From the IMG/VR virus record IMGVR_UViG_3300043607_000069, positions 1-37,690 of that record: a stretch of DNA of 37,690 bases; one strand, given 5' to 3'. Both the position numbers and the translations under genes were made by a program. The DNA is from a virus. This document shows positions 1 through 37,690 of the stretch, piece by piece; the first letter of the stretch is position 1; each line of letters starts with the position of its first letter. The notes below the pieces were generated by a model. The model was not told the origin of the DNA and ran no database searches. It worked only from the letters and a program-made list of their open reading frames with translations.

Positions 1-1164
1 GATTGCGGCTTCCTGCTCCTTATGCGCATCGATGAGTGTCTTCACCGCCACCACATTGGTACCGGTCAGTTCAGCGATGTCCTTCATCGACTGCCCGAAC
101 TTATTCAGTTCGAGGATCTCCTGTTCCTGGACTGCTGTCAGCGGTATGTACGCTTGATTGCGGAGCTCGTCGAGCTTTACCGCTGCTCGATCAATCACTT
201 CTCCGGACTGAGAGAAATGCTCGTTGAGGAACTTTACTGCCTCACCGTGCTTAATTCCGGCCGGAGCACCGGCTTCCAACGCTTTGTTTACGGTGTCAAG
301 TTTTGCGGCAGCAGTTTCGGCTTCCAACGCATCATTGCCGAGATAGTCGGCAATGGGTTTCAACGATATCAGTTCAACCGCCGCGAGCGCCACATTCGCA
401 GATGCCAGCTTCAGTCGATCCCATGCCAACGTGAGTTCATTGGTCAATGGTGCCACGGTTCGACCGACATCTTCCCAGGCTTCCTTTGTAAGCGTCGCCG
501 AATGCCGAACCTCTGCACCGAACGCCTTTGCCGCCGCGACTTCTGCATCACTCCAGAGATGACCGAGCTTTTCACTTTCTTCGGAAAGGTCCGTCAACGG
601 TTTGAGCAACGTCGGTAAGATCTCCCGACCTTGACGACCGAAGATCTCAAACGCTACTGCACTCTTGTTGACCTCTGAGCCAGCACTTCGAAATGCATCA
701 CTGACTCTCAGGATCTGCTCATCTGGTCGTAACTGTTTGAGTTCGTTAACCGACAGTCCGAGTTTGTTCAGTCCCTTGTCCACTGCATCGGCGTTGTCTT
801 CAAGACGCTTCTGGAACATGAACAGTGAATTGCCGAAAGTGTCGAGCGTACCTCCCGCTGCGGATATCGCGAAGTCCAGGTTGTCAATGGCTTCGACGGG
901 GATGTTGAACTGCGTAGCCAGTCGTCCGAACTGTTGGCCAACTTCCTGAGACTCGTTACCCAGGGCAATGAGCTCGGCTCCGATCACCGCACCGGCGGCA
1001 ACGAAGGCCGTTGCTACCAGTGCTTCACCGGAAACGAGATTCGTCACCCACGACGCGTGCTCGCCACCGAACTTCTCGAGATTCTTATGGACGGTCTCAA
1101 GCGTCTCGGTGTATTCGTCTTTGAGTTTGATTACACCTTGAATTGCTTCAAGATCGATAGCCAT
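1..1164 (-). CDS. Tape measure protein, N-terminal part (cut by window edge)
   Basis: An open minus-strand frame begins MAIDLEAIQGVIKLKDEYTE and runs 388 codons off the left edge. It follows the tail tube and tail chaperone genes, the standard place for the tape measure, which sets tail length and forms the tail core. The N-terminus is helical, with Leu/Glu/Lys heptad-like stretches. A hydrophobic Ala/Gly-rich stretch lies near residues 45-70. The text around residues 75-150 (QFGRLATQFNIPVEAIDNLD, then SLFMFQKRLEDNAD) has the look of phage minor tail proteins. Its ATG overlaps the previous stop as TAATG, which implies translational coupling. The missing C-terminal part prevents any statement on lysozyme or peptidase domains. 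Confidence 0.85.
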   Translation of the reverse strand, partial: MAIDLEAIQGVIKLKDEYTETLETVHKNLEKFGGEHASWVTNLVSGEALVATAFVAAGAVIGAELIALGNESQEVGQQFGRLATQFNIPVEAIDNLDFAISAAGGTLDTFGNSLFMFQKRLEDNADAVDKGLNKLGLSVNELKQLRPDEQILRVSDAFRSAGSEVNKSAVAFEIFGRQGREILPTLLKPLTDLSEESEKLGHLWSDAEVAAAKAFGAEVRHSATLTKEAWEDVGRTVAPLTNELTLAWDRLKLASANVALAAVELISLKPIADYLGNDALEAETAAAKLDTVNKALEAGAPAGIKHGEAVKFLNEHFSQSGEVIDRAAVKLDELRNQAYIPLTAVQEQEILELNKFGQSMKDIAELTGTNVVAVKTLIDAHKEQEAAI

Positions 1165-1508
1165 TAGCGGATTCCCTTTTCCTTCGCAGCAATGGCTGCA
1201 TTGCTACCGAAGATCCACGCGTCGATCATTGCTTCCTGATACTCCAACGTCTGTTTCGGTGCCGTCGGAATACTGTAATCGCCGAACGGGAGTATGAAGT
1301 CTTTCAGCTTCCGTCCATCTCGAACCAGTACTTGAACGATGTGTGCGGCATTCATATCCGCACGAGTGTCTTCGAATGGTTCCAGGTCTTCGAAGGCTTT
1401 CCATTCCTGAAACATATGCCATGACATCGTACGCAGCATCTGATTCACGTTTGGAAAGCCGAGCCGGCACGCGAGTCGAAAGGCGAAGCGGCGATCACCG
1501 CCTCGCAC
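1164..1508 (-). CDS. Tail assembly chaperone, frameshift (T-like) part
   Basis: This 114-residue frame contains a pattern typical of lambda T-like or minor-tail-T domains: LACRLGFPNVNQML, then EWKAFEDLEPFEDTRADMNA. It probably serves as the C-terminal part of a fusion made by -1 ribosomal frameshifting from the gene just upstream. Its frame opens exactly where the upstream frame stops, and its only early start is a GTG inside the overlap with no good Shine-Dalgarno. In the fusion it would help load the tape measure protein with tail tube subunits. The fusion would be 246 residues (130 from the first frame, two junction codons, then 114). Independent initiation at GTG cannot be excluded. Confidence 0.8.
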   Translation of the reverse strand: MRGGDRRFAFRLACRLGFPNVNQMLRTMSWHMFQEWKAFEDLEPFEDTRADMNAAHIVQVLVRDGRKLKDFILPFGDYSIPTAPKQTLEYQEAMIDAWIFGSNAAIAAKEKGIR

Positions 1509-1903
1509 TAGACCTTTTTTAAGGTCACCCCACTATCCATGCCGTTCAACTTCAGGCACACCTTCTGAAGTCGATTAAGCACAAACATACTCTTCTTCTT
1601 CAGTCTCGAGATGTGACCTTGCATGACGTCGTTGTAGGTCGGATCGGTACGTGGCGGAGTCGGATAGAGACGATTGTTGTTCTCATCTACGGCGCAGTAG
1701 ATGAGAATTACGTACATGCCGTCACGGACATTTGCTTGGATGTCCATCTCGGCAGAGAGTTCCATGCCGTCATTCGCCGGCATTTGGCGAAGCCGGACCA
1801 CGCCCGGCTCCCCCCCAGCATCCTTCCATTCGGGAACGGACTCGTCAACGAATGCGAGATCTTCCGCTGCATCGATCTGTCCGGCCGAAAGTAATACGCT
1901 CAT
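1508..1903 (-). CDS. Tail assembly chaperone, zero-frame (G-like) product
   Basis: A 131-residue protein starting MSVLLSAGQIDAAEDLAF, chosen over an upstream in-frame ATG because the upstream residues look random. It sits between the tail tube and tape measure genes, the position of lambda gpG-like tail assembly chaperones. The middle part (VVRLRQMPANDGMELSAEMD) resembles such proteins. The frame ends in VTLKKV, encoded over an A-AAA-AAG heptamer followed one codon later by TAG. This is the arrangement that yields a short product and a minor longer -1 frameshift product. It is not expected to be in mature virions. Confidence 0.75.
   Translation of the reverse strand: MSVLLSAGQIDAAEDLAFVDESVPEWKDAGGEPGVVRLRQMPANDGMELSAEMDIQANVRDGMYVILIYCAVDENNNRLYPTPPRTDPTYNDVMQGHISRLKKKSMFVLNRLQKVCLKLNGMDSGVTLKKV
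1511..1526 (-). promoter_or_regulatory. Programmed -1 frameshift site inside a perfect palindrome
   Basis: On the minus strand the heptamer A AAA AAG (1520 down to 1514) lies in the correct zero-frame phase, one codon before the TAG at 1510-1508. Slipping back one base continues as GGT CTA GTG into the T-like frame. The heptamer is embedded in the palindrome GACCTTAAAAAAGGTC, which could fold as a 6-bp hairpin with an AAAA loop. Confidence 0.82.
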
Positions 1904-1964
1904 GACTTCTACCTCACAGTGAAAAGTGGTTGTACCCCATTTCCTCGAAGATGTCCGAGGAGCT

Positions 1965-2378
1965 TTACGCTTCTGCCACAGTCGAAGACCAGGTGATTGC
2001 CAATGTCGCACCTTGCTTGGAATCCACCGGTGCCGGATCGAACTTGAACTGCTGCACGTACGCGAAACCAGTTCTCGACTTACCAGATGGGAACAGAATC
2101 TGCCAGGCGTTCTTCACGTTGTTCGTGATGTCCGCGAGGATGGTAATGTGCGTCGCGTCCGATGCCACGTAGTTGATCTTCATCGTGGGATCGTTCTGGC
2201 GCAAGATGCCCAACACGTGAGACTCCGACCCGTCATTGTGGGTTGAGGACTCGATCTTGTTGCGCATCATTCCGCCGGGATCGAGTTCGGTGAGTTCTCC
2301 GATCGTGACGAACGCCGTTGGCGTAGCGAACGGTGCTCGCTTGATCAGGATGCCAGTCGCTGTCACTGCATTCGACAT
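1965..2378 (-). CDS. Major tail tube protein
   Basis: A 137-residue protein beginning MSNAVTATGILIKRAPFATP, with an AAGGAG Shine-Dalgarno before the ATG. Size, position (before the chaperone and tape measure genes) and the sequence style fit siphovirus tail tube subunits. These features include TIGELTELDPGGMMRNKIES near residues 26-45, DPTMKINYVASDATH in the middle and a C-terminal ATLAITWSSTV strand. Tube proteins polymerise around the tape measure to form the tail. No Ig-like extension is present. The family is assigned by pattern and order, not by a database search. Confidence 0.78.
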   Translation of the reverse strand: MSNAVTATGILIKRAPFATPTAFVTIGELTELDPGGMMRNKIESSTHNDGSESHVLGILRQNDPTMKINYVASDATHITILADITNNVKNAWQILFPSGKSRTGFAYVQQFKFDPAPVDSKQGATLAITWSSTVAEA

Positions 2379-2420
2379 ACACGTGTCTCCTTTGAAGTCT
2401 TGCTACGGGTCGATGAGTTC

Positions 2421-2921
2421 CTAGACGCTGGCTCCGAGAATCGCGAGATCGAACACCTGCGTGCCGGCCGACGGTGTGAACTGCAGAATGTCAGCGGTCG
2501 CTGCAGTGACCGGCCACCCGGTCGCGTCTGGTGAATACACGAAGAACACTCCACCCGGTTTGACCGCCCACGTATGGGCAATGGCACCGAAACCGAGTTG
2601 GACAGAGGCCGCGTCATTGCCAATGATGACGTTGCCGCTGTTGGCTGCCGCTGCGATGACGAGAATGGCTTTGACTCGTGCCAGGACAAACGCAGCACCG
2701 AAGGCATCGAGCAATGAGCCGCTCAGGTCGTAATCGAACGCAGCCGAGATGGACTTTCCTGCATCCGTGAAGATACGATCAGCCTGACCGGCACCGGTTC
2801 CGCTAGGGACGGAAACGTTGATGCCAGTCTCGAGAGCAGCCTGACCAGACGCCAGACCGAGCGTGTTGGCCAAGATGGATTGAAATCGAACGACAAGTGT
2901 TGACGTAACGGTTGCGGCCAT
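2421..2921 (-). CDS. Virion-associated protein of unknown function
   Basis: A 166-residue protein rich in Ala, Gly, Val and Thr. It starts MAATVTSTLVVRFQSILANT after an AAGGAGAT Shine-Dalgarno. The C-terminal half (GGVFFVYSPDATGWPVTAAT and TQVFDLAILGASV) looks like beta strands of a jelly-roll or Ig-like fold. It lies between the tail terminator candidate and the tail tube gene, so a tail or neck role is inferred. I do not recognise a named family. Confidence 0.7.
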   Translation of the reverse strand: MAATVTSTLVVRFQSILANTLGLASGQAALETGINVSVPSGTGAGQADRIFTDAGKSISAAFDYDLSGSLLDAFGAAFVLARVKAILVIAAAANSGNVIIGNDAASVQLGFGAIAHTWAVKPGGVFFVYSPDATGWPVTAATADILQFTPSAGTQVFDLAILGASV

Positions 2922-2933
2922 GTTGAGATCTCC

Positions 2934-3377
2934 TTAACTGGTTGCCGGTGATAAGCGCTTGACGATCTCGAGATTGAAGACGTATCGTGCTCGACCCTTT
3001 TCATCGGGTGGCAGTTCAAACGGTTCTTGCTTGGGTGCACACTTCCGCCACCACGTACCGTTAATGAACTGGTCGTAGAAGTTAAAGGTCGCTTCGTACA
3101 ACTCGAACGCAACGTCCTCTGCGTCCTGCGGGTGCTCCGCTCTGGAGGTTACCTGTACGGACGGCCGTTCGTAGGCAATAGTAGTACGTGACAAGTTGTG
3201 CGTACCCTCGTCACCCAATCCTCCCGTTCTGATGAGAGTAATGAACGCACGAGCACCAACCGGTAGCGCGTCCGGAATGACGGCTCGCGGTCCCCTGAAG
3301 AGTGTCGTACCGAACGTACCATATCCTCCCTGTGTGAGAAGCAACAGCAAGTCCGGATAGACGGTGGATGCACTCAT
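2934..3377 (-). CDS. Tail terminator / minor capsid-like protein
   Basis: A 147-residue protein (MSASTVYPDLLLLLTQGGYG). The order gp10-like, then this gene, then the tail tube gene matches where tail terminator proteins sit; these cap the tail tube before it joins the head. The core has RTTIAYERPSVQVTSRAEHP followed by a helix with a conserved-looking EDVAFELYEATFNF. This resembles phage minor capsid/tail terminator proteins, which place one beta hairpin next to an alpha helix. The start overlaps the preceding stop as ATGA. Assignment rests on order and pattern. Confidence 0.6.
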   Translation of the reverse strand: MSASTVYPDLLLLLTQGGYGTFGTTLFRGPRAVIPDALPVGARAFITLIRTGGLGDEGTHNLSRTTIAYERPSVQVTSRAEHPQDAEDVAFELYEATFNFYDQFINGTWWRKCAPKQEPFELPPDEKGRARYVFNLEIVKRLSPATS

Positions 3378-3784
3378 AGCGCCTTACCCATTTGGATTTT
3401 TCTCGCTACGCGATCTTTAATGAACCGAGAAGCTTTCCCCAACGGCCGTTCGATAAACTTCGCTTCACCGACGGTGTGAAGGAAATCAAGATCCTCATGC
3501 TGCACCGCAGCATACGCTGCCGACTTCGGTCCGGTCTTGATTTTCACACTAATGATCTTGCCTTCTTGGATGGGTCCCTCAGAATGAATCTCGTCACGGA
3601 GTGTTCCCGGTGGATTGTTTCCGTAGGTACGGTCAGCGACCGGCGTCACGGCCTTACACTCTGGAACGAGTTCATCTGCGACTTCCTTTAAGGCTCGACC
3701 AATCTCACCTGGTGCGTGATCACGGAGCTTTCGTATGTCAGCCAGGTTCTTGAGAATGTCGGAGTAAATCGAGCTTCCAGCCAT
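3374..3784 (-). CDS. HK97 gp10-like neck/tail completion protein
   Basis: A 136-residue basic protein. Features typical of HK97 gp10-like proteins are visible: an N-terminal helix with ALKEVADELVPECKAVTPVA, a PPGTLRDEI segment where the family usually has TG.LR, and the central YAAVQHEDLDF segment where the family has an aromatic-rich YA..VE.GT motif. The C-terminus is lysine and arginine rich. Such proteins join preassembled tails to heads. It is coupled to both neighbours by stop/start overlaps (TGATG upstream, ATGA downstream). Confidence 0.7.
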   Translation of the reverse strand: MAGSSIYSDILKNLADIRKLRDHAPGEIGRALKEVADELVPECKAVTPVADRTYGNNPPGTLRDEIHSEGPIQEGKIISVKIKTGPKSAAYAAVQHEDLDFLHTVGEAKFIERPLGKASRFIKDRVARKIQMGKAL

Positions 3785-4134
3785 CAGCCGAGATAGACCT
3801 CTGTGAGAATCGGATTGACATTCGAAACGAAACCTTCGGTATTGAGAATCGGACCGGTAGTTCCGTCCGGCAGCGTAAAACGATCCTGCAAGTTCACGAC
3901 AGTGGAATTGAGTAAGGTAATGTAGGCTTGCGACATCACCATTTCTCCAGAGGCGGTCTTCACCAACTTCTGTTTCTTCACCACCACTGCACGACGAGCC
4001 ACTGCCGCAGCGAAGGAACGATTGCCGGCACCATCGATGCTGATGACGGACTCATGACTCACGATCGCCTGCATTCCCAAGTCATTGGTGATGGAATTGG
4101 CGATCGCGACGACATCATCGAGAAGTCCCATCAT
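3784..4134 (-). CDS. Head-tail joining (stopper-like) protein
   Basis: A 116-residue protein (MMGLLDDVVAIANSITNDLG). The C-terminal part (NLQDRFTLPDGTTGPILNTE) looks like the small beta-barrel head-tail joining proteins that close the portal channel, which often carry a D..TLPDG turn. It is encoded between the adaptor-like gene region and the gp10-like gene, the expected place for a stopper. Two ATGs stand in tandem at the start and the sequence does not decide between them. Confidence 0.55.
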   Translation of the reverse strand: MMGLLDDVVAIANSITNDLGMQAIVSHESVISIDGAGNRSFAAAVARRAVVVKKQKLVKTASGEMVMSQAYITLLNSTVVNLQDRFTLPDGTTGPILNTEGFVSNVNPILTEVYLG

Positions 4135-4137
4135 GAC

Positions 4138-4602
4138 TTACTCCAGGATGTCCATCGACACGTCGAGAGTAGGACCGCCGGTGATGTTGTGCAGCGTGAA
4201 CGTTTGTCCAGCAGGAATCCAGATACCGACACCACGGTCCAGTCCTCCCAAAATGAGAGGTAGGATATCTCGAATAGCACCGATGGTTGCCGGTACAGAT
4301 ACTCGATGGAAGAAAGCCGCAGGAGCGGTAGGTGAGGTACCCCATGCCAATGCGACCTTTGTGAGCGACGGTTCTCCGTTCTCTACCGATAAAAACGAGA
4401 CCGGAGTAGTGGGAGTAACTCCCGCGACAGCAGGACGACCAGTACCGAACACCCCTGTCACGGCCGACGCGACCGTAATGTTGAAGTTCAGTATCCGAAC
4501 ACCCTTCACACCGGAAATCACTGTCGGAGCGATGATCTCCAACAATGCTTGAGCGGACGTGACATTCGATGTCCGAACAGCGAGTTCATAGCGTTGTGAC
4601 AT
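4138..4602 (-). CDS. Putative structural protein, unknown
   Basis: A 154-residue protein (MSQRYELAVRTSNVTSAQAL), hydrophobic and beta-rich with several Gly/Pro turns. Segments such as RVSVPATIGAIRDILPLILG and WIPAGQTFTLHNITGG suggest a compact beta domain. It lies inside the connector gene cluster, one base after the adaptor-like gene stop, so it is probably a virion protein, perhaps a head or neck decoration. No family recognised. Confidence 0.65.
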   Translation of the reverse strand: MSQRYELAVRTSNVTSAQALLEIIAPTVISGVKGVRILNFNITVASAVTGVFGTGRPAVAGVTPTTPVSFLSVENGEPSLTKVALAWGTSPTAPAAFFHRVSVPATIGAIRDILPLILGGLDRGVGIWIPAGQTFTLHNITGGPTLDVSMDILE

Positions 4603-5130
4603 TTATGCCCTCAGGAGATCTCGTACTCCGGTTGCGCGAGTGATCGGATAGCCCCACTCTGGTGGTACCAGGTAGTACACGGAATCAGGCACGGCTTTTG
4701 CGAACACCGAATCCTTGAAGTCTACTTCGACAGGACCGGCTCTGACGTGCGTGATGCCCTGTGTTTGCACCGATGAATCGGCGGTGCGATCCGATACCAA
4801 GAGTTGACGAGCGTACTCTGCCGTGGCTTGCTGAATTTCAACGGGAACGATGTGGATGTCTACGTATTCCCATCCGTTCCGTTTCAGCATGGCACCTCTT
4901 GGCCAGAGTAATGCTTGGATGGCGTCTGTGGGGTAGCCGGTCCACACCCACAGACGGTCCAAGAGAAGCGTAGCCCAGAGAATGGCAGCGGTCTTCTGGT
5001 CTATGGCCTGAGCAGCCCACGTCGAACCGATCGTGGGACGATCGAGATGAAACTGGTCGGCAAACGTCACATCGCAATACGCGTTGGCGAGTGCCGAACC
5101 AGCCGTAGTAACGATGGTGGACGTTGGCAT
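4603..5130 (-). CDS. Head-tail adaptor (DnaT-like ssDNA-binding family by name)
   Basis: A 175-residue protein matching the phage family often named 'putative DnaT-like ssDNA-binding protein'. In phages this family sits at the adaptor position after the coat gene. Recognisable parts are the N-terminal SALANAYCDVTFADQF, then QKTAAILWATLLLDRLWVWT, and QALLWPRGAM, where the family has a conserved Q.L.WPR. The helical body would dock under the portal as the first connector ring. The position supports the adaptor role over DNA replication. Confidence 0.7.
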   Translation of the reverse strand: MPTSTIVTTAGSALANAYCDVTFADQFHLDRPTIGSTWAAQAIDQKTAAILWATLLLDRLWVWTGYPTDAIQALLWPRGAMLKRNGWEYVDIHIVPVEIQQATAEYARQLLVSDRTADSSVQTQGITHVRAGPVEVDFKDSVFAKAVPDSVYYLVPPEWGYPITRATGVRDLLRA

Positions 5131-5133
5131 GAC

Positions 5134-5607
5134 CTACGCCGGATCCGCAACGTAACGGATCTGCATGTCTACAGCAGTTGCGACCGTAGGCGTGCCACCG
5201 ACCGAATGCGCGATCAGAGCCGCATTCGCGTCCATCTGCGTGAACGAGGCACCGTCCGCGAGGATGACCGCGTTCGCAGCACCGGCTCGTACGAGCGCAG
5301 ACTGTGTCAGTGCCGCTGCCGCTACGACAAGCGCTTCAACTTGCGCGGCGGAACGCGTGCCGGCGATGTTGATGGAGGTCGAGGTGGTAACCGCTCCACC
5401 GATAGAGATCATCCACGCATCGACCAAACGCCATCGCACACCCGGCAACGCCGGACATGAAGTGAATGCAAGACCGGCTGTGGTCAACTGCGCGACAAGA
5501 AATCTCTGACGGAAAAACTTGGTGACACCGAACGCCACTTCGATGTCACGAATGTAACGTACTTGAACGGCGCCACGACCCTCTGGGAAGTTTCTGAGAT
5601 CTGACAT
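5134..5607 (-). CDS. Putative capsid-associated protein
   Basis: A 157-residue protein starting MSDLRNFPEGRGAVQVRYIR with AGGAG 8 bases upstream. It is the first gene after the coat protein and is separated from it by an inverted repeat. The central half is Ala/Thr-rich (TTSTSINIAGTRSAAQVEAL, followed by an Ala-rich helix). This suggests a decoration or head-completion protein, but that is inference from position; no family is recognised. Confidence 0.65.
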   Translation of the reverse strand: MSDLRNFPEGRGAVQVRYIRDIEVAFGVTKFFRQRFLVAQLTTAGLAFTSCPALPGVRWRLVDAWMISIGGAVTTSTSINIAGTRSAAQVEALVVAAAALTQSALVRAGAANAVILADGASFTQMDANAALIAHSVGGTPTVATAVDMQIRYVADPA

Positions 5608-5640
5608 GATGTCAACTCCTGCCTATCGAAATGCTGGGTA

Positions 5641-5668
5641 TGAGCGGATCCGAAATTGGATCCGCTCA
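5641..5668. repeat. 11-bp perfect inverted repeat after the coat gene
   Basis: TGAGCGGATCC at 5641-5651 is mirrored by GGATCCGCTCA at 5658-5668 with a 6-base spacer. It lies in the 85-base gap between the coat gene stop and the next leftward gene. No T-run follows on either strand, so a classic intrinsic terminator is unlikely. An RNA processing or mRNA 3'-end-stabilising hairpin that sets coat protein level is more plausible. Confidence 0.6.
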
Positions 5669-5692
5669 CATGCACTTCTCCCACGTACCCGA

Positions 5693-6871
5693 CTACCCGC
5701 CGAGGAACACACCGGCGTTGGTGCGGACGATCGATCCGCCGTACAACGCGTCGAACGACCACTGCACCTGACGATGCTGTCTCGTAACTTCCAACCGTAG
5801 CGCGAGTCCCGACACTTCATCGACTGCCGTCGCCGTGAGCGTCGCACCCGGTACCTGAATGGTATCGAGCAGAGGAGCCATGGCGAACGCGATCGCATCG
5901 CGGTGAATCAACGTGTTCATCACGAACGATGCCTTCTTGGTGATCGTCTCGCCACCGGCTGAGGCAATGACCAAGCCACCGACACCAGCCGAGATCCCCC
6001 GGAACGGTTCGATAGTGATGGACGTGATCGTGCCGCCACCCACCGTCGTCTGCACCTGATGCGTGATACCCGGTTCATGCGAGAATGAAATGATGTCTCC
6101 CGGCAACAGCGTACCGGTTGCACCACCAGAGATGGCGAGCACCGTCGCGCCAATGGCGTTGACACCAGTGATGGTCGAACCGGTCACGTAGGTACCGGCC
6201 GTATGCGTCGGCACGCGCTGAGACATCAGCCACAGTGCACCGAGCTTGCGACCGATCTGGCCATTGATGATCCCGTCCGTGTCGCCACGGAACGAAGCAT
6301 CCTGGAACGCACGCAGACCGAGAGCGTTGGCTTCTGCGTCCGTGTTGATGACCATGTACCGAGGATCCATGTCCATCAACTGGTTGTTGCCGATCTTGCG
6401 GGCATCGAGATAGCCCGACAGATCGGTAGCGAACGGCGTGGTACCGGACACTCCGGCGAATCCATAGAACCCACCGGCCGCATGTGTGAGCGACCAGAGG
6501 AAGTCCTCGATGGTGTTCGCCATTCCCTTGATCGCTTCTTTCGCCTGCATCGGCAGGATGCCCCGATCGACCTGCGACAGACCTTTGTCGTCCATCGCGA
6601 ACGGCGCTTCCTTCCACTGCGACAGTGTGACGGGAATCGTGGACGGCGTGACGGCGGTGACCGCCGGAGGCACAACGTCCGGCGCGACGGTACGAGTGGC
6701 GACCGCTGCCGGTACGGCAACGTTTACGGTAGCGAATCGTTTCGCAGCCGTAATCTCCGTTTCGTAGTCACGATTGGCGATGTGCACCAGGGCTAGTTGT
6801 TCGCGTAGGGTCGCGAGACCCATAGCCACAACTGTGCCGAGGATATTGGTAGTGACGAGTGCTCCTGCCAT
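5693..6871 (-). CDS. Major capsid protein, P22 coat-like
   Basis: A 392-residue protein with a strong AAGGAGAC Shine-Dalgarno. The order of segments matches P22 gp5-like coat proteins. There is an N-arm with GLATLREQLALVHIANRDYE (residues 18-37), a beta segment RFATVNVAVPAAVATRTVAP, and a P-loop-like region TLSQWKEAPFAMDDKGLSQV. A helix (ILPMQAKEAIKGMANTIEDF) follows. Residues about 225-300 (VTGSTITGVNAIGATVLAIS, LLPGDIISF) form the inserted beta domain. The C-terminal VTRQHRQVQWSFDALYGGSI is a typical ending for this family. It forms the icosahedral shell. The gene has a 200-base hairpin-rich leader and a palindrome after its stop, consistent with separately tuned expression. Confidence 0.85.
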   Translation of the reverse strand: MAGALVTTNILGTVVAMGLATLREQLALVHIANRDYETEITAAKRFATVNVAVPAAVATRTVAPDVVPPAVTAVTPSTIPVTLSQWKEAPFAMDDKGLSQVDRGILPMQAKEAIKGMANTIEDFLWSLTHAAGGFYGFAGVSGTTPFATDLSGYLDARKIGNNQLMDMDPRYMVINTDAEANALGLRAFQDASFRGDTDGIINGQIGRKLGALWLMSQRVPTHTAGTYVTGSTITGVNAIGATVLAISGGATGTLLPGDIISFSHEPGITHQVQTTVGGGTITSITIEPFRGISAGVGGLVIASAGGETITKKASFVMNTLIHRDAIAFAMAPLLDTIQVPGATLTATAVDEVSGLALRLEVTRQHRQVQWSFDALYGGSIVRTNAGVFLGG

Positions 6872-7072
6872 AAGTGAAGTCTCCTTGAAAAAACCCAGAT
6901 TGTTTTGTCAGGCAACTCCACCGGAGTCGGGCACTCTCACCGCTGGTGAGAAGCCGAAACGCTGTGCTCGCCGAGTCAGCGTTTCCTATTGCGGTCGAAC
7001 GACGAACGAAAGTGTGGTGCTCCTCTGGAGCAGGTGATCCCATCCACCGGATAGGACCACCCTTGGAATCAA
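6872..7072 (-). promoter_or_regulatory. Coat gene leader with three short GC hairpins
   Basis: This 201-base gap contains no convincing gene. On the minus strand it holds three compact hairpins: GCTCC/GGAGC with a 3-base loop (7019-7031), CTCACC/GGTGAG with a 3-base loop (6936-6950) and ACTCC/GGAGT (about 6916-6928). A run of T follows shortly before the coat gene Shine-Dalgarno. The likely role is leader RNA stabilisation or promoter context. I could not place a good promoter. Confidence 0.4.
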
Positions 7073-7153
7073 CTACTTCTTGGTCGGCGGACGATGCATC
7101 GGATGCGCATTGACCGCCTTCGTCTGCGTGGGAGCCGAATACTTTCCAGCCAT
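7073..7153 (-). CDS. 26-residue peptide, unknown
   Basis: A short frame (MAGKYSAPTQTKAVNAHPMH, then RPPTKK) begins 12 bases after the scaffold stop. A GGAAGGG Shine-Dalgarno stands 4-5 bases before ATG. It is basic and Pro-rich. Spacing and codon use fit a real small gene between scaffold and coat genes, but it could also be untranslated leader. Confidence 0.4.
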   Translation of the reverse strand: MAGKYSAPTQTKAVNAHPMHRPPTKK

Positions 7154-7165
7154 TGCCCTTCCTTT

Positions 7166-7975
7166 CTACGCTCCTGCGTTCGAGTACACGACCTTGACCT
7201 TGCCCTTCAAGATGTCAGCCGAGAACTCTCCGAGTTGTGCCGGTGTCGGGTCACGAAGCTCAGTCTGACCCGGTTTCAGACCGCCACCGCCACCGCCACC
7301 CCGGCTACCTTCCGACCCACCACCGGTGGACGGTTTGAATGCGAAGTCCACTTCCTTCATCTGAACACCGAGCCACTCTTCGACATTGAGTGGATCACCC
7401 GGCTTCACCGAACTGAACTTGTTCGCTTTGGCGACAACCCTGCCGTCCTTTACTTCGAAGGCATCCGTGGCTTTGCCCACGATGAAGTCCAGCGCTGAGG
7501 CAATGCCGCCGACCTTATTGAAGTGTTCTCCGACCGTGGATCGAAGTGTCTGATCATCGGCTCGCTTCCGTTCGGCCACGAGCAGCGCATCCGATGAAGC
7601 GATCTTTTCTTCCAACGGCTTCACTGCGGCTGTTACGGCACTGGTGACCAAAGCCGAGATGTCGTCCGGCTTCGTGACACCTTTCTTCTTGAGCTCCTCG
7701 ACTTCGGTCAACGCCTTCTTCGCGGCGTCGATGTCGAGACCTTCGACCTTCACCTTGATTGGTCGAAGCTCCTCGACTTCCTTCATCAGCTTCACGTTGT
7801 TATCTCGGAACTCGACGACTTTCCCGAGTTGCACTGCGTGATCTGCTGCGGACACGAATCCCGGCGGAGCCGCATCGAGAATGACTTGGTACTTCCCGTC
7901 CTTCTGTTCATAGTACTGTCGAAGCGGTTCGGCGACTTTGTCAAGCGATTCCACCACCGGTGGTAATCCTGCCAT
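7166..7975 (-). CDS. Capsid scaffolding protein
   Basis: A 269-residue acidic, strongly helical protein directly upstream of the coat gene, the expected place for a scaffold. The N-terminal half is Lys/Glu rich, with coiled-coil character (VEFRDNNVKLMKEVEELRPI and ALTEVEELKKKGVTKPDDIS). A folded region with TVGEHFNKVGGIASALDFIV follows. Then come a Gly-rich linker (STGGGSEGSRGGGGGGG) near residues 215-233 and a C-terminal segment that could bind the coat protein. Scaffolds direct shell assembly and then leave. No protease gene is seen next to it. Confidence 0.75.
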   Translation of the reverse strand: MAGLPPVVESLDKVAEPLRQYYEQKDGKYQVILDAAPPGFVSAADHAVQLGKVVEFRDNNVKLMKEVEELRPIKVKVEGLDIDAAKKALTEVEELKKKGVTKPDDISALVTSAVTAAVKPLEEKIASSDALLVAERKRADDQTLRSTVGEHFNKVGGIASALDFIVGKATDAFEVKDGRVVAKANKFSSVKPGDPLNVEEWLGVQMKEVDFAFKPSTGGGSEGSRGGGGGGGLKPGQTELRDPTPAQLGEFSADILKGKVKVVYSNAGA

Positions 7976-7997
7976 ACTCTACACTCCTGTTCAAAGG

Positions 7998-8876
7998 TTA
8001 CGCGACTTCCAGTAAGAAGAAGAGCTCGTCCTCCTCCGCTTGTACGAGATCCGGACCGATCTCCACCAACACTCGACCAACAGCAGTACGGATTCTCTGG
8101 CCACGAATCGGGATGACCGTGGACCCCAACACTGACACTGACGAGGTTTGTATATAGACGCTCGCAGAGATCGCTTCGATTCGAGCATCCGATTGAATCT
8201 GTACGACTCCACTTGCGATTCGAACTGCGGACCCAAGTGCTGGGGGTTTCGCAGCAATGGAAACATCGGTGTAAACGGATACGAACCCGGCCGAAACACG
8301 AACAACCGATCCGACCACTGATACGGATGCGTCTGCTCGAACCTCTCGAGAGAGACTCGATGCCACAGCCACTGCATCCGTAACATGTTCGGGACGCGCT
8401 CGTGCATGACGACGAAGTTGTGACCACCCTCTGGAATCAGCGACCGCTGACGGACCAACGGTTGTGGCGGCACCGCCAAAGAGAATGCCTCCGGAACCGG
8501 CATAGACAAAGACATTGGTACCGTGCGGTTCGAAGACCGTAGTGGCCGCACCACTGAACACCACACCGCCAGTGGGGACGTAGTCTCTGGTAAGACTCTC
8601 GTCCATCGTGCCGCCGAATACGATACCTCCAGTCGGGTCATACGCAAACGTTCGCTTCTGCGTCGCATGACCGGCGAATACGACTCCGCCGGATGGTGTG
8701 TACTTGAAAACAAACTTCTCTGCTTCTTGTCCACCGAAGACAATACCACCGGAGACGGTATACTTCCAAACAAACTTCTGTGTTGCCTGACCGGCAAAGA
8801 CAATCCCGCCACTACCCGTATAGGAGTAAGTAACGGTTCCGGAAGCTTCTTCGAGCGAACGAAGATCTAAAAGCAT
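7998..8876 (-). CDS. Repeat protein with 20-residue SGGIVF units
   Basis: A 292-residue protein. The N-terminal half carries six copies of a unit around (S/T)GG(I/V)(V/L)F(A/G/S)G. The SGG or TGG of each copy falls at residues 22, 42, 62, 82, 102 and 128, so the first five are spaced by exactly 20. The spacing residues are aromatic and Lys rich (for example KFVWKYTV). The C-terminal half (about 145-292) has alternating Val/Ser strands such as ASVSVVGSVVRVSAGFVSVY, a beta-helix or beta-sandwich style. It is probably a virion surface or fibre-like protein, inferred from its place among structural genes. No clear Shine-Dalgarno precedes the ATG; it may be coupled to the gene ending 3 bases upstream. 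Confidence 0.75.
   Translation of the reverse strand: MLLDLRSLEEASGTVTYSYTGSGGIVFAGQATQKFVWKYTVSGGIVFGGQEAEKFVFKYTPSGGVVFAGHATQKRTFAYDPTGGIVFGGTMDESLTRDYVPTGGVVFSGAATTVFEPHGTNVFVYAGSGGILFGGAATTVGPSAVADSRGWSQLRRHARARPEHVTDAVAVASSLSREVRADASVSVVGSVVRVSAGFVSVYTDVSIAAKPPALGSAVRIASGVVQIQSDARIEAISASVYIQTSSVSVLGSTVIPIRGQRIRTAVGRVLVEIGPDLVQAEEDELFFLLEVA
8513..8815 (-). repeat. 60-bp tandem coding repeats
   Basis: DNA encoding the SGGIVF-type units recurs at 60-base steps on the minus strand, five units in register, and then one copy after 78 bases. The plus-strand view shows words such as caccgccag, cctccag, ccgccgg and ccaccgg at matching spacing. The copies have diverged, so this is an old amplification and not a recent slippage array. 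Edges are approximate. Confidence 0.6.
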
Positions 8877-8879
8877 TGA

Positions 8880-9074
8880 CTATTTCGGCCGACGGGATTT
8901 CGGAATCAACTTCATGTCACCGAGTGGAACGGCTTTGGCCGCATCCACGATTCGAGTTTGTCGTGGTCCACTCATCAACGTTTCACCGGTCTTCGGATCA
9001 ACCAGATGAACACCCTCACCTCGAATGAAGATACCGACTTGCCCGTCCACCGTACACCACTGTCCGTTTCGCAT
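8880..9074 (-). CDS. Small basic protein, unknown
   Basis: A 64-residue protein (MRNGQWCTVDGQVGIFIRGE) with GGAGAG 5 bases before the ATG. A compact SH3-like pattern is visible: GQVGIFIRGEGVHLVDPKTG is followed by a basic tail LIPKSRRPK. It resembles small beta-barrel proteins found among phage structural genes. Its role is unknown. It sits 3 bases upstream of the repeat protein and is probably co-translated with it. Confidence 0.65.
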   Translation of the reverse strand: MRNGQWCTVDGQVGIFIRGEGVHLVDPKTGETLMSGPRQTRIVDAAKAVPLGDMKLIPKSRRPK

Positions 9075-9076
9075 AC

Positions 9077-9478
9077 CTACTCTCCGGTGAATTGCGGCGT
9101 CACTTTAATAAGATCGCCGTTGTTCTGGATCAAGTACGGTCCGTTCGTGAACCGTTCTGCCCAGAGGATTTTACCGCTAGTGGTTTGGATCACGTAGTAT
9201 CCGTACACATTCTGACTCTGCACTGCAGTCGAAGTGAAGGTCTGTTCAGCCGCTGCCGCACTGGTTGGATTGCCCGGAGTGATCGTCCAGCTAGCTCCAG
9301 TCAGTGCAATGGGCACGTATCCGGTGAAATCTGCCTCCGTGTACGTCGCTTCGGTATCCGTCTCAGCCGGAGTGATATTGTTCTTGAACAACTTCAGCGT
9401 TTGGTTCTGTGGTGCGGTCTTGTTCAAGATGTTTTGAAGCATCACATCTTCAGCTGCGTTCGGAACCAGTAGCGTCAT
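9077..9478 (-). CDS. Virion protein candidate, paralogue B of a tandem pair
   Basis: A 133-residue protein closely related to the product of the gene just upstream (9482-9889). Shared text includes WTITPGNPT at the centre, LWAERFTNGPY near the C-terminus, a GD.IK..P.FTGE ending and an ETDT....YTEA segment near residue 40. The fold is likely all-beta. Such proteins occur as unknown structural proteins in phages. A GGGAGA Shine-Dalgarno lies within the 3-base spacer region. Confidence 0.72.
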   Translation of the reverse strand: MTLLVPNAAEDVMLQNILNKTAPQNQTLKLFKNNITPAETDTEATYTEADFTGYVPIALTGASWTITPGNPTSAAAAEQTFTSTAVQSQNVYGYYVIQTTSGKILWAERFTNGPYLIQNNGDLIKVTPQFTGE

Positions 9479-9481
9479 GAA

Positions 9482-9889
9482 TTATTCTCCCGTAAACTTC
9501 GGGGTGATCTTGATTGCATCACCGGCCTGAAGCAAGGTGTAGGGTCCGTTCGTAAATCGTTCAGCCCACAAGAGAGGATGCCCTGGATTTCCTCTACATA
9601 TCAGGTATCCGAAAATCGTTTCAGGGAGTCCCGGTCCTCCAGCCGTGAATACTTGTTGTGTCGCGACGGCTTGTGTTGGATTCCCTGGAGTAATCGTCCA
9701 GTCCGTGCCAGTGATAATCAGAGAAGAGTAACCTACATACGTAGCCTCCGTATAACTAGCAAACGTGTCGGTTTCCGACGGAGTGGTGTTGCTTGTAAAT
9801 AGATGCAACGTGGTATCGAACACAGCGCGTTTGTTAAAGAGTAGTTCGAGTATCGATACCTCGCCGGCATTCACGACTACGAGTGACAT
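9482..9889 (-). CDS. Virion protein candidate, paralogue A of a tandem pair
   Basis: A 135-residue protein (MSLVVVNAGEVSILELLFNK) that arose with its downstream neighbour by tandem duplication. The two proteins align end to end with only small gaps, and both end in FTGE. The start overlaps the stop of the preceding gene (TGATG), indicating coupled translation. Function unknown. Two related subunits side by side suggest a hetero-oligomeric surface structure or a diversified decoration protein. Confidence 0.72.
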   Translation of the reverse strand: MSLVVVNAGEVSILELLFNKRAVFDTTLHLFTSNTTPSETDTFASYTEATYVGYSSLIITGTDWTITPGNPTQAVATQQVFTAGGPGLPETIFGYLICRGNPGHPLLWAERFTNGPYTLLQAGDAIKITPKFTGE

Positions 9890-10623
9890 CAGTACTGCCC
9901 TCGACCCATACCCGATTCATTCGGTATCCGAACCTCATGCCACCATATCTGACCGAGGACCTGCGAACCGGATTCCGTACCTAACGACATCGACGCATGC
10001 AGTGCGAAAATCCCACCTGGGGGAACAATGTAACGGCCGTACACAGGAACGTACTTTTGTAGGTGTAAGATATTTGTGTTCGCACAAATCACCGAACCTA
10101 CCACATGCCAATCTGTAGTACTGATATGGCCGTTGATCGCTGCCGCTCCTGAGATCGCGGCTATTCCTCGATATTGCTTTCGTCCTGTTAATGAAGTGCG
10201 AGTAGCTAACGCCAGTCCGGATGCCGGCGTATTGCTGCCGGCTCCAAGCGGCCACCGCGCTCGTAAGGCTACAGAGATATTGAGCACCGTGGCGACCGGT
10301 GTCGTAGGCAGTATATTCACGCGAATCCCGACCGCGTCTACCACAATCGATGGACCGTCTTCTGGCCCGATGTTCCAACACTTAAGCAACACCGAACCAG
10401 ATGGTGGAAAGAACAGATCCGGAGTACCGGCGGTTCCAATTACATGCCAAGAATTTCCGGCTCGCGTCAGTTCCGTATCCGAAGGAAGAGACTGCACGAG
10501 GCAGACATCTCCTCGATTGTTGGTCTGAAGTCCTCGTCGTGTAGAGGTAGCACGGCTTTCCCTCCCGTAATCGAACGGGATGAATCCGCGTACGAACCCA
10601 CGTGCCAATCCCGATCTAGCCAA
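9889..10623 (-). CDS. Virion protein candidate, second copy of a 230-residue pair
   Basis: A 244-residue protein probably starting at TTG (10623), which overlaps the previous stop. The TTG is supported because its product aligns from the first residue with the upstream paralogue: ARGFVRGFI matches LAFVRGLLT, NNRGDVCLVQSLP matches NNRGDIAVAQALP, and VYGRYIVPPGGIFAL matches VYGRYIVPPQGMFSL. Both have VDAVG in the middle and end in WHEV motifs. All-beta composition. It probably belongs to the virion surface or tail tip, but this is inference. Confidence 0.7.
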   Translation of the reverse strand: MARSGLARGFVRGFIPFDYGRESRATSTRRGLQTNNRGDVCLVQSLPSDTELTRAGNSWHVIGTAGTPDLFFPPSGSVLLKCWNIGPEDGPSIVVDAVGIRVNILPTTPVATVLNISVALRARWPLGAGSNTPASGLALATRTSLTGRKQYRGIAAISGAAAINGHISTTDWHVVGSVICANTNILHLQKYVPVYGRYIVPPGGIFALHASMSLGTESGSQVLGQIWWHEVRIPNESGMGRGQY

Positions 10624-11266
10624 GGGTCAGTTGCACCTCATGCCAAAAGATGATCGGTTGAGCAGTTGCGGTACCGGCTGCGTTACAAAGTGATGCGAGG
10701 GAGAACATCCCCTGTGGCGGTACGATGTACCGACCGTACACCGGAAATTCCACGGCCAACGTGATGTTAGCAGTGTTGGCGCAGATGAGTTGCGTACCGA
10801 TCTCATGCCAGGCTGAATCGTTGGTCACGGTGACGGAGGCTTTCGCGTTACCCTTGCCGCCGTAGTTCGCCTTGCCGGAGAGGGACTTGATCGCCAGCGC
10901 ACCAGCCGGATTGGCAATCGGGTTGGTGGTGTTCAACTGTGCAGCAACACCGATGTTGATGGCGGCACCAGCCGACGCATTGAGCATCGTACCCACCGCG
11001 TCGATGACATAACTTTTACCACCTGGAGCTTCACCGTTCCACAACGAGAGATGCGCTGTAGTAGTTGGCAAAGCGGCGACCGGAGCGACGGCTGAATCGA
11101 GACAGAAATAACTTCCGCCCAGTCGTACGAGCTCCGCAGCGGGAGGTAGTGCTTGTGCGACCGCGATGTCTCCACGATTGTTGATGCAGATAGGACTGTC
11201 GGCACCTTCCGGCCAGTTCGGTGTGAGCAGTCCTCGAACGAACGCGAGTACGTTAATCTTCGCCAT
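10616..11266 (-). CDS. Virion protein candidate, first copy of a 230-residue pair
   Basis: A 216-residue protein starting MAKINVLAFVRGLLTPNWPE. This ATG is chosen over one ten codons earlier because GGAGGA lies 5 bases upstream of it; the start sits inside the end of the preceding gene. The C-terminal half contains AWHEIGTQLICANTANITLA, VYGRYIVPPQGMFSL and FWHEVQLTLG, all mirrored in the next gene. Ala/Thr/Val-rich beta protein. Function unknown, placed in the accessory virion block between portal and scaffold. Confidence 0.72.
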   Translation of the reverse strand: MAKINVLAFVRGLLTPNWPEGADSPICINNRGDIAVAQALPPAAELVRLGGSYFCLDSAVAPVAALPTTTAHLSLWNGEAPGGKSYVIDAVGTMLNASAGAAINIGVAAQLNTTNPIANPAGALAIKSLSGKANYGGKGNAKASVTVTNDSAWHEIGTQLICANTANITLAVEFPVYGRYIVPPQGMFSLASLCNAAGTATAQPIIFWHEVQLTLG

Positions 11267-11558
11267 CAAAGTCCTCCGGTATCTGTTCAAATTCAAGTGC
11301 TAGCATCAACAACATTTTTCCGAGTTTGTCATTGATCTGCGTGAGCTGATCGAGTACCCGATCATCCGTCGTGGACAACAACGCTGATCCCTGCACCGGG
11401 TTTGCAACAATGAGTCTGCCGTCCGCATCGGCTTGAACGGTGACCTGCATCTGCACCGTCGCAATGGTGCCGTCGGGCTGGACGATATCCAGCTGCAGAT
11501 TCCGGATCTTCTTGCCGGTAGAATCCGGGGCGACTTGGACGACAGACTCTTGCGCCAC
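11253..11558 (-). CDS. Unknown small protein with C-terminal helix
   Basis: A 101-residue protein initiated at GTG one base after the preceding stop. The N-terminal part is beta-like (RNLQLDIVQPDGTIATVQMQ). The C-terminal third is a long amphipathic helix (VLDQLTQINDKLGKMLLMLA), followed by an acidic tail ending EDFDGED. The acidic tail overlaps the Shine-Dalgarno and start of the next gene. An oligomeric structural or chaperone-like part is possible. No family recognised. Confidence 0.65.
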   Translation of the reverse strand: MAQESVVQVAPDSTGKKIRNLQLDIVQPDGTIATVQMQVTVQADADGRLIVANPVQGSALLSTTDDRVLDQLTQINDKLGKMLLMLALEFEQIPEDFDGED

Positions 11559-11559
11559 G

Positions 11560-11826
11560 CTAGCTCCGACCGTTGCCGAACTTCAACAAATGCGAAAGAC
11601 CGGGGGACGGTGCGATGATCTGCTTGCCTTTCGCGAGTTCGTCCACGTGTTGAGAGATCGCTCCCTTCGCAACTTCGAGCAACCCGAGTGCGGCGACCTT
11701 GCTATCGATCGTCCCCGCCACGGACACCTGTCCACCGGCAGTAAGGATTACGAGGATCGCCAACTGGGCATCCTGGGGAATAACCAACGACTGTCCTGCC
11801 ACTGCCGACTTATCCGGTTCAGACAC
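11560..11826 (-). CDS. Unknown small protein
   Basis: An 88-residue product (read from GTG, SEPDKSAVAGQSLVIPQDAQ). An ATG 12 codons earlier exists, but GGAGGA stands 5 bases before this GTG, which follows the preceding stop by one base. A hydrophobic middle (LAILVILTAGGQVSVAG) and a helical end (GLLEVAKGAISQHVDELAKG) are visible. The middle might be beta or a weak membrane segment. Function unknown. Confidence 0.6.
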   Translation of the reverse strand: MSEPDKSAVAGQSLVIPQDAQLAILVILTAGGQVSVAGTIDSKVAALGLLEVAKGAISQHVDELAKGKQIIAPSPGLSHLLKFGNGRS

Positions 11827-11827
11827 A

Positions 11828-12265
11828 CTATCCTCCAATCCGGACAAGTCCGGTTGATGCATTTGGTTCCGGAAATGGAACCAAAAAGTTTCCGTTGGTA
11901 CTTGAATAGCCGCGTGGATCTCCTGCGGGACTGGGACCGAAATCTAGGATGACCACTGCACGGTTGCGTGTCGCGTTGAAGATGAGTGCGCCTCTGGCCA
12001 CGATCGTGGAATTCGGCCACACCACATCCGCCCAGTCGATAACCGCCGTTGGACCGTCCATGATCACCGTCATCCCGGTGAGCACTTGTCCTCCAGCGGT
12101 ATAACCGGGTGCGCCGATGACTTCTCCGTCCGTGGTGTACTTCTCCGTCATCGGCGACAGGTTCGCCTTATCGGAGTACAACGCGATACGATACTCGTCC
12201 ATCGGCTGAAACAAGGACCGAGCAAGATCGTAGTAAAACGAAATGGCGGTACCTGGAGCGATCAC
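11828..12265 (-). CDS. Conserved phage structural-type protein
   Basis: A 145-residue protein beginning at GTG that overlaps the previous stop (GTGA). It carries a pattern seen in many phage proteins of unknown role. After RIALYSDKANLSPMTEKYTT comes GEVIGAPGYTAGGQVL, then AVIDWADVVWPNSTIVARGA and ALIFNA. It ends near ILDFG and a C-terminal FLVPFPEPNAS. These proteins usually sit among virion genes. A beta-sandwich decoration role is inferred only. Confidence 0.7.
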   Translation of the reverse strand: MIAPGTAISFYYDLARSLFQPMDEYRIALYSDKANLSPMTEKYTTDGEVIGAPGYTAGGQVLTGMTVIMDGPTAVIDWADVVWPNSTIVARGALIFNATRNRAVVILDFGPSPAGDPRGYSSTNGNFLVPFPEPNASTGLVRIGG

Positions 12266-12402
12266 TTGTGTTCCTTGTGCTTGAAGTGTTCCACCTGTGC
12301 GAGTCTACGCTCCGCACCTTTTCTCGAGAGCGGCTTTGATAACTTCTTCGTACCGTCCGCACTCATCACGACGTACTTTCCGGGTCCGACACGTTTGATC
12401 AT
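12262..12402 (-). CDS. 46-residue Lys-rich protein (KYVV..S-type)
   Basis: A short gene whose ATG overlaps the portal stop (ATGA) and whose own stop overlaps the next start (GTGA). The product MIKRVGPGKYVVMSADGTKK continues LSKPLSRKGAERRLAQVEHF. This matches the pattern of tiny phage proteins with a beta hairpin, a K.LSKP turn and a basic helix (A..RL.QVE.F). They are often found beside portal genes. Role unknown. Confidence 0.72.
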   Translation of the reverse strand: MIKRVGPGKYVVMSADGTKKLSKPLSRKGAERRLAQVEHFKHKEHK

Positions 12403-13901
12403 GCCGCAGCAGGAGGCGTCTGCTCCTCCGTGATTTGATATTTCAGTTTCCCGTCCGGACCCAGTACGGTTTTCCGTACCGGTCCGGGTGGCGGTGCAGG
12501 TTTCGGTTCCGGAGGTTTCTCCGCTTCGATCTCTTTCCCTTCCGCATCCGCGTCTACGTCATCCCGTGTCCAATCTCCGGTCGCCAGGAAATTGTACCAG
12601 GTATCGAAGGAAATCTTTCCGGCCTGCAAAGCCTGGAGTGCCGCCGTGACTTCCTGAGCGGTGGCTTTCACGTTGAGGAAGTCCTTGTTCAACTCCACAC
12701 TGACTTCGGCATCCAACGGTTTGACCAACGTACTGTCCCACCACACCAGAATCTGGAGCACAAGCGTGAGACCGACTTCCAACGACTGCGTGATCATGCG
12801 CAATGAGGCGTGCTCGCTGGCATGACGCATACGAACCGCGCTCGCGGTTTCTTGGACTGAGGAGGGATCTTCTAACAAGCGGCCACCGAGCACGGCCATC
12901 TGTTTTTTCTTCTCCTCCATTGCAGTCACGATGGCCGCGAGTCCGGCACCCTGAAACTCCAACATCCCGGCTTCTCCCTGGACGTCAAGTTCCCACACCA
13001 CGCTGGGTCCCATCTTCATCGGCACGCGTCCGTCGCCGGAATTCCTCGCACCGGAGACCCATGGTGTCGGTAGGGCGACCAAGTGCAAACCGTACTCATA
13101 GTCCACGGAGTTCCGCCAATGACCGAGATTCACATCCGCCAGATCGATGAGCGGTGGCGTCTCGAGATCCGGTGTCGCGTTCTTCGCACAAATGAAAATG
13201 AACGGAATAAAATTGAGTGCGACACCCCGTCGCGTAGGAATGACCGCACCGCCGTAGATTTCATACTCCTTCTGTCCCGGTCCTTTCTCTCGATACAGCT
13301 GCACCGCACAAACCCCGTTCACGAGTCTGATGACGCGGTACTGACATAACGTGAGACACAGGAAGGGATCCTTCGGGTCCACGTACTCAATCAGTTCTCG
13401 GAGTACGAGATAGGTGAGCACCTGCCGGCCACCGATTCGTTCGGTACGCCAGTTGATGATGTCCTCCGCTTTGTAACCAACCAAGTAGGGACGCACGTCT
13501 GAGGACGTGATCCCCTCTGGTGGCGGTACCGGCATGTCCACCATGACCCCGTACCGCGACATCAAGACGACCTCGCGACCGGCTTCCTGAGCGAACATCT
13601 CGAACGGAATGTTTGTCAGTGTGACGTCGTCAAGATACGTCTTGATGGTTTCGGGGAATTCGACTTCCGGTGCTTCTTGAAAGACCGCACCGGTCATCCC
13701 GTTGGTGGTACGCTGAACGGCATTGTAGAAGCTGCCACGCTTCCGATACGCTTCATTTTCCGTCGCATCTTTCGCGGGCAACGACGGGACATACTTCTCT
13801 CCGGCTTTCAATACCGCATCCCGACCTTCGTAGCAGTCGCGCAAGCGTCGCCACTTGTCTTCCATCTCTACGAAGTCTTTGCGTTTCGTATCAACGGGCA
13901 T
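12399..13901 (-). CDS. Portal protein (DUF4055-like)
   Basis: A 500-residue protein. Residues about 232-285 (FIFICAKN, LETPPLIDLADVNLGHWRNS, VDYEYGLHLVALPTPWVSG) carry the characteristic core of DUF4055-type phage portals. The N-terminal helix region has KWRRLRDCYEGRDAVLKAGE and SFYNAVQRTTNGMTGAVF. A long helical part near 340-410 (TASAVRMRHASEHASLRMIT) would form the crown or stem region, and a Pro/Glu-rich tail ends the protein. Twelve copies form the DNA channel at one capsid vertex, bind terminase and hold the head-tail connector. GAGAGGAT precedes the ATG. Confidence 0.85.
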   Translation of the reverse strand: MPVDTKRKDFVEMEDKWRRLRDCYEGRDAVLKAGEKYVPSLPAKDATENEAYRKRGSFYNAVQRTTNGMTGAVFQEAPEVEFPETIKTYLDDVTLTNIPFEMFAQEAGREVVLMSRYGVMVDMPVPPPEGITSSDVRPYLVGYKAEDIINWRTERIGGRQVLTYLVLRELIEYVDPKDPFLCLTLCQYRVIRLVNGVCAVQLYREKGPGQKEYEIYGGAVIPTRRGVALNFIPFIFICAKNATPDLETPPLIDLADVNLGHWRNSVDYEYGLHLVALPTPWVSGARNSGDGRVPMKMGPSVVWELDVQGEAGMLEFQGAGLAAIVTAMEEKKKQMAVLGGRLLEDPSSVQETASAVRMRHASEHASLRMITQSLEVGLTLVLQILVWWDSTLVKPLDAEVSVELNKDFLNVKATAQEVTAALQALQAGKISFDTWYNFLATGDWTRDDVDADAEGKEIEAEKPPEPKPAPPPGPVRKTVLGPDGKLKYQITEEQTPPAAA

Positions 13902-13916
13902 GCCATCCTCTCGCGG

Positions 13917-14213
13917 TTACTTCTTCCGTGTCGTCGGCAGCTTCCGCTTCTTCGGCTCTTCCGCCGCTTCCGATCGTTCGTCATCCTCGGTCTGTTCCGG
14001 TTCGGATTCATCCACATCCGGCACCCACGCCGATGCGGCTACGGGATCCTCACACCAACCGGGTCCGAGTCGATCGTACGCGTCCTGATCCTGCACCACG
14101 ATCGGATAGGTCGTGTACTGGGAATGTCGCGCATCGGCCGCGAACTCCGGTGTACCGTTGTCCTTGTGATAGAGAGTCACCGGAAATTGCATACCACCCG
14201 TCTTGCGAGTCAT
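13917..14213 (-). CDS. Acidic-basic small protein, unknown
   Basis: A 98-residue protein starting MTRKTGGMQFPVTLYHKDNG after AGAAAGGA. The N-terminal part (FPVTLYHKDNGTPEFAADAR) looks like small phage proteins carrying a K-D/E-x-G substrate-like turn. The C-terminal third is highly charged, an acidic block (DVDESEPEQTEDDERSEAAE) followed by a basic end KKRKLPTTRKK. It lies directly upstream of the portal gene and downstream of a terminator. Function unknown. Confidence 0.65.
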   Translation of the reverse strand: MTRKTGGMQFPVTLYHKDNGTPEFAADARHSQYTTYPIVVQDQDAYDRLGPGWCEDPVAASAWVPDVDESEPEQTEDDERSEAAEEPKKRKLPTTRKK

Positions 14214-14231
14214 GGCTCTATCCTTTCTTCT

Positions 14232-14272
14232 TTTAAAACGGACGGAGCCGAGTCTGGAGGCTCGACTCCGTC
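14232..14272 (-). terminator. Intrinsic terminator, leftward
   Basis: GACGGAG-C-CGAG (14241-14252) pairs with CTCG-A-CTCCGTC (14261-14272) around an 8-base loop. On the minus strand it is followed by CGTTTTAAAAG. The stem (11 pairs, one mismatch) plus T-run fits a factor-independent terminator between the 112-residue gene and the next gene. Confidence 0.65.
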
Positions 14273-14294
14273 GTGTCAAAACGCCGTACAAATG

Positions 14295-14633
14295 CTAGTT
14301 GACGACCGGTGGTGCCGGATCAGCCGGCAGGCCGGGATCGACCGGGACCGGATCGACCGGGACCGGATCCGCCGGTGCGGCTGCGAGACCGTTGAGCACG
14401 GTTGCGGACGCGGTGAGTGCCGCTGCCACGCCATCGATGCGATTGGTCTCGGTGTCCAGCACGGCCTTCGCGGCGTCAACCTGTGCCGCCGTCATGCTGG
14501 TGCTGAGCGTAGTGATCAACGCCGCAATGCGGGTGCTGGCCGCATCGAGTGCCGCGCTGAGTACGCCCTGATTGGCGGCGAGGGTGTTGGTGGCATCGTC
14601 CACCTTCTGCAGTGCCTGATTGAGATCGGTCAT
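14295..14633 (-). CDS. Helical protein with Pro/Asp/Val repeat tail
   Basis: A 112-residue protein (MTDLNQALQKVDDATNTLAA) with AGAGGAG before the ATG. Residues 1-85 are Ala/Thr/Leu-rich and heptad-like (LSAALDAASTRIAALITTLS), predicting a coiled coil. Residues 86-112 switch to a DPVPVDP repeat ending PADPAPPVVN, which is extended and flexible. This type of short coiled coil plus Pro-rich tail could be a spike, linker or assembly factor. It forms a two-gene cassette with the gene before it, bounded by two terminators. Confidence 0.68.
   Translation of the reverse strand: MTDLNQALQKVDDATNTLAANQGVLSAALDAASTRIAALITTLSTSMTAAQVDAAKAVLDTETNRIDGVAAALTASATVLNGLAAAPADPVPVDPVPVDPGLPADPAPPVVN
14336..14365. 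repeat. Two perfect 15-bp tandem copies
   Basis: GATCGACCGGGACCG occurs at 14336-14350 and again at 14351-14365. The in-frame copies encode the VPVDP repeat of the protein tail, so the tail length could change by slippage. Confidence 0.85.
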
Positions 14634-14663
14634 GGTGTCTCCTCTACATGCGCGGAAGTGCGC

Positions 14664-14906
14664 CTACGTCGTGGGTGCGGGTGCGGTCGAGTCGAGTTGT
14701 GCGGCCTTGGCTTTGATGTCAGCGGCGACGGCTTCAATCTTGGAGGCATCGCCGAGCAGGCGAACCACTGCGGCGGCATCGCCTTGTTCGAATGGGACTT
14801 TATTGATCCAATTAGTGAACGCCGTAGCGAAGGCCGGTTCGAAGGTGTCTCCTTCCGCCACGAAGGAGTTCGCGGCTCCAATATACGCTGAGATTTTGAA
14901 TGGCAT
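14664..14906 (-). CDS. Small protein MPFKISAYIGAAN, unknown
   Basis: An 80-residue protein. The start at 14906 is chosen because AGAGAGGAG lies 3-4 bases upstream. An in-frame ATG further up would run through a terminator hairpin. The sequence has an N-terminal IGAANSFVAEGDTFEPAFAT and a C-terminal helix DASKIEAVAADIKAKAAQLD. No family recognised. It is the first gene of the cassette after TerL. Confidence 0.62.
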   Translation of the reverse strand: MPFKISAYIGAANSFVAEGDTFEPAFATAFTNWINKVPFEQGDAAAVVRLLGDASKIEAVAADIKAKAAQLDSTAPAPTT

Positions 14907-14919
14907 CTGCTCCTCTCTC

Positions 14920-14986
14920 TGGATAAGAAACGGAGCCTGCGGGATGTTGACAACCGGCTCATCTTCTGGTTTCGTGCAGGCTCCGT
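14920..14986 (-). terminator. Long-loop terminator or attenuator after TerL
   Basis: ACGGAGCCTGC (14930-14940) pairs perfectly with GCAGGCTCCGT (14976-14986), 11 bp. A 35-base apex can itself fold (AACC/GGTT). The minus strand continues TTTCTTATCC. It follows the terminase gene, so it may limit read-through into the virion genes. Confidence 0.55.
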
Positions 14987-14997
14987 CCATGGATGGG

Positions 14998-15006
14998 TTA
15001 CCGCAT
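14998..15006 (-). CDS. Two-codon minigene ATG-CGG-TAA with near-perfect Shine-Dalgarno
   Basis: Between TerL and the terminator hairpin the minus strand reads AAGGAGGTGA, 7 bases, ATG CGG TAA. The Shine-Dalgarno (15022-15013) is one of the best in the window, yet the frame ends after Met-Arg. This may be a minigene, a translation-dependent control of the following hairpin, or a relic start. Confidence 0.35.
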   Translation of the reverse strand: MR

Positions 15007-15028
15007 ACAGCCTCACCTCCTTCATGAA

Positions 15029-16531
15029 TTAACCCCAGGCCGATTCATGGACGCGTACTTCCTCGACGATGCCGGTATAGGACAGCGACGCCAGCATGAG
15101 GGCATCGGCGTCGTCGGGAGATGGGCGTCCTCTGGCCTTGATATCGTCTTTCGATTCCATTTGGATCTTGCCGCGACTGTTGCGCTTATAGCGGAGATCC
15201 ACCAACTGCGCCGCGAGATCATCATCCGCGTCGTCGATGTCAATGAGGCGGGATTGAAAGAGTTCGCGGAGCGCCCAGTAGCCTTCGGCGCGAATGTTCT
15301 CGAAGTGTTCTTTGTCCTTGGCGGGTCTCGAGACATTGACGCCAATGACAGTCGTGTATTTCTGTTCCTGGGCGCGTTGCACCACCCCGCGTCCAATGCC
15401 GATCTCGTCCACCTTCACCCGGCCGTAGGCGGTGGTGGTGTTGGACTGCTTTCTGGCGTTGATGAAGGCCAGCAGTTGTCCACAGGTCTCCATGGTGTTG
15501 GGGTTCTGATCGCGGCGGATGATGCGATAGCGCGGTCCCTCGCGTTCGCAGTAGGTGCTGTTGTTCGCGCCGCCACCGACGTCCAATCCGAATTCGTACG
15601 GCGCGGCAGCGGGGAGTTCGTGCTGCTGGGCCGCCAGGACCCATTTAATCGGGAGCAGTCCATCGATCGTGGTATCGGGGAACTGCCCGAGCACCTTTGA
15701 GATCCAGAAGGGATTCGACTCGCCCCATTTGCGGCGTTTCTCGTCCACCCAGAGTTTGCCGACCAGCAGGTGTTTGAGTTTGTCGGGTACCGCTTCGCCG
15801 GTAAAGTTGGGGGTGTCGAAGGCGGAGATGGGAATGACATTCCATCCGGAGCCGGGTTTGCAGATGTTATGAAATTCCGTCTCGGGTGCGTCGGGGTTCC
15901 CAATCGCGAGGAAGCGCGAGTCATCATTGGCGCAGAGGGAGTCCGCGGCTTCCCACAGGGCCTGGCTGGCAATGCCTCCGGCTTCATCAAAGATGACGAG
16001 CACGTAGCGGGCATGAATGCCTTGGAACGCCGCTGGGTCGAGATCATCCGGCTTCATGCCGAAGGCCACCAGTTCCTCTTTGCCATTGGCCGTGGGGAGG
16101 AACCACTCGGTCTGGTTGGTGCGACCGATGAGCGCGGCATTGCCATGGGCGCGATTGATTTCCCGCCAGAGAATGTTCCGGACCTGACGCCCGGTAGGAG
16201 CCGAAGAAACCACGAAGGCTTCTCCAGCGGGATGATTGCACAACCAATGCGCAGCGATTCTGGCCGCGAGGAAAGACTTGCCGGACCCGTGACAGGAGGG
16301 AACGGCGGTCTTGCGATGATCCCGTACTGAAAGGACAATCTCGCGTTGCTTGGTCCAGAGATGCTCCTGCAGGGTGTCCTGGATCCAGCGGTCCGGTGCG
16401 GCGAGGTAGCGTCGGCGCCGTTGTTCCGCAATGATGCCGGCCAGCTGTTCGGCTGGCGAAAGAAAGGAACGCGCGCGAGGAGATCCCCCTAGGGAGAAGG
16501 GATCGGGATGGAGATGAGTGGTAGGTTTCAA
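15029..16531 (-). CDS. terL: Terminase large subunit
   Basis: A 500-residue packaging motor. The ATPase half has the Walker A-type loop CHGSGKS at residues 80-86, the Walker B strand LVIFDEA at about 178-184 and a coupling segment AIGNPD near 209-214. The nuclease half has RNase H-like acidic sites: D317 in FGLDVGGG, D375 in VDEIGIGRG and the D473-D476 cluster in PDDADAL. It cuts concatemers and pumps DNA through the portal. The only upstream start is TTG at 16531, with no Shine-Dalgarno, inside a 14-bp palindrome. Its length is normal for the family. Coupling to the small gene ending just upstream is likely. Confidence 0.93.
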   Translation of the reverse strand: MKPTTHLHPDPFSLGGSPRARSFLSPAEQLAGIIAEQRRRRYLAAPDRWIQDTLQEHLWTKQREIVLSVRDHRKTAVPSCHGSGKSFLAARIAAHWLCNHPAGEAFVVSSAPTGRQVRNILWREINRAHGNAALIGRTNQTEWFLPTANGKEELVAFGMKPDDLDPAAFQGIHARYVLVIFDEAGGIASQALWEAADSLCANDDSRFLAIGNPDAPETEFHNICKPGSGWNVIPISAFDTPNFTGEAVPDKLKHLLVGKLWVDEKRRKWGESNPFWISKVLGQFPDTTIDGLLPIKWVLAAQQHELPAAAPYEFGLDVGGGANNSTYCEREGPRYRIIRRDQNPNTMETCGQLLAFINARKQSNTTTAYGRVKVDEIGIGRGVVQRAQEQKYTTVIGVNVSRPAKDKEHFENIRAEGYWALRELFQSRLIDIDDADDDLAAQLVDLRYKRNSRGKIQMESKDDIKARGRPSPDDADALMLASLSYTGIVEEVRVHESAWG

Positions 16532-16543
16532 ATTTTAAAATTT
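16530..16543. repeat. 14-bp AT palindrome at the TerL start
   Basis: AAATTTTAAAATTT is a perfect palindrome. It covers the stop of the small upstream gene and touches the TTG start of TerL. It contrasts with the GC-rich surroundings and could be a protein-binding site or a weak hairpin over the start. Confidence 0.6.
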
Positions 16544-16652
16544 AACAGGGATTGCTATCCGGACACATGCGCAGGATGATCCACCCGAGAATGAGGATGG
16601 TAGCGAAGAACCACAGGAGCAGCAACGCGCAGGCGGTGAGGAATCGGCGCAT
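16542..16652 (-). CDS. 36-residue single-helix membrane peptide
   Basis: The frame encodes MRRFLTACALLLLWFFATIL, then ILGWIILRMCPDSNPC. Two Arg at the N-terminus precede a hydrophobic stretch of about 23 residues, so it would insert as an N-in membrane helix with a Cys-containing tail. It is placed just before TerL with an overlapping palindrome. A holin-associated or regulatory role is possible but not shown. Confidence 0.6.
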   Translation of the reverse strand: MRRFLTACALLLLWFFATILILGWIILRMCPDSNPC

Positions 16653-16693
16653 GTCAATTCGCGTAGTTGTTCAAGGCACAGCGATGCACGGGG

Positions 16694-16894
16694 TCAAAAG
16701 GGTGCCGGAGGTTCAGGGCCGAAGAAGACATACAGGACGATCAGACAGGCGAAGGCGAACTTGAGCAGCATGATGCCGGGACCGCCGGGAATGGAGAGGC
16801 CGACGAGTTCGAAGAGCAGCGGGATGCAGAACACGACGATGAGGACGAAGATCACGGCGTAGATGAGGCGCCACAGCATGGATCGGATATTCAT
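16694..16894 (-). CDS. Small two-helix membrane protein, holin-like in shape
   Basis: A 66-residue product starting MNIRSMLWRLIYAVIFVLIV, chosen because AGGTG lies 6 bases upstream; a GTG 19 codons earlier is also open. Two hydrophobic helices (about residues 8-30 and 38-60) are split by a GLSIPGGPGI turn. The C-terminus is PEPPAPF. The shape fits class II holins or other small phage membrane proteins, but no family-specific motif is present and no endolysin is adjacent. Confidence 0.62.
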   Translation of the reverse strand: MNIRSMLWRLIYAVIFVLIVVFCIPLLFELVGLSIPGGPGIMLLKFAFACLIVLYVFFGPEPPAPF

Positions 16895-16957
16895 AATGAC
16901 ACCTGATGAAAATTGAATTGAACTGTGAGAATGTACCACGCACGATTTCACTGAATT

Positions 16958-17200
16958 TCAGGGGTGCATGCTCCCCCTCCTGCGGGATGCCAGTCGATCG
17001 GCTCGCTGTTCTTCGCGTAACATTTCATCGACGCGAGCATCGAACTCGTCATCAATGTGTTGCTGCGAGAATTCTTTTCGTGGAGCATCGAGTTCTTCTT
17101 TGGTACGGACCCATCCCTCTCGTAGTAAGCGTTCGAGCTCGCTCTCCTCTGCCGCGCAGGGATGGACCCGTGCATGTTCCGGATGATACATCTCGATCAT
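16958..17200 (-). CDS. Charged helical protein, unknown
   Basis: An 80-residue protein (MIEMYHPEHARVHPCAAEES) starting one base after the terminase small subunit stop. It is rich in Glu, Arg and Lys with helix-forming stretches (ELERLLREGWVRTKEELDAP and IDDEFDARVDEMLREEQRAD). The motif LLREGW is common in small phage proteins that sit near terminase genes. Role unknown. Confidence 0.65.
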   Translation of the reverse strand: MIEMYHPEHARVHPCAAEESELERLLREGWVRTKEELDAPRKEFSQQHIDDEFDARVDEMLREEQRADRLASRRRGSMHP

Positions 17201-17201
17201 A

Positions 17202-17657
17202 CTAATGTACCGTTTCTGCCTTGAGCATCGCGGCGACCTGGAGTGCCCGCTCCTGGAGCTCCTCATTACTCAAGGCACTCAACTCCTGCTGTAGCGAGAG
17301 CGTACCCGAATGCTCCACCATTTCCTTCGGCTTCCCCTTGGCGTAATACCACAGCATGCATTCTACGGCTGGGCGTAATTTTCGCTCCCGCAGATCCGCA
17401 AGCAGGCGTTTTCGGTACACTGGATCCTCAATCATTTGCAAACAGTCCAGCTTGGTTTCCTTGCTCACGACGAAATTCTTTTTCGGAGCCGCTTTTTCTG
17501 CCGCATGTACCGGAGAATCTTTGTATGAATGATTCTGCGTGTGGCCCTGCGGCTTGAGACAGTGCTGGCGCGTCTCGCGGTGCCGGTGCGTACAACGCGG
17601 ACGAATGCCGGGTGTCCGTTTGTATGCAGATGGCGTGACGAACGTGATTTTTGACAT
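17202..17657 (-). CDS. Terminase small subunit candidate
   Basis: A 151-residue basic protein, first gene of the leftward unit. The N-terminal third has a Cys/His cluster (RCTHRHRETRQHCLKPQGHT) that could bind zinc. The C-terminal half has RKLRPAVECMLWYYAKGKPK followed by EMVEHSGTLS. The 'GKPKE.VEHSG' string is common in small-terminase-like phage proteins where a helical DNA-binding region leads into an oligomerisation part. With TerL three genes downstream, a DNA recognition role in packaging is likely. The Shine-Dalgarno is weak. Confidence 0.62.
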   Translation of the reverse strand: MSKITFVTPSAYKRTPGIRPRCTHRHRETRQHCLKPQGHTQNHSYKDSPVHAAEKAAPKKNFVVSKETKLDCLQMIEDPVYRKRLLADLRERKLRPAVECMLWYYAKGKPKEMVEHSGTLSLQQELSALSNEELQERALQVAAMLKAETVH

Positions 17658-17790
17658 AATTTTCAGCAGTGCCTAACCACGAAAAGTGGCTCGTTTCTCC
17701 TCCAACACCCCATTATCCTAAGGCCCGAAAAACCGACCCTCTTCCATGGTATTTCCTCCTCCGAATTCGCAATTCTCCGTGCATATTCGC

Positions 17791-17807
17791 AAAAAGCACC
17801 GCTTTTT
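17791..17807. terminator. AAAAAGC-ACC-GCTTTTT hairpin
   Basis: A perfect 7-bp stem with a 3-base loop that is symmetric, so it would give an RNA hairpin with a T-run on either strand. The stem is mostly A-T, so termination would be weak. It may attenuate the leftward transcript before the small terminase gene. Confidence 0.35.
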
Positions 17808-17998
17808 CGGCAGTTCACACCTGAAACGCGAGGGGTAGGGTCCCCCTTCATGCACCGCCCCTGTTCGTCGTTCGTTCGCGTCATTCCCGCACCGTCATGG
17901 AGCATTTCCCCTATGAAGTACCACTACATTACTAAGGATTTTTTCGTATGATTTTTTATTTAAAGAGAACTTCTAGAAGAATGACCCATACCCCCTCC

Positions 17999-18027
17999 AC
18001 TCTAGACGTGAATTCCCATTTATTCAA
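17999..18027 (-). promoter_or_regulatory. Leftward sigma70-like promoter candidate
   Basis: The minus strand carries TTGAAT (18027-18022), a 17-base spacer and TAGAGT (18004-17999). Each hexamer matches the consensus at four of six positions with ideal spacing. It would start an RNA of about 330 bases before the terminase small subunit gene. Confidence 0.4.
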
Positions 18028-18105
18028 TTCTTACGCATAACTATATACAGTAATCACTCATCGCTGCTAAAAGGGACACCTGCATCTCCACCCCCGAATT
18101 TCCTC

Positions 18106-18134
18106 TCGACACTTTATCTAGTAAACTCTATAAT
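18106..18134 (+). promoter_or_regulatory. Rightward sigma70-like promoter, strong
   Basis: TCGACA (18106-18111), a spacer of exactly 17 bases and a perfect TATAAT (18129-18134) precede the first rightward gene. Transcription would start near 18141, just ahead of a GGAGGA Shine-Dalgarno. This is the best promoter match I found in the window and likely drives the early region using host polymerase. Confidence 0.75.
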
Positions 18135-18157
18135 CAGCTGTTCGGAGGATCCAATAA

Positions 18158-18199
18158 ATGCCGCTGTCTAACTATCGAGGAGCGTATGCCGCTGTATGA
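18158..18199 (+). CDS. 13-codon leader frame duplicating the next gene start
   Basis: ATG at 18158 with GGAGGA upstream opens MPLSNYRGAYAAV and stops at 18199, inside the next gene. Its first 20 bases match the first 20 bases of the following gene (18186-18205) at 18 positions. It may be a coupling leader or the trace of a duplicated start. Confidence 0.4.
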   Translation: MPLSNYRGAYAAV

Positions 18200-18422
18200 C
18201 TATCGGTGCCCGGTCTGCTCCATCACCATTGAACTGTACCAGCATCACCATCACGATCCGGCGCCGATCTGCACCACCTGCATCGGCCCACGCATGATCC
18301 GACAATTCGCCGCACCCGTCATTCGCACCAGCGAGGCCCCGACCATCCGTTCGCATTATTCTAAAGAAGGCTTTCGCATCACCACCACCGATTGCCGCAA
18401 ACCAAAGGATCGCATCGAATGA
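18186..18422 (+). CDS. FmdB-type zinc ribbon protein
   Basis: A 78-residue protein starting MPLYDYRCPVCSITIELYQH. The opening (M-P-x-Y-x-Y-x-C-x-x-C), a second CTTCIG pair near residues 29-32 and the following MIRQFAAPVIRT match the FmdB putative regulatory zinc ribbon. It likely binds one zinc; members are thought to act in regulation or protein contacts. It is first in the rightward unit behind the strong promoter, so it should be made early. GAGGAG precedes the ATG. Confidence 0.78.
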   Translation: MPLYDYRCPVCSITIELYQHHHHDPAPICTTCIGPRMIRQFAAPVIRTSEAPTIRSHYSKEGFRITTTDCRKPKDRIE

Positions 18423-18565
18423 AAGCCGACGAACAAGCCGTGTACGACGCACTCGACAACGTCGATCCCACCACGCACTCGCTGGGCCACATGTACTTTG
18501 CGATGCTGTATGCCTTGATCCTCGCGCTCCTGGTCATCGCGCATCGCATTGAGGAACAACCATGA
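18419..18565 (+). CDS. 48-residue single-pass membrane protein
   Basis: The ATG overlaps the preceding stop (ATGA). The product MKADEQAVYDALDNVDPTTH has an acidic N-terminal part, then a membrane helix (MYFAMLYALILALLVIAHRI) and a short EEQP tail. Unknown function; early inner-membrane peptides of phages may affect host membrane processes or superinfection. Confidence 0.65.
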   Translation: MKADEQAVYDALDNVDPTTHSLGHMYFAMLYALILALLVIAHRIEEQP

Positions 18566-18738
18566 ACGATTACGCCTGGTACGGCATTGCCACCCTCGCC
18601 GTGCTCGCCGCCCTCAGCGTCATGATCACCGGCCTACAATCCAATCGCGAAGCCCGCTGCAAACGCTACGGCCATTCCTGGCAACTCACCACACATGGGT
18701 GGACCTGCATTCGCTGCGGGCACTACTGGAGGACCTGA
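18562..18738 (+). CDS. Membrane-anchored zinc-knuckle-like protein
   Basis: A 58-residue product coupled by ATGA to the gene before it. Residues 3-25 form a hydrophobic helix (AWYGIATLAVLAALSVMITG). The remaining part has C-x3-GHSW and C-x2-CGHYW, a Cys/His/Trp pattern common in small phage proteins (CRRFGHSW...CxRCG). A cytoplasmic zinc site next to the membrane is likely. Role unknown. Confidence 0.68.
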   Translation: MNDYAWYGIATLAVLAALSVMITGLQSNREARCKRYGHSWQLTTHGWTCIRCGHYWRT

Positions 18739-19197
18739 TTGCCGAATAAAGGCTACAAACAATCCCCCTCCCATCGCGCACGGATTCAACGCGCACTCAC
18801 CCGACGCAGCCATCTGGTGGACCAAGCGCTCAGCGCCTATCACCTTAAAATCCCGCAGCATCTGCGGAAGAAAGGCGACGCCCATCCCGGCAAACCCGAT
18901 CCGCTCCCGACCCCGATTCCCCCTTCGGCTTCGCAGATCACCTCAGATCTGCCCCAGCGATGGGGTGCCTACAGCCATCACACCGGCGGCCAGTATTACT
19001 TCAAGCGGGAACAAGCCGACAGCTACTCCGCTTTGGCCAAACTCATTCGCAGCTATGATCTCAACACCACGCCGATCTGGACCTACGTCCGGTCAGGCCG
19101 TACTGAAGACGAACTGCTGCTCCCGATACGCATACCAGAATCCATTACCAAATCTCTCGGTCATCGTTGGCACTTTTACAAGGAGAAGAAACATTGA
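18739..19197 (+). CDS. Unknown basic protein, TTG start
   Basis: A 152-residue protein starting at TTG directly after the previous stop, with GGAGGACC upstream. The N-terminal 50 residues are basic (NKGYKQSPSHRARIQRALTR) and recall NUMOD-like or HTH-like DNA-contact segments in phage proteins. A Pro-rich linker follows, and then HTGGQYYFKREQADSYSALA with a mixed alpha-beta end. DNA binding is possible. No family is assigned. Confidence 0.6.
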   Translation: MPNKGYKQSPSHRARIQRALTRRSHLVDQALSAYHLKIPQHLRKKGDAHPGKPDPLPTPIPPSASQITSDLPQRWGAYSHHTGGQYYFKREQADSYSALAKLIRSYDLNTTPIWTYVRSGRTEDELLLPIRIPESITKSLGHRWHFYKEKKH

Positions 19198-19286
19198 CAC
19201 AAGCCATGATCAGGGTTGCGGCGATTGTGGTCTTGGCGCTGTTGCTAATCGTAGCGGTGCGCGATCACATTCGGAGGCGTCAATGA
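19194..19286 (+). CDS. 30-residue membrane peptide, TTG start
   Basis: TTG overlaps the preceding TGA, and AAGGAG is 10 bases upstream. The product is a single hydrophobic helix (MIRVAAIVVLALLLIVAVRD) ending in a basic HIRRRQ tail. It resembles other micro-membrane peptides in this arm. An internal ATG at codon 5 could also start it. Confidence 0.5.
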   Translation: MTQAMIRVAAIVVLALLLIVAVRDHIRRRQ

Positions 19287-19348
19287 AAGTATGCCGAGAG
19301 GAAACAGCGGCCGAAGTTGGCGCGCGATTTAACAAGGAGCAAAAATGA
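19283..19348 (+). CDS. 21-residue peptide, unknown
   Basis: ATGA overlaps join it to both neighbours and GGAGG lies 6 bases before the ATG. The product (MKVCREETAAEVGARFNKEQ) is charged and helical. It may be a real microprotein or just a coupling frame carrying translation to the next gene. Confidence 0.4.
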   Translation: MKVCREETAAEVGARFNKEQK

Positions 19349-19716
19349 CACAACGCGAATTTCTACAACAACTCTTCCTGCTACGGCAAGACATTGAGAG
19401 CACGCCGATGCTCGATCCCTTTGCCGCGCAACAACGCGAGCGTTGGGCCGCACGACTCGGCGATCTGATGAATCGGCGGATGGGTGCCGCAGATTTACAG
19501 ACCACGGATCCCGTTGTCATTGCCTGCATGGGTTCGGTACCGGAATGCGCCGCGAACGGTTGCCAATTTCTCAAGACCATGGGCTACCGGGAAGGCGAAC
19601 ATCCCTCCCGCGAACCCGTGGATATGCACAAAGGCGACACCGCTGGAGAAATCCTGGCATTCGATAAGGGTTGGCGCGCGGCCTTTGCTCAGATGACACC
19701 GGATCTCACGCCATGA
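19345..19716 (+). CDS. Unknown 123-residue protein
   Basis: The start overlaps the preceding stop and has AAGGAGC 7 bases upstream. The N-terminal half is helical (REFLQQLFLLRQDIESTPML). The C-terminal half has PECAANGCQFLKTMGYREGE, with two Cys three residues apart around Asn-Gly, then DKGWRAAFAQM. No known motif. Its place in the early string suggests a host-interaction or regulatory role, without direct proof. Confidence 0.62.
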   Translation: MTQREFLQQLFLLRQDIESTPMLDPFAAQQRERWAARLGDLMNRRMGAADLQTTDPVVIACMGSVPECAANGCQFLKTMGYREGEHPSREPVDMHKGDTAGEILAFDKGWRAAFAQMTPDLTP

Positions 19717-19970
19717 GTGAAGAGATCCACATCACCATCACCTTCGATATGACCCCACTGCTGGCCGCGACCGAGAAAGCCATTCGCGCCATGGACGAGC
19801 TCGCGCGGGCATTCGAACTCGTCTTTCATTCCCGCCCACGTTCGAGACCCGGAGAGTGGATCTATAAATTCGCGACCTGGCTTGGGTTCTCTCCGTTGTC
19901 TGTGCTCGTCTGGTTAGAAAGTTGTCCCGGTGCGTTTGCTGACGAGTTCGGCGAGGGATGGCCACCATGA
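19713..19970 (+). CDS. Unknown 85-residue protein
   Basis: Coupled through ATGA. It begins MSEEIHITITFDMTPLLAAT: a short beta strand, then a long helix (EKAIRAMDELARAFELVFHS), then WLGFSPLSVLVWLESCPGAF. The tail contains a moderately hydrophobic stretch that could touch the membrane. No family recognised. Confidence 0.6.
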   Translation: MSEEIHITITFDMTPLLAATEKAIRAMDELARAFELVFHSRPRSRPGEWIYKFATWLGFSPLSVLVWLESCPGAFADEFGEGWPP

Positions 19971-20374
19971 CCGGCCGACGTATGGGTCATGTTCGATTTA
20001 AAGGACCGGCTTTTCCCTCCTACATCAAAGCCAAACTCGATACCACTCAGAAGCTGCAATGGAATCCGCATTGCGGAACCCGACAACAACTACGGTATCT
20101 CCGCCAGAAGTGCCGACGCATTCTGGATGCCAAGGATGACGAAACCAAACTCATGGGACAACGCGTCATCGAAGCGGTCAAAGACGAACCGAAGCCGGAG
20201 TTCGGCGCCTTACATTTGATTGCGGCCGCACTCGATATCGCCAACGATACCGACGTCACGTGGTTGGACGCGATGCAGTACCTACTCGATAAATTTGAGG
20301 AGCGACAACATGAGCAGCGAATTCCGGATGGAACGGTCGATGATGGAAGCGACCTCCCTCCATCGACCAAATGA
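19967..20374 (+). CDS. Unknown helical protein
   Basis: A 135-residue product starting MTGRRMGHVRFKGPAFPSYI. This ATG is preferred over one three codons earlier because GAGGG sits 9 bases upstream and the neighbouring genes all use ATGA overlaps. The N-terminus is basic and Arg-rich. The middle (LRQKCRRILDAKDDETKLMG) is helical, and the C-terminus is acidic (DGTVDDGSDLPPSTK). It overlaps the next gene by 65 bases. Function unknown. Confidence 0.58.
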   Translation: MTGRRMGHVRFKGPAFPSYIKAKLDTTQKLQWNPHCGTRQQLRYLRQKCRRILDAKDDETKLMGQRVIEAVKDEPKPEFGALHLIAAALDIANDTDVTWLDAMQYLLDKFEERQHEQRIPDGTVDDGSDLPPSTK

Positions 20375-20708
20375 ACGCTGGACCCATACCGACCGTCATG
20401 GACACATTCATCAATGGTGGACCAACGGCGCACCGGCCACTAGCTATCGCCCCACCGACCACTTCATCACACCCACATTGCATTGGGTTCAGACCGGCAT
20501 AGAGTACTTTGAAGACGGCGCAGAGATTCCCATTGGCGAACATCGCTGCGTACGGTGCGAGGAGAAGGTTGAACCCGGCTACAAGGCCGATGACTGCACA
20601 CAGTATGTTCCCGGCCTGACGCGGTATCTGATTAACGGCCGCAGCGTCAGCAAGGAAGAATACCTCCGACGCTATTTGGAAGAGCATCCGCATGACGGAT
20701 TACAGTAA
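20310..20708 (+). CDS. Zinc-site protein HCVRCEEKV..C, unknown
   Basis: A 132-residue protein (MSSEFRMERSMMEATSLHRP), with GAGGAG 8 bases upstream of the ATG. A His-rich middle (RHGHIHQWWTNGAPATSY) is followed by EHRCVRCEEKVEPGYKADDC, a zinc-binding arrangement with CxxC and a third Cys. The end, NGRSVSKEEYLRRYLEEHP, is a helical hook seen in several phage proteins. It overlaps neighbours on both sides, which underlines the compaction here. Confidence 0.62.
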   Translation: MSSEFRMERSMMEATSLHRPNERWTHTDRHGHIHQWWTNGAPATSYRPTDHFITPTLHWVQTGIEYFEDGAEIPIGEHRCVRCEEKVEPGYKADDCTQYVPGLTRYLINGRSVSKEEYLRRYLEEHPHDGLQ

Positions 20709-20904
20709 CGTACGAGAGTTCCTCGGTCGGTTCATCGGCCAACGGATTCTCGACATCACCCAACAGGACGAAGACGAGTTCAAGGAAGACGGAGAAACCC
20801 GGATCTACTTTCACATGCAGAATGGGGAGATGATTTCTTTTCCCATTGGCGATGACGGCTTTACCATTCATGAATTAGAGGAGGAAAATGGCGAGAGTGA
20901 TTAG
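20692..20904 (+). CDS. Small acidic beta-barrel-like protein
   Basis: A 70-residue product (MTDYSNVREFLGRFIGQRIL). The pattern GQRILDITQQDEDEF, then RIYFHMQNGEMISFPIGDDG is that of small phage proteins with a five-stranded sheet. It overlaps the next gene by 17 bases, whose Shine-Dalgarno (GAGGAGG) is coded in its acidic tail. Function unknown. Confidence 0.62.
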   Translation: MTDYSNVREFLGRFIGQRILDITQQDEDEFKEDGETRIYFHMQNGEMISFPIGDDGFTIHELEEENGESD

Positions 20905-21130
20905 CACCTACAGCTTGTATGACGCACTCAAGTTTGAAGGCATTGATATGCCGGACGACTGCGTCGATGTCACGTTAGAATTCAAGGTGGACAATATCTA
21001 CCAACTCATCTACCGGTGCAATCTCACGGATGAGATGTTGCAGAAAGTCGGTCGCGCACTCCAACGCCTGGGAGAGAAAAGCATCGAGGCGCGGTTCAAA
21101 CCGGTCCAGGACAGCGAACGAGAACCATAA
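20888..21130 (+). CDS. Unknown 80-residue protein
   Basis: The ATG follows GAGGAGGAAA. The product (MARVISTYSLYDALKFEGID) has a mixed alpha-beta pattern with VDVTLEFKVDNIYQLIYRCN in the middle and a basic helix at the end. The stop overlaps the next start as TAATG. No motif recognised. Confidence 0.6.
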   Translation: MARVISTYSLYDALKFEGIDMPDDCVDVTLEFKVDNIYQLIYRCNLTDEMLQKVGRALQRLGEKSIEARFKPVQDSEREP

Positions 21131-21573
21131 TGAGTATTATTGTTGATCCCACCAGACATATCGGCCATACCTGCATCCTCGGTAAACACGTTTGGTTCAT
21201 ATGCACCGGTGTTCGAGAGGTGAACGGCTGGATTGTTCCGGCAGACACCATGGAAGAGCCATTCGGTCAAACTAAATGTCTCTGCGGACAGTACCAATGG
21301 CGGAATCGCACACCACCATGGATTTTACTCAAACACGTGGAACCCCTTAGGAGACAGACCATGGCAGATGCAACCAAGGCACCGGACTTCGCAGAGCACA
21401 TCAGCACACTCAAACGCGAACTGTACAACGCGATGACGCCGTGTCTCGCGCGGTTCAAGGAACGAACCGGCGTCACGCCGCGAAACATTCGCTGTGATAT
21501 GATTGATACCTCGGTCTCCGGTGACATGCGCAGTTACATACTGGGTGATGTGAAGGTGGAGTTCGAACTGTAA
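21130..21573 (+). CDS. Two-part protein, possibly with an internal start
   Basis: A continuous 147-residue frame. The N-terminal 77 residues carry CLCGQYQWRNRTPP after an earlier single Cys and look like a small domain on their own. At residue 78 an ATG (21361) is preceded by TAGGAGAC at proper distance. From there MADATKAPDFAEHISTLKRE reads like a second start with a helical body and a beta end (RSYILGDVKVEFEL). Either one protein or a full and a short product may be made. Confidence 0.58.
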   Translation: MSIIVDPTRHIGHTCILGKHVWFICTGVREVNGWIVPADTMEEPFGQTKCLCGQYQWRNRTPPWILLKHVEPLRRQTMADATKAPDFAEHISTLKRELYNAMTPCLARFKERTGVTPRNIRCDMIDTSVSGDMRSYILGDVKVEFEL

Positions 21574-21899
21574 TGGATCGTCGAGAGTTTTTTCGCCGTG
21601 CGTTCGCGGTGCTCGCCACGACGGCCGTTGCCGAGCTCGATATCGAACGGTTGCTCTGGGTTCCCGGTGAGCGCACGATCTTTCTACCCTCGACATTTGA
21701 TGTCCACGCCGTCATCATGCGTGAAGGGTTGAAAATTCTTCGGGAACAACTAACATTTACCCGGCTCATCAACCGACAATATGACGGCGCAAGTTACGGA
21801 GAAAAAGTGCTCGAATTCATGACTCCAAAAAGGGGGGGTGACGAGATTTTTCGGCTTGATACCTCGGTTTCGGGCAAAAAGTGGCATTCAATTTCCTGA
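21573..21899 (+). CDS. Twin-arginine-like protein with a coat-protein N-arm segment
   Basis: A 108-residue product starting MDRREFFRRAFAVLATTAVA. It opens with a DRREFFR motif and a short hydrophobic stretch like a Tat signal, followed by LLWVPGERTIFLP. Residues 52-70 (GLKILREQLTFTRLINRQY) match coat protein residues 18-36 without gaps, with ten identities in 19 positions including LREQL and NR.Y. It lies far from the virion genes on the opposite strand. Possibilities are an assembly regulator, a superinfection factor or a coat gene fragment fused to an unrelated start. Whether it is exported is not known. Confidence 0.65.
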   Translation: MDRREFFRRAFAVLATTAVAELDIERLLWVPGERTIFLPSTFDVHAVIMREGLKILREQLTFTRLINRQYDGASYGEKVLEFMTPKRGGDEIFRLDTSVSGKKWHSIS

Positions 21900-22585
21900 G
21901 CAAATTCCACCACTGTGCAATTCCGTTCGACCAATCTGAAATGACCTGCAAATATTCTTTATCCCCAGGCCGGTGTACGGGTTAGCCACCCTTTCGACCC
22001 CATTTCGGCTGACTACCTTCTTCTTTTGTATGCACGGCCGATGTCACTTCAGGCGATAATAGCGGTGTCGGGTGGGTGACGGAGCGCAGGCAAGGGCCGA
22101 TGCCGACAGGCGAGTGCCCGGAACGCCGTAAGCCGCAAACCGAAATCCACAGCGACACGGGTACCACCCCAGGCTGTTACGAATCAAGGCCGGTGAACTG
22201 GGTGGGCCGCTTGAAAACAAAATACCAAGCAGGCTTTCAGAAAGCTGTCGCGCCTTCCAATGGCGCGGCCGGATGTTCCATTAGCGTTCCCTGACCACAC
22301 CGCCTCACGGCATAGCGTCACACGGGATAATTCGCGAACGACATCCGGTTGTCCACGGACACCAGCAGACCTGAAGTGGAAACACTCTCCGTTCTGGAGA
22401 TGGCCGCTTGACCCTTTCTACTTCCGCTGTGCAGGCCTATACCCAGACCGCACGTATCCAAGTGCACACGGACAGAGATGATGAGGACAACGCGATGGTG
22501 ACAGTATCGCGTTGTAAATCCCCGCCAGCATAGTGCTGGTGACCGGTTCCAAGGCCGGATGGATTTACTGAAGGAGAAGAAGGTC
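21900..22585 (+). ncRNA. Gene-free structured region, candidate large non-coding RNA
   Basis: About 690 bases without a believable gene in an otherwise packed arm. Perfect helices visible by eye include ACAACGCGAT/ATCGCGTTGT (22487-22515, 10 bp), CGCGCC/GGCGCG (22249-22267), a long-range CCGGATGT/ACATCCGG (22269-22276 with 22341-22348) and TCTCC/GGAGA (about 22386-22400). At the 3' end, AAATCC/GGATTT (22516-22521 with 22561-22566) encloses two hairpins, CCAGCA/TGCTGG and CCGG/CCGG, making a three-way junction directly before the next Shine-Dalgarno. Several loops carry TTCCAA or ATCCAA. It may be a large phage RNA of the GOLLD/ROOL kind, a leader element, or both. No promoter was placed. Confidence 0.5.
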
Positions 22586-22654
22586 ATGGTCATGTATTGG
22601 TTCGGACTCGCCTGTATGGCGGCATCCGCGTTGTTTTACTTCGTTCGGAAATAA
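22586..22654 (+). CDS. 22-residue membrane peptide
   Basis: MVMYWFGLACMAASALFYFV followed by RK, behind the strong AAGGAGAAGAAGGTC start block. Almost the whole peptide is one hydrophobic helix with a positive C-terminal end. It immediately follows the three-way-junction RNA, so its translation could be what that structure controls. Confidence 0.55.
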   Translation: MVMYWFGLACMAASALFYFVRK

Positions 22655-22665
22655 AGGAGAAGGAC

Positions 22666-22854
22666 ATGACATCAGAAATGAAGGACATTCAGACGGTGCA
22701 CCAGACTATGGTCAAGTTTCTTCGTTACGCATTTAACGATATCAGCTACGAATACAACAATCTCACGGACGCAGAGAAGGCGTTGTGTACCGAAGAGGAA
22801 TTCGCAGCCATGCTGGAAACCGTATTATGGGAACCACGCAAGGCGCGTAAATAA
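22666..22854 (+). CDS. Small acidic helical protein
   Basis: A 62-residue product (MTSEMKDIQTVHQTMVKFLR) with AAGGAGAAGGAC before the ATG. It is helical and acidic (NNLTDAEKALCTEEEFAAML) and ends in a basic PRKARK. No recognised family; probably an early host-interaction protein by location. Confidence 0.6.
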   Translation: MTSEMKDIQTVHQTMVKFLRYAFNDISYEYNNLTDAEKALCTEEEFAAMLETVLWEPRKARK

Positions 22855-22882
22855 TTTGTCAACAATGAAGAAGGAGAAGGAC

Positions 22883-23167
22883 ATGACCATGAAGTTCAAG
22901 ATCACTAACGTAGACATGGACGGATTCAACGGCCGTGAACATCACCCGCACCGTTCCGATATCGGCTTGGTCGTCACCGTGCTCTCCTCGCAATTGTGGA
23001 ACCTGGATTCGGAAGGCGACGAAGGCGAGGTCACTCCGGAGATGCTGAAGATGCGTTCGGACTTGTTGGCTGACCCGGACACGCTGTTCACCTTCTACAC
23101 GTGCGTGACAGACGACGGCCGCATTCTCGACATGATTGATTTCGAGCTCGAACCGGTTTCTCGGTAG
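22883..23167 (+). CDS. Unknown 94-residue acidic protein
   Basis: Starts MTMKFKITNVDMDGFNGREH. The ATG at 22883 is chosen because it follows AAGGAGAAGGAC; an ATG nine codons upstream lies ahead of that Shine-Dalgarno. Beta-rich opening (FKITNVDMDGFNGREHHPHR) with a His/Arg patch, acidic middle and an FYTCVTDDGRILDMIDFELE end. Function unknown. Confidence 0.62.
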   Translation: MTMKFKITNVDMDGFNGREHHPHRSDIGLVVTVLSSQLWNLDSEGDEGEVTPEMLKMRSDLLADPDTLFTFYTCVTDDGRILDMIDFELEPVSR

Positions 23168-23205
23168 GACGTTGCGTGGTGGGCATACATCGGTGTGCCT
23201 ATCAC

Positions 23206-23221
23206 GGAGCAATCCTGCTCC
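23206..23221 (+). promoter_or_regulatory. GGAGCA/TGCTCC hairpin before the first winged-helix gene
   Basis: A perfect 6-bp stem with loop ATCC lies 18 bases before the ATG at 23240. A weaker stem-loop precedes it (about 23173-23204). No T-run follows. It may shape translation of the downstream gene. Confidence 0.4.
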
Positions 23222-23239
23222 CATTGAAAGGACCGTATC

Positions 23240-23503
23240 ATGAAGAGCAACAAGAACGTCAGCCGTCGTGGTCGTGCGCAGTTCGCTTTCGTCAAGGCCG
23301 TTGAGGCTCAGGAAGGTATCCAGGCGGTCGTGCTGCAGGCAGTGAAGAAGGTGCGGCATGGTTCGGTGGCGGATATCGCACAGGCCGCCATCAAGCTGGG
23401 ACTGAAGAAGGTCACCAGCCAGGACCCGTTGGTCCAGACCCATGTGCATCTCAATCGGCTGCGGGCCATTAAGGCGGTGAAGCGTATCAAGCAGGCCGCA
23501 TAG
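23240..23503 (+). CDS. Winged-helix-like protein, paralogue 1
   Basis: An 87-residue basic protein. Residues about 27-80 hold the pattern VVLQAVKKVRHGSVADIAQA, AIKLGLKKVTSQDPLVQTHV and HLNRL. This recurs in two other proteins of the window (25645-26244 and 30349-31017). Helix, GTVAEI-type turn, second helix and QDP..QT recognition helix fit a winged-helix DNA-binding fold. This copy has only the DNA-binding part with basic flanks. It probably acts as a regulator or DNA-architecture protein. Confidence 0.68.
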   Translation: MKSNKNVSRRGRAQFAFVKAVEAQEGIQAVVLQAVKKVRHGSVADIAQAAIKLGLKKVTSQDPLVQTHVHLNRLRAIKAVKRIKQAA

Positions 23504-23576
23504 CGTGCGCGGCGTCGATGGGTGGGCCAGGCATCCCGCTTGGCTCACCTCCGTTTTCAAGAGGGAGAAGAAGGTC

Positions 23577-23804
23577 ATGAAGGTATATTTTCTGGTTGAA
23601 GCCGACATCAAAAATGAAAGCCTCGATATCGATGACGTCAAACAAGCGCTGGAAGATGCTGGCGGCACCGAGGACGCCACGCTGACCGCGTATCGTTTGA
23701 CCGACCAGGAATTCGAAGGCCGAATCGGCAAGGTCATTCACCGCGACAAAGAACTTCTCAAAATCAAAACCGGTATCTTGATGTGGGCCACCGTTACTAA
23801 ATAG
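23577..23804 (+). CDS. Unknown 75-residue protein
   Basis: MKVYFLVEADIKNESLDIDD after GGGAGAAGAAGGTC. The alternation of a beta strand, a helix (DDVKQALEDAGGTEDATLTA) and two strands suggests a ferredoxin-like small fold, with KTGILMWATVTK at the end. No motif for function. Confidence 0.6.
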   Translation: MKVYFLVEADIKNESLDIDDVKQALEDAGGTEDATLTAYRLTDQEFEGRIGKVIHRDKELLKIKTGILMWATVTK

Positions 23805-23813
23805 GAGAACATC

Positions 23814-24152
23814 ATGTCCAAGATTTTCCGTTGCGACGTCTGCGGCAGTGAACCCGCCATTGCCAACACGCGGGAGACCGGTCAGTTCTGGTGCGAGATC
23901 TGCCAGACCTGGAAAGATTTTCTCATCATTTACACCTTCGTCCTTGGCACCAACATTCCTCAGACCATCAAGGTTGGCGACCGGCACTCGTGGGCACAGA
24001 TGCGGCCGAACACCGGGTCATACGGCGCTCAGCATCCCGGTGGTCCGGCGAAACTGATCACCGGTGTCGTGGTGGCCATCAACGACGACATGTGGGTAAA
24101 GGTGGAAGCCGAATACGTGCCGCCATTGGAGCACGTGCGGAGGGTGAGATGA
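23814..24152 (+). CDS. Zinc ribbon protein
   Basis: A 112-residue product. FRCDVCGSEPA and FWCEICQTW near the N-terminus form a CxxC...CxxC zinc ribbon. The rest is beta-rich (PQTIKVGDRHSWAQMRPNTG and LITGVVVAINDDMWVKVEAE) with an SH3-like look. Such fusions may bind nucleic acid or host proteins. AGGAG precedes the ATG, and the next gene is coupled by ATGA. Confidence 0.68.
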   Translation: MSKIFRCDVCGSEPAIANTRETGQFWCEICQTWKDFLIIYTFVLGTNIPQTIKVGDRHSWAQMRPNTGSYGAQHPGGPAKLITGVVVAINDDMWVKVEAEYVPPLEHVRRVR

Positions 24153-24397
24153 GAATCGGAGAGGTCATTCACGTCGGCGAAGGGGAATCCGTCGTGGTCA
24201 AGCGCATTTACCGACTCTATCTCTGGACCAACGAATATCATTTCTTCAATGGCTCGAATCGACCGCGTCGGGTACGCGGCCGATGCCTCCAGCAATTCGC
24301 TCGCTACAAGGATTTGCTCGCTGAAGCGAAACGTCGCGCGGTCGCCGCAGGCTATCCGAAATCGCGTTGGATGGACCTGTATGATTGGAACGTGTAA
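24149..24397 (+). CDS. Unknown basic 82-residue protein
   Basis: MRIGEVIHVGEGESVVVKRI begins with a small beta domain, followed by a basic helix with RYKDLLAEAKRRAVAAGYPK. Arg and Lys content suggests nucleic-acid contact. The start overlaps the previous stop. No family recognised. Confidence 0.6.
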   Translation: MRIGEVIHVGEGESVVVKRIYRLYLWTNEYHFFNGSNRPRRVRGRCLQQFARYKDLLAEAKRRAVAAGYPKSRWMDLYDWNV

Positions 24398-24426
24398 ACC
24401 CATCGAAGAAGAAGGAGAAGAAGGTC

Positions 24427-24618
24427 ATGATTCGTGAAATGAACTCGCCATGGTATCCCTACGACGTAGTCGCTAGCGACCGCTGTTGGCATTGCCACGT
24501 TGAGTTTACCAAAGATGAATTCCTGCGCGTGATCGACTCCGTCGTACCGAAACTGGTGCATGACCGTCAGCCATGCGCTGCGGCAATGGTTCGGATGCCC
24601 ACGGTACCGCAGTCATGA
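24427..24618 (+). CDS. Small CxxC/His protein
   Basis: A 63-residue product (MIREMNSPWYPYDVVASDRC) with AAGGAGAAGAAGGTC before the ATG. It holds CWHCHVEFTKDEFLRVIDSV and a later Cys, a likely partial zinc site. Acting through protein contacts is possible. Function unknown. Confidence 0.58.
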   Translation: MIREMNSPWYPYDVVASDRCWHCHVEFTKDEFLRVIDSVVPKLVHDRQPCAAAMVRMPTVPQS

Positions 24619-24791
24619 GTCACATTGCCGCGCTACCGAAGCGTCAGGGACTCAAACTATCAAGGCCGGTAGTATTGCAGTTGCTTACCATGCAGAGATG
24701 GTTGGAACAGCAAGCCGGTTCAACTCCGACATTGGAAGATACCATTCGCATCGCTATCAGTTATTGGAGCATGTACAAGGAGCAGAAGTAA
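24615..24791 (+). CDS. Small helical protein, possibly ribbon-helix-helix-like
   Basis: A 58-residue product (MSHIAALPKRQGLKLSRPVV), ATGA-coupled. QLLTMQRWLEQQAGSTPTLE is followed by DTIRIAISYWSMYKEQK. The 'T.E..IR.AI..W' end resembles the second and third helices of RHH-like DNA-binding proteins, but the N-terminal strand is not typical. DNA binding is tentative. Confidence 0.55.
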   Translation: MSHIAALPKRQGLKLSRPVVLQLLTMQRWLEQQAGSTPTLEDTIRIAISYWSMYKEQK

Positions 24792-25042
24792 TGACCAGAG
24801 GATTACGCACCATCACCGTTGGCGAGCTTCTTGACCTGCTCGAAGGCGAATCACCCGACATGCGGATCATTGTCACCGCCGACTACGGAGATCATTCACA
24901 CACCGCTCAGGCACTGCCGTTGAAAGGCGAGTTCGAAACTGTCACCGTTTCAGAATCCGCTTACAGCAGCAGTGGGTTCGCAATTGCTGAACCGGATGAT
25001 GACGACGAAGAGGACGCAGAGACCTTCTTGGTGCTCCGATGA
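24791..25042 (+). CDS. Unknown 83-residue protein with acidic tail
   Basis: MTRGLRTITVGELLDLLEGE, then SPDMRIIVTADYGDHSHTAQ. The 'ITVGELL..L......VV....D' opening is common in small phage proteins of unknown role. An acidic run (EPDDDDEEDAE) ends the protein. The TAATG overlap at the start and the ATGA overlap at the end place it in a tight chain. Confidence 0.62.
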   Translation: MTRGLRTITVGELLDLLEGESPDMRIIVTADYGDHSHTAQALPLKGEFETVTVSESAYSSSGFAIAEPDDDDEEDAETFLVLR

Positions 25043-25233
25043 AGGTCAATCGTCTTTCGTCGCGCATGACCGCTCGCAGCATTGCCCATCAGCGTGCGCA
25101 AGCGGCCGGTCTCGATCCCGACACGGCGGATGCAGCGGTTCGCAGTGTGATGGTTTTGTACGACCCAGAGCTCACTGTGCGTGAGTGGCTCAATTTCGTA
25201 GACCAGGAAATTCAGCGACACGCGAATCCGTAG
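25039..25233 (+). CDS. Small helical protein, unknown
   Basis: A 64-residue basic-then-acidic product (MKVNRLSSRMTARSIAHQRA). The pattern RAQAAGLDPDTADAAVRSVM, followed by LTVREWLNFVDQEIQRH suggests three helices. No assignment. Confidence 0.58.
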   Translation: MKVNRLSSRMTARSIAHQRAQAAGLDPDTADAAVRSVMVLYDPELTVREWLNFVDQEIQRHANP

Positions 25234-25248
25234 GACAAGGAGATGAAG

Positions 25249-25500
25249 ATGAGTTCAATGTTCATACCGTTCGGTGCACCCGGTCATCTGCAGTATCGAG
25301 AGGTACGATTCGTACCGCTCATTCGTGTGATCTGTGCTTGGTGTCCCGGTTTCAATCCAAAGGACGCGAGCAATCGCGGTGCCTCGCACGGTATCTGTTC
25401 CTCGTGCGCCGCCAAGATAAAGAAGGAGATGGAGGATGAAAATCAAAGTGCGCATCCGACGACCGGTCCACATCGTGCTTGCGTTGGTGCCATCAAGTAA
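25249..25500 (+). CDS. Small zinc-finger-like protein
   Basis: An 83-residue product starting MSSMFIPFGAPGHLQYREVR. This start lies 6 bases after AAGGAG, while the in-frame ATG two codons earlier touches it. CAWCPGF...CSSCAAKIKKE gives two CxxC pairs about 28 residues apart, a likely zinc ribbon seen in many phage proteins. The C-terminus overlaps the next gene by 65 bases in another frame. Confidence 0.65.
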   Translation: MSSMFIPFGAPGHLQYREVRFVPLIRVICAWCPGFNPKDASNRGASHGICSSCAAKIKKEMEDENQSAHPTTGPHRACVGAIK

Positions 25501-25648
25501 GGAAGGTCATCCACCGCACAAGATCTGTCTGGACCGGCACAACATGCTCTATTGTACCTGTAAGGGTTGGCGCTACAACGGCCATACCTGTCCGGGTCTT
25601 ACAGCTTTTCGAGACATGCTGGCATCCGCGCAGGAGAAACTCATTTGA
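25436..25648 (+). CDS. SWIM-like zinc finger protein
   Basis: A 70-residue product (MKIKVRIRRPVHIVLALVPS). It contains MLYCTCKGWRYNGHTCPGLT, a variation on the SWIM zinc finger (CxC, then Cys/His) that in other proteins binds DNA or protein. A helix (AFRDMLASAQEKLI) follows. GGAGG precedes the ATG, and the end overlaps the next TTG start. Confidence 0.65.
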   Translation: MKIKVRIRRPVHIVLALVPSSKEGHPPHKICLDRHNMLYCTCKGWRYNGHTCPGLTAFRDMLASAQEKLI

Positions 25649-26244
25649 GTAAACGATCGAAGGCTCGGCTCATCAAGGCGAAGATTCGCGAGCATGCGAG
25701 GATGGCAGAGCTCCTCCTGCCTCCTACGCCTGTGAACTGTCCGAAGTATCCACGTGTGTACTTCGAATCGTTCCGACCCAAACTGTTTGCAGCATGTAAG
25801 AATTCTCGACACCGTCATTGCCCGAAGACCGTGGACCAAGATCGCGGTCGTACGCATCTCTACTGCACTTGTCCGTGCCATCTACCGAAGATGAGCCGAT
25901 ACAAACGACGACAGATGATGCTGAAACTAAAGAAGGAGCTCGCGAAGAAAGAACGGAAAGGCGTGCGCATCCCTCGAGATCCCAGTGCACCACGCGCGGA
26001 GGTTGGCGCCAGAGGACAACAGAAACGATTCCGCTACGTAAAGGAACCAGACGGAAAAGTTCCGGCCGGGATCATGCATATCGTATGGCACGCGATCAGT
26101 ACGATGCAGGAGGGAACGGTGGCGGAGATCGCGGCAATGGCAATCGAGAAAGGTCTGCGTGATGTGACTGGGCAGGATCCAACGACACAAACCAGCATCA
26201 TGCTACATCGGATGTTGAAGACCGGTGTGGTGGAGGTAGTGTGA
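25645..26244 (+). CDS. Cys-rich plus winged-helix protein, paralogue 2
   Basis: A 199-residue protein started at TTG overlapping the previous stop, with AGGAG 8 bases ahead. Residues about 45-85 hold a Cys/His-rich part (CKNSRHRHCPKT, LYCTCPCHLP). A basic linker of Lys/Arg follows. The last 62 residues (IVWHAISTMQEGTVAEIAAM, GLRDVTGQDPTTQTSIMLHR) are the winged-helix-like domain also present at 23240 and 30349. The two-part layout is shared with the 30349 protein. A DNA-binding regulator with a zinc domain is likely. Confidence 0.68.
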   Translation: MSKRSKARLIKAKIREHARMAELLLPPTPVNCPKYPRVYFESFRPKLFAACKNSRHRHCPKTVDQDRGRTHLYCTCPCHLPKMSRYKRRQMMLKLKKELAKKERKGVRIPRDPSAPRAEVGARGQQKRFRYVKEPDGKVPAGIMHIVWHAISTMQEGTVAEIAAMAIEKGLRDVTGQDPTTQTSIMLHRMLKTGVVEVV

Positions 26245-26375
26245 TGGAAGACAGAGACGACGACGAGATCGATCGCTCGGATACCGACGAAGCGGAAAGC
26301 GATTGGCAATCGGAATTCGATGCCATGCTCGATGCTGATGACCTGGAGGACGACGATGAGATTGAGAGTGAATAG
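26244..26375 (+). CDS. 43-residue highly acidic protein
   Basis: MEDRDDDEIDRSDTDEAESD with more than half Asp/Glu, joined by TGATG to the gene before it and overlapping the ligase start by 20 bases. Very acidic phage miniproteins can mimic DNA and block DNA-binding enzymes; here this is only an idea based on composition. It may also simply couple translation into the ligase gene. Confidence 0.58.
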   Translation: MEDRDDDEIDRSDTDEAESDWQSEFDAMLDADDLEDDDEIESE

Positions 26376-27633
26376 CCGAAAGGCGTTCGTGACCTTCTTC
26401 TCTCGGACGTCGAAGGGTCAATTGCAAACCTGGTCTTGTTGGATTGAAGCCGACGGGATCACGGTCACTAGCATGTGGGGGATCAAAGGCGGGAAGATGC
26501 AGATCACTCACGACACCATGACCAGTCGAGGACGGAAGGGTACGCTCGCTTTTAAATCACCGAAAGCCGTCGCGTTGGACGAGCATGCTCGACAGGTTGA
26601 GAAGAAGATGCGAGCCGGGTACGTGGAAGCCGAAGCACGAGCGCATGCAGTGCAGTTGGAGAAGTTGAAGACGGATCTGGACTTCGACCATTTGCCACGT
26701 GCCTTCGCACCAGCCAAGCCGATCCGCGAGCTCGACCCGGCTCTGGCCGCTGAGTGGGACAAACGTGGGTTGTTGACCATTCAGCGTAAGCGGGATGGGA
26801 TGCGGCACTACATTGTGGCTGGCCAGGATGGCGCCATTCACGTCTACAGCCGAGGGATGGACGACATGACCGCCCACTTCACCCGGCTCACCCAGGAGCT
26901 CACCTTGCCAGCGGGGACCATCCTCGATTGTGAGTTCGTGGTCATCACACCGAAGGGTGCCGATGACTTTATCGCGGTGTCGGAGATCTGCCGATCGAAG
27001 GCGGAACGTGCCGGTCGCACGATCGTGAGTTATGAGCACCAGGGATGCGTCGTCCAGTTCCTGGTGTTTGACCTTCTCTTCTACAATCGGCTTCCGACCT
27101 GGCAGTTGTCCTATCGAGATCGCTACAATGCGTTGGGGGTTGCGTTGGCGAAAGCGCACAGCGGTCATCGTGCACATTTCAATCACGTAGTCATGATGCC
27201 CAGGCTTACGAAACCATTAGCTGAGAGCATTCGTCGTGTGCAGAAACGCGGATGGGAAGGTCTGGTGTTGTGGCGGGCAGACCAGGCGACGCAGGTGCAT
27301 CTCAATCGTTCTCCCAAGCGATGCAACTGTTACAAGTTCAAGCCGATGGTGGAAGGAGATTTCGTCGCCACCGGCTACGAGCTCGGCAAGGGTCGGAACG
27401 GGAAGGTGGTCGGGGCGTTGAACCTTGGGATCTACGGCCATGCCAAAGGTCTTTTGGTCCCGATGGGCAATGTCGGAACCGGCTTCAGTGACAAGCAACG
27501 AGTGGAGGCGTTGCAGTGGAAGTATCCATGCGTCGTCGAAGTGAAGTATGAGAAGATGTCAGAGACCGGATTGCGGTTCCCGTCCTTCCTACGAAAACGG
27601 AATGACAAGAAACCGAAAGAGTGCAGATTGTAA
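26356..27633 (+). CDS. ATP-dependent DNA ligase with N-terminal WGR-like domain
   Basis: A 425-residue protein. Residues 1-90 (WSCWIEADGITVTSMWGIKG, and KMRAGYVE at the end) look like a WGR domain, which binds nicked or broken DNA ends. The ligase core follows: motif I KRDGMR at 145-150 with the adenylated Lys145, LDCEF at 190-194, FLVFDLL at 235-241, EGLVLW at 301-306 and YKFKP at 326-330. Residues from about 334 form an OB-fold. It seals nicks during replication or repair. GGAGGA precedes the chosen ATG. The WGR part sits on the ligase itself, which is an uncommon arrangement. Confidence 0.88.
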   Translation: MRLRVNSRKAFVTFFSRTSKGQLQTWSCWIEADGITVTSMWGIKGGKMQITHDTMTSRGRKGTLAFKSPKAVALDEHARQVEKKMRAGYVEAEARAHAVQLEKLKTDLDFDHLPRAFAPAKPIRELDPALAAEWDKRGLLTIQRKRDGMRHYIVAGQDGAIHVYSRGMDDMTAHFTRLTQELTLPAGTILDCEFVVITPKGADDFIAVSEICRSKAERAGRTIVSYEHQGCVVQFLVFDLLFYNRLPTWQLSYRDRYNALGVALAKAHSGHRAHFNHVVMMPRLTKPLAESIRRVQKRGWEGLVLWRADQATQVHLNRSPKRCNCYKFKPMVEGDFVATGYELGKGRNGKVVGALNLGIYGHAKGLLVPMGNVGTGFSDKQRVEALQWKYPCVVEVKYEKMSETGLRFPSFLRKRNDKKPKECRL

Positions 27634-27645
27634 AAGGAGAAGGTG

Positions 27646-28293
27646 ATGAAGAAGGACAAGGCCGAAGTCAAAGAAAGCGAAGTAACCGTTAAGGCTCCAC
27701 GCATCGGTTCAGCGATATTTAAGATTCAAGGTACGGCTCCGTTCGTGTCAAACAAATTCAGTGAGGAAATGAAAAAGGCCATGCGAGACAAGCAGGCCGA
27801 AGGAGGAACGGCAAAAAGCAAACACGCCAAGAGGGATCCGAAGGACTTTGAAAAACGTGCGCAACAGTCGTTGCATGTCAGTACAGACGGCTGGATTGGA
27901 TTCCCGGCGTCGGGAATTCGGAAAGGTCTGATCTCGGCTTGTCGGCTTGTGAACTTTAAGATGACGATCGCTAAGATGTCGGTGTTCATCGAGCCGGATG
28001 GATTCGACAAGGAAGACGGTACTCCACTTGTTCGATTCCTGAAAGGAACACCGCGCCATGTCGAGCATTACGTTCGTTTGTCGAATGGTGCTCCGGACAT
28101 TTGTCCGCGCATGATGTTCGACCCAGGATGGGAAGCGTCTGTTCGGGTGCAATTCGATGAGGATCAGTTCACATTGACCGACATCGCCAATCTGTTAACC
28201 AGAGTCGGTCTGCAAGTCGGAATTGGAGCCGGTCGGCCAGACTCGACTTCATCTTCTGGTATGGGATGGGGAACGTTTCGTATCGTGAACTAA
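27646..28293 (+). CDS. Conserved phage protein of unknown function (recombination context)
   Basis: A 215-residue protein (MKKDKAEVKESEVTVKAPRI) behind AAGGAGAAGGTG. Its segments recur in many phage proteins of unknown role: IFKIQGTAPFVSNKFSEE, KHAKRDPKDFEKRAQQSLHV, GWIGFPASGIRKGLISACRL and the Gly-rich VGIGAGRPDSTSSSGMGWGT near the end. The Gly-rich loop and alternating beta-alpha layout recall RNA-recognition-motif-like (RAMP/Cas7-type) folds, but this is only a resemblance. Neighbours are DNA ligase and recombination enzymes, so binding nucleic acid is a reasonable inference. Confidence 0.7.
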   Translation: MKKDKAEVKESEVTVKAPRIGSAIFKIQGTAPFVSNKFSEEMKKAMRDKQAEGGTAKSKHAKRDPKDFEKRAQQSLHVSTDGWIGFPASGIRKGLISACRLVNFKMTIAKMSVFIEPDGFDKEDGTPLVRFLKGTPRHVEHYVRLSNGAPDICPRMMFDPGWEASVRVQFDEDQFTLTDIANLLTRVGLQVGIGAGRPDSTSSSGMGWGTFRIVN

Positions 28294-28299
28294 AACCTA

Positions 28300-28626
28300 G
28301 CTGGTCAGGATCTGTATAGCACCGCTCACTCCAGCGAGTTAGTGTCCGGTCATGCGGAGTTTGGTCATGCAAAGTTAAGCTGGCTATGCTTAGTACTGCA
28401 TTACGTAGTCCGGTGTAGTCGGGTATAGTTGAGTGATGTTTGGTAGTGTAAAGCAAGGCAGGTTAAGCGAAGTCAAGTGAGGTGACGTGCAGAGGAGTGC
28501 CGTAATGTGGAGTGAGGCCTAGCAAATTCAAAGCATAGCAGGCAATGCACCTCAAAGTACGGTAATGTGAAGAGGAGTCGTGTACGGTATGGTTACGTGT
28601 AGCAGAGTCCAGTCGAGTCTAGCGGG
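28300..28626 (+). repeat. Degenerate pentamer array, G-pyrimidine-N-N-N
   Basis: From just after the preceding stop to 30 bases before the next gene, the DNA reads as consecutive 5-base units starting with G. By hand, 58 units start with G in four phase blocks (28304-28334, 28344-28379, 28383-28458, 28462-28622), and 55 of these have T or C next. The other three bases vary freely. In the last block 29 of 33 expected positions are G. Phase changes are single-base slips. GGTCATGC appears at 28348, 28363 and 28634. No gene, tRNA or CRISPR structure is present. Confidence 0.85.
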
Positions 28627-28655
28627 CGATTTCGGTCATGCGAAAAGGAGTGTGT

Positions 28656-29135
28656 ATGAAATATGTGTGGGCAGACGGATCAATGTTCACGTCAAAACAA
28701 TTTGATCCGAACGTTGTAGGTGAGTATCTCGTAGAAAGGAAAATCGACACGGCGGAAAAGTTCGTGGAGGATGCAACCTCCATGACATCCCCGCTTCACA
28801 TGTTCATTGACTGGGATAATCAAACGGCCGCGCACGAATACCGTTTGGTTCAAGCACGATCCGTTATCCGTTCTCTGAAGGTCGTATACGAGAAGTCGAA
28901 CGGGAAGGCCTATAGTGTGAAAGCGTTCACACACCTTCGATCCATAGGAGCGTATGCTCACGTGGTCAAGATTCGGTCAATGGTATCACTTCGAGAGGAG
29001 GCTATTCAACAAGCATTGCACGACATGGAAGCGTTCACACGTCGATTTGAGTCATATCGGGAACTCGCAAAGATCGGTAGCATGGCTCAGCGGCAGATTT
29101 CGAAGCTGCTGAAAAAACGAAAACGTATCGCTTGA
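28656..29135 (+). CDS. Conserved phage protein, unknown
   Basis: A 159-residue product (MKYVWADGSMFTSKQFDPNV) with AAAGGAG upstream. It matches a common phage pattern: an opening Y.W.DGS, then AEKFVEDATSMTSPLHMFID, WDNQTAAHEYRLVQARSVIR, and a helical C-terminal half with KIRSMVSLREEAIQQALHDM. Function in other phages is not established. It is directly downstream of the pentamer array, which might control it or be its target. Confidence 0.7.
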   Translation: MKYVWADGSMFTSKQFDPNVVGEYLVERKIDTAEKFVEDATSMTSPLHMFIDWDNQTAAHEYRLVQARSVIRSLKVVYEKSNGKAYSVKAFTHLRSIGAYAHVVKIRSMVSLREEAIQQALHDMEAFTRRFESYRELAKIGSMAQRQISKLLKKRKRIA

Positions 29136-29146
29136 AGGAGATGATG

Positions 29147-29419
29147 ATGGAGGAGAAGAAGGTGCATTGGTTGCAGACGCCGGAAGGGAAGAAGAGGATG
29201 TCACGCATTCAGAAAAGGAAGTGGCGCGAGAAGAAGAAGACTGCCACGTCGTCGAAGGCGGAGACGCTCATCAAGAAGAAGGTCGGCAAGCAAGCCATGA
29301 CGATGCGCGTCGATCAATACGTACGTGTCGCCAAGATCGCCGTCGCCGCCAATGAGGTACCGGTGTTGATGCAGGCTATGAAGGACGCCGTGTTCATGCA
29401 CATGTGGGGTGGAAAATGA
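29147..29419 (+). CDS. Small basic protein with TPEGKKRM motif
   Basis: A 90-residue product (MEEKKVHWLQTPEGKKRMSR). Three ATGs stand in a row; the third is 6 bases after AAGGAG and is chosen. 'WLQTPEGKKRMSRIQKRKW' is a NUMOD-like basic helix motif found in small DNA-binding phage proteins. A second part (MTMRVDQYVRVAKIAVAANE) is helical. DNA binding is likely but unproven. Confidence 0.6.
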   Translation: MEEKKVHWLQTPEGKKRMSRIQKRKWREKKKTATSSKAETLIKKKVGKQAMTMRVDQYVRVAKIAVAANEVPVLMQAMKDAVFMHMWGGK

Positions 29420-29634
29420 AGAAACGATGTCAACCGCGCATCCCTGGTGTGGTGCGTGAGCCGTCCCACACGTCGTTGTTACCGGAGATCAACCGAGAGC
29501 TCCAACGCATTGCTGCGAAGTACGGCGTGTCACCGTCATGGGTGCGTGCGACCATTCTCGCCGACGCACTGAAGATCCGTCGTCAACCTCGGTACTACAT
29601 GGAGGAGGTCCCGAAGAAACGGAGACGCGCATGA
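29416..29634 (+). CDS. Small helical DNA-binding-like protein
   Basis: A 72-residue product (MKKRCQPRIPGVVREPSHTS), ATGA-coupled. INRELQRIAAKYGVSPSWVR then ATILADALKI looks like a helix-turn-helix or RHH-type region (the 'YGVSPSWVR' turn). The end is basic (PKKRRRA). A regulator or DNA-architectural protein is possible. Confidence 0.6.
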   Translation: MKKRCQPRIPGVVREPSHTSLLPEINRELQRIAAKYGVSPSWVRATILADALKIRRQPRYYMEEVPKKRRRA

Positions 29635-29780
29635 AAAAGAAAAAGCGGACTCCGAAACGAAAGCGAGTCGAACGTAGAAAGAGGACACGCCAGATACACG
29701 TCATCGATGAGAACACAAGCTATCGTGACGAGTTGTTGGCGCGGACTGAGTTAACCAGTTTCTTTTTGAAGAGGTACTGA
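29631..29780 (+). CDS. 49-residue very basic protein
   Basis: MKKKKRTPKRKRVERRKRTR is almost all Lys/Arg, followed by QIHVIDENTSYRDELLARTE and a final FFLKRY. The basic start would bind nucleic acid non-specifically. Coupled by ATGA to the gene before it. Confidence 0.6.
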   Translation: MKKKKRTPKRKRVERRKRTRQIHVIDENTSYRDELLARTELTSFFLKRY

Positions 29781-29781
29781 C

Positions 29782-29997
29782 GTGGCAAAGAAAACACTGG
29801 GCAAGAACATCGAGTACTCAATCGACGGCAGCAAGCTCACGATGGTCGTGGACCTCAGCAAGGATTTCGGACCGTCGGCGTCGGGCAAGACCGTCATCAT
29901 CGCATCGTCCGAAGGCAACAAGGACGTTGGCGATGTCAAGGTCGGCCTGAACATCTACAAGTATCCGGATGCAAAGGCCGCGAAGGCGAAGAAATGA
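29782..29997 (+). CDS. Small protein with IEYSIDGSKL..VVDLSKDFG motif
   Basis: A 71-residue product started at GTG (29782), read as MAKKTLGKNIEYSIDGSKLT. The text MVVDLSKDFGPSASGKTVII, then ASSEGNKDV and VGLNIYK resembles a small phage protein family of unknown role, with alternating beta strands. The stop and next ATG overlap (ATGA). Confidence 0.65.
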   Translation: MAKKTLGKNIEYSIDGSKLTMVVDLSKDFGPSASGKTVIIASSEGNKDVGDVKVGLNIYKYPDAKAAKAKK

Positions 29998-30233
29998 ATC
30001 CGCTGGCAGTAGGGGATCGTGTCTCTACACGTGGATGGTTGTCGCGACAAGAGTCTGATCGTGTCGGCACCGTGGTGGAATTGTATCGCGGTGTGCCATC
30101 TGCACTTGATAAGGGCGTCGAGCTTGTAGCCGTGTGCTGGGACGACAACGGTCGCACCGAGCGCGGTTACATTTTGGCATCAGGAAGCTTGACGAAAATT
30201 CCATCCGACCCGACGCCAATCGGAGAGGCTTAA
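29994..30233 (+). CDS. Unknown 79-residue SH3-like protein
   Basis: MNPLAVGDRVSTRGWLSRQE, followed by RVGTVVELYRGVPSALDKGV and AVCWDDNGRTERGYILASGS. The 'VGDRV...G..G.V......V.WD' pattern suggests a small SH3-like beta barrel of the kind that binds protein or DNA. No specific role is known. Confidence 0.6.
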   Translation: MNPLAVGDRVSTRGWLSRQESDRVGTVVELYRGVPSALDKGVELVAVCWDDNGRTERGYILASGSLTKIPSDPTPIGEA

Positions 30234-30244
30234 CTTGCTGTGCG

Positions 30245-30301
30245 GCCGGGGGATAAATTTTATCGCGTGAACCGCTCGGTTCAGAGGGATAATCCCCCGG
30301 C
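30245..30301 (+). promoter_or_regulatory. Nested hairpin in the leader of the third winged-helix gene
   Basis: GCCGGGGGAT (30245-30254) pairs perfectly with ATCCCCCGGC (30292-30301). Inside, TGAACC (30268-30273) and GGTTCA (30278-30283) form a second perfect stem with loop GCTC. A T-run is absent. The 115-base gap 30234-30348 holds no clear gene apart from a GTG frame I do not trust. Confidence 0.6.
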
Positions 30302-30348
30302 TCGAACGGCGTGGAGATGGTGGCGGCGGAGGCGGAAATCAAACGCAC

Positions 30349-31017
30349 ATGAAAATTCATTTGCGACACGCGGTGACGCGCGCAGTCCGTCCCACGGTCA
30401 TCCTTCGAAAAAGGAAGGTGTCAAAACTAGAAACAGCACTTTACATGCGGCCATTGTTTCGAGACCCGAAGTTTCCGCAGGGTACGCCGATCAACGATTC
30501 GTTGATGCTTCGGCTGCGCTGCGGTCACATCGTGATCCGGCCGCAACATCCGTTGAAGATTCGAAAGCTGGTCTACTGTCCAATGTGCTTTATGTTGTGG
30601 ACCGAACGGATGGCCATCGATGCGATCTCGAAGTCGAATCAACGGAAACGAATTCGTAAACAGGCAACACAACAACAGGAGATAGGTGAGATCATGGCGA
30701 AGAAAAAGACCACTGGTGACGATCGTCGCGGCCGAAAGACATTCGAGTTCGCAAAGGAAGCGAAGGACCTGGTAGACGAGACCATCATGGGCGTCGTCTA
30801 CAACGCCATCAAGAAAATGAAGTCAGGCACCGTTGCCGACATCAGTGAGGCTGCTGTCAAAGGCGGTCTCAAGGATTACACCGGGCAGGATCCGCTCACC
30901 CAGACCGGTGTGTGGCTCAACCGCATGGTCAGCAAAGGCTACGTGCGGAAGGTGAAGACCGACAACAGCGCGAAGAAGAAGGTCGTGCTGAAGCTGAAGA
31001 AGAAGAAGGCCGCGTAG
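30349..31017 (+). CDS. Cys-pair plus winged-helix protein, paralogue 3
   Basis: A 222-residue protein with LRCGHIVIRPQHPLKIRKLV and YCPMCF near residues 56-80, a likely zinc site. A basic linker follows, and then residues 143-205 (VVYNAIKKMKSGTVADISEA, GLKDYTGQDPLTQTGVWLNR) form the winged-helix-like domain shared with the proteins at 23240 and 25645. Its end is very Lys-rich. An internal ATG at 30691 (MAKKKTTGDDRRGRK) has AGGTGAGATC upstream and could give a DNA-binding part alone. There is no clear Shine-Dalgarno for the long form. Confidence 0.62.
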   Translation: MKIHLRHAVTRAVRPTVILRKRKVSKLETALYMRPLFRDPKFPQGTPINDSLMLRLRCGHIVIRPQHPLKIRKLVYCPMCFMLWTERMAIDAISKSNQRKRIRKQATQQQEIGEIMAKKKTTGDDRRGRKTFEFAKEAKDLVDETIMGVVYNAIKKMKSGTVADISEAAVKGGLKDYTGQDPLTQTGVWLNRMVSKGYVRKVKTDNSAKKKVVLKLKKKKAA

Positions 31018-31023
31018 GTTGTC

Positions 31024-31422
31024 ATGAAAAGAAAGCGGCATCCCGTAACACGTGAATCATCTCATGGGGTGCCGCTTTCGTTCTTCATGGATGACAAGGA
31101 CTTGACGGAACAAAGGACAAAGCGGATGCCTAATCGAATGGTCGGCACGGTCGCCGGAGTGAACCGGGACAAGGGATTCTTTTTCATCTGCGGACCGGAT
31201 GGTCGGGATTACTTTGCTTTTGCAAAGGATCTCCCGAACCATCTATCACTCAACACACTCATCACGCAGGTGACACGGATTCGGTTCTCCGCTCGTGAAC
31301 CGGAACCGGTAAAGGGTCCGGCTGCCTACGCTCTCGAGATCGTAGAAGAACAGCCGGATGATCCGACAGCGAAGCAACTCGGAATGGAGAAGGAGAAGAG
31401 GTATGATGATTCACGACGATGA
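31024..31422 (+). CDS. Cold-shock-domain-like protein
   Basis: A 132-residue product. From residue about 40, GTVAGVNRDKGFFFICGPDG and DYFAFAKDLPN match the cold-shock OB-fold, with RNP1-like KGFFFI and RNP2-like DYFAF. The last strands (ITQVTRIRFSAREPEPVKGP) follow. It probably binds single-stranded RNA or DNA and could act as an RNA chaperone or antiterminator. The N-terminal 35 residues are basic and disordered. A shorter form starting MPNRMVGT is possible. Confidence 0.7.
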   Translation: MKRKRHPVTRESSHGVPLSFFMDDKDLTEQRTKRMPNRMVGTVAGVNRDKGFFFICGPDGRDYFAFAKDLPNHLSLNTLITQVTRIRFSAREPEPVKGPAAYALEIVEEQPDDPTAKQLGMEKEKRYDDSRR

Positions 31423-31843
31423 TGACGTCTCTGGTTGGGGCACAGACGATCGGGCTGGCAGTCCCGCCGAAACCATGACGCTCGTCATCCTGCTCATTTG
31501 CGTCGCGCTGATGTTTCTGTCAGCCTGTCCGGTACAGGCACAGACGCTCACCAACGCCGATCTCGGCAAACCGTTGACCGCGAAACAAACTCCGGCTGAA
31601 GCGATCACCATCCTTCAGTCGCACCAATATCAGACACCGGTGGTCTGCCGATGTGACGGACCGACGGTGACGATCCTCAGCACCAAGACGCCGACACTCG
31701 GACCGTGGGACTTCCCAGAACCTACGCCCGCACGACGTCTGGACGGAACGCGTGTTGACGATCCACCGACGGTATACGGGATCCCACCCTACTGGCCAGT
31801 GTTTGTTTCCTACCCTACCGAGATACGGCGGCACCACCGATGA
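31403..31843 (+). CDS. Secreted or lipoprotein-like protein
   Basis: A 146-residue product (MMIHDDDDVSGWGTDDRAGS). A hydrophobic segment TLVILLICVALMFLSACPVQ (about residues 26-45) ends in LSAC, a lipobox-like string, then AQTLTNADLGKPLTAK. If started at the inner ATG (31475) it would be a normal signal sequence or lipoprotein precursor. From the first ATG the acidic N-part would be cytoplasmic. The mature part has VVCRCDGPTVTILSTKTPTL and a Pro-rich end. A role in entry exclusion is conceivable, without direct evidence. Confidence 0.62.
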   Translation: MMIHDDDDVSGWGTDDRAGSPAETMTLVILLICVALMFLSACPVQAQTLTNADLGKPLTAKQTPAEAITILQSHQYQTPVVCRCDGPTVTILSTKTPTLGPWDFPEPTPARRLDGTRVDDPPTVYGIPPYWPVFVSYPTEIRRHHR

Positions 31844-31923
31844 TCTGGGTAGTCGGGTGGTTGTGCTACGTGGCGGGATTTCTAACCGGCGTCGCCTTCG
31901 GACGAGGCCTACGAGTCAAGTAA
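31840..31923 (+). CDS. 27-residue membrane peptide
   Basis: MIWVVGWLCYVAGFLTGVAF, then GRGLRVK, ATGA-coupled to the gene before it. One hydrophobic helix with GxxxG-like spacing and a basic C-terminus. It stands between the secreted-like protein and the helicase gene. Confidence 0.5.
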   Translation: MIWVVGWLCYVAGFLTGVAFGRGLRVK

Positions 31924-31926
31924 ACA

Positions 31927-33255
31927 ATGCGCAAGACGTTTCTCAAGCACCAGGATGAGGCCATGGCCTACGCTCGCAAGCGGAAAGCCATTGGTCTCTT
32001 CCTGGCCATGCGTCTGGGCAAGACTCCGGTGGCCATTCGTTGGGCACGTGAACAGAAGCTACGTAAGGTGTTAGTGGTCGCACCGCTCGATGTCCTCCCA
32101 GGCATGCAGTGGGAAGATGAAATCAAACAAGAAAGCAAACGGCCGGTTCACATTTGGCCGAATGAGAAAAAGGACGCATGGCTCACGGCGGCATCCTCCA
32201 GTACTGTCGGATGGTTTGGCATCAACTACGAAGCCGTCCGCAACCGTCCAGAGATTCTCGACTTGGACTGGGACGGTATCATCCTCGACGAGTCCACCAA
32301 GATTCGAAACCCCAAAGCACAGATCACCAAACTCCTCCTCCGCAATACCGACCACATTGAACACCGCGCGATCCTCTCCGGTCTTCCCAATCCTGAATCT
32401 CCGCTCGATCTCTTCTGCCAGATGAAATTCCTTCACGGCACTTTCCTCGGCTTCGAGAACTACTGGGCCTTCCGCCAATCCAAATTCAATCAAATCGGTT
32501 ACATGTGGTTTCCAAGGAAGGGTGTCGTCGAACAAATCAAGAAGGCTATCCACAGCCAGTGCTTCATCCGGTCGCAGCGTCAGGTCGGCATGGGAAACAA
32601 GAAGGTGTGCGAACGTCGGTACGTCTACATGACCCCGGCTCAGGCACGGTTGCAGAAAGAAATCGAACGCGAGTTTACTGCCGGCCAGTACAGTACCAAA
32701 TGGGCACCGGTACAACAGACTTGGTTGGCACGACTGGCAGGAGGCTTCGCTCCTGGTCTTGAGATGTTGACAGACAACAAACTACGACTGTTGAAACAGA
32801 TCATCACCGAGGAGAAACCGAAAGAACAGATCGTGGTCTGGTTCCGGTTCACATCCGAGATCAAAGCCGCGTATGCGATGTTGCAAAAAGCCAAGGTCAG
32901 TTGTAAGGTCATTCGCGGTCGTACACCGAAGAAGAAACGGCCGATCATCCAGCGGAAGTTTCATGCCGGCACCTATCGAGTCTTGTTGATGCAGGTGAAG
33001 GTCGGACAGTACGGATTGAATCTAGCTTGTGCGAACACCGCTATCTACTACAGCAACGCCTGGGACCATGAGGTACGCTCCCAGAGTATGCAGCGGATCG
33101 AGCACATGATGAAGAAAGTGCCGCTGCTGTATATTGATCTCATCACCAAGAATTCGGTGGACGAAGCCGTGTTGGATGCGTTGCAGGAAAAGAAGCGAGA
33201 CTCCAAACGATTCCTCCGTGACGTGATGACGAACTTCCTCCAACGTGCCGCGTGA
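31927..33255 (+). CDS. SNF2-type helicase
   Basis: A 442-residue protein with motif I AMRLGKT (27-33), a motif Ia-like VVAPLDVL, motif II LDEST (120-124), a motif III-like ILSGLPNP and, in the second domain, VGQYGLNLACANTAIYYSNA and SQSMQRIEHMMKK. Motif VI lacks the usual Q-R-x-x-R-x-G-Q order and reads QRIEHMMKK. It would use ATP to move on double-stranded DNA, in replication restart or recombination, as in other phages with a small SNF2 protein. The start lies 3 bases after the preceding stop and has no strong Shine-Dalgarno. Confidence 0.88.
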   Translation: MRKTFLKHQDEAMAYARKRKAIGLFLAMRLGKTPVAIRWAREQKLRKVLVVAPLDVLPGMQWEDEIKQESKRPVHIWPNEKKDAWLTAASSSTVGWFGINYEAVRNRPEILDLDWDGIILDESTKIRNPKAQITKLLLRNTDHIEHRAILSGLPNPESPLDLFCQMKFLHGTFLGFENYWAFRQSKFNQIGYMWFPRKGVVEQIKKAIHSQCFIRSQRQVGMGNKKVCERRYVYMTPAQARLQKEIEREFTAGQYSTKWAPVQQTWLARLAGGFAPGLEMLTDNKLRLLKQIITEEKPKEQIVVWFRFTSEIKAAYAMLQKAKVSCKVIRGRTPKKKRPIIQRKFHAGTYRVLLMQVKVGQYGLNLACANTAIYYSNAWDHEVRSQSMQRIEHMMKKVPLLYIDLITKNSVDEAVLDALQEKKRDSKRFLRDVMTNFLQRAA

Positions 33256-33461
33256 GACCGGAGCTCCGGAAGCCGCGTCAAATTCCCAGACCTCGCATCC
33301 CACTCCCACGCCATCCTTGTCCATGCAAAGCCAAGTATCCGTTCAGCTGCCGGAATCGTTCCGCGTTTAAAGACATGGTATGCTACGAGTGTTTCATCAA
33401 TTGCAAGGGTGAGAGCCACAAACCGTTTTACATTTCGATTAGGAGGAGGAGGAGAAGGTGA
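33252..33461 (+). CDS. Cys-rich small protein with poly-Arg end
   Basis: A 69-residue product at GTG, overlapping the helicase stop (GTGA). CPCKAKYPFSCRNRSAFKDM and VCYECFINCKGE hold six Cys, a likely zinc site. The C-terminal six residues are all Arg, coded by AGG/AGA codons that are the Shine-Dalgarno of the next gene, so the end may be only an effect of overlap. Confidence 0.55.
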   Translation: MRPELRKPRQIPRPRIPLPRHPCPCKAKYPFSCRNRSAFKDMVCYECFINCKGESHKPFYISIRRRRRR

Positions 33462-33796
33462 TGGGAGATCCCGAAGCGTTTAAGCACGTCCTCAGTCCAT
33501 GGAAACCGGAAACGAGTCCACTCCGGCTCGCATTGTTGGGGAAGTTTTTAGAGGAGCTCAACGAGTGTGCGTCAGCCGTCGCTCGGTGCATTATCCAGGG
33601 CATCGATGAAAGTGAACCGATCACCGGCCTGGTTAACCGTGAATGGCTATCCAAGGAGATCGCGGATGTACAGGCCACGATGCATCTGGTCCATGTGCAC
33701 TTCCGGTTGAACACCGTGGCCGTCAACGAACGCAAGTGGGCGAAGGCGCGACATCTCGGTGAGTGGCATCGTAAGATCGAAGCGGGAGAGATATGA
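33461..33796 (+). CDS. MazG-like nucleotide pyrophosphohydrolase
   Basis: A 111-residue all-helical protein. FLEELNE (29-35, Glu31/32/35) and WLSKEIADVQA (62-72, Glu66 and Asp69) are the two acidic motifs that bind Mg in MazG-type NTP pyrophosphatases. ARCIIQGIDESEPITGLVNR in between is a familiar phage variant. It would hydrolyse NTPs or dNTPs (for example modified or host-alarm nucleotides). The start overlaps the previous stop (TGATG) and the end overlaps the RuvC-like start (ATGA). Confidence 0.75.
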   Translation: MGDPEAFKHVLSPWKPETSPLRLALLGKFLEELNECASAVARCIIQGIDESEPITGLVNREWLSKEIADVQATMHLVHVHFRLNTVAVNERKWAKARHLGEWHRKIEAGEI

Positions 33797-34278
33797 GATC
33801 ACTACTCTCGGTCGATCCCGGTCTCACCGGTACTGGATGGGCGTTGTGGTTGGGTGATAAGATGCCCAACCGCATCGGCGTCATCAAGACCGGGAAGGGT
33901 GAGTGGTGGGAACGTGCCCAACAGATCGCCGACCAACTCGTAGCGTTGTGTGATCCGCGAACCCGCGTGGTCGCGGAGTTCACAGAGTACCATGCAGCGG
34001 CAACGTCGAATATGGGTTGGCGTACCGGAGATCTCCAACGGCTTACTTTCCTTTGCGGCGTCATCGCAGGCCGTGTCTACCCACGCACCTTCATTCCGAT
34101 CACCACGTCCGGATGGAAAGGACAACTGCCGAAGGACGTCGCCGCGAAGCGTGTTGAGAAGATCATCGGTGCGCATCATTGTCATCGACTCGGTTTACCA
34201 GAGATCAAGCGTCGGTCCGACACGCATGCCTGGGACGCCGTCGGCATTGGACTCTGGGCACTAGATCGATTCAACTAA
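33793..34278 (+). CDS. RuvC-like Holliday junction resolvase
   Basis: A 161-residue RNase H-fold protein. LSVDPGLTGTGWAL at residues 5-18 supplies Asp8; VVAEFTEY supplies Glu62; SDTHAWDAVGIGLWA supplies Asp143 and Asp148. These are the acidic residues expected of RuvC-type nucleases, which cut four-way DNA junctions. A structure-specific resolvase would clear branched DNA before packaging. It is coupled upstream by ATGA and followed by a structured leader. Confidence 0.78.
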   Translation: MRSLLSVDPGLTGTGWALWLGDKMPNRIGVIKTGKGEWWERAQQIADQLVALCDPRTRVVAEFTEYHAAATSNMGWRTGDLQRLTFLCGVIAGRVYPRTFIPITTSGWKGQLPKDVAAKRVEKIIGAHHCHRLGLPEIKRRSDTHAWDAVGIGLWALDRFN

Positions 34279-34411
34279 GCTGCGAGGATGATCACCTGTC
34301 AGGCCGCTCCCTTGGAAAAGGAGCCCCGGTCTGATGGGAGTCATCTGGGACCCATGTGACCCCGAGTGAGGATTTCGCAGTGACGGATCGGGGTATTAGA
34401 AAGAGGAGGAC
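34279..34411 (+). promoter_or_regulatory. Structured leader before the RecB-like gene
   Basis: No gene fits in these 133 bases. Helices seen: GCTCC/GGAGC (34306-34324), ATGGG/CCCAT (34334-34355) and ACCCCGA/TCGGGGT (34359-34394). CTGCGA (34280-34285) is complementary to TCGCAG (34375-34380) in the last loop, which would form a pseudoknot-like closure over the set. A Shine-Dalgarno (GAGGAGG) and ATG follow at once. It may be a cis-acting control RNA or a small RNA. No known riboswitch class was recognised. Confidence 0.55.
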
Positions 34412-35452
34412 ATGGGAAAAATTATTGCCTTGCGGCCGGTGACCGTAAAGACCTACAATCCGGAACGGGATGGAGTTAGTTTCAGCACATTACAGAAATT
34501 CAAGAACTGCCGAGAGCTCGCACGATTGCATCTCAAGGGATGGCGTCCACGTTCCACCAGCATGGGACAGGTGTTCGGCACCATCATGCACTCACTGCTC
34601 CAGAAAGTACTGGAGGACGTCCGTGCCGGCAAGTTGAAGAAGGCTCCGTCCACAGACTATGTGGTCAAGCATGTCGCGGTGATCGAGAAGCAATGGCGGT
34701 CAGAGAACCCGAAAGCGGATGCAGAGACACTGGAACGACTGGAGGTCACCTGCGCCATCGCTGAAGGTGTGTTGCCGATGTATTTTCGGTTCTGGCACAA
34801 AGACTTCAAGCTGCGTTGGAACAAACCAGAACATGAATTCCTGCATCCCTACGCGGTCGAGTATCCGCGTGGGCATCATCTGTACGGCAGCAAGAAGAAG
34901 ATGAAGACCTTCCTACGCGGGAAGATAGACGCCAGCTTTCATGAAGGCAGTGCCAAGCGTCCGTGGTTGTTCGAATCCAAATCCAAGTCTCGCATCGGAG
35001 AGTCTGGTGAATCCAATCTCACCGACATCCTCCCGCATGAGATGCAGGTTGGTATCTACCTGCTCATCCTCCAAATCATTTACAAAGGTAAAGTACCCGC
35101 CGGTCTTCTGTACAACATCGTGCGTCGTCCTACCGTGAAGCCGAAGAAGGGTGAGGACATGCAGACCTTCGCTCAGCGCATCATTCGTGATGTGCAAAAG
35201 CGACCAGAGTACTATTTTCTTCGGCTGCGAATGACCGTGGACAGTCAGGATCTCTTCCGACGCAAGCAAGAACTCGACGACGTAGTATCGGACTTCCTAC
35301 TGTGGTGGAAAGGTGAGAGTGGTCACTACAAGAATAGTGATTACTGCGAAAACAAATACGGCACTTGTATGTTCCTACCGATGTGCGGTCATGGAGACCG
35401 CAGTCGGTTCTATCAGAAGCAAGAGATCCTAACCGAGATGGAGGAAGCATGA
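34412..35452 (+). CDS. RecB/Cas4-type PD-(D/E)XK nuclease with Fe-S cysteines
   Basis: A 346-residue protein with SFSTLQKFKNCRELARLHLK at residues 23-42 and GTIMH (His60). The catalytic set is RGKIDASF (Asp173) and WLFESKSK (Glu188, Lys190), with MQVGIYLL (Gln212, Tyr216) after it. Four Cys (33, 312, 319, 325) are placed like those of the AddB/Cas4 iron-sulfur cluster: one early, three at the C-terminus. This would be a 5'-exonuclease or ssDNA nuclease acting in recombination. GAGGAGG lies 4 bases before the ATG. Confidence 0.85.
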   Translation: MGKIIALRPVTVKTYNPERDGVSFSTLQKFKNCRELARLHLKGWRPRSTSMGQVFGTIMHSLLQKVLEDVRAGKLKKAPSTDYVVKHVAVIEKQWRSENPKADAETLERLEVTCAIAEGVLPMYFRFWHKDFKLRWNKPEHEFLHPYAVEYPRGHHLYGSKKKMKTFLRGKIDASFHEGSAKRPWLFESKSKSRIGESGESNLTDILPHEMQVGIYLLILQIIYKGKVPAGLLYNIVRRPTVKPKKGEDMQTFAQRIIRDVQKRPEYYFLRLRMTVDSQDLFRRKQELDDVVSDFLLWWKGESGHYKNSDYCENKYGTCMFLPMCGHGDRSRFYQKQEILTEMEEA

Positions 35453-35691
35453 AACCGATTTCGTTTCCCGAACAAACACGCACGTGGACTGGCGGACCGG
35501 GCAGTGAGGTGAAAGATCTACCGGCCTTCAGCGACGATCGCGTCACCGTCACTTGCTGGACGTTGTCATGGCCTGAACGATTTGTTGTGCTCATGCGAGG
35601 ACGGGTGTGGCTTTCACAACTGAACTTCGGTAAGCCACTTCAACCGCAGAAGGTCAGCGCCAAATCTCCCTTCGTGGTGAGCAACGTATGA
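35449..35691 (+). CDS. Small conserved phage protein, unknown
   Basis: An 80-residue product starting MKPISFPEQTRTWTGGPGSE. The pattern FPEQT.TW, then LPAFSDDRVTVTCWTLSWPE and RFVVLMRGRVWLSQLNFGKP with LQPQ is a well-recurring small phage protein (CW.L...ER...L..G..WL..LNFG.PLQPQ). Its function is unknown. ATGA-coupled to the nuclease gene. Confidence 0.75.
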   Translation: MKPISFPEQTRTWTGGPGSEVKDLPAFSDDRVTVTCWTLSWPERFVVLMRGRVWLSQLNFGKPLQPQKVSAKSPFVVSNV

Positions 35692-36512
35692 GACTCGAAT
35701 TGGCGCATGTTGTTGTCATCGGCGGAGGGTTTGTTGGTCAACTGATTCAGTGGGCCATGCCGTCCGTCCGACTCCTGGACTGGCGCAAAACCGCTCCAGC
35801 GAATCATCTCGAGACCCGCATGGTCGGTCCGCAATATTTATGGGAACCGATTCCCGGTGTTGAGTCGTATTCGTTCGAAGTCGAAACCCTTGTAGATTCC
35901 GCTCCACCAACACCGGAGTCCGTCCTCGCCTACAAACGAAAGATCGGCAAGGAACATGACGGCGGTGATTGGGGACTTCAATTTCAACATCTCACTACCG
36001 GCTGGCACAGCCAACTCCCGACACCACGAGTCGAGTATAACCAACATGTCAAAGCCGTGGACCTGTCTGGACACCGACTCAGGATGGCGGACGGCCGCAT
36101 CATTGAATACGACGTACTGCTGAACACCGTCCCCTTGGACGCGTTCCTTAAACTCTGCCTCATCTCACCGCCGATCTATACTCCCTGGAAACAAGATCGT
36201 ATCTACCTGCGCACAGAAACCTTGGACGGCTCCTACGCCGGAATGCGATTGAATTATCTCTCCGATCCCACTAGTCGATTTTACCGTCAGACACTCACCG
36301 CCGATAAAATGTTCTTTGAGACCTTGGAACCCGGTCCGGACGTGAAGCCGCTTCCACTCGGCAAAATTCATCCGCATCCTCAAAGCGAAGACGTGCTCCG
36401 AGCATTGAAGGTGTTCGACACGTTCTGTTTCGGTCGTTTTGCGACATGGCGACCAGATGAGCTCGCGCATCAGACTTGGCAGAACATTCTCGAATGGAAG
36501 GGGACGCTGTGA
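35688..36512 (+). CDS. FAD-dependent oxidoreductase-like protein
   Basis: A 274-residue protein with a dinucleotide-binding start, LAHVVVIGGGFVGQLIQWAM, a GxGxxG-type loop in a Rossmann fold. VKAVDLSGHRLRMADGRIIE and YDVLLNTVPLDAF are the usual later strands. The end, FGRFATWRPDELAHQTWQNI, matches the C-terminal FAD-contact region of UDP-galactopyranose-mutase or amine-oxidase-like enzymes (G-R-x-A-x-W). Length is short for that group, so parts are missing. A role in modifying bases or surface sugars is possible. The substrate is unknown. Confidence 0.65.
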   Translation: MRLELAHVVVIGGGFVGQLIQWAMPSVRLLDWRKTAPANHLETRMVGPQYLWEPIPGVESYSFEVETLVDSAPPTPESVLAYKRKIGKEHDGGDWGLQFQHLTTGWHSQLPTPRVEYNQHVKAVDLSGHRLRMADGRIIEYDVLLNTVPLDAFLKLCLISPPIYTPWKQDRIYLRTETLDGSYAGMRLNYLSDPTSRFYRQTLTADKMFFETLEPGPDVKPLPLGKIHPHPQSEDVLRALKVFDTFCFGRFATWRPDELAHQTWQNILEWKGTL

Positions 36513-37510
36513 ACTTCAAGGCTATGCTCGAAGATCAACGAGCCTTCAACCAACAGATCTTTCCGGGTGGACTCGCGTGCCCGGTTGATAGTGAGTCCGA
36601 TACCGATCGGTTCCGAGTACGGTTGAAAGATCTGGCACTCGGAATGATCGAAGAGACCGGAGAGTTCCTCCGCACCTTCGAATGGAAGTCCCATCGGCGT
36701 CGGCAGGGCAAGCTTCAGAACGTCGCCCACTCGCACGAAGAACTTATCGACATGTTCAAGTACTGGTTGTCCTGTGCTGAGCTCGCAGAGTTCCCGATGG
36801 ACCGGCTGGAGGAACTCTATTACGCTAAGAGCCGGGTGGTGCAGTACCGCTACCAAGAAGAGTGGATGAAGCGGATTGACGGTCCATGTGTCTTGGTGGA
36901 CATTGACAATGTGTTGGCGGACTACATTCAAGGTGTCTGTCTCTGGGCAAAAGAACACGCACCGGCCTTGCTCAAACTGTCTAACACCTTGACCATTCGA
37001 CTAGCCGACAATCTAGATCGATTACGAGCTTCACACGATTACGTGAACGCTTCTAGTGTCGGTCTGTCAGCCGGTGAATGGAATGCGGTCAAGCACGGCT
37101 TCCGCACGCAAGGCGGAAAACGAACCCTGCCAGTGTTCCCCGACGCCAAGATCTTTCTCGACTGGTGCCGACGTCAAGACTGGAAAATCATTCTAGTCAC
37201 TAGCAGGCCGATCGATCGCTACCCGAACATCTTCACTGACACGCTAACCTGGCTTCACAACAACGACCTGCCATTCGACTATCTCTGGTGGGCTGACGAT
37301 AAGGCTCGACGGCTGGATGAGTACGGCGACATCCCACTGCGGCTCCATGTGGTGTTCGCGGTGGATGACGACCTCACGTTCATTAACCAGTATCGGACCA
37401 AGGGTATTCGCTGCTACTGGCTCAATCGTCGGACCTCAGAAACCCCTACCCACATCTCGGTTGTTCACTCACTGATGGAACTCATGGAGAAGGAGAAGGT
37501 ACATGCCTGA
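36509..37510 (+). CDS. Fusion: NTP pyrophosphatase/dUTPase-like + HAD nucleotidase
   Basis: A 333-residue protein started at GTG (36509), GTGA-coupled, with GGAAGGGG upstream. Residues about 42-110 are an all-alpha NTP-pyrophosphatase/dUTPase-like domain (MIEETGEFLRTFEW; SHEELIDMFKYWL). Residues 125-330 are a HAD phosphatase with VDIDNVLADY (Asp131, Asp133), LVTSRP (Thr231) and a late VDDD at 286-288, like 5'(3')-deoxyribonucleotidases. Joined, they could turn dUTP or another dNTP to dNMP and then to nucleoside, shaping the dNTP pool. The two halves usually exist as separate proteins. Confidence 0.8.
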   Translation: MNFKAMLEDQRAFNQQIFPGGLACPVDSESDTDRFRVRLKDLALGMIEETGEFLRTFEWKSHRRRQGKLQNVAHSHEELIDMFKYWLSCAELAEFPMDRLEELYYAKSRVVQYRYQEEWMKRIDGPCVLVDIDNVLADYIQGVCLWAKEHAPALLKLSNTLTIRLADNLDRLRASHDYVNASSVGLSAGEWNAVKHGFRTQGGKRTLPVFPDAKIFLDWCRRQDWKIILVTSRPIDRYPNIFTDTLTWLHNNDLPFDYLWWADDKARRLDEYGDIPLRLHVVFAVDDDLTFINQYRTKGIRCYWLNRRTSETPTHISVVHSLMELMEKEKVHA

Positions 37511-37690
37511 TTACGCTGACGCCAAACATCGCCCGCACGCAGTTCACACCGGAGAGGCTCCGGAGAATCCCATCACCTACGGACCGCAGTCCTTACAGGT
37601 CACACTCGATCGGTGGGGACCGGTAGACAATCTCTTCACCTCGATGTACGACGCGTTGCAGGCCAACTGGGGTGAGCACCCATCACGTAC
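37503..37690 (+). CDS. Unknown protein, N-terminal part (cut by window edge)
   Basis: Only 62 codons are visible, MPDYADAKHRPHAVHTGEAP onwards, with AAGGAGAAGG before the ATG. The text ITYGPQSLQVTLDRWGPVDN and LFTSMYDALQANWGEHPS does not point to a family I can name. It overlaps the end of the previous gene and belongs to the same nucleotide-metabolism string. Confidence 0.55.
   Translation, partial: MPDYADAKHRPHAVHTGEAPENPITYGPQSLQVTLDRWGPVDNLFTSMYDALQANWGEHPSR

Follow-up and report, generated by a model that had tools for sequence, protein, structure and literature searches.

The window, the whole 37,690-nt stretch of DNA that we analyzed, is a 37.7-kb phage record whose genome is split by strand, with structural genes (major head protein, scaffold, portal and terminase) on the minus strand and replication genes (DNA ligase, helicase and nuclease) on the plus strand. 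The element described here precedes the ligase, helicase and exonuclease genes and is flanked by small plus-strand ORFs; its features are collected in Table 1. The first listed downstream ORF also has shorter in-frame starts. No intrinsic terminator was found in the window between the RNA and this ORF, so a single transcript probably spans both, and there is no tRNA gene within the 37.7 kb. The ORF on the upstream side (21573-21899) encodes a small protein whose N-terminus carries a Tat-signal-like RREFFRRAFAVLATTAVA stretch; in other relatives this position is taken by a SLOG-family (YspA-like) protein.

Table 1. Positions of the element's features in the window, and of second twisters in relatives
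Feature	Position	Strand	Remarks
Upstream control region	21823..22062	+	C/A/G tract, palindrome, -10-like hexamer
C-A5-G7 tract, A/G run	21827-21838	+	overlaps 3' end of ORF 21573-21899
Palindrome AATTTCCTGAGCAAATT	21890-21906	+	related form clear in window, G001, G004, G012
GATAAT, -10-like hexamer	22055-22060	+	directly before outer helix of body
Structured RNA body, ~417 nt	22063..22479	+	compensatory changes and partly shared fold topology; 5' end putative
5' domain	22063..22158	+	outer helix 22065-22070/22153-22158, second helix, nested helices Pa/Pb/Pc (22089-22127)
Domain 2	22226..22410	+	A-rich conserved strand, then helix Pd 22226-22230/22406-22410
Long-range 8-bp helix in domain 2	22269-22276/22341-22348	+	3 of 8 pairs compensated in G001
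3' hairpin preceding twister, GCAC-GTATCCAA-GTGC	22450..22465	+	fold inspection
Type-P5 twister ribozyme	22480..22558	+	Rfam RF02684 35.2 bits, E 1.6e-5; model R1 84.7 bits
Twister P2	22480-22482/22518-22520	+
Twister P1	22487-22496/22506-22515	+
Twister P3	22523-22529/22535-22541	+
Twister P4	22543-22546/22555-22558	+	L4 at 22547-22554
Predicted twister cleavage	U22515^A22516	+
Three-way junction	22514..22568	+	closed by GUAAAUCC (22514-22521)/GGAUUUAC (22561-22568)
First listed downstream ORF	22597..22854	+
Second twister, L063	767-852	-
Second twister, L065	547-626	-
Second twister, L066	4840-4922	+
Second twister, L076	3138-3202	+

Distribution of the element

The same arrangement was found in seven other metagenomic phage contigs from IMG/VR, giving eight loci that include two close pairs, the window with G001 and G010 with G011. 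At all eight the element is placed upstream of small genes. Seven of the records share terminase, portal, head, helicase or ligase proteins at ~57-100% identity; the eighth, G013, gave no matches to those proteins, and its tail-region proteins are ~30-70% identical to those of other members.

No similar sequence was found by blastn against cultured phages and plasmids, and a helicase profile search returned no relatives beyond those already carrying the element. A twister pattern run against 84,980 prokaryotic genomes gave five matches, none with twister helices, which look like chance. The pattern GTAAGCCGCAAACCG gave 38 matches, among which the sequence around the motif was common only to a known relative, and the pattern GGCCGATGCC..GGCGAGNGCC gave 15, with the element only in G001 and G013 and no twister in the other loci fetched.

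Coding status of the stretch

The preliminary description had held the stretch from 21900 to 22585 to be free of genes, and had named a conserved protein frame under purifying selection as one finding that would speak against an RNA. We compared the window with G001 (IMGVR_UViG_3300018072_000001), which is 88% identical to it over the element. All four ORFs of at least 60 aa that lie wholly or mainly in the stretch are broken by stops or frameshifts in G001, and the indels between the two sequences measure 1, 1, 2, 1, 2, 3, 1 and 1 nt. Substitutions are spread over the three codon positions without third-position bias (8/10/10), whereas those in the neighboring gene at 23240-23500 are distributed 2/0/15. 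On this comparison, the stretch encodes no conserved protein. A 273-codon open frame in G013 (L089 16246-17064) happens to span the RNA and the first twister, and no counterpart was seen in the other loci.

A variant type-P5 twister at the 3' end

An Rfam search and a test for covariation among homologues had been suggested as checks on the stretch. At a permissive threshold Twister-P5 (RF02684) was the sole Rfam match. The window's score and those of G003 (33.4 bits), G001 (29.9 bits, E 6.3e-6) and G004 (18.3 bits) all lie below the Rfam gathering cut-off of 37.6 bits, and the second copy in G013 lies above it at 44.5 bits. A sequence pattern from the first copies, together with one copy from the Rfam scan, gave 12 twisters across the eight records; scanning these and three unrelated records with a covariance model added none.

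In a model-fitted alignment of the 12 copies, 98.4% of pair cells were standard, and compensatory changes occurred at 13 of 22 pairs, with P1, P2, P3 and P4 all represented. When the structures were slid by one to three columns as a control, only ~30% of cells were paired, a gap too large to be explained by the alignment having been fitted to the model. The 10-bp hairpin noticed earlier proved to be P1 of this ribozyme.

We judged the conserved nucleotides against the Rfam consensus and a review (PMC5408937), which also sets out the active-site roles of the A and G and the roles of the pseudoknots T1 and T2. UGUAAA, GAGGACA and CCAA are invariant in all 12 copies, so that the core is kept: the U-A cleavage step, GAGG in L1 and CCAA in L4. 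The element thus has in common with RF02684 stems P1 to P4, the U-A step, GAGG/UAA in L1, a CAA-containing L4 and complementary segments for T1 and T2. The essential stems P1, P2 and P4 stand in type-P5 order, and both pseudoknots can form, T1 and T2 being complementary in every copy. The element differs from RF02684 in pair identities that are consistently altered. P2 is GAU/AUC rather than the consensus GCA/UGC and covaries to GAUUU/AAAUC in G004 and GGGU/ACCC in the second G013 copy; T2 covaries as well, pairing CC with GG in eleven copies and being CG/CG in the second G013 copy (consensus GC/GC); T1 is GGA/UCC and does not vary within the set. These compensatory differences account for the window's sub-threshold score. 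Most copies share that low score, and the twister here is attached to a large conserved RNA. By sequence and covariation, then, 22480-22558 is a variant type-P5 twister, and self-cleavage is predicted.

Second type-P5 twisters lie deeper in the operon of four relatives (G003, G010, G011 and G013), where they sit at or beside a small ORF's stop codon and right before the next gene.

The preliminary description had also pointed to three hairpin loops repeating TTCCAA or ATCCAA. The loops are present, but the repeat appears coincidental, and we rejected it as a functional motif: the copy at 22547 is twister L4, and the hairpin loop at 22257 differs in G004.

Compensatory evolution of the RNA body

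Upstream of the twister, the body has a folding energy that is modest in the window alone (z -1.9 for the whole stretch and -1.4 for the body); across loci the body ranges from -0.4 to -1.8, with G013 alone at -3.3. The fold from one sequence beats chance only modestly, so the case for structure rests on homologues. Taking the window's minimum-energy structure as reference, and as null the same substitutions at random sites, we found that eight double-changed pairs in the body without the twister still pair in G001, against 0.37 expected (0 of 20,000 permutations). The pair G22074-C22148 in the second helix of the 5' domain is compensated to A-U in G001. Compensation also extends to the long-range 8-bp pairing, which had been described before and is borne out here. 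Between G003 and G010 there were 7-8 compensatory pairs in either direction against 1.4 expected (4 and 0 of 20,000), and between G010 and G011 three pairs had changed, of which two were compensated and none broken. When G001's own predicted minimum-energy fold served as reference, there were no compensatory pairs to the window, which leaves the global fold predicted from a single sequence uncertain. The antisense strand also scored five compensatory pairs, as expected from Watson-Crick strand symmetry; the RNA was assigned to the plus strand because of the twister.

Independent folds of the eight bodies have a layout that is common in part, not as a whole: a closed 5' domain with Pa, Pb and Pc, an A-rich strand ending in AAUA, and Pd around variable hairpins. 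Pd appears as CAAGC/GCUUG, CGAGC/GCUCG and CGACC/GGUCG among seven of the eight loci; its window counterpart faces competition from a local hairpin involving 22209-22213. The strands of Pa to Pd pair inside every sequence and poorly across species (51 of 51 distinct cells, against 35.7 when strands were dealt among species), which we regard as supporting evidence only, because the registers were picked by eye and by hand. The 5'-domain covariance model R2, made from G003, G010, G011 and G004, picked out the equivalent site in G013 (17.8 bits, E 0.02) and gave no match at the element in the window or in G012, thus re-finding one of the three others. Near the place of the hairpin that precedes the twister, the folds inspected in relatives have a hairpin of other sequence. 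Comparison of homologues thus indicates that the body is under structural selection.

Apart from the twister, no Rfam family matched the body at E≤10 over the stretch. GOLLD, ROOL and OLE gave no match at the gathering threshold over the whole window, at E≤10 over the stretch, or at E≤0.1 in the seven homologous loci, and covariance models for group I and II introns, RNase P, tmRNA and HEARO matched neither the window nor the homologous loci. These results support the view that body and twister form one large structured non-coding RNA (~450 nt) of no described family. The earlier suggestion of a new type of RNA therefore holds for the body but not for the 3' end, which belongs to a known ribozyme class. 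GOLLD and ROOL are large phage RNAs with elaborate folds and no known function (PMC12286853), and the likeness that had been drawn to them extends to just that description; the element differs from both in having no Rfam match to either and no nearby tRNA gene, in being smaller (about 300-460 nt), and in its ribozyme 3' end.

A three-way junction at the predicted cleavage site

As had been described, a 3' three-way junction is present, and it ends 3 nt short of the purine-rich Shine-Dalgarno segment AAGGAG. It is closed by the strand 3' of the predicted cleavage site. A matching pairing occurs at the second twisters of G003, G010, G011 and G013 at a constant offset of 2-3 nt, with sequences that have changed and are still complementary (AATCCC/GGGATT, AAATCC/GGATTT and AACCC/GGGTT); single-case shuffle frequencies were 0.002-0.16. 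The junction is absent from G001 and not clear at first-position twisters elsewhere. It cannot coexist with P2, and is therefore best read as a fold of the mRNA 5'-end product, or as a switch.

The upstream region

Structure had been proposed for the whole gene-free stretch. This stands for about 22063-22558 but fails for about 21900-22060, which has no excess structure (z 0.55) and no compensatory changes between the window and G001. The first ~160 nt of the stretch are a DNA-level control region and unstructured as RNA. A C-A5-G5-7 tract marks the element's 5' border at all eight loci, 140-233 nt ahead of the putative RNA start. Several loci carry a related palindrome or a AAATCCGAAAGTCC-like element; GAATTTCCT/AGGAAATTC-like palindromes lie at 21890-21906 in the window, at about 1268-1285 in L062 and at about 10793-10811 in L067. 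Such a palindrome is possibly an operator or an origin element. No consensus sigma-70 promoter was found around 22055-22060 in the window.

In six of the eight records the cumulative GC-skew minimum lies no more than ~2.3 kb upstream of the RNA, and in a seventh it coincides with the RNA; G013 has no such signal. In the window the minimum is at ~20476, away from the strand switch near 18 kb. With seven of the eight minima so placed, an origin is possible.

Proposed mechanism and alternatives

We think it fairly probable that the element is a conserved non-coding transcription unit whose ~450-nt RNA has its 3' end made by the twister and is thereby parted from the downstream operon. The unit would open the block of rightward replication genes in a tailed-phage genome. 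We infer that the transcript begins near 22063, that its ~450 nt fold into several domains, and that in vivo the twister cuts U22515^A22516 without any protein, freeing the non-coding RNA from the phage mRNA. The freed RNA would bear a 2',3'-cyclic phosphate and the downstream mRNA would start with a 5'-OH. The 5' end created on the mRNA (AAAUCC...) could pair with GGAUUU a short way downstream, both in the window and at those twisters of relatives that lie closest to genes, and would form the three-way junction ahead of the ribosome-binding region. Such pairing may in effect keep the cut from being reversed and protect the start of the mRNA. Once released, the RNA might work in trans or as a scaffold. 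Tentatively, and with slightly more doubt than belief, we propose a phage non-coding RNA of a new class, related to no Rfam family, that is abundant in infection and trans-acting (possibly as an RNA-only assembly), with a twister-made 3' end and refolding of the mRNA into the junction.

A twister so close to the following gene, with no terminator found between the two, would also suit a cis-acting leader, in which an aptamer-like or phage-protein-binding body controls how the twister folds and hence what becomes of the downstream mRNA, with the released RNA as a by-product. The junction points the same way, since it ties up the strand at the cleavage site, so that neither P2 nor T2 could form alongside it. 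The glmS ribozyme acts in a leader and provides a precedent; it and other leader ribozymes have in common with the element a place shortly ahead of a gene and a possible tie to mRNA fate. Unlike glmS, the element has no downstream metabolite gene or known aptamer, and its body is large and multi-domain; known aptamers are far smaller and less varied in architecture. The first downstream genes vary among loci, and the further operon twisters of relatives have no body upstream. We regard a cis-acting leader as unlikely, if worth keeping in view.

Those further twisters, lying at gene ends in four relatives, raise the reading that the twister alone matters, trimming a polycistronic phage mRNA of which the rest is ordinary leader. 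They resemble the clustered hammerheads of prophages, which lie between genes, sometimes two in a row, and probably cut the polycistronic transcript (PMC3088659). The ribozyme class is another one here, however, and the first ribozyme ends a conserved structured non-coding RNA, whose body has its own compensatory evolution and helices recurring across divergent loci. Trimming by the twister as the whole story is improbable.

The skew minimum, the conserved upstream palindrome and C-A-G tract, and the ligase, helicase and exonuclease genes that follow the element might mark a replication origin at which the transcript serves as a structured primer, like ColE1 RNA II, with the twister setting the primer 3' end. 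A 2',3'-cyclic phosphate, however, cannot prime DNA synthesis unless repaired, the skew minimum is also near the gene-orientation switch, and the signal is missing in G013; we consider a primer very improbable. Chance structure or an undetected gene, which the modest single-sequence z-scores might suggest, is already contradicted by the covariation and by the broken frames and is scarcely credible.

To our knowledge, the natural role of twister ribozymes is an open question, and most of the large phage RNAs described have no known function. We found no paper in the open-licence literature on a twister that ends a large phage RNA. A twister joined to one conserved structured RNA across divergent phages makes a concrete role testable, namely the making of 3' ends of phage non-coding RNA and of 5' ends of phage mRNA by a ribozyme. 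The altered pair identities also broaden the consensus with which type-P5 twisters overlooked by Rfam can be sought.

Other observations on neighboring genes

The window's ORF at 36476-37510 has an N-terminal NTP-pyrophosphohydrolase-like and a C-terminal polynucleotide-kinase-like part, and its product is an end-healing enzyme that in principle might act on what the twister leaves. We considered healing of the cleaved ends by such a phage kinase, and it stays speculation because the phage ligase is DNA-type. A basic 87-aa protein, possibly nucleic-acid-binding, is encoded at 23240-23503; it is identical in G001 and kept near the RNA in G003, G010 and G011, and divergent homologues lie beside the helicase and ligase genes of G003, G004 and G012. 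The Shine-Dalgarno leader GAAGGAGAAGAAGGTCATG is repeated near-exactly ahead of several genes, at 22571-22589 and 24411-24429 in the window and at 6126-6144, 7180-7198 and 7794-7812 in L003.

What the first reader, a model, noticed from the sequence alone, without database searches (positions are those of the whole stretch)
28300..28626. Non-coding array of about 58 pentamers obeying G-Y-N-N-N
The whole gap between two genes is written in 5-base steps beginning with G and then T or C, with the other bases unconstrained. By hand 55 of 58 in-phase G bases are followed by a pyrimidine, and phase is kept for 160 bases in the last block. This is not a simple microsatellite, because the units differ from each other; only the period and two positions are conserved. 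Five bases is about half a helical turn, so alternate G-Y steps face the same side. This could be a landing strip for an oligomeric protein, a replication or recombination start, or a partition/packaging site. Neighbours are a ligase and a possible nucleic-acid-binding protein.
Basis: seen in the sequence. Interest (0 to 1): 0.88.

Follow-up and report, generated by a model that had tools for sequence, protein, structure and literature searches.

The report
Phage VIPR guide-RNA array (vrRNA array)
The odd five-base rhythm is most likely a bank of four guide RNAs that this phage uses, with the CRISPR-like protein encoded next door, to find and silence DNA of rival elements; such "VIPR" systems were first described in a 2026 preprint, so this is a new, somewhat unusual member of a very recently discovered kind.

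Summary
In detail: G-Y pairs recur every 5 bases (45 vs 13.4±3.1 in dinucleotide shuffles, z=10) and the gap is non-coding. It is not a DNA landing strip. The gene abutting it (27646-28293, phrog_4652) is a RAMP/Cas7-like protein: its family profile hits the solved "SUSP1 Vipr protein" (36pp, E=1.7e-7) and its predicted fold matches Csm3/Cmr4/Cas7 (Z≈11.7). The array is therefore best read as the vrRNA array of a VIPR (Viral Interference Programmable Repeat) system, described in preprint PMC13142463: RNAs of GGY/NN pentamers whose NN pairs guide a RAMP filament to dsDNA with a 1-nt skip. In 74 of 77 loci with this gene a period-5 array lies in the locus (0 of 65 control loci), always on the gene's sense strand (1895 vs 0 GGYNN units). 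The window holds four blocks of about 16 pentamers delimited by 4-nt RGCN units. Unusual here: the first base is relaxed (NGYNN; G in 16/59) and there is no 3' tail. Targets were not found; expression and targeting are inferred. Verdict: new member of a known, very recent kind.

The parts
27646..28293 (+). vipr: RAMP (Cas7-like) protein, 215 aa, phrog_4652
   Evidence: Profile of 36 homologues hits PDB 36pp 'SUSP1 Vipr protein' E=1.7e-7; AlphaFold2 model pLDDT 85.5 matches Cmr4/Csm3/Cas7 subunits, Foldseek E 1.2e-5, Z 11.7; glycine-rich loop VGIGAGRPDSTSSSGMGWGTF conserved
28299..28624 (+). vrRNA array: four blocks of NGYNN pentamers delimited by 4-nt RGCN units
28303..28381 (+). block A, 15 pentamers + 4-mer AGCT (79 nt), putative guide; NN = CA TC AT AC TC CC GA AG CC CA GG TT CA AA TA
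28382..28460 (+). block B, 15 pentamers + 4-mer GGCA (79 nt), putative guide; NN = TA TT AC AT GT CC GT CG AT TG GA TT AG AA AA
28461..28540 (+). block C, about 15 units with one 6-nt unit + 4-mer AGCA (80 nt), putative guide
28541..28624 (+). block D, 16 pentamers + 4-mer AGCG (84 nt), putative guide; NN = AA AC AA AC AA GA GG CG AC AT TA GT AG CC CG CT
28656..29135 (+). putative vap (vipr-accessory) gene, 159 aa, phrog_15946; start chosen for the AAAGGAG just upstream (28638 is the longer alternative)
   Evidence: phrog_15946 E=4.7e-13; homologue found beside vipr in nearly all relatives; confident model (pLDDT 91) without a convincing PDB fold match
26320..27633 (+). ATP-dependent DNA ligase, upstream neighbour (context only)
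   Evidence: PF01068 E=9.7e-16; a ligase gene also neighbours the VIPR locus of phage SUSP1

Best explanation
28299-28624 is the guide-RNA (vrRNA) array of a phage-borne VIPR system. It is transcribed with the vipr and vap genes; RAMP-type Vipr subunits bind the RNA, probably one per pentamer, gripping the conserved (G)GY and displaying the two variable bases; the displayed dinucleotides pair with double-stranded DNA as NN-x-NN-x... (one skipped base per pair), and the bound complex blocks transcription of the target, probably a gene of a competing phage, prophage or satellite. Shown here: the array, its block structure, strand bias, tight association with a RAMP gene, RAMP fold. Taken from the preprint for related systems: RNA binding, 1-nt-skip code, repression. 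Inferred for this window: expression, processing at the RGCN borders, one subunit per pentamer, actual targets.
For: Adjacent gene is a Vipr/RAMP: PDB 36pp hit E=1.7e-7, Cas7/Csm3 fold; our profile also hits the SUSP1 Vipr read from its genome, E=1.7e-12 in a two-sequence search. Preprint PMC13142463 defines VIPR by a phage RAMP plus GGY/NN pentamer RNAs. Array-gene association: 74/77 loci with the gene have a period-5 array, 0/65 unrelated viral loci; 1895 GGYNN units on the sense strand, 0 on the antisense strand. The same triad stands in cultured phages: Cyanophage Cy-LDV1, Gordonia ODay/Ecliptus/UmaThurman/Pipp, Mycobacterium Quico/Gorge, and in bacterial contigs. In SUSP1, the type member, I find the four GGYNN runs (13, 11, 14, 12 units) at the reported positions. 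NN dinucleotides of 1375 units fit codon positions 1-2 in sense better than any other codon phase or strand (log-likelihood per NN -2.720 vs -2.785 next, r=0.66; window alone -163.2 vs -167.0 next), as expected if the skipped base is the wobble base. Blocks are hypervariable between close relatives with near-identical genes.
Against: No target found: five 1-nt-skip scans with the window's blocks gave 0, 1, 1, 1 and 7 hits whose extension beyond the seed was at chance level. The first base of the unit is G in only 16/59 units, against 37/50 in SUSP1 and mostly 0.7-0.98 in relatives. No structured 3' tail as in SUSP1 (fold z=0.30). Accessory gene shows no similarity to the SUSP1 vap. The NN fit could partly reflect avoidance of C at the first variable base.
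Confidence: 0.93

Rival explanations
1. A double-stranded DNA site (landing strip, origin, partition or packaging site) bound by an oligomeric protein that reads G-Y every half helical turn.
For: Period 5, long array, location among replication-type genes (ligase, helicase, exonuclease).
Against: Orientation relative to the adjacent operon is invariant in all relatives; arrays occur in several copies flanking vipr/vap and change fast at the NN positions; the linked protein has an RNA-guide-binding RAMP fold; 4-nt units break helical phasing.
Confidence: 0.03
2. An RNA scaffold or sponge bound by the RAMP protein without sequence targeting (for example regulation of its own operon, or a decoy).
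For: Period, strand and gene linkage would be the same; no targets were found for the window's blocks.
Against: Hypervariable NN with conserved GY, fast replacement of whole blocks between close relatives and codon-like NN composition point to guide content; the preprint shows targeting for related systems.
Confidence: 0.03
3. A neutral degenerate pentanucleotide microsatellite generated by slippage.
For: Tandem period 5, duplicated blocks in some relatives.
Against: Units are unlike each other at NN while GY is held; present beside one gene family in phages of Actinobacteria and Cyanobacteria and in bacterial contigs of several phyla, and absent from 65 control loci.
Confidence: 0.01

Closest known systems
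VIPR system of Escherichia phage SUSP1 (type II; PMC13142463)
   Same: RAMP-type Vipr gene (profile match), accessory gene, intergenic sense-strand runs of (G)GYNN pentamers, phage-borne, DNA ligase gene close by
   Different: SUSP1 has separate vrRNAs of 11-14 units each followed by a 3' tail; the window has contiguous blocks of about 16 units divided only by 4-nt RGCN, a relaxed first base, and an unrelated accessory gene
Class 1 CRISPR RAMP subunits (Cas7/Csm3/Cmr4)
   Same: Fold and glycine-rich loop (Z about 11.7)
   Different: No CRISPR repeats and spacers beside it; guide units are 5 nt with only two variable bases instead of contiguous spacers
VIPR 'staggered arrays with overlapping vrRNAs' mentioned in PMC13142463 (fig. 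S18)
   Same: Possibly the same architecture as the tail-less contiguous arrays here

Membership tests
VIPR system | Vipr: small RAMP homologue | tested here: met
   36pp 'SUSP1 Vipr protein' E=1.7e-7; RAMP fold
VIPR system | Glycine-rich loop and RRM-type core for guide RNA binding | tested here: met
   Conserved VGxGEGRPDSKxSAGMGWGTF in alignment; Z 11.7 to Cmr4/Csm3-type subunits over model residues 19-215
VIPR system | Intergenic tandem pentamers with conserved G-Y core and hypervariable dinucleotide, 9-16 units per RNA | tested here: met
   52/59 units NGY, four blocks of about 16 units; the first base (full GGY) is rated in a separate row
VIPR system | Strict GGY (first base G) | tested here: inconclusive
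   G in 16/59 units here; but SUSP1 itself has 37/50 and the preprint allows 'a related consensus'; relatives mostly 0.7-0.98
VIPR system | vipr-accessory (vap) gene | tested here: inconclusive
VIPR system | Targets match NN-x-NN-x (1-nt skip) | tested here: inconclusive
   NN composition fits codon positions 1-2; no real target found
VIPR system | vrRNA expressed and bound by Vipr | not testable with these tools
   Needs small-RNA sequencing and co-purification
VIPR type II (SUSP1-like) | Each repeat tract followed by an invariable structured 3' tail | tested here: not met
   Blocks follow each other directly with no recurrent tail, no excess folding (z=0.30)
CRISPR-Cas class 1 | CRISPR array of near-identical repeats with unique spacers beside the RAMP gene | tested here: not met
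   The repeat finder shows no repeat family of that kind at 28280-28680

The most novel reading that the evidence does not exclude
The window carries an undescribed VIPR code variant: tail-less, contiguous 79-84-nt blocks of about 16 units with a relaxed NGYNN repeat, in which the first base is free or even contributes to target reading, and in which 4-nt RGCN units mark guide ends.
Probability: 0.3. Interest if true: 0.65.

Novelty: new member of a known kind. Interest (0 to 1): 0.55.

Why it matters
VIPR is a proposed ancestor of CRISPR that reads DNA through a gapped RNA code. This locus and the 77 relatives collected here show that tail-less, block-structured arrays are common beside one Vipr family (phrog_4652) in phages of Actinobacteria and Cyanobacteria and in bacterial contigs, and that the first base of the unit can be relaxed, which makes it testable which bases of the pentamer the protein needs and where guides end. 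It also suggests re-labelling of 'hypothetical protein' and 'intergenic' annotations in cultured mycobacteriophages and Gordonia phages.

Tried and rejected
Simple microsatellite, decayed gene, DNA site: see rivals. TRAP-like (11 x GAG/UAG) ring and RecT/Red-beta-like 5-nt footprint were considered and dropped once the fold was known and because some carriers encode separate RecT/bet proteins. Target search: 1-nt-skip patterns from blocks A-D in IMG/VR gave only seed matches (outside-seed agreement near chance). A guide shared by three contigs (L030/L034/L036) gave 55 hits, but flanking units never fully matched and the antisense peptide [DE]R[IM]AVV[DE]T looks like a common coiled-coil motif: inconclusive. 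One Bradyrhizobium prophage guide against 266 genomes gave 3 hits with two mismatches vs 2 for the reversed control: chance. Scanning all arrays against 0.8 Mb of fetched DNA with skips 0-3 gave only a slight excess for skip 1 (5 windows with at most one mismatch vs 2, 1 and 1). NN+first-base triplets read as codons contain stops in two of four blocks, so the first base probably does not mirror the wobble base. The accessory protein has no convincing PDB fold match.

Full report
Observation. The stretch 28300-28626 shows a strong 5-base rhythm: 45 G-Y pairs repeat at lag 5 against 13.4±3.1 in 2000 dinucleotide shuffles (z=10.2) while lags 3, 6, 9 and 12 are below shuffle level and all frames contain stops. 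It is the strongest period-5 region of the window. Parsed properly, the array runs 28299-28624 and consists of four blocks of about 16 pentamers (N-G-Y-N-N; 52 of 59 units fit) separated by 4-base units RGC(N) that are always followed by GGY: positions 28299, 28378, 28457, 28537, 28621, spacings 79, 79, 80 and 84.

What sits around it. Upstream, directly abutting, is a 215-aa gene (27646-28293; phrog_4652, unknown function); before it an ATP-dependent ligase. Downstream is a 159-aa gene (28656-29135; phrog_15946). All are on the + strand like the array.

Related sequences. Fifty-four IMG/VR loci, isolated phages and 16 bacterial contigs encode relatives of the upstream protein or its module. 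Of 77 such loci 74 contain a period-5 array (two of the three others, L032 and L057, end within or about 100 bases after the gene), and none of 65 unrelated viral loci does. In relatives the unit is GGCNN or GGTNN, in blocks of mostly 8-13 units each closed by a 4-nt GGCA. In every locus the G-rich strand is the coding strand of the gene: 1895 units sense, 0 antisense. Order varies (vipr-array-vap-array; vap-array-vipr-array; array-vipr-vap). Arrays of close relatives with near-identical genes differ almost completely at the NN positions, whole blocks are duplicated within or between arrays, and 147 distinct blocks were collected.

Identity of the protein. A profile of 36 homologues finds one solved structure: 36pp, 'SUSP1 Vipr protein', E=1.7e-7. 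The AlphaFold2 model (pLDDT 85.5) matches Cmr4/Csm3/Cas7 RAMP subunits (Foldseek E 1.2e-5; Z 11.7, rmsd 3.1 over 148 residues). The preprint PMC13142463 describes VIPR systems: a phage RAMP (Vipr), an accessory gene (vap) and RNAs of alternating GGY/NN; each NN pairs with double-stranded DNA with one skipped base, causing transcriptional repression, mostly of competing phages, prophages or satellites. As a positive control I read the SUSP1 locus: vipr and vap lie between gaps that hold four runs of 13, 11, 14 and 12 pentamers, next to a DNA ligase.

How it most likely works. Shown here: array grammar, strand, association, fold. Known from the preprint for relatives: RNA binding by Vipr, 1-nt-skip reading, repression. 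Inferred for this window: the array is transcribed with its operon, cut or staggered at RGCN borders into four guides, and coats with Vipr, probably one subunit per pentamer. Independent support for the code in this family: the NN dinucleotides of 1375 units resemble codon positions 1-2 in sense (r=0.66; log-likelihood per NN -2.720 against -2.785 for the next model), and the window's own 59 NN show the same order (-163.2 vs -167.0), as expected if the skipped base falls on the wobble position. This is suggestive, not proof; a simple avoidance of C at the first variable base would push in a similar direction.

What is different here. First base G in 16/59 units against 37/50 in SUSP1 and mostly 0.7-0.98 in relatives; 16-unit blocks at the long end of the range; no 3' tail (fold z=0.30).

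Targets. None identified. Five scans of IMG/VR with 16-18 specified bases from the four blocks gave 10 hits in all, none extending convincingly beyond the seed. Other attempts are listed under Tried and rejected. The lack of a target is expected if the rival element is not in the collection, but it leaves function inferred.

Verdict. It is best explained as a VIPR guide array: a new member of a kind first reported in 2026.

Noticed in passing
L063:3933-4199 and L064:3935-4204 (Mycobacterium phages Gorge, Quico); Donkeykong, Philus, Brocalys, Pippy: vrRNA arrays of cultured mycobacteriophages lie under or beside small ORFs annotated 'hypothetical protein' (Gorge gene 53, Donkeykong 48, Brocalys 45); these ORF calls are probably spurious.
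   Followed up: partly
L063:4188-5405 (Gorge gp54): Annotated as one 405-aa protein, it looks like a vipr gene that loses its reading frame after about 128 codons and then runs into the vap gene; the close relative Quico has the two genes separate and intact.
   Followed up: partly
L024, L026, L033, L034 array ends: In this sub-clade arrays end with GGCA GGCAA YACAC GGCG followed by a short hairpin and TATAAAAGG; could be a terminator or an RNA tail.
   Followed up: no
blocks listed, many loci: The last pentamer before the 4-nt GGCA border is often GGCAA/GGCAC/GGCAT, so the border signal may be longer than 4 nt.
   Followed up: no
L043:16429-16902: Another period-5/period-15 region is a pentapeptide-repeat coding sequence (A-D/N-L-x-x), not a guide array.
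   Followed up: yes
window 36476-37510: ORF joins a MazG-like pyrophosphohydrolase part (residues 11-129) and a polynucleotide-kinase/HAD-like part (135-336).
   Followed up: no
L098-L152: A guide conserved in three contigs has 55 exact 1-nt-skip matches in IMG/VR, many antisense to an ERIAVVET motif of small coiled-coil phage proteins; flanking units do not match.
   Followed up: partly
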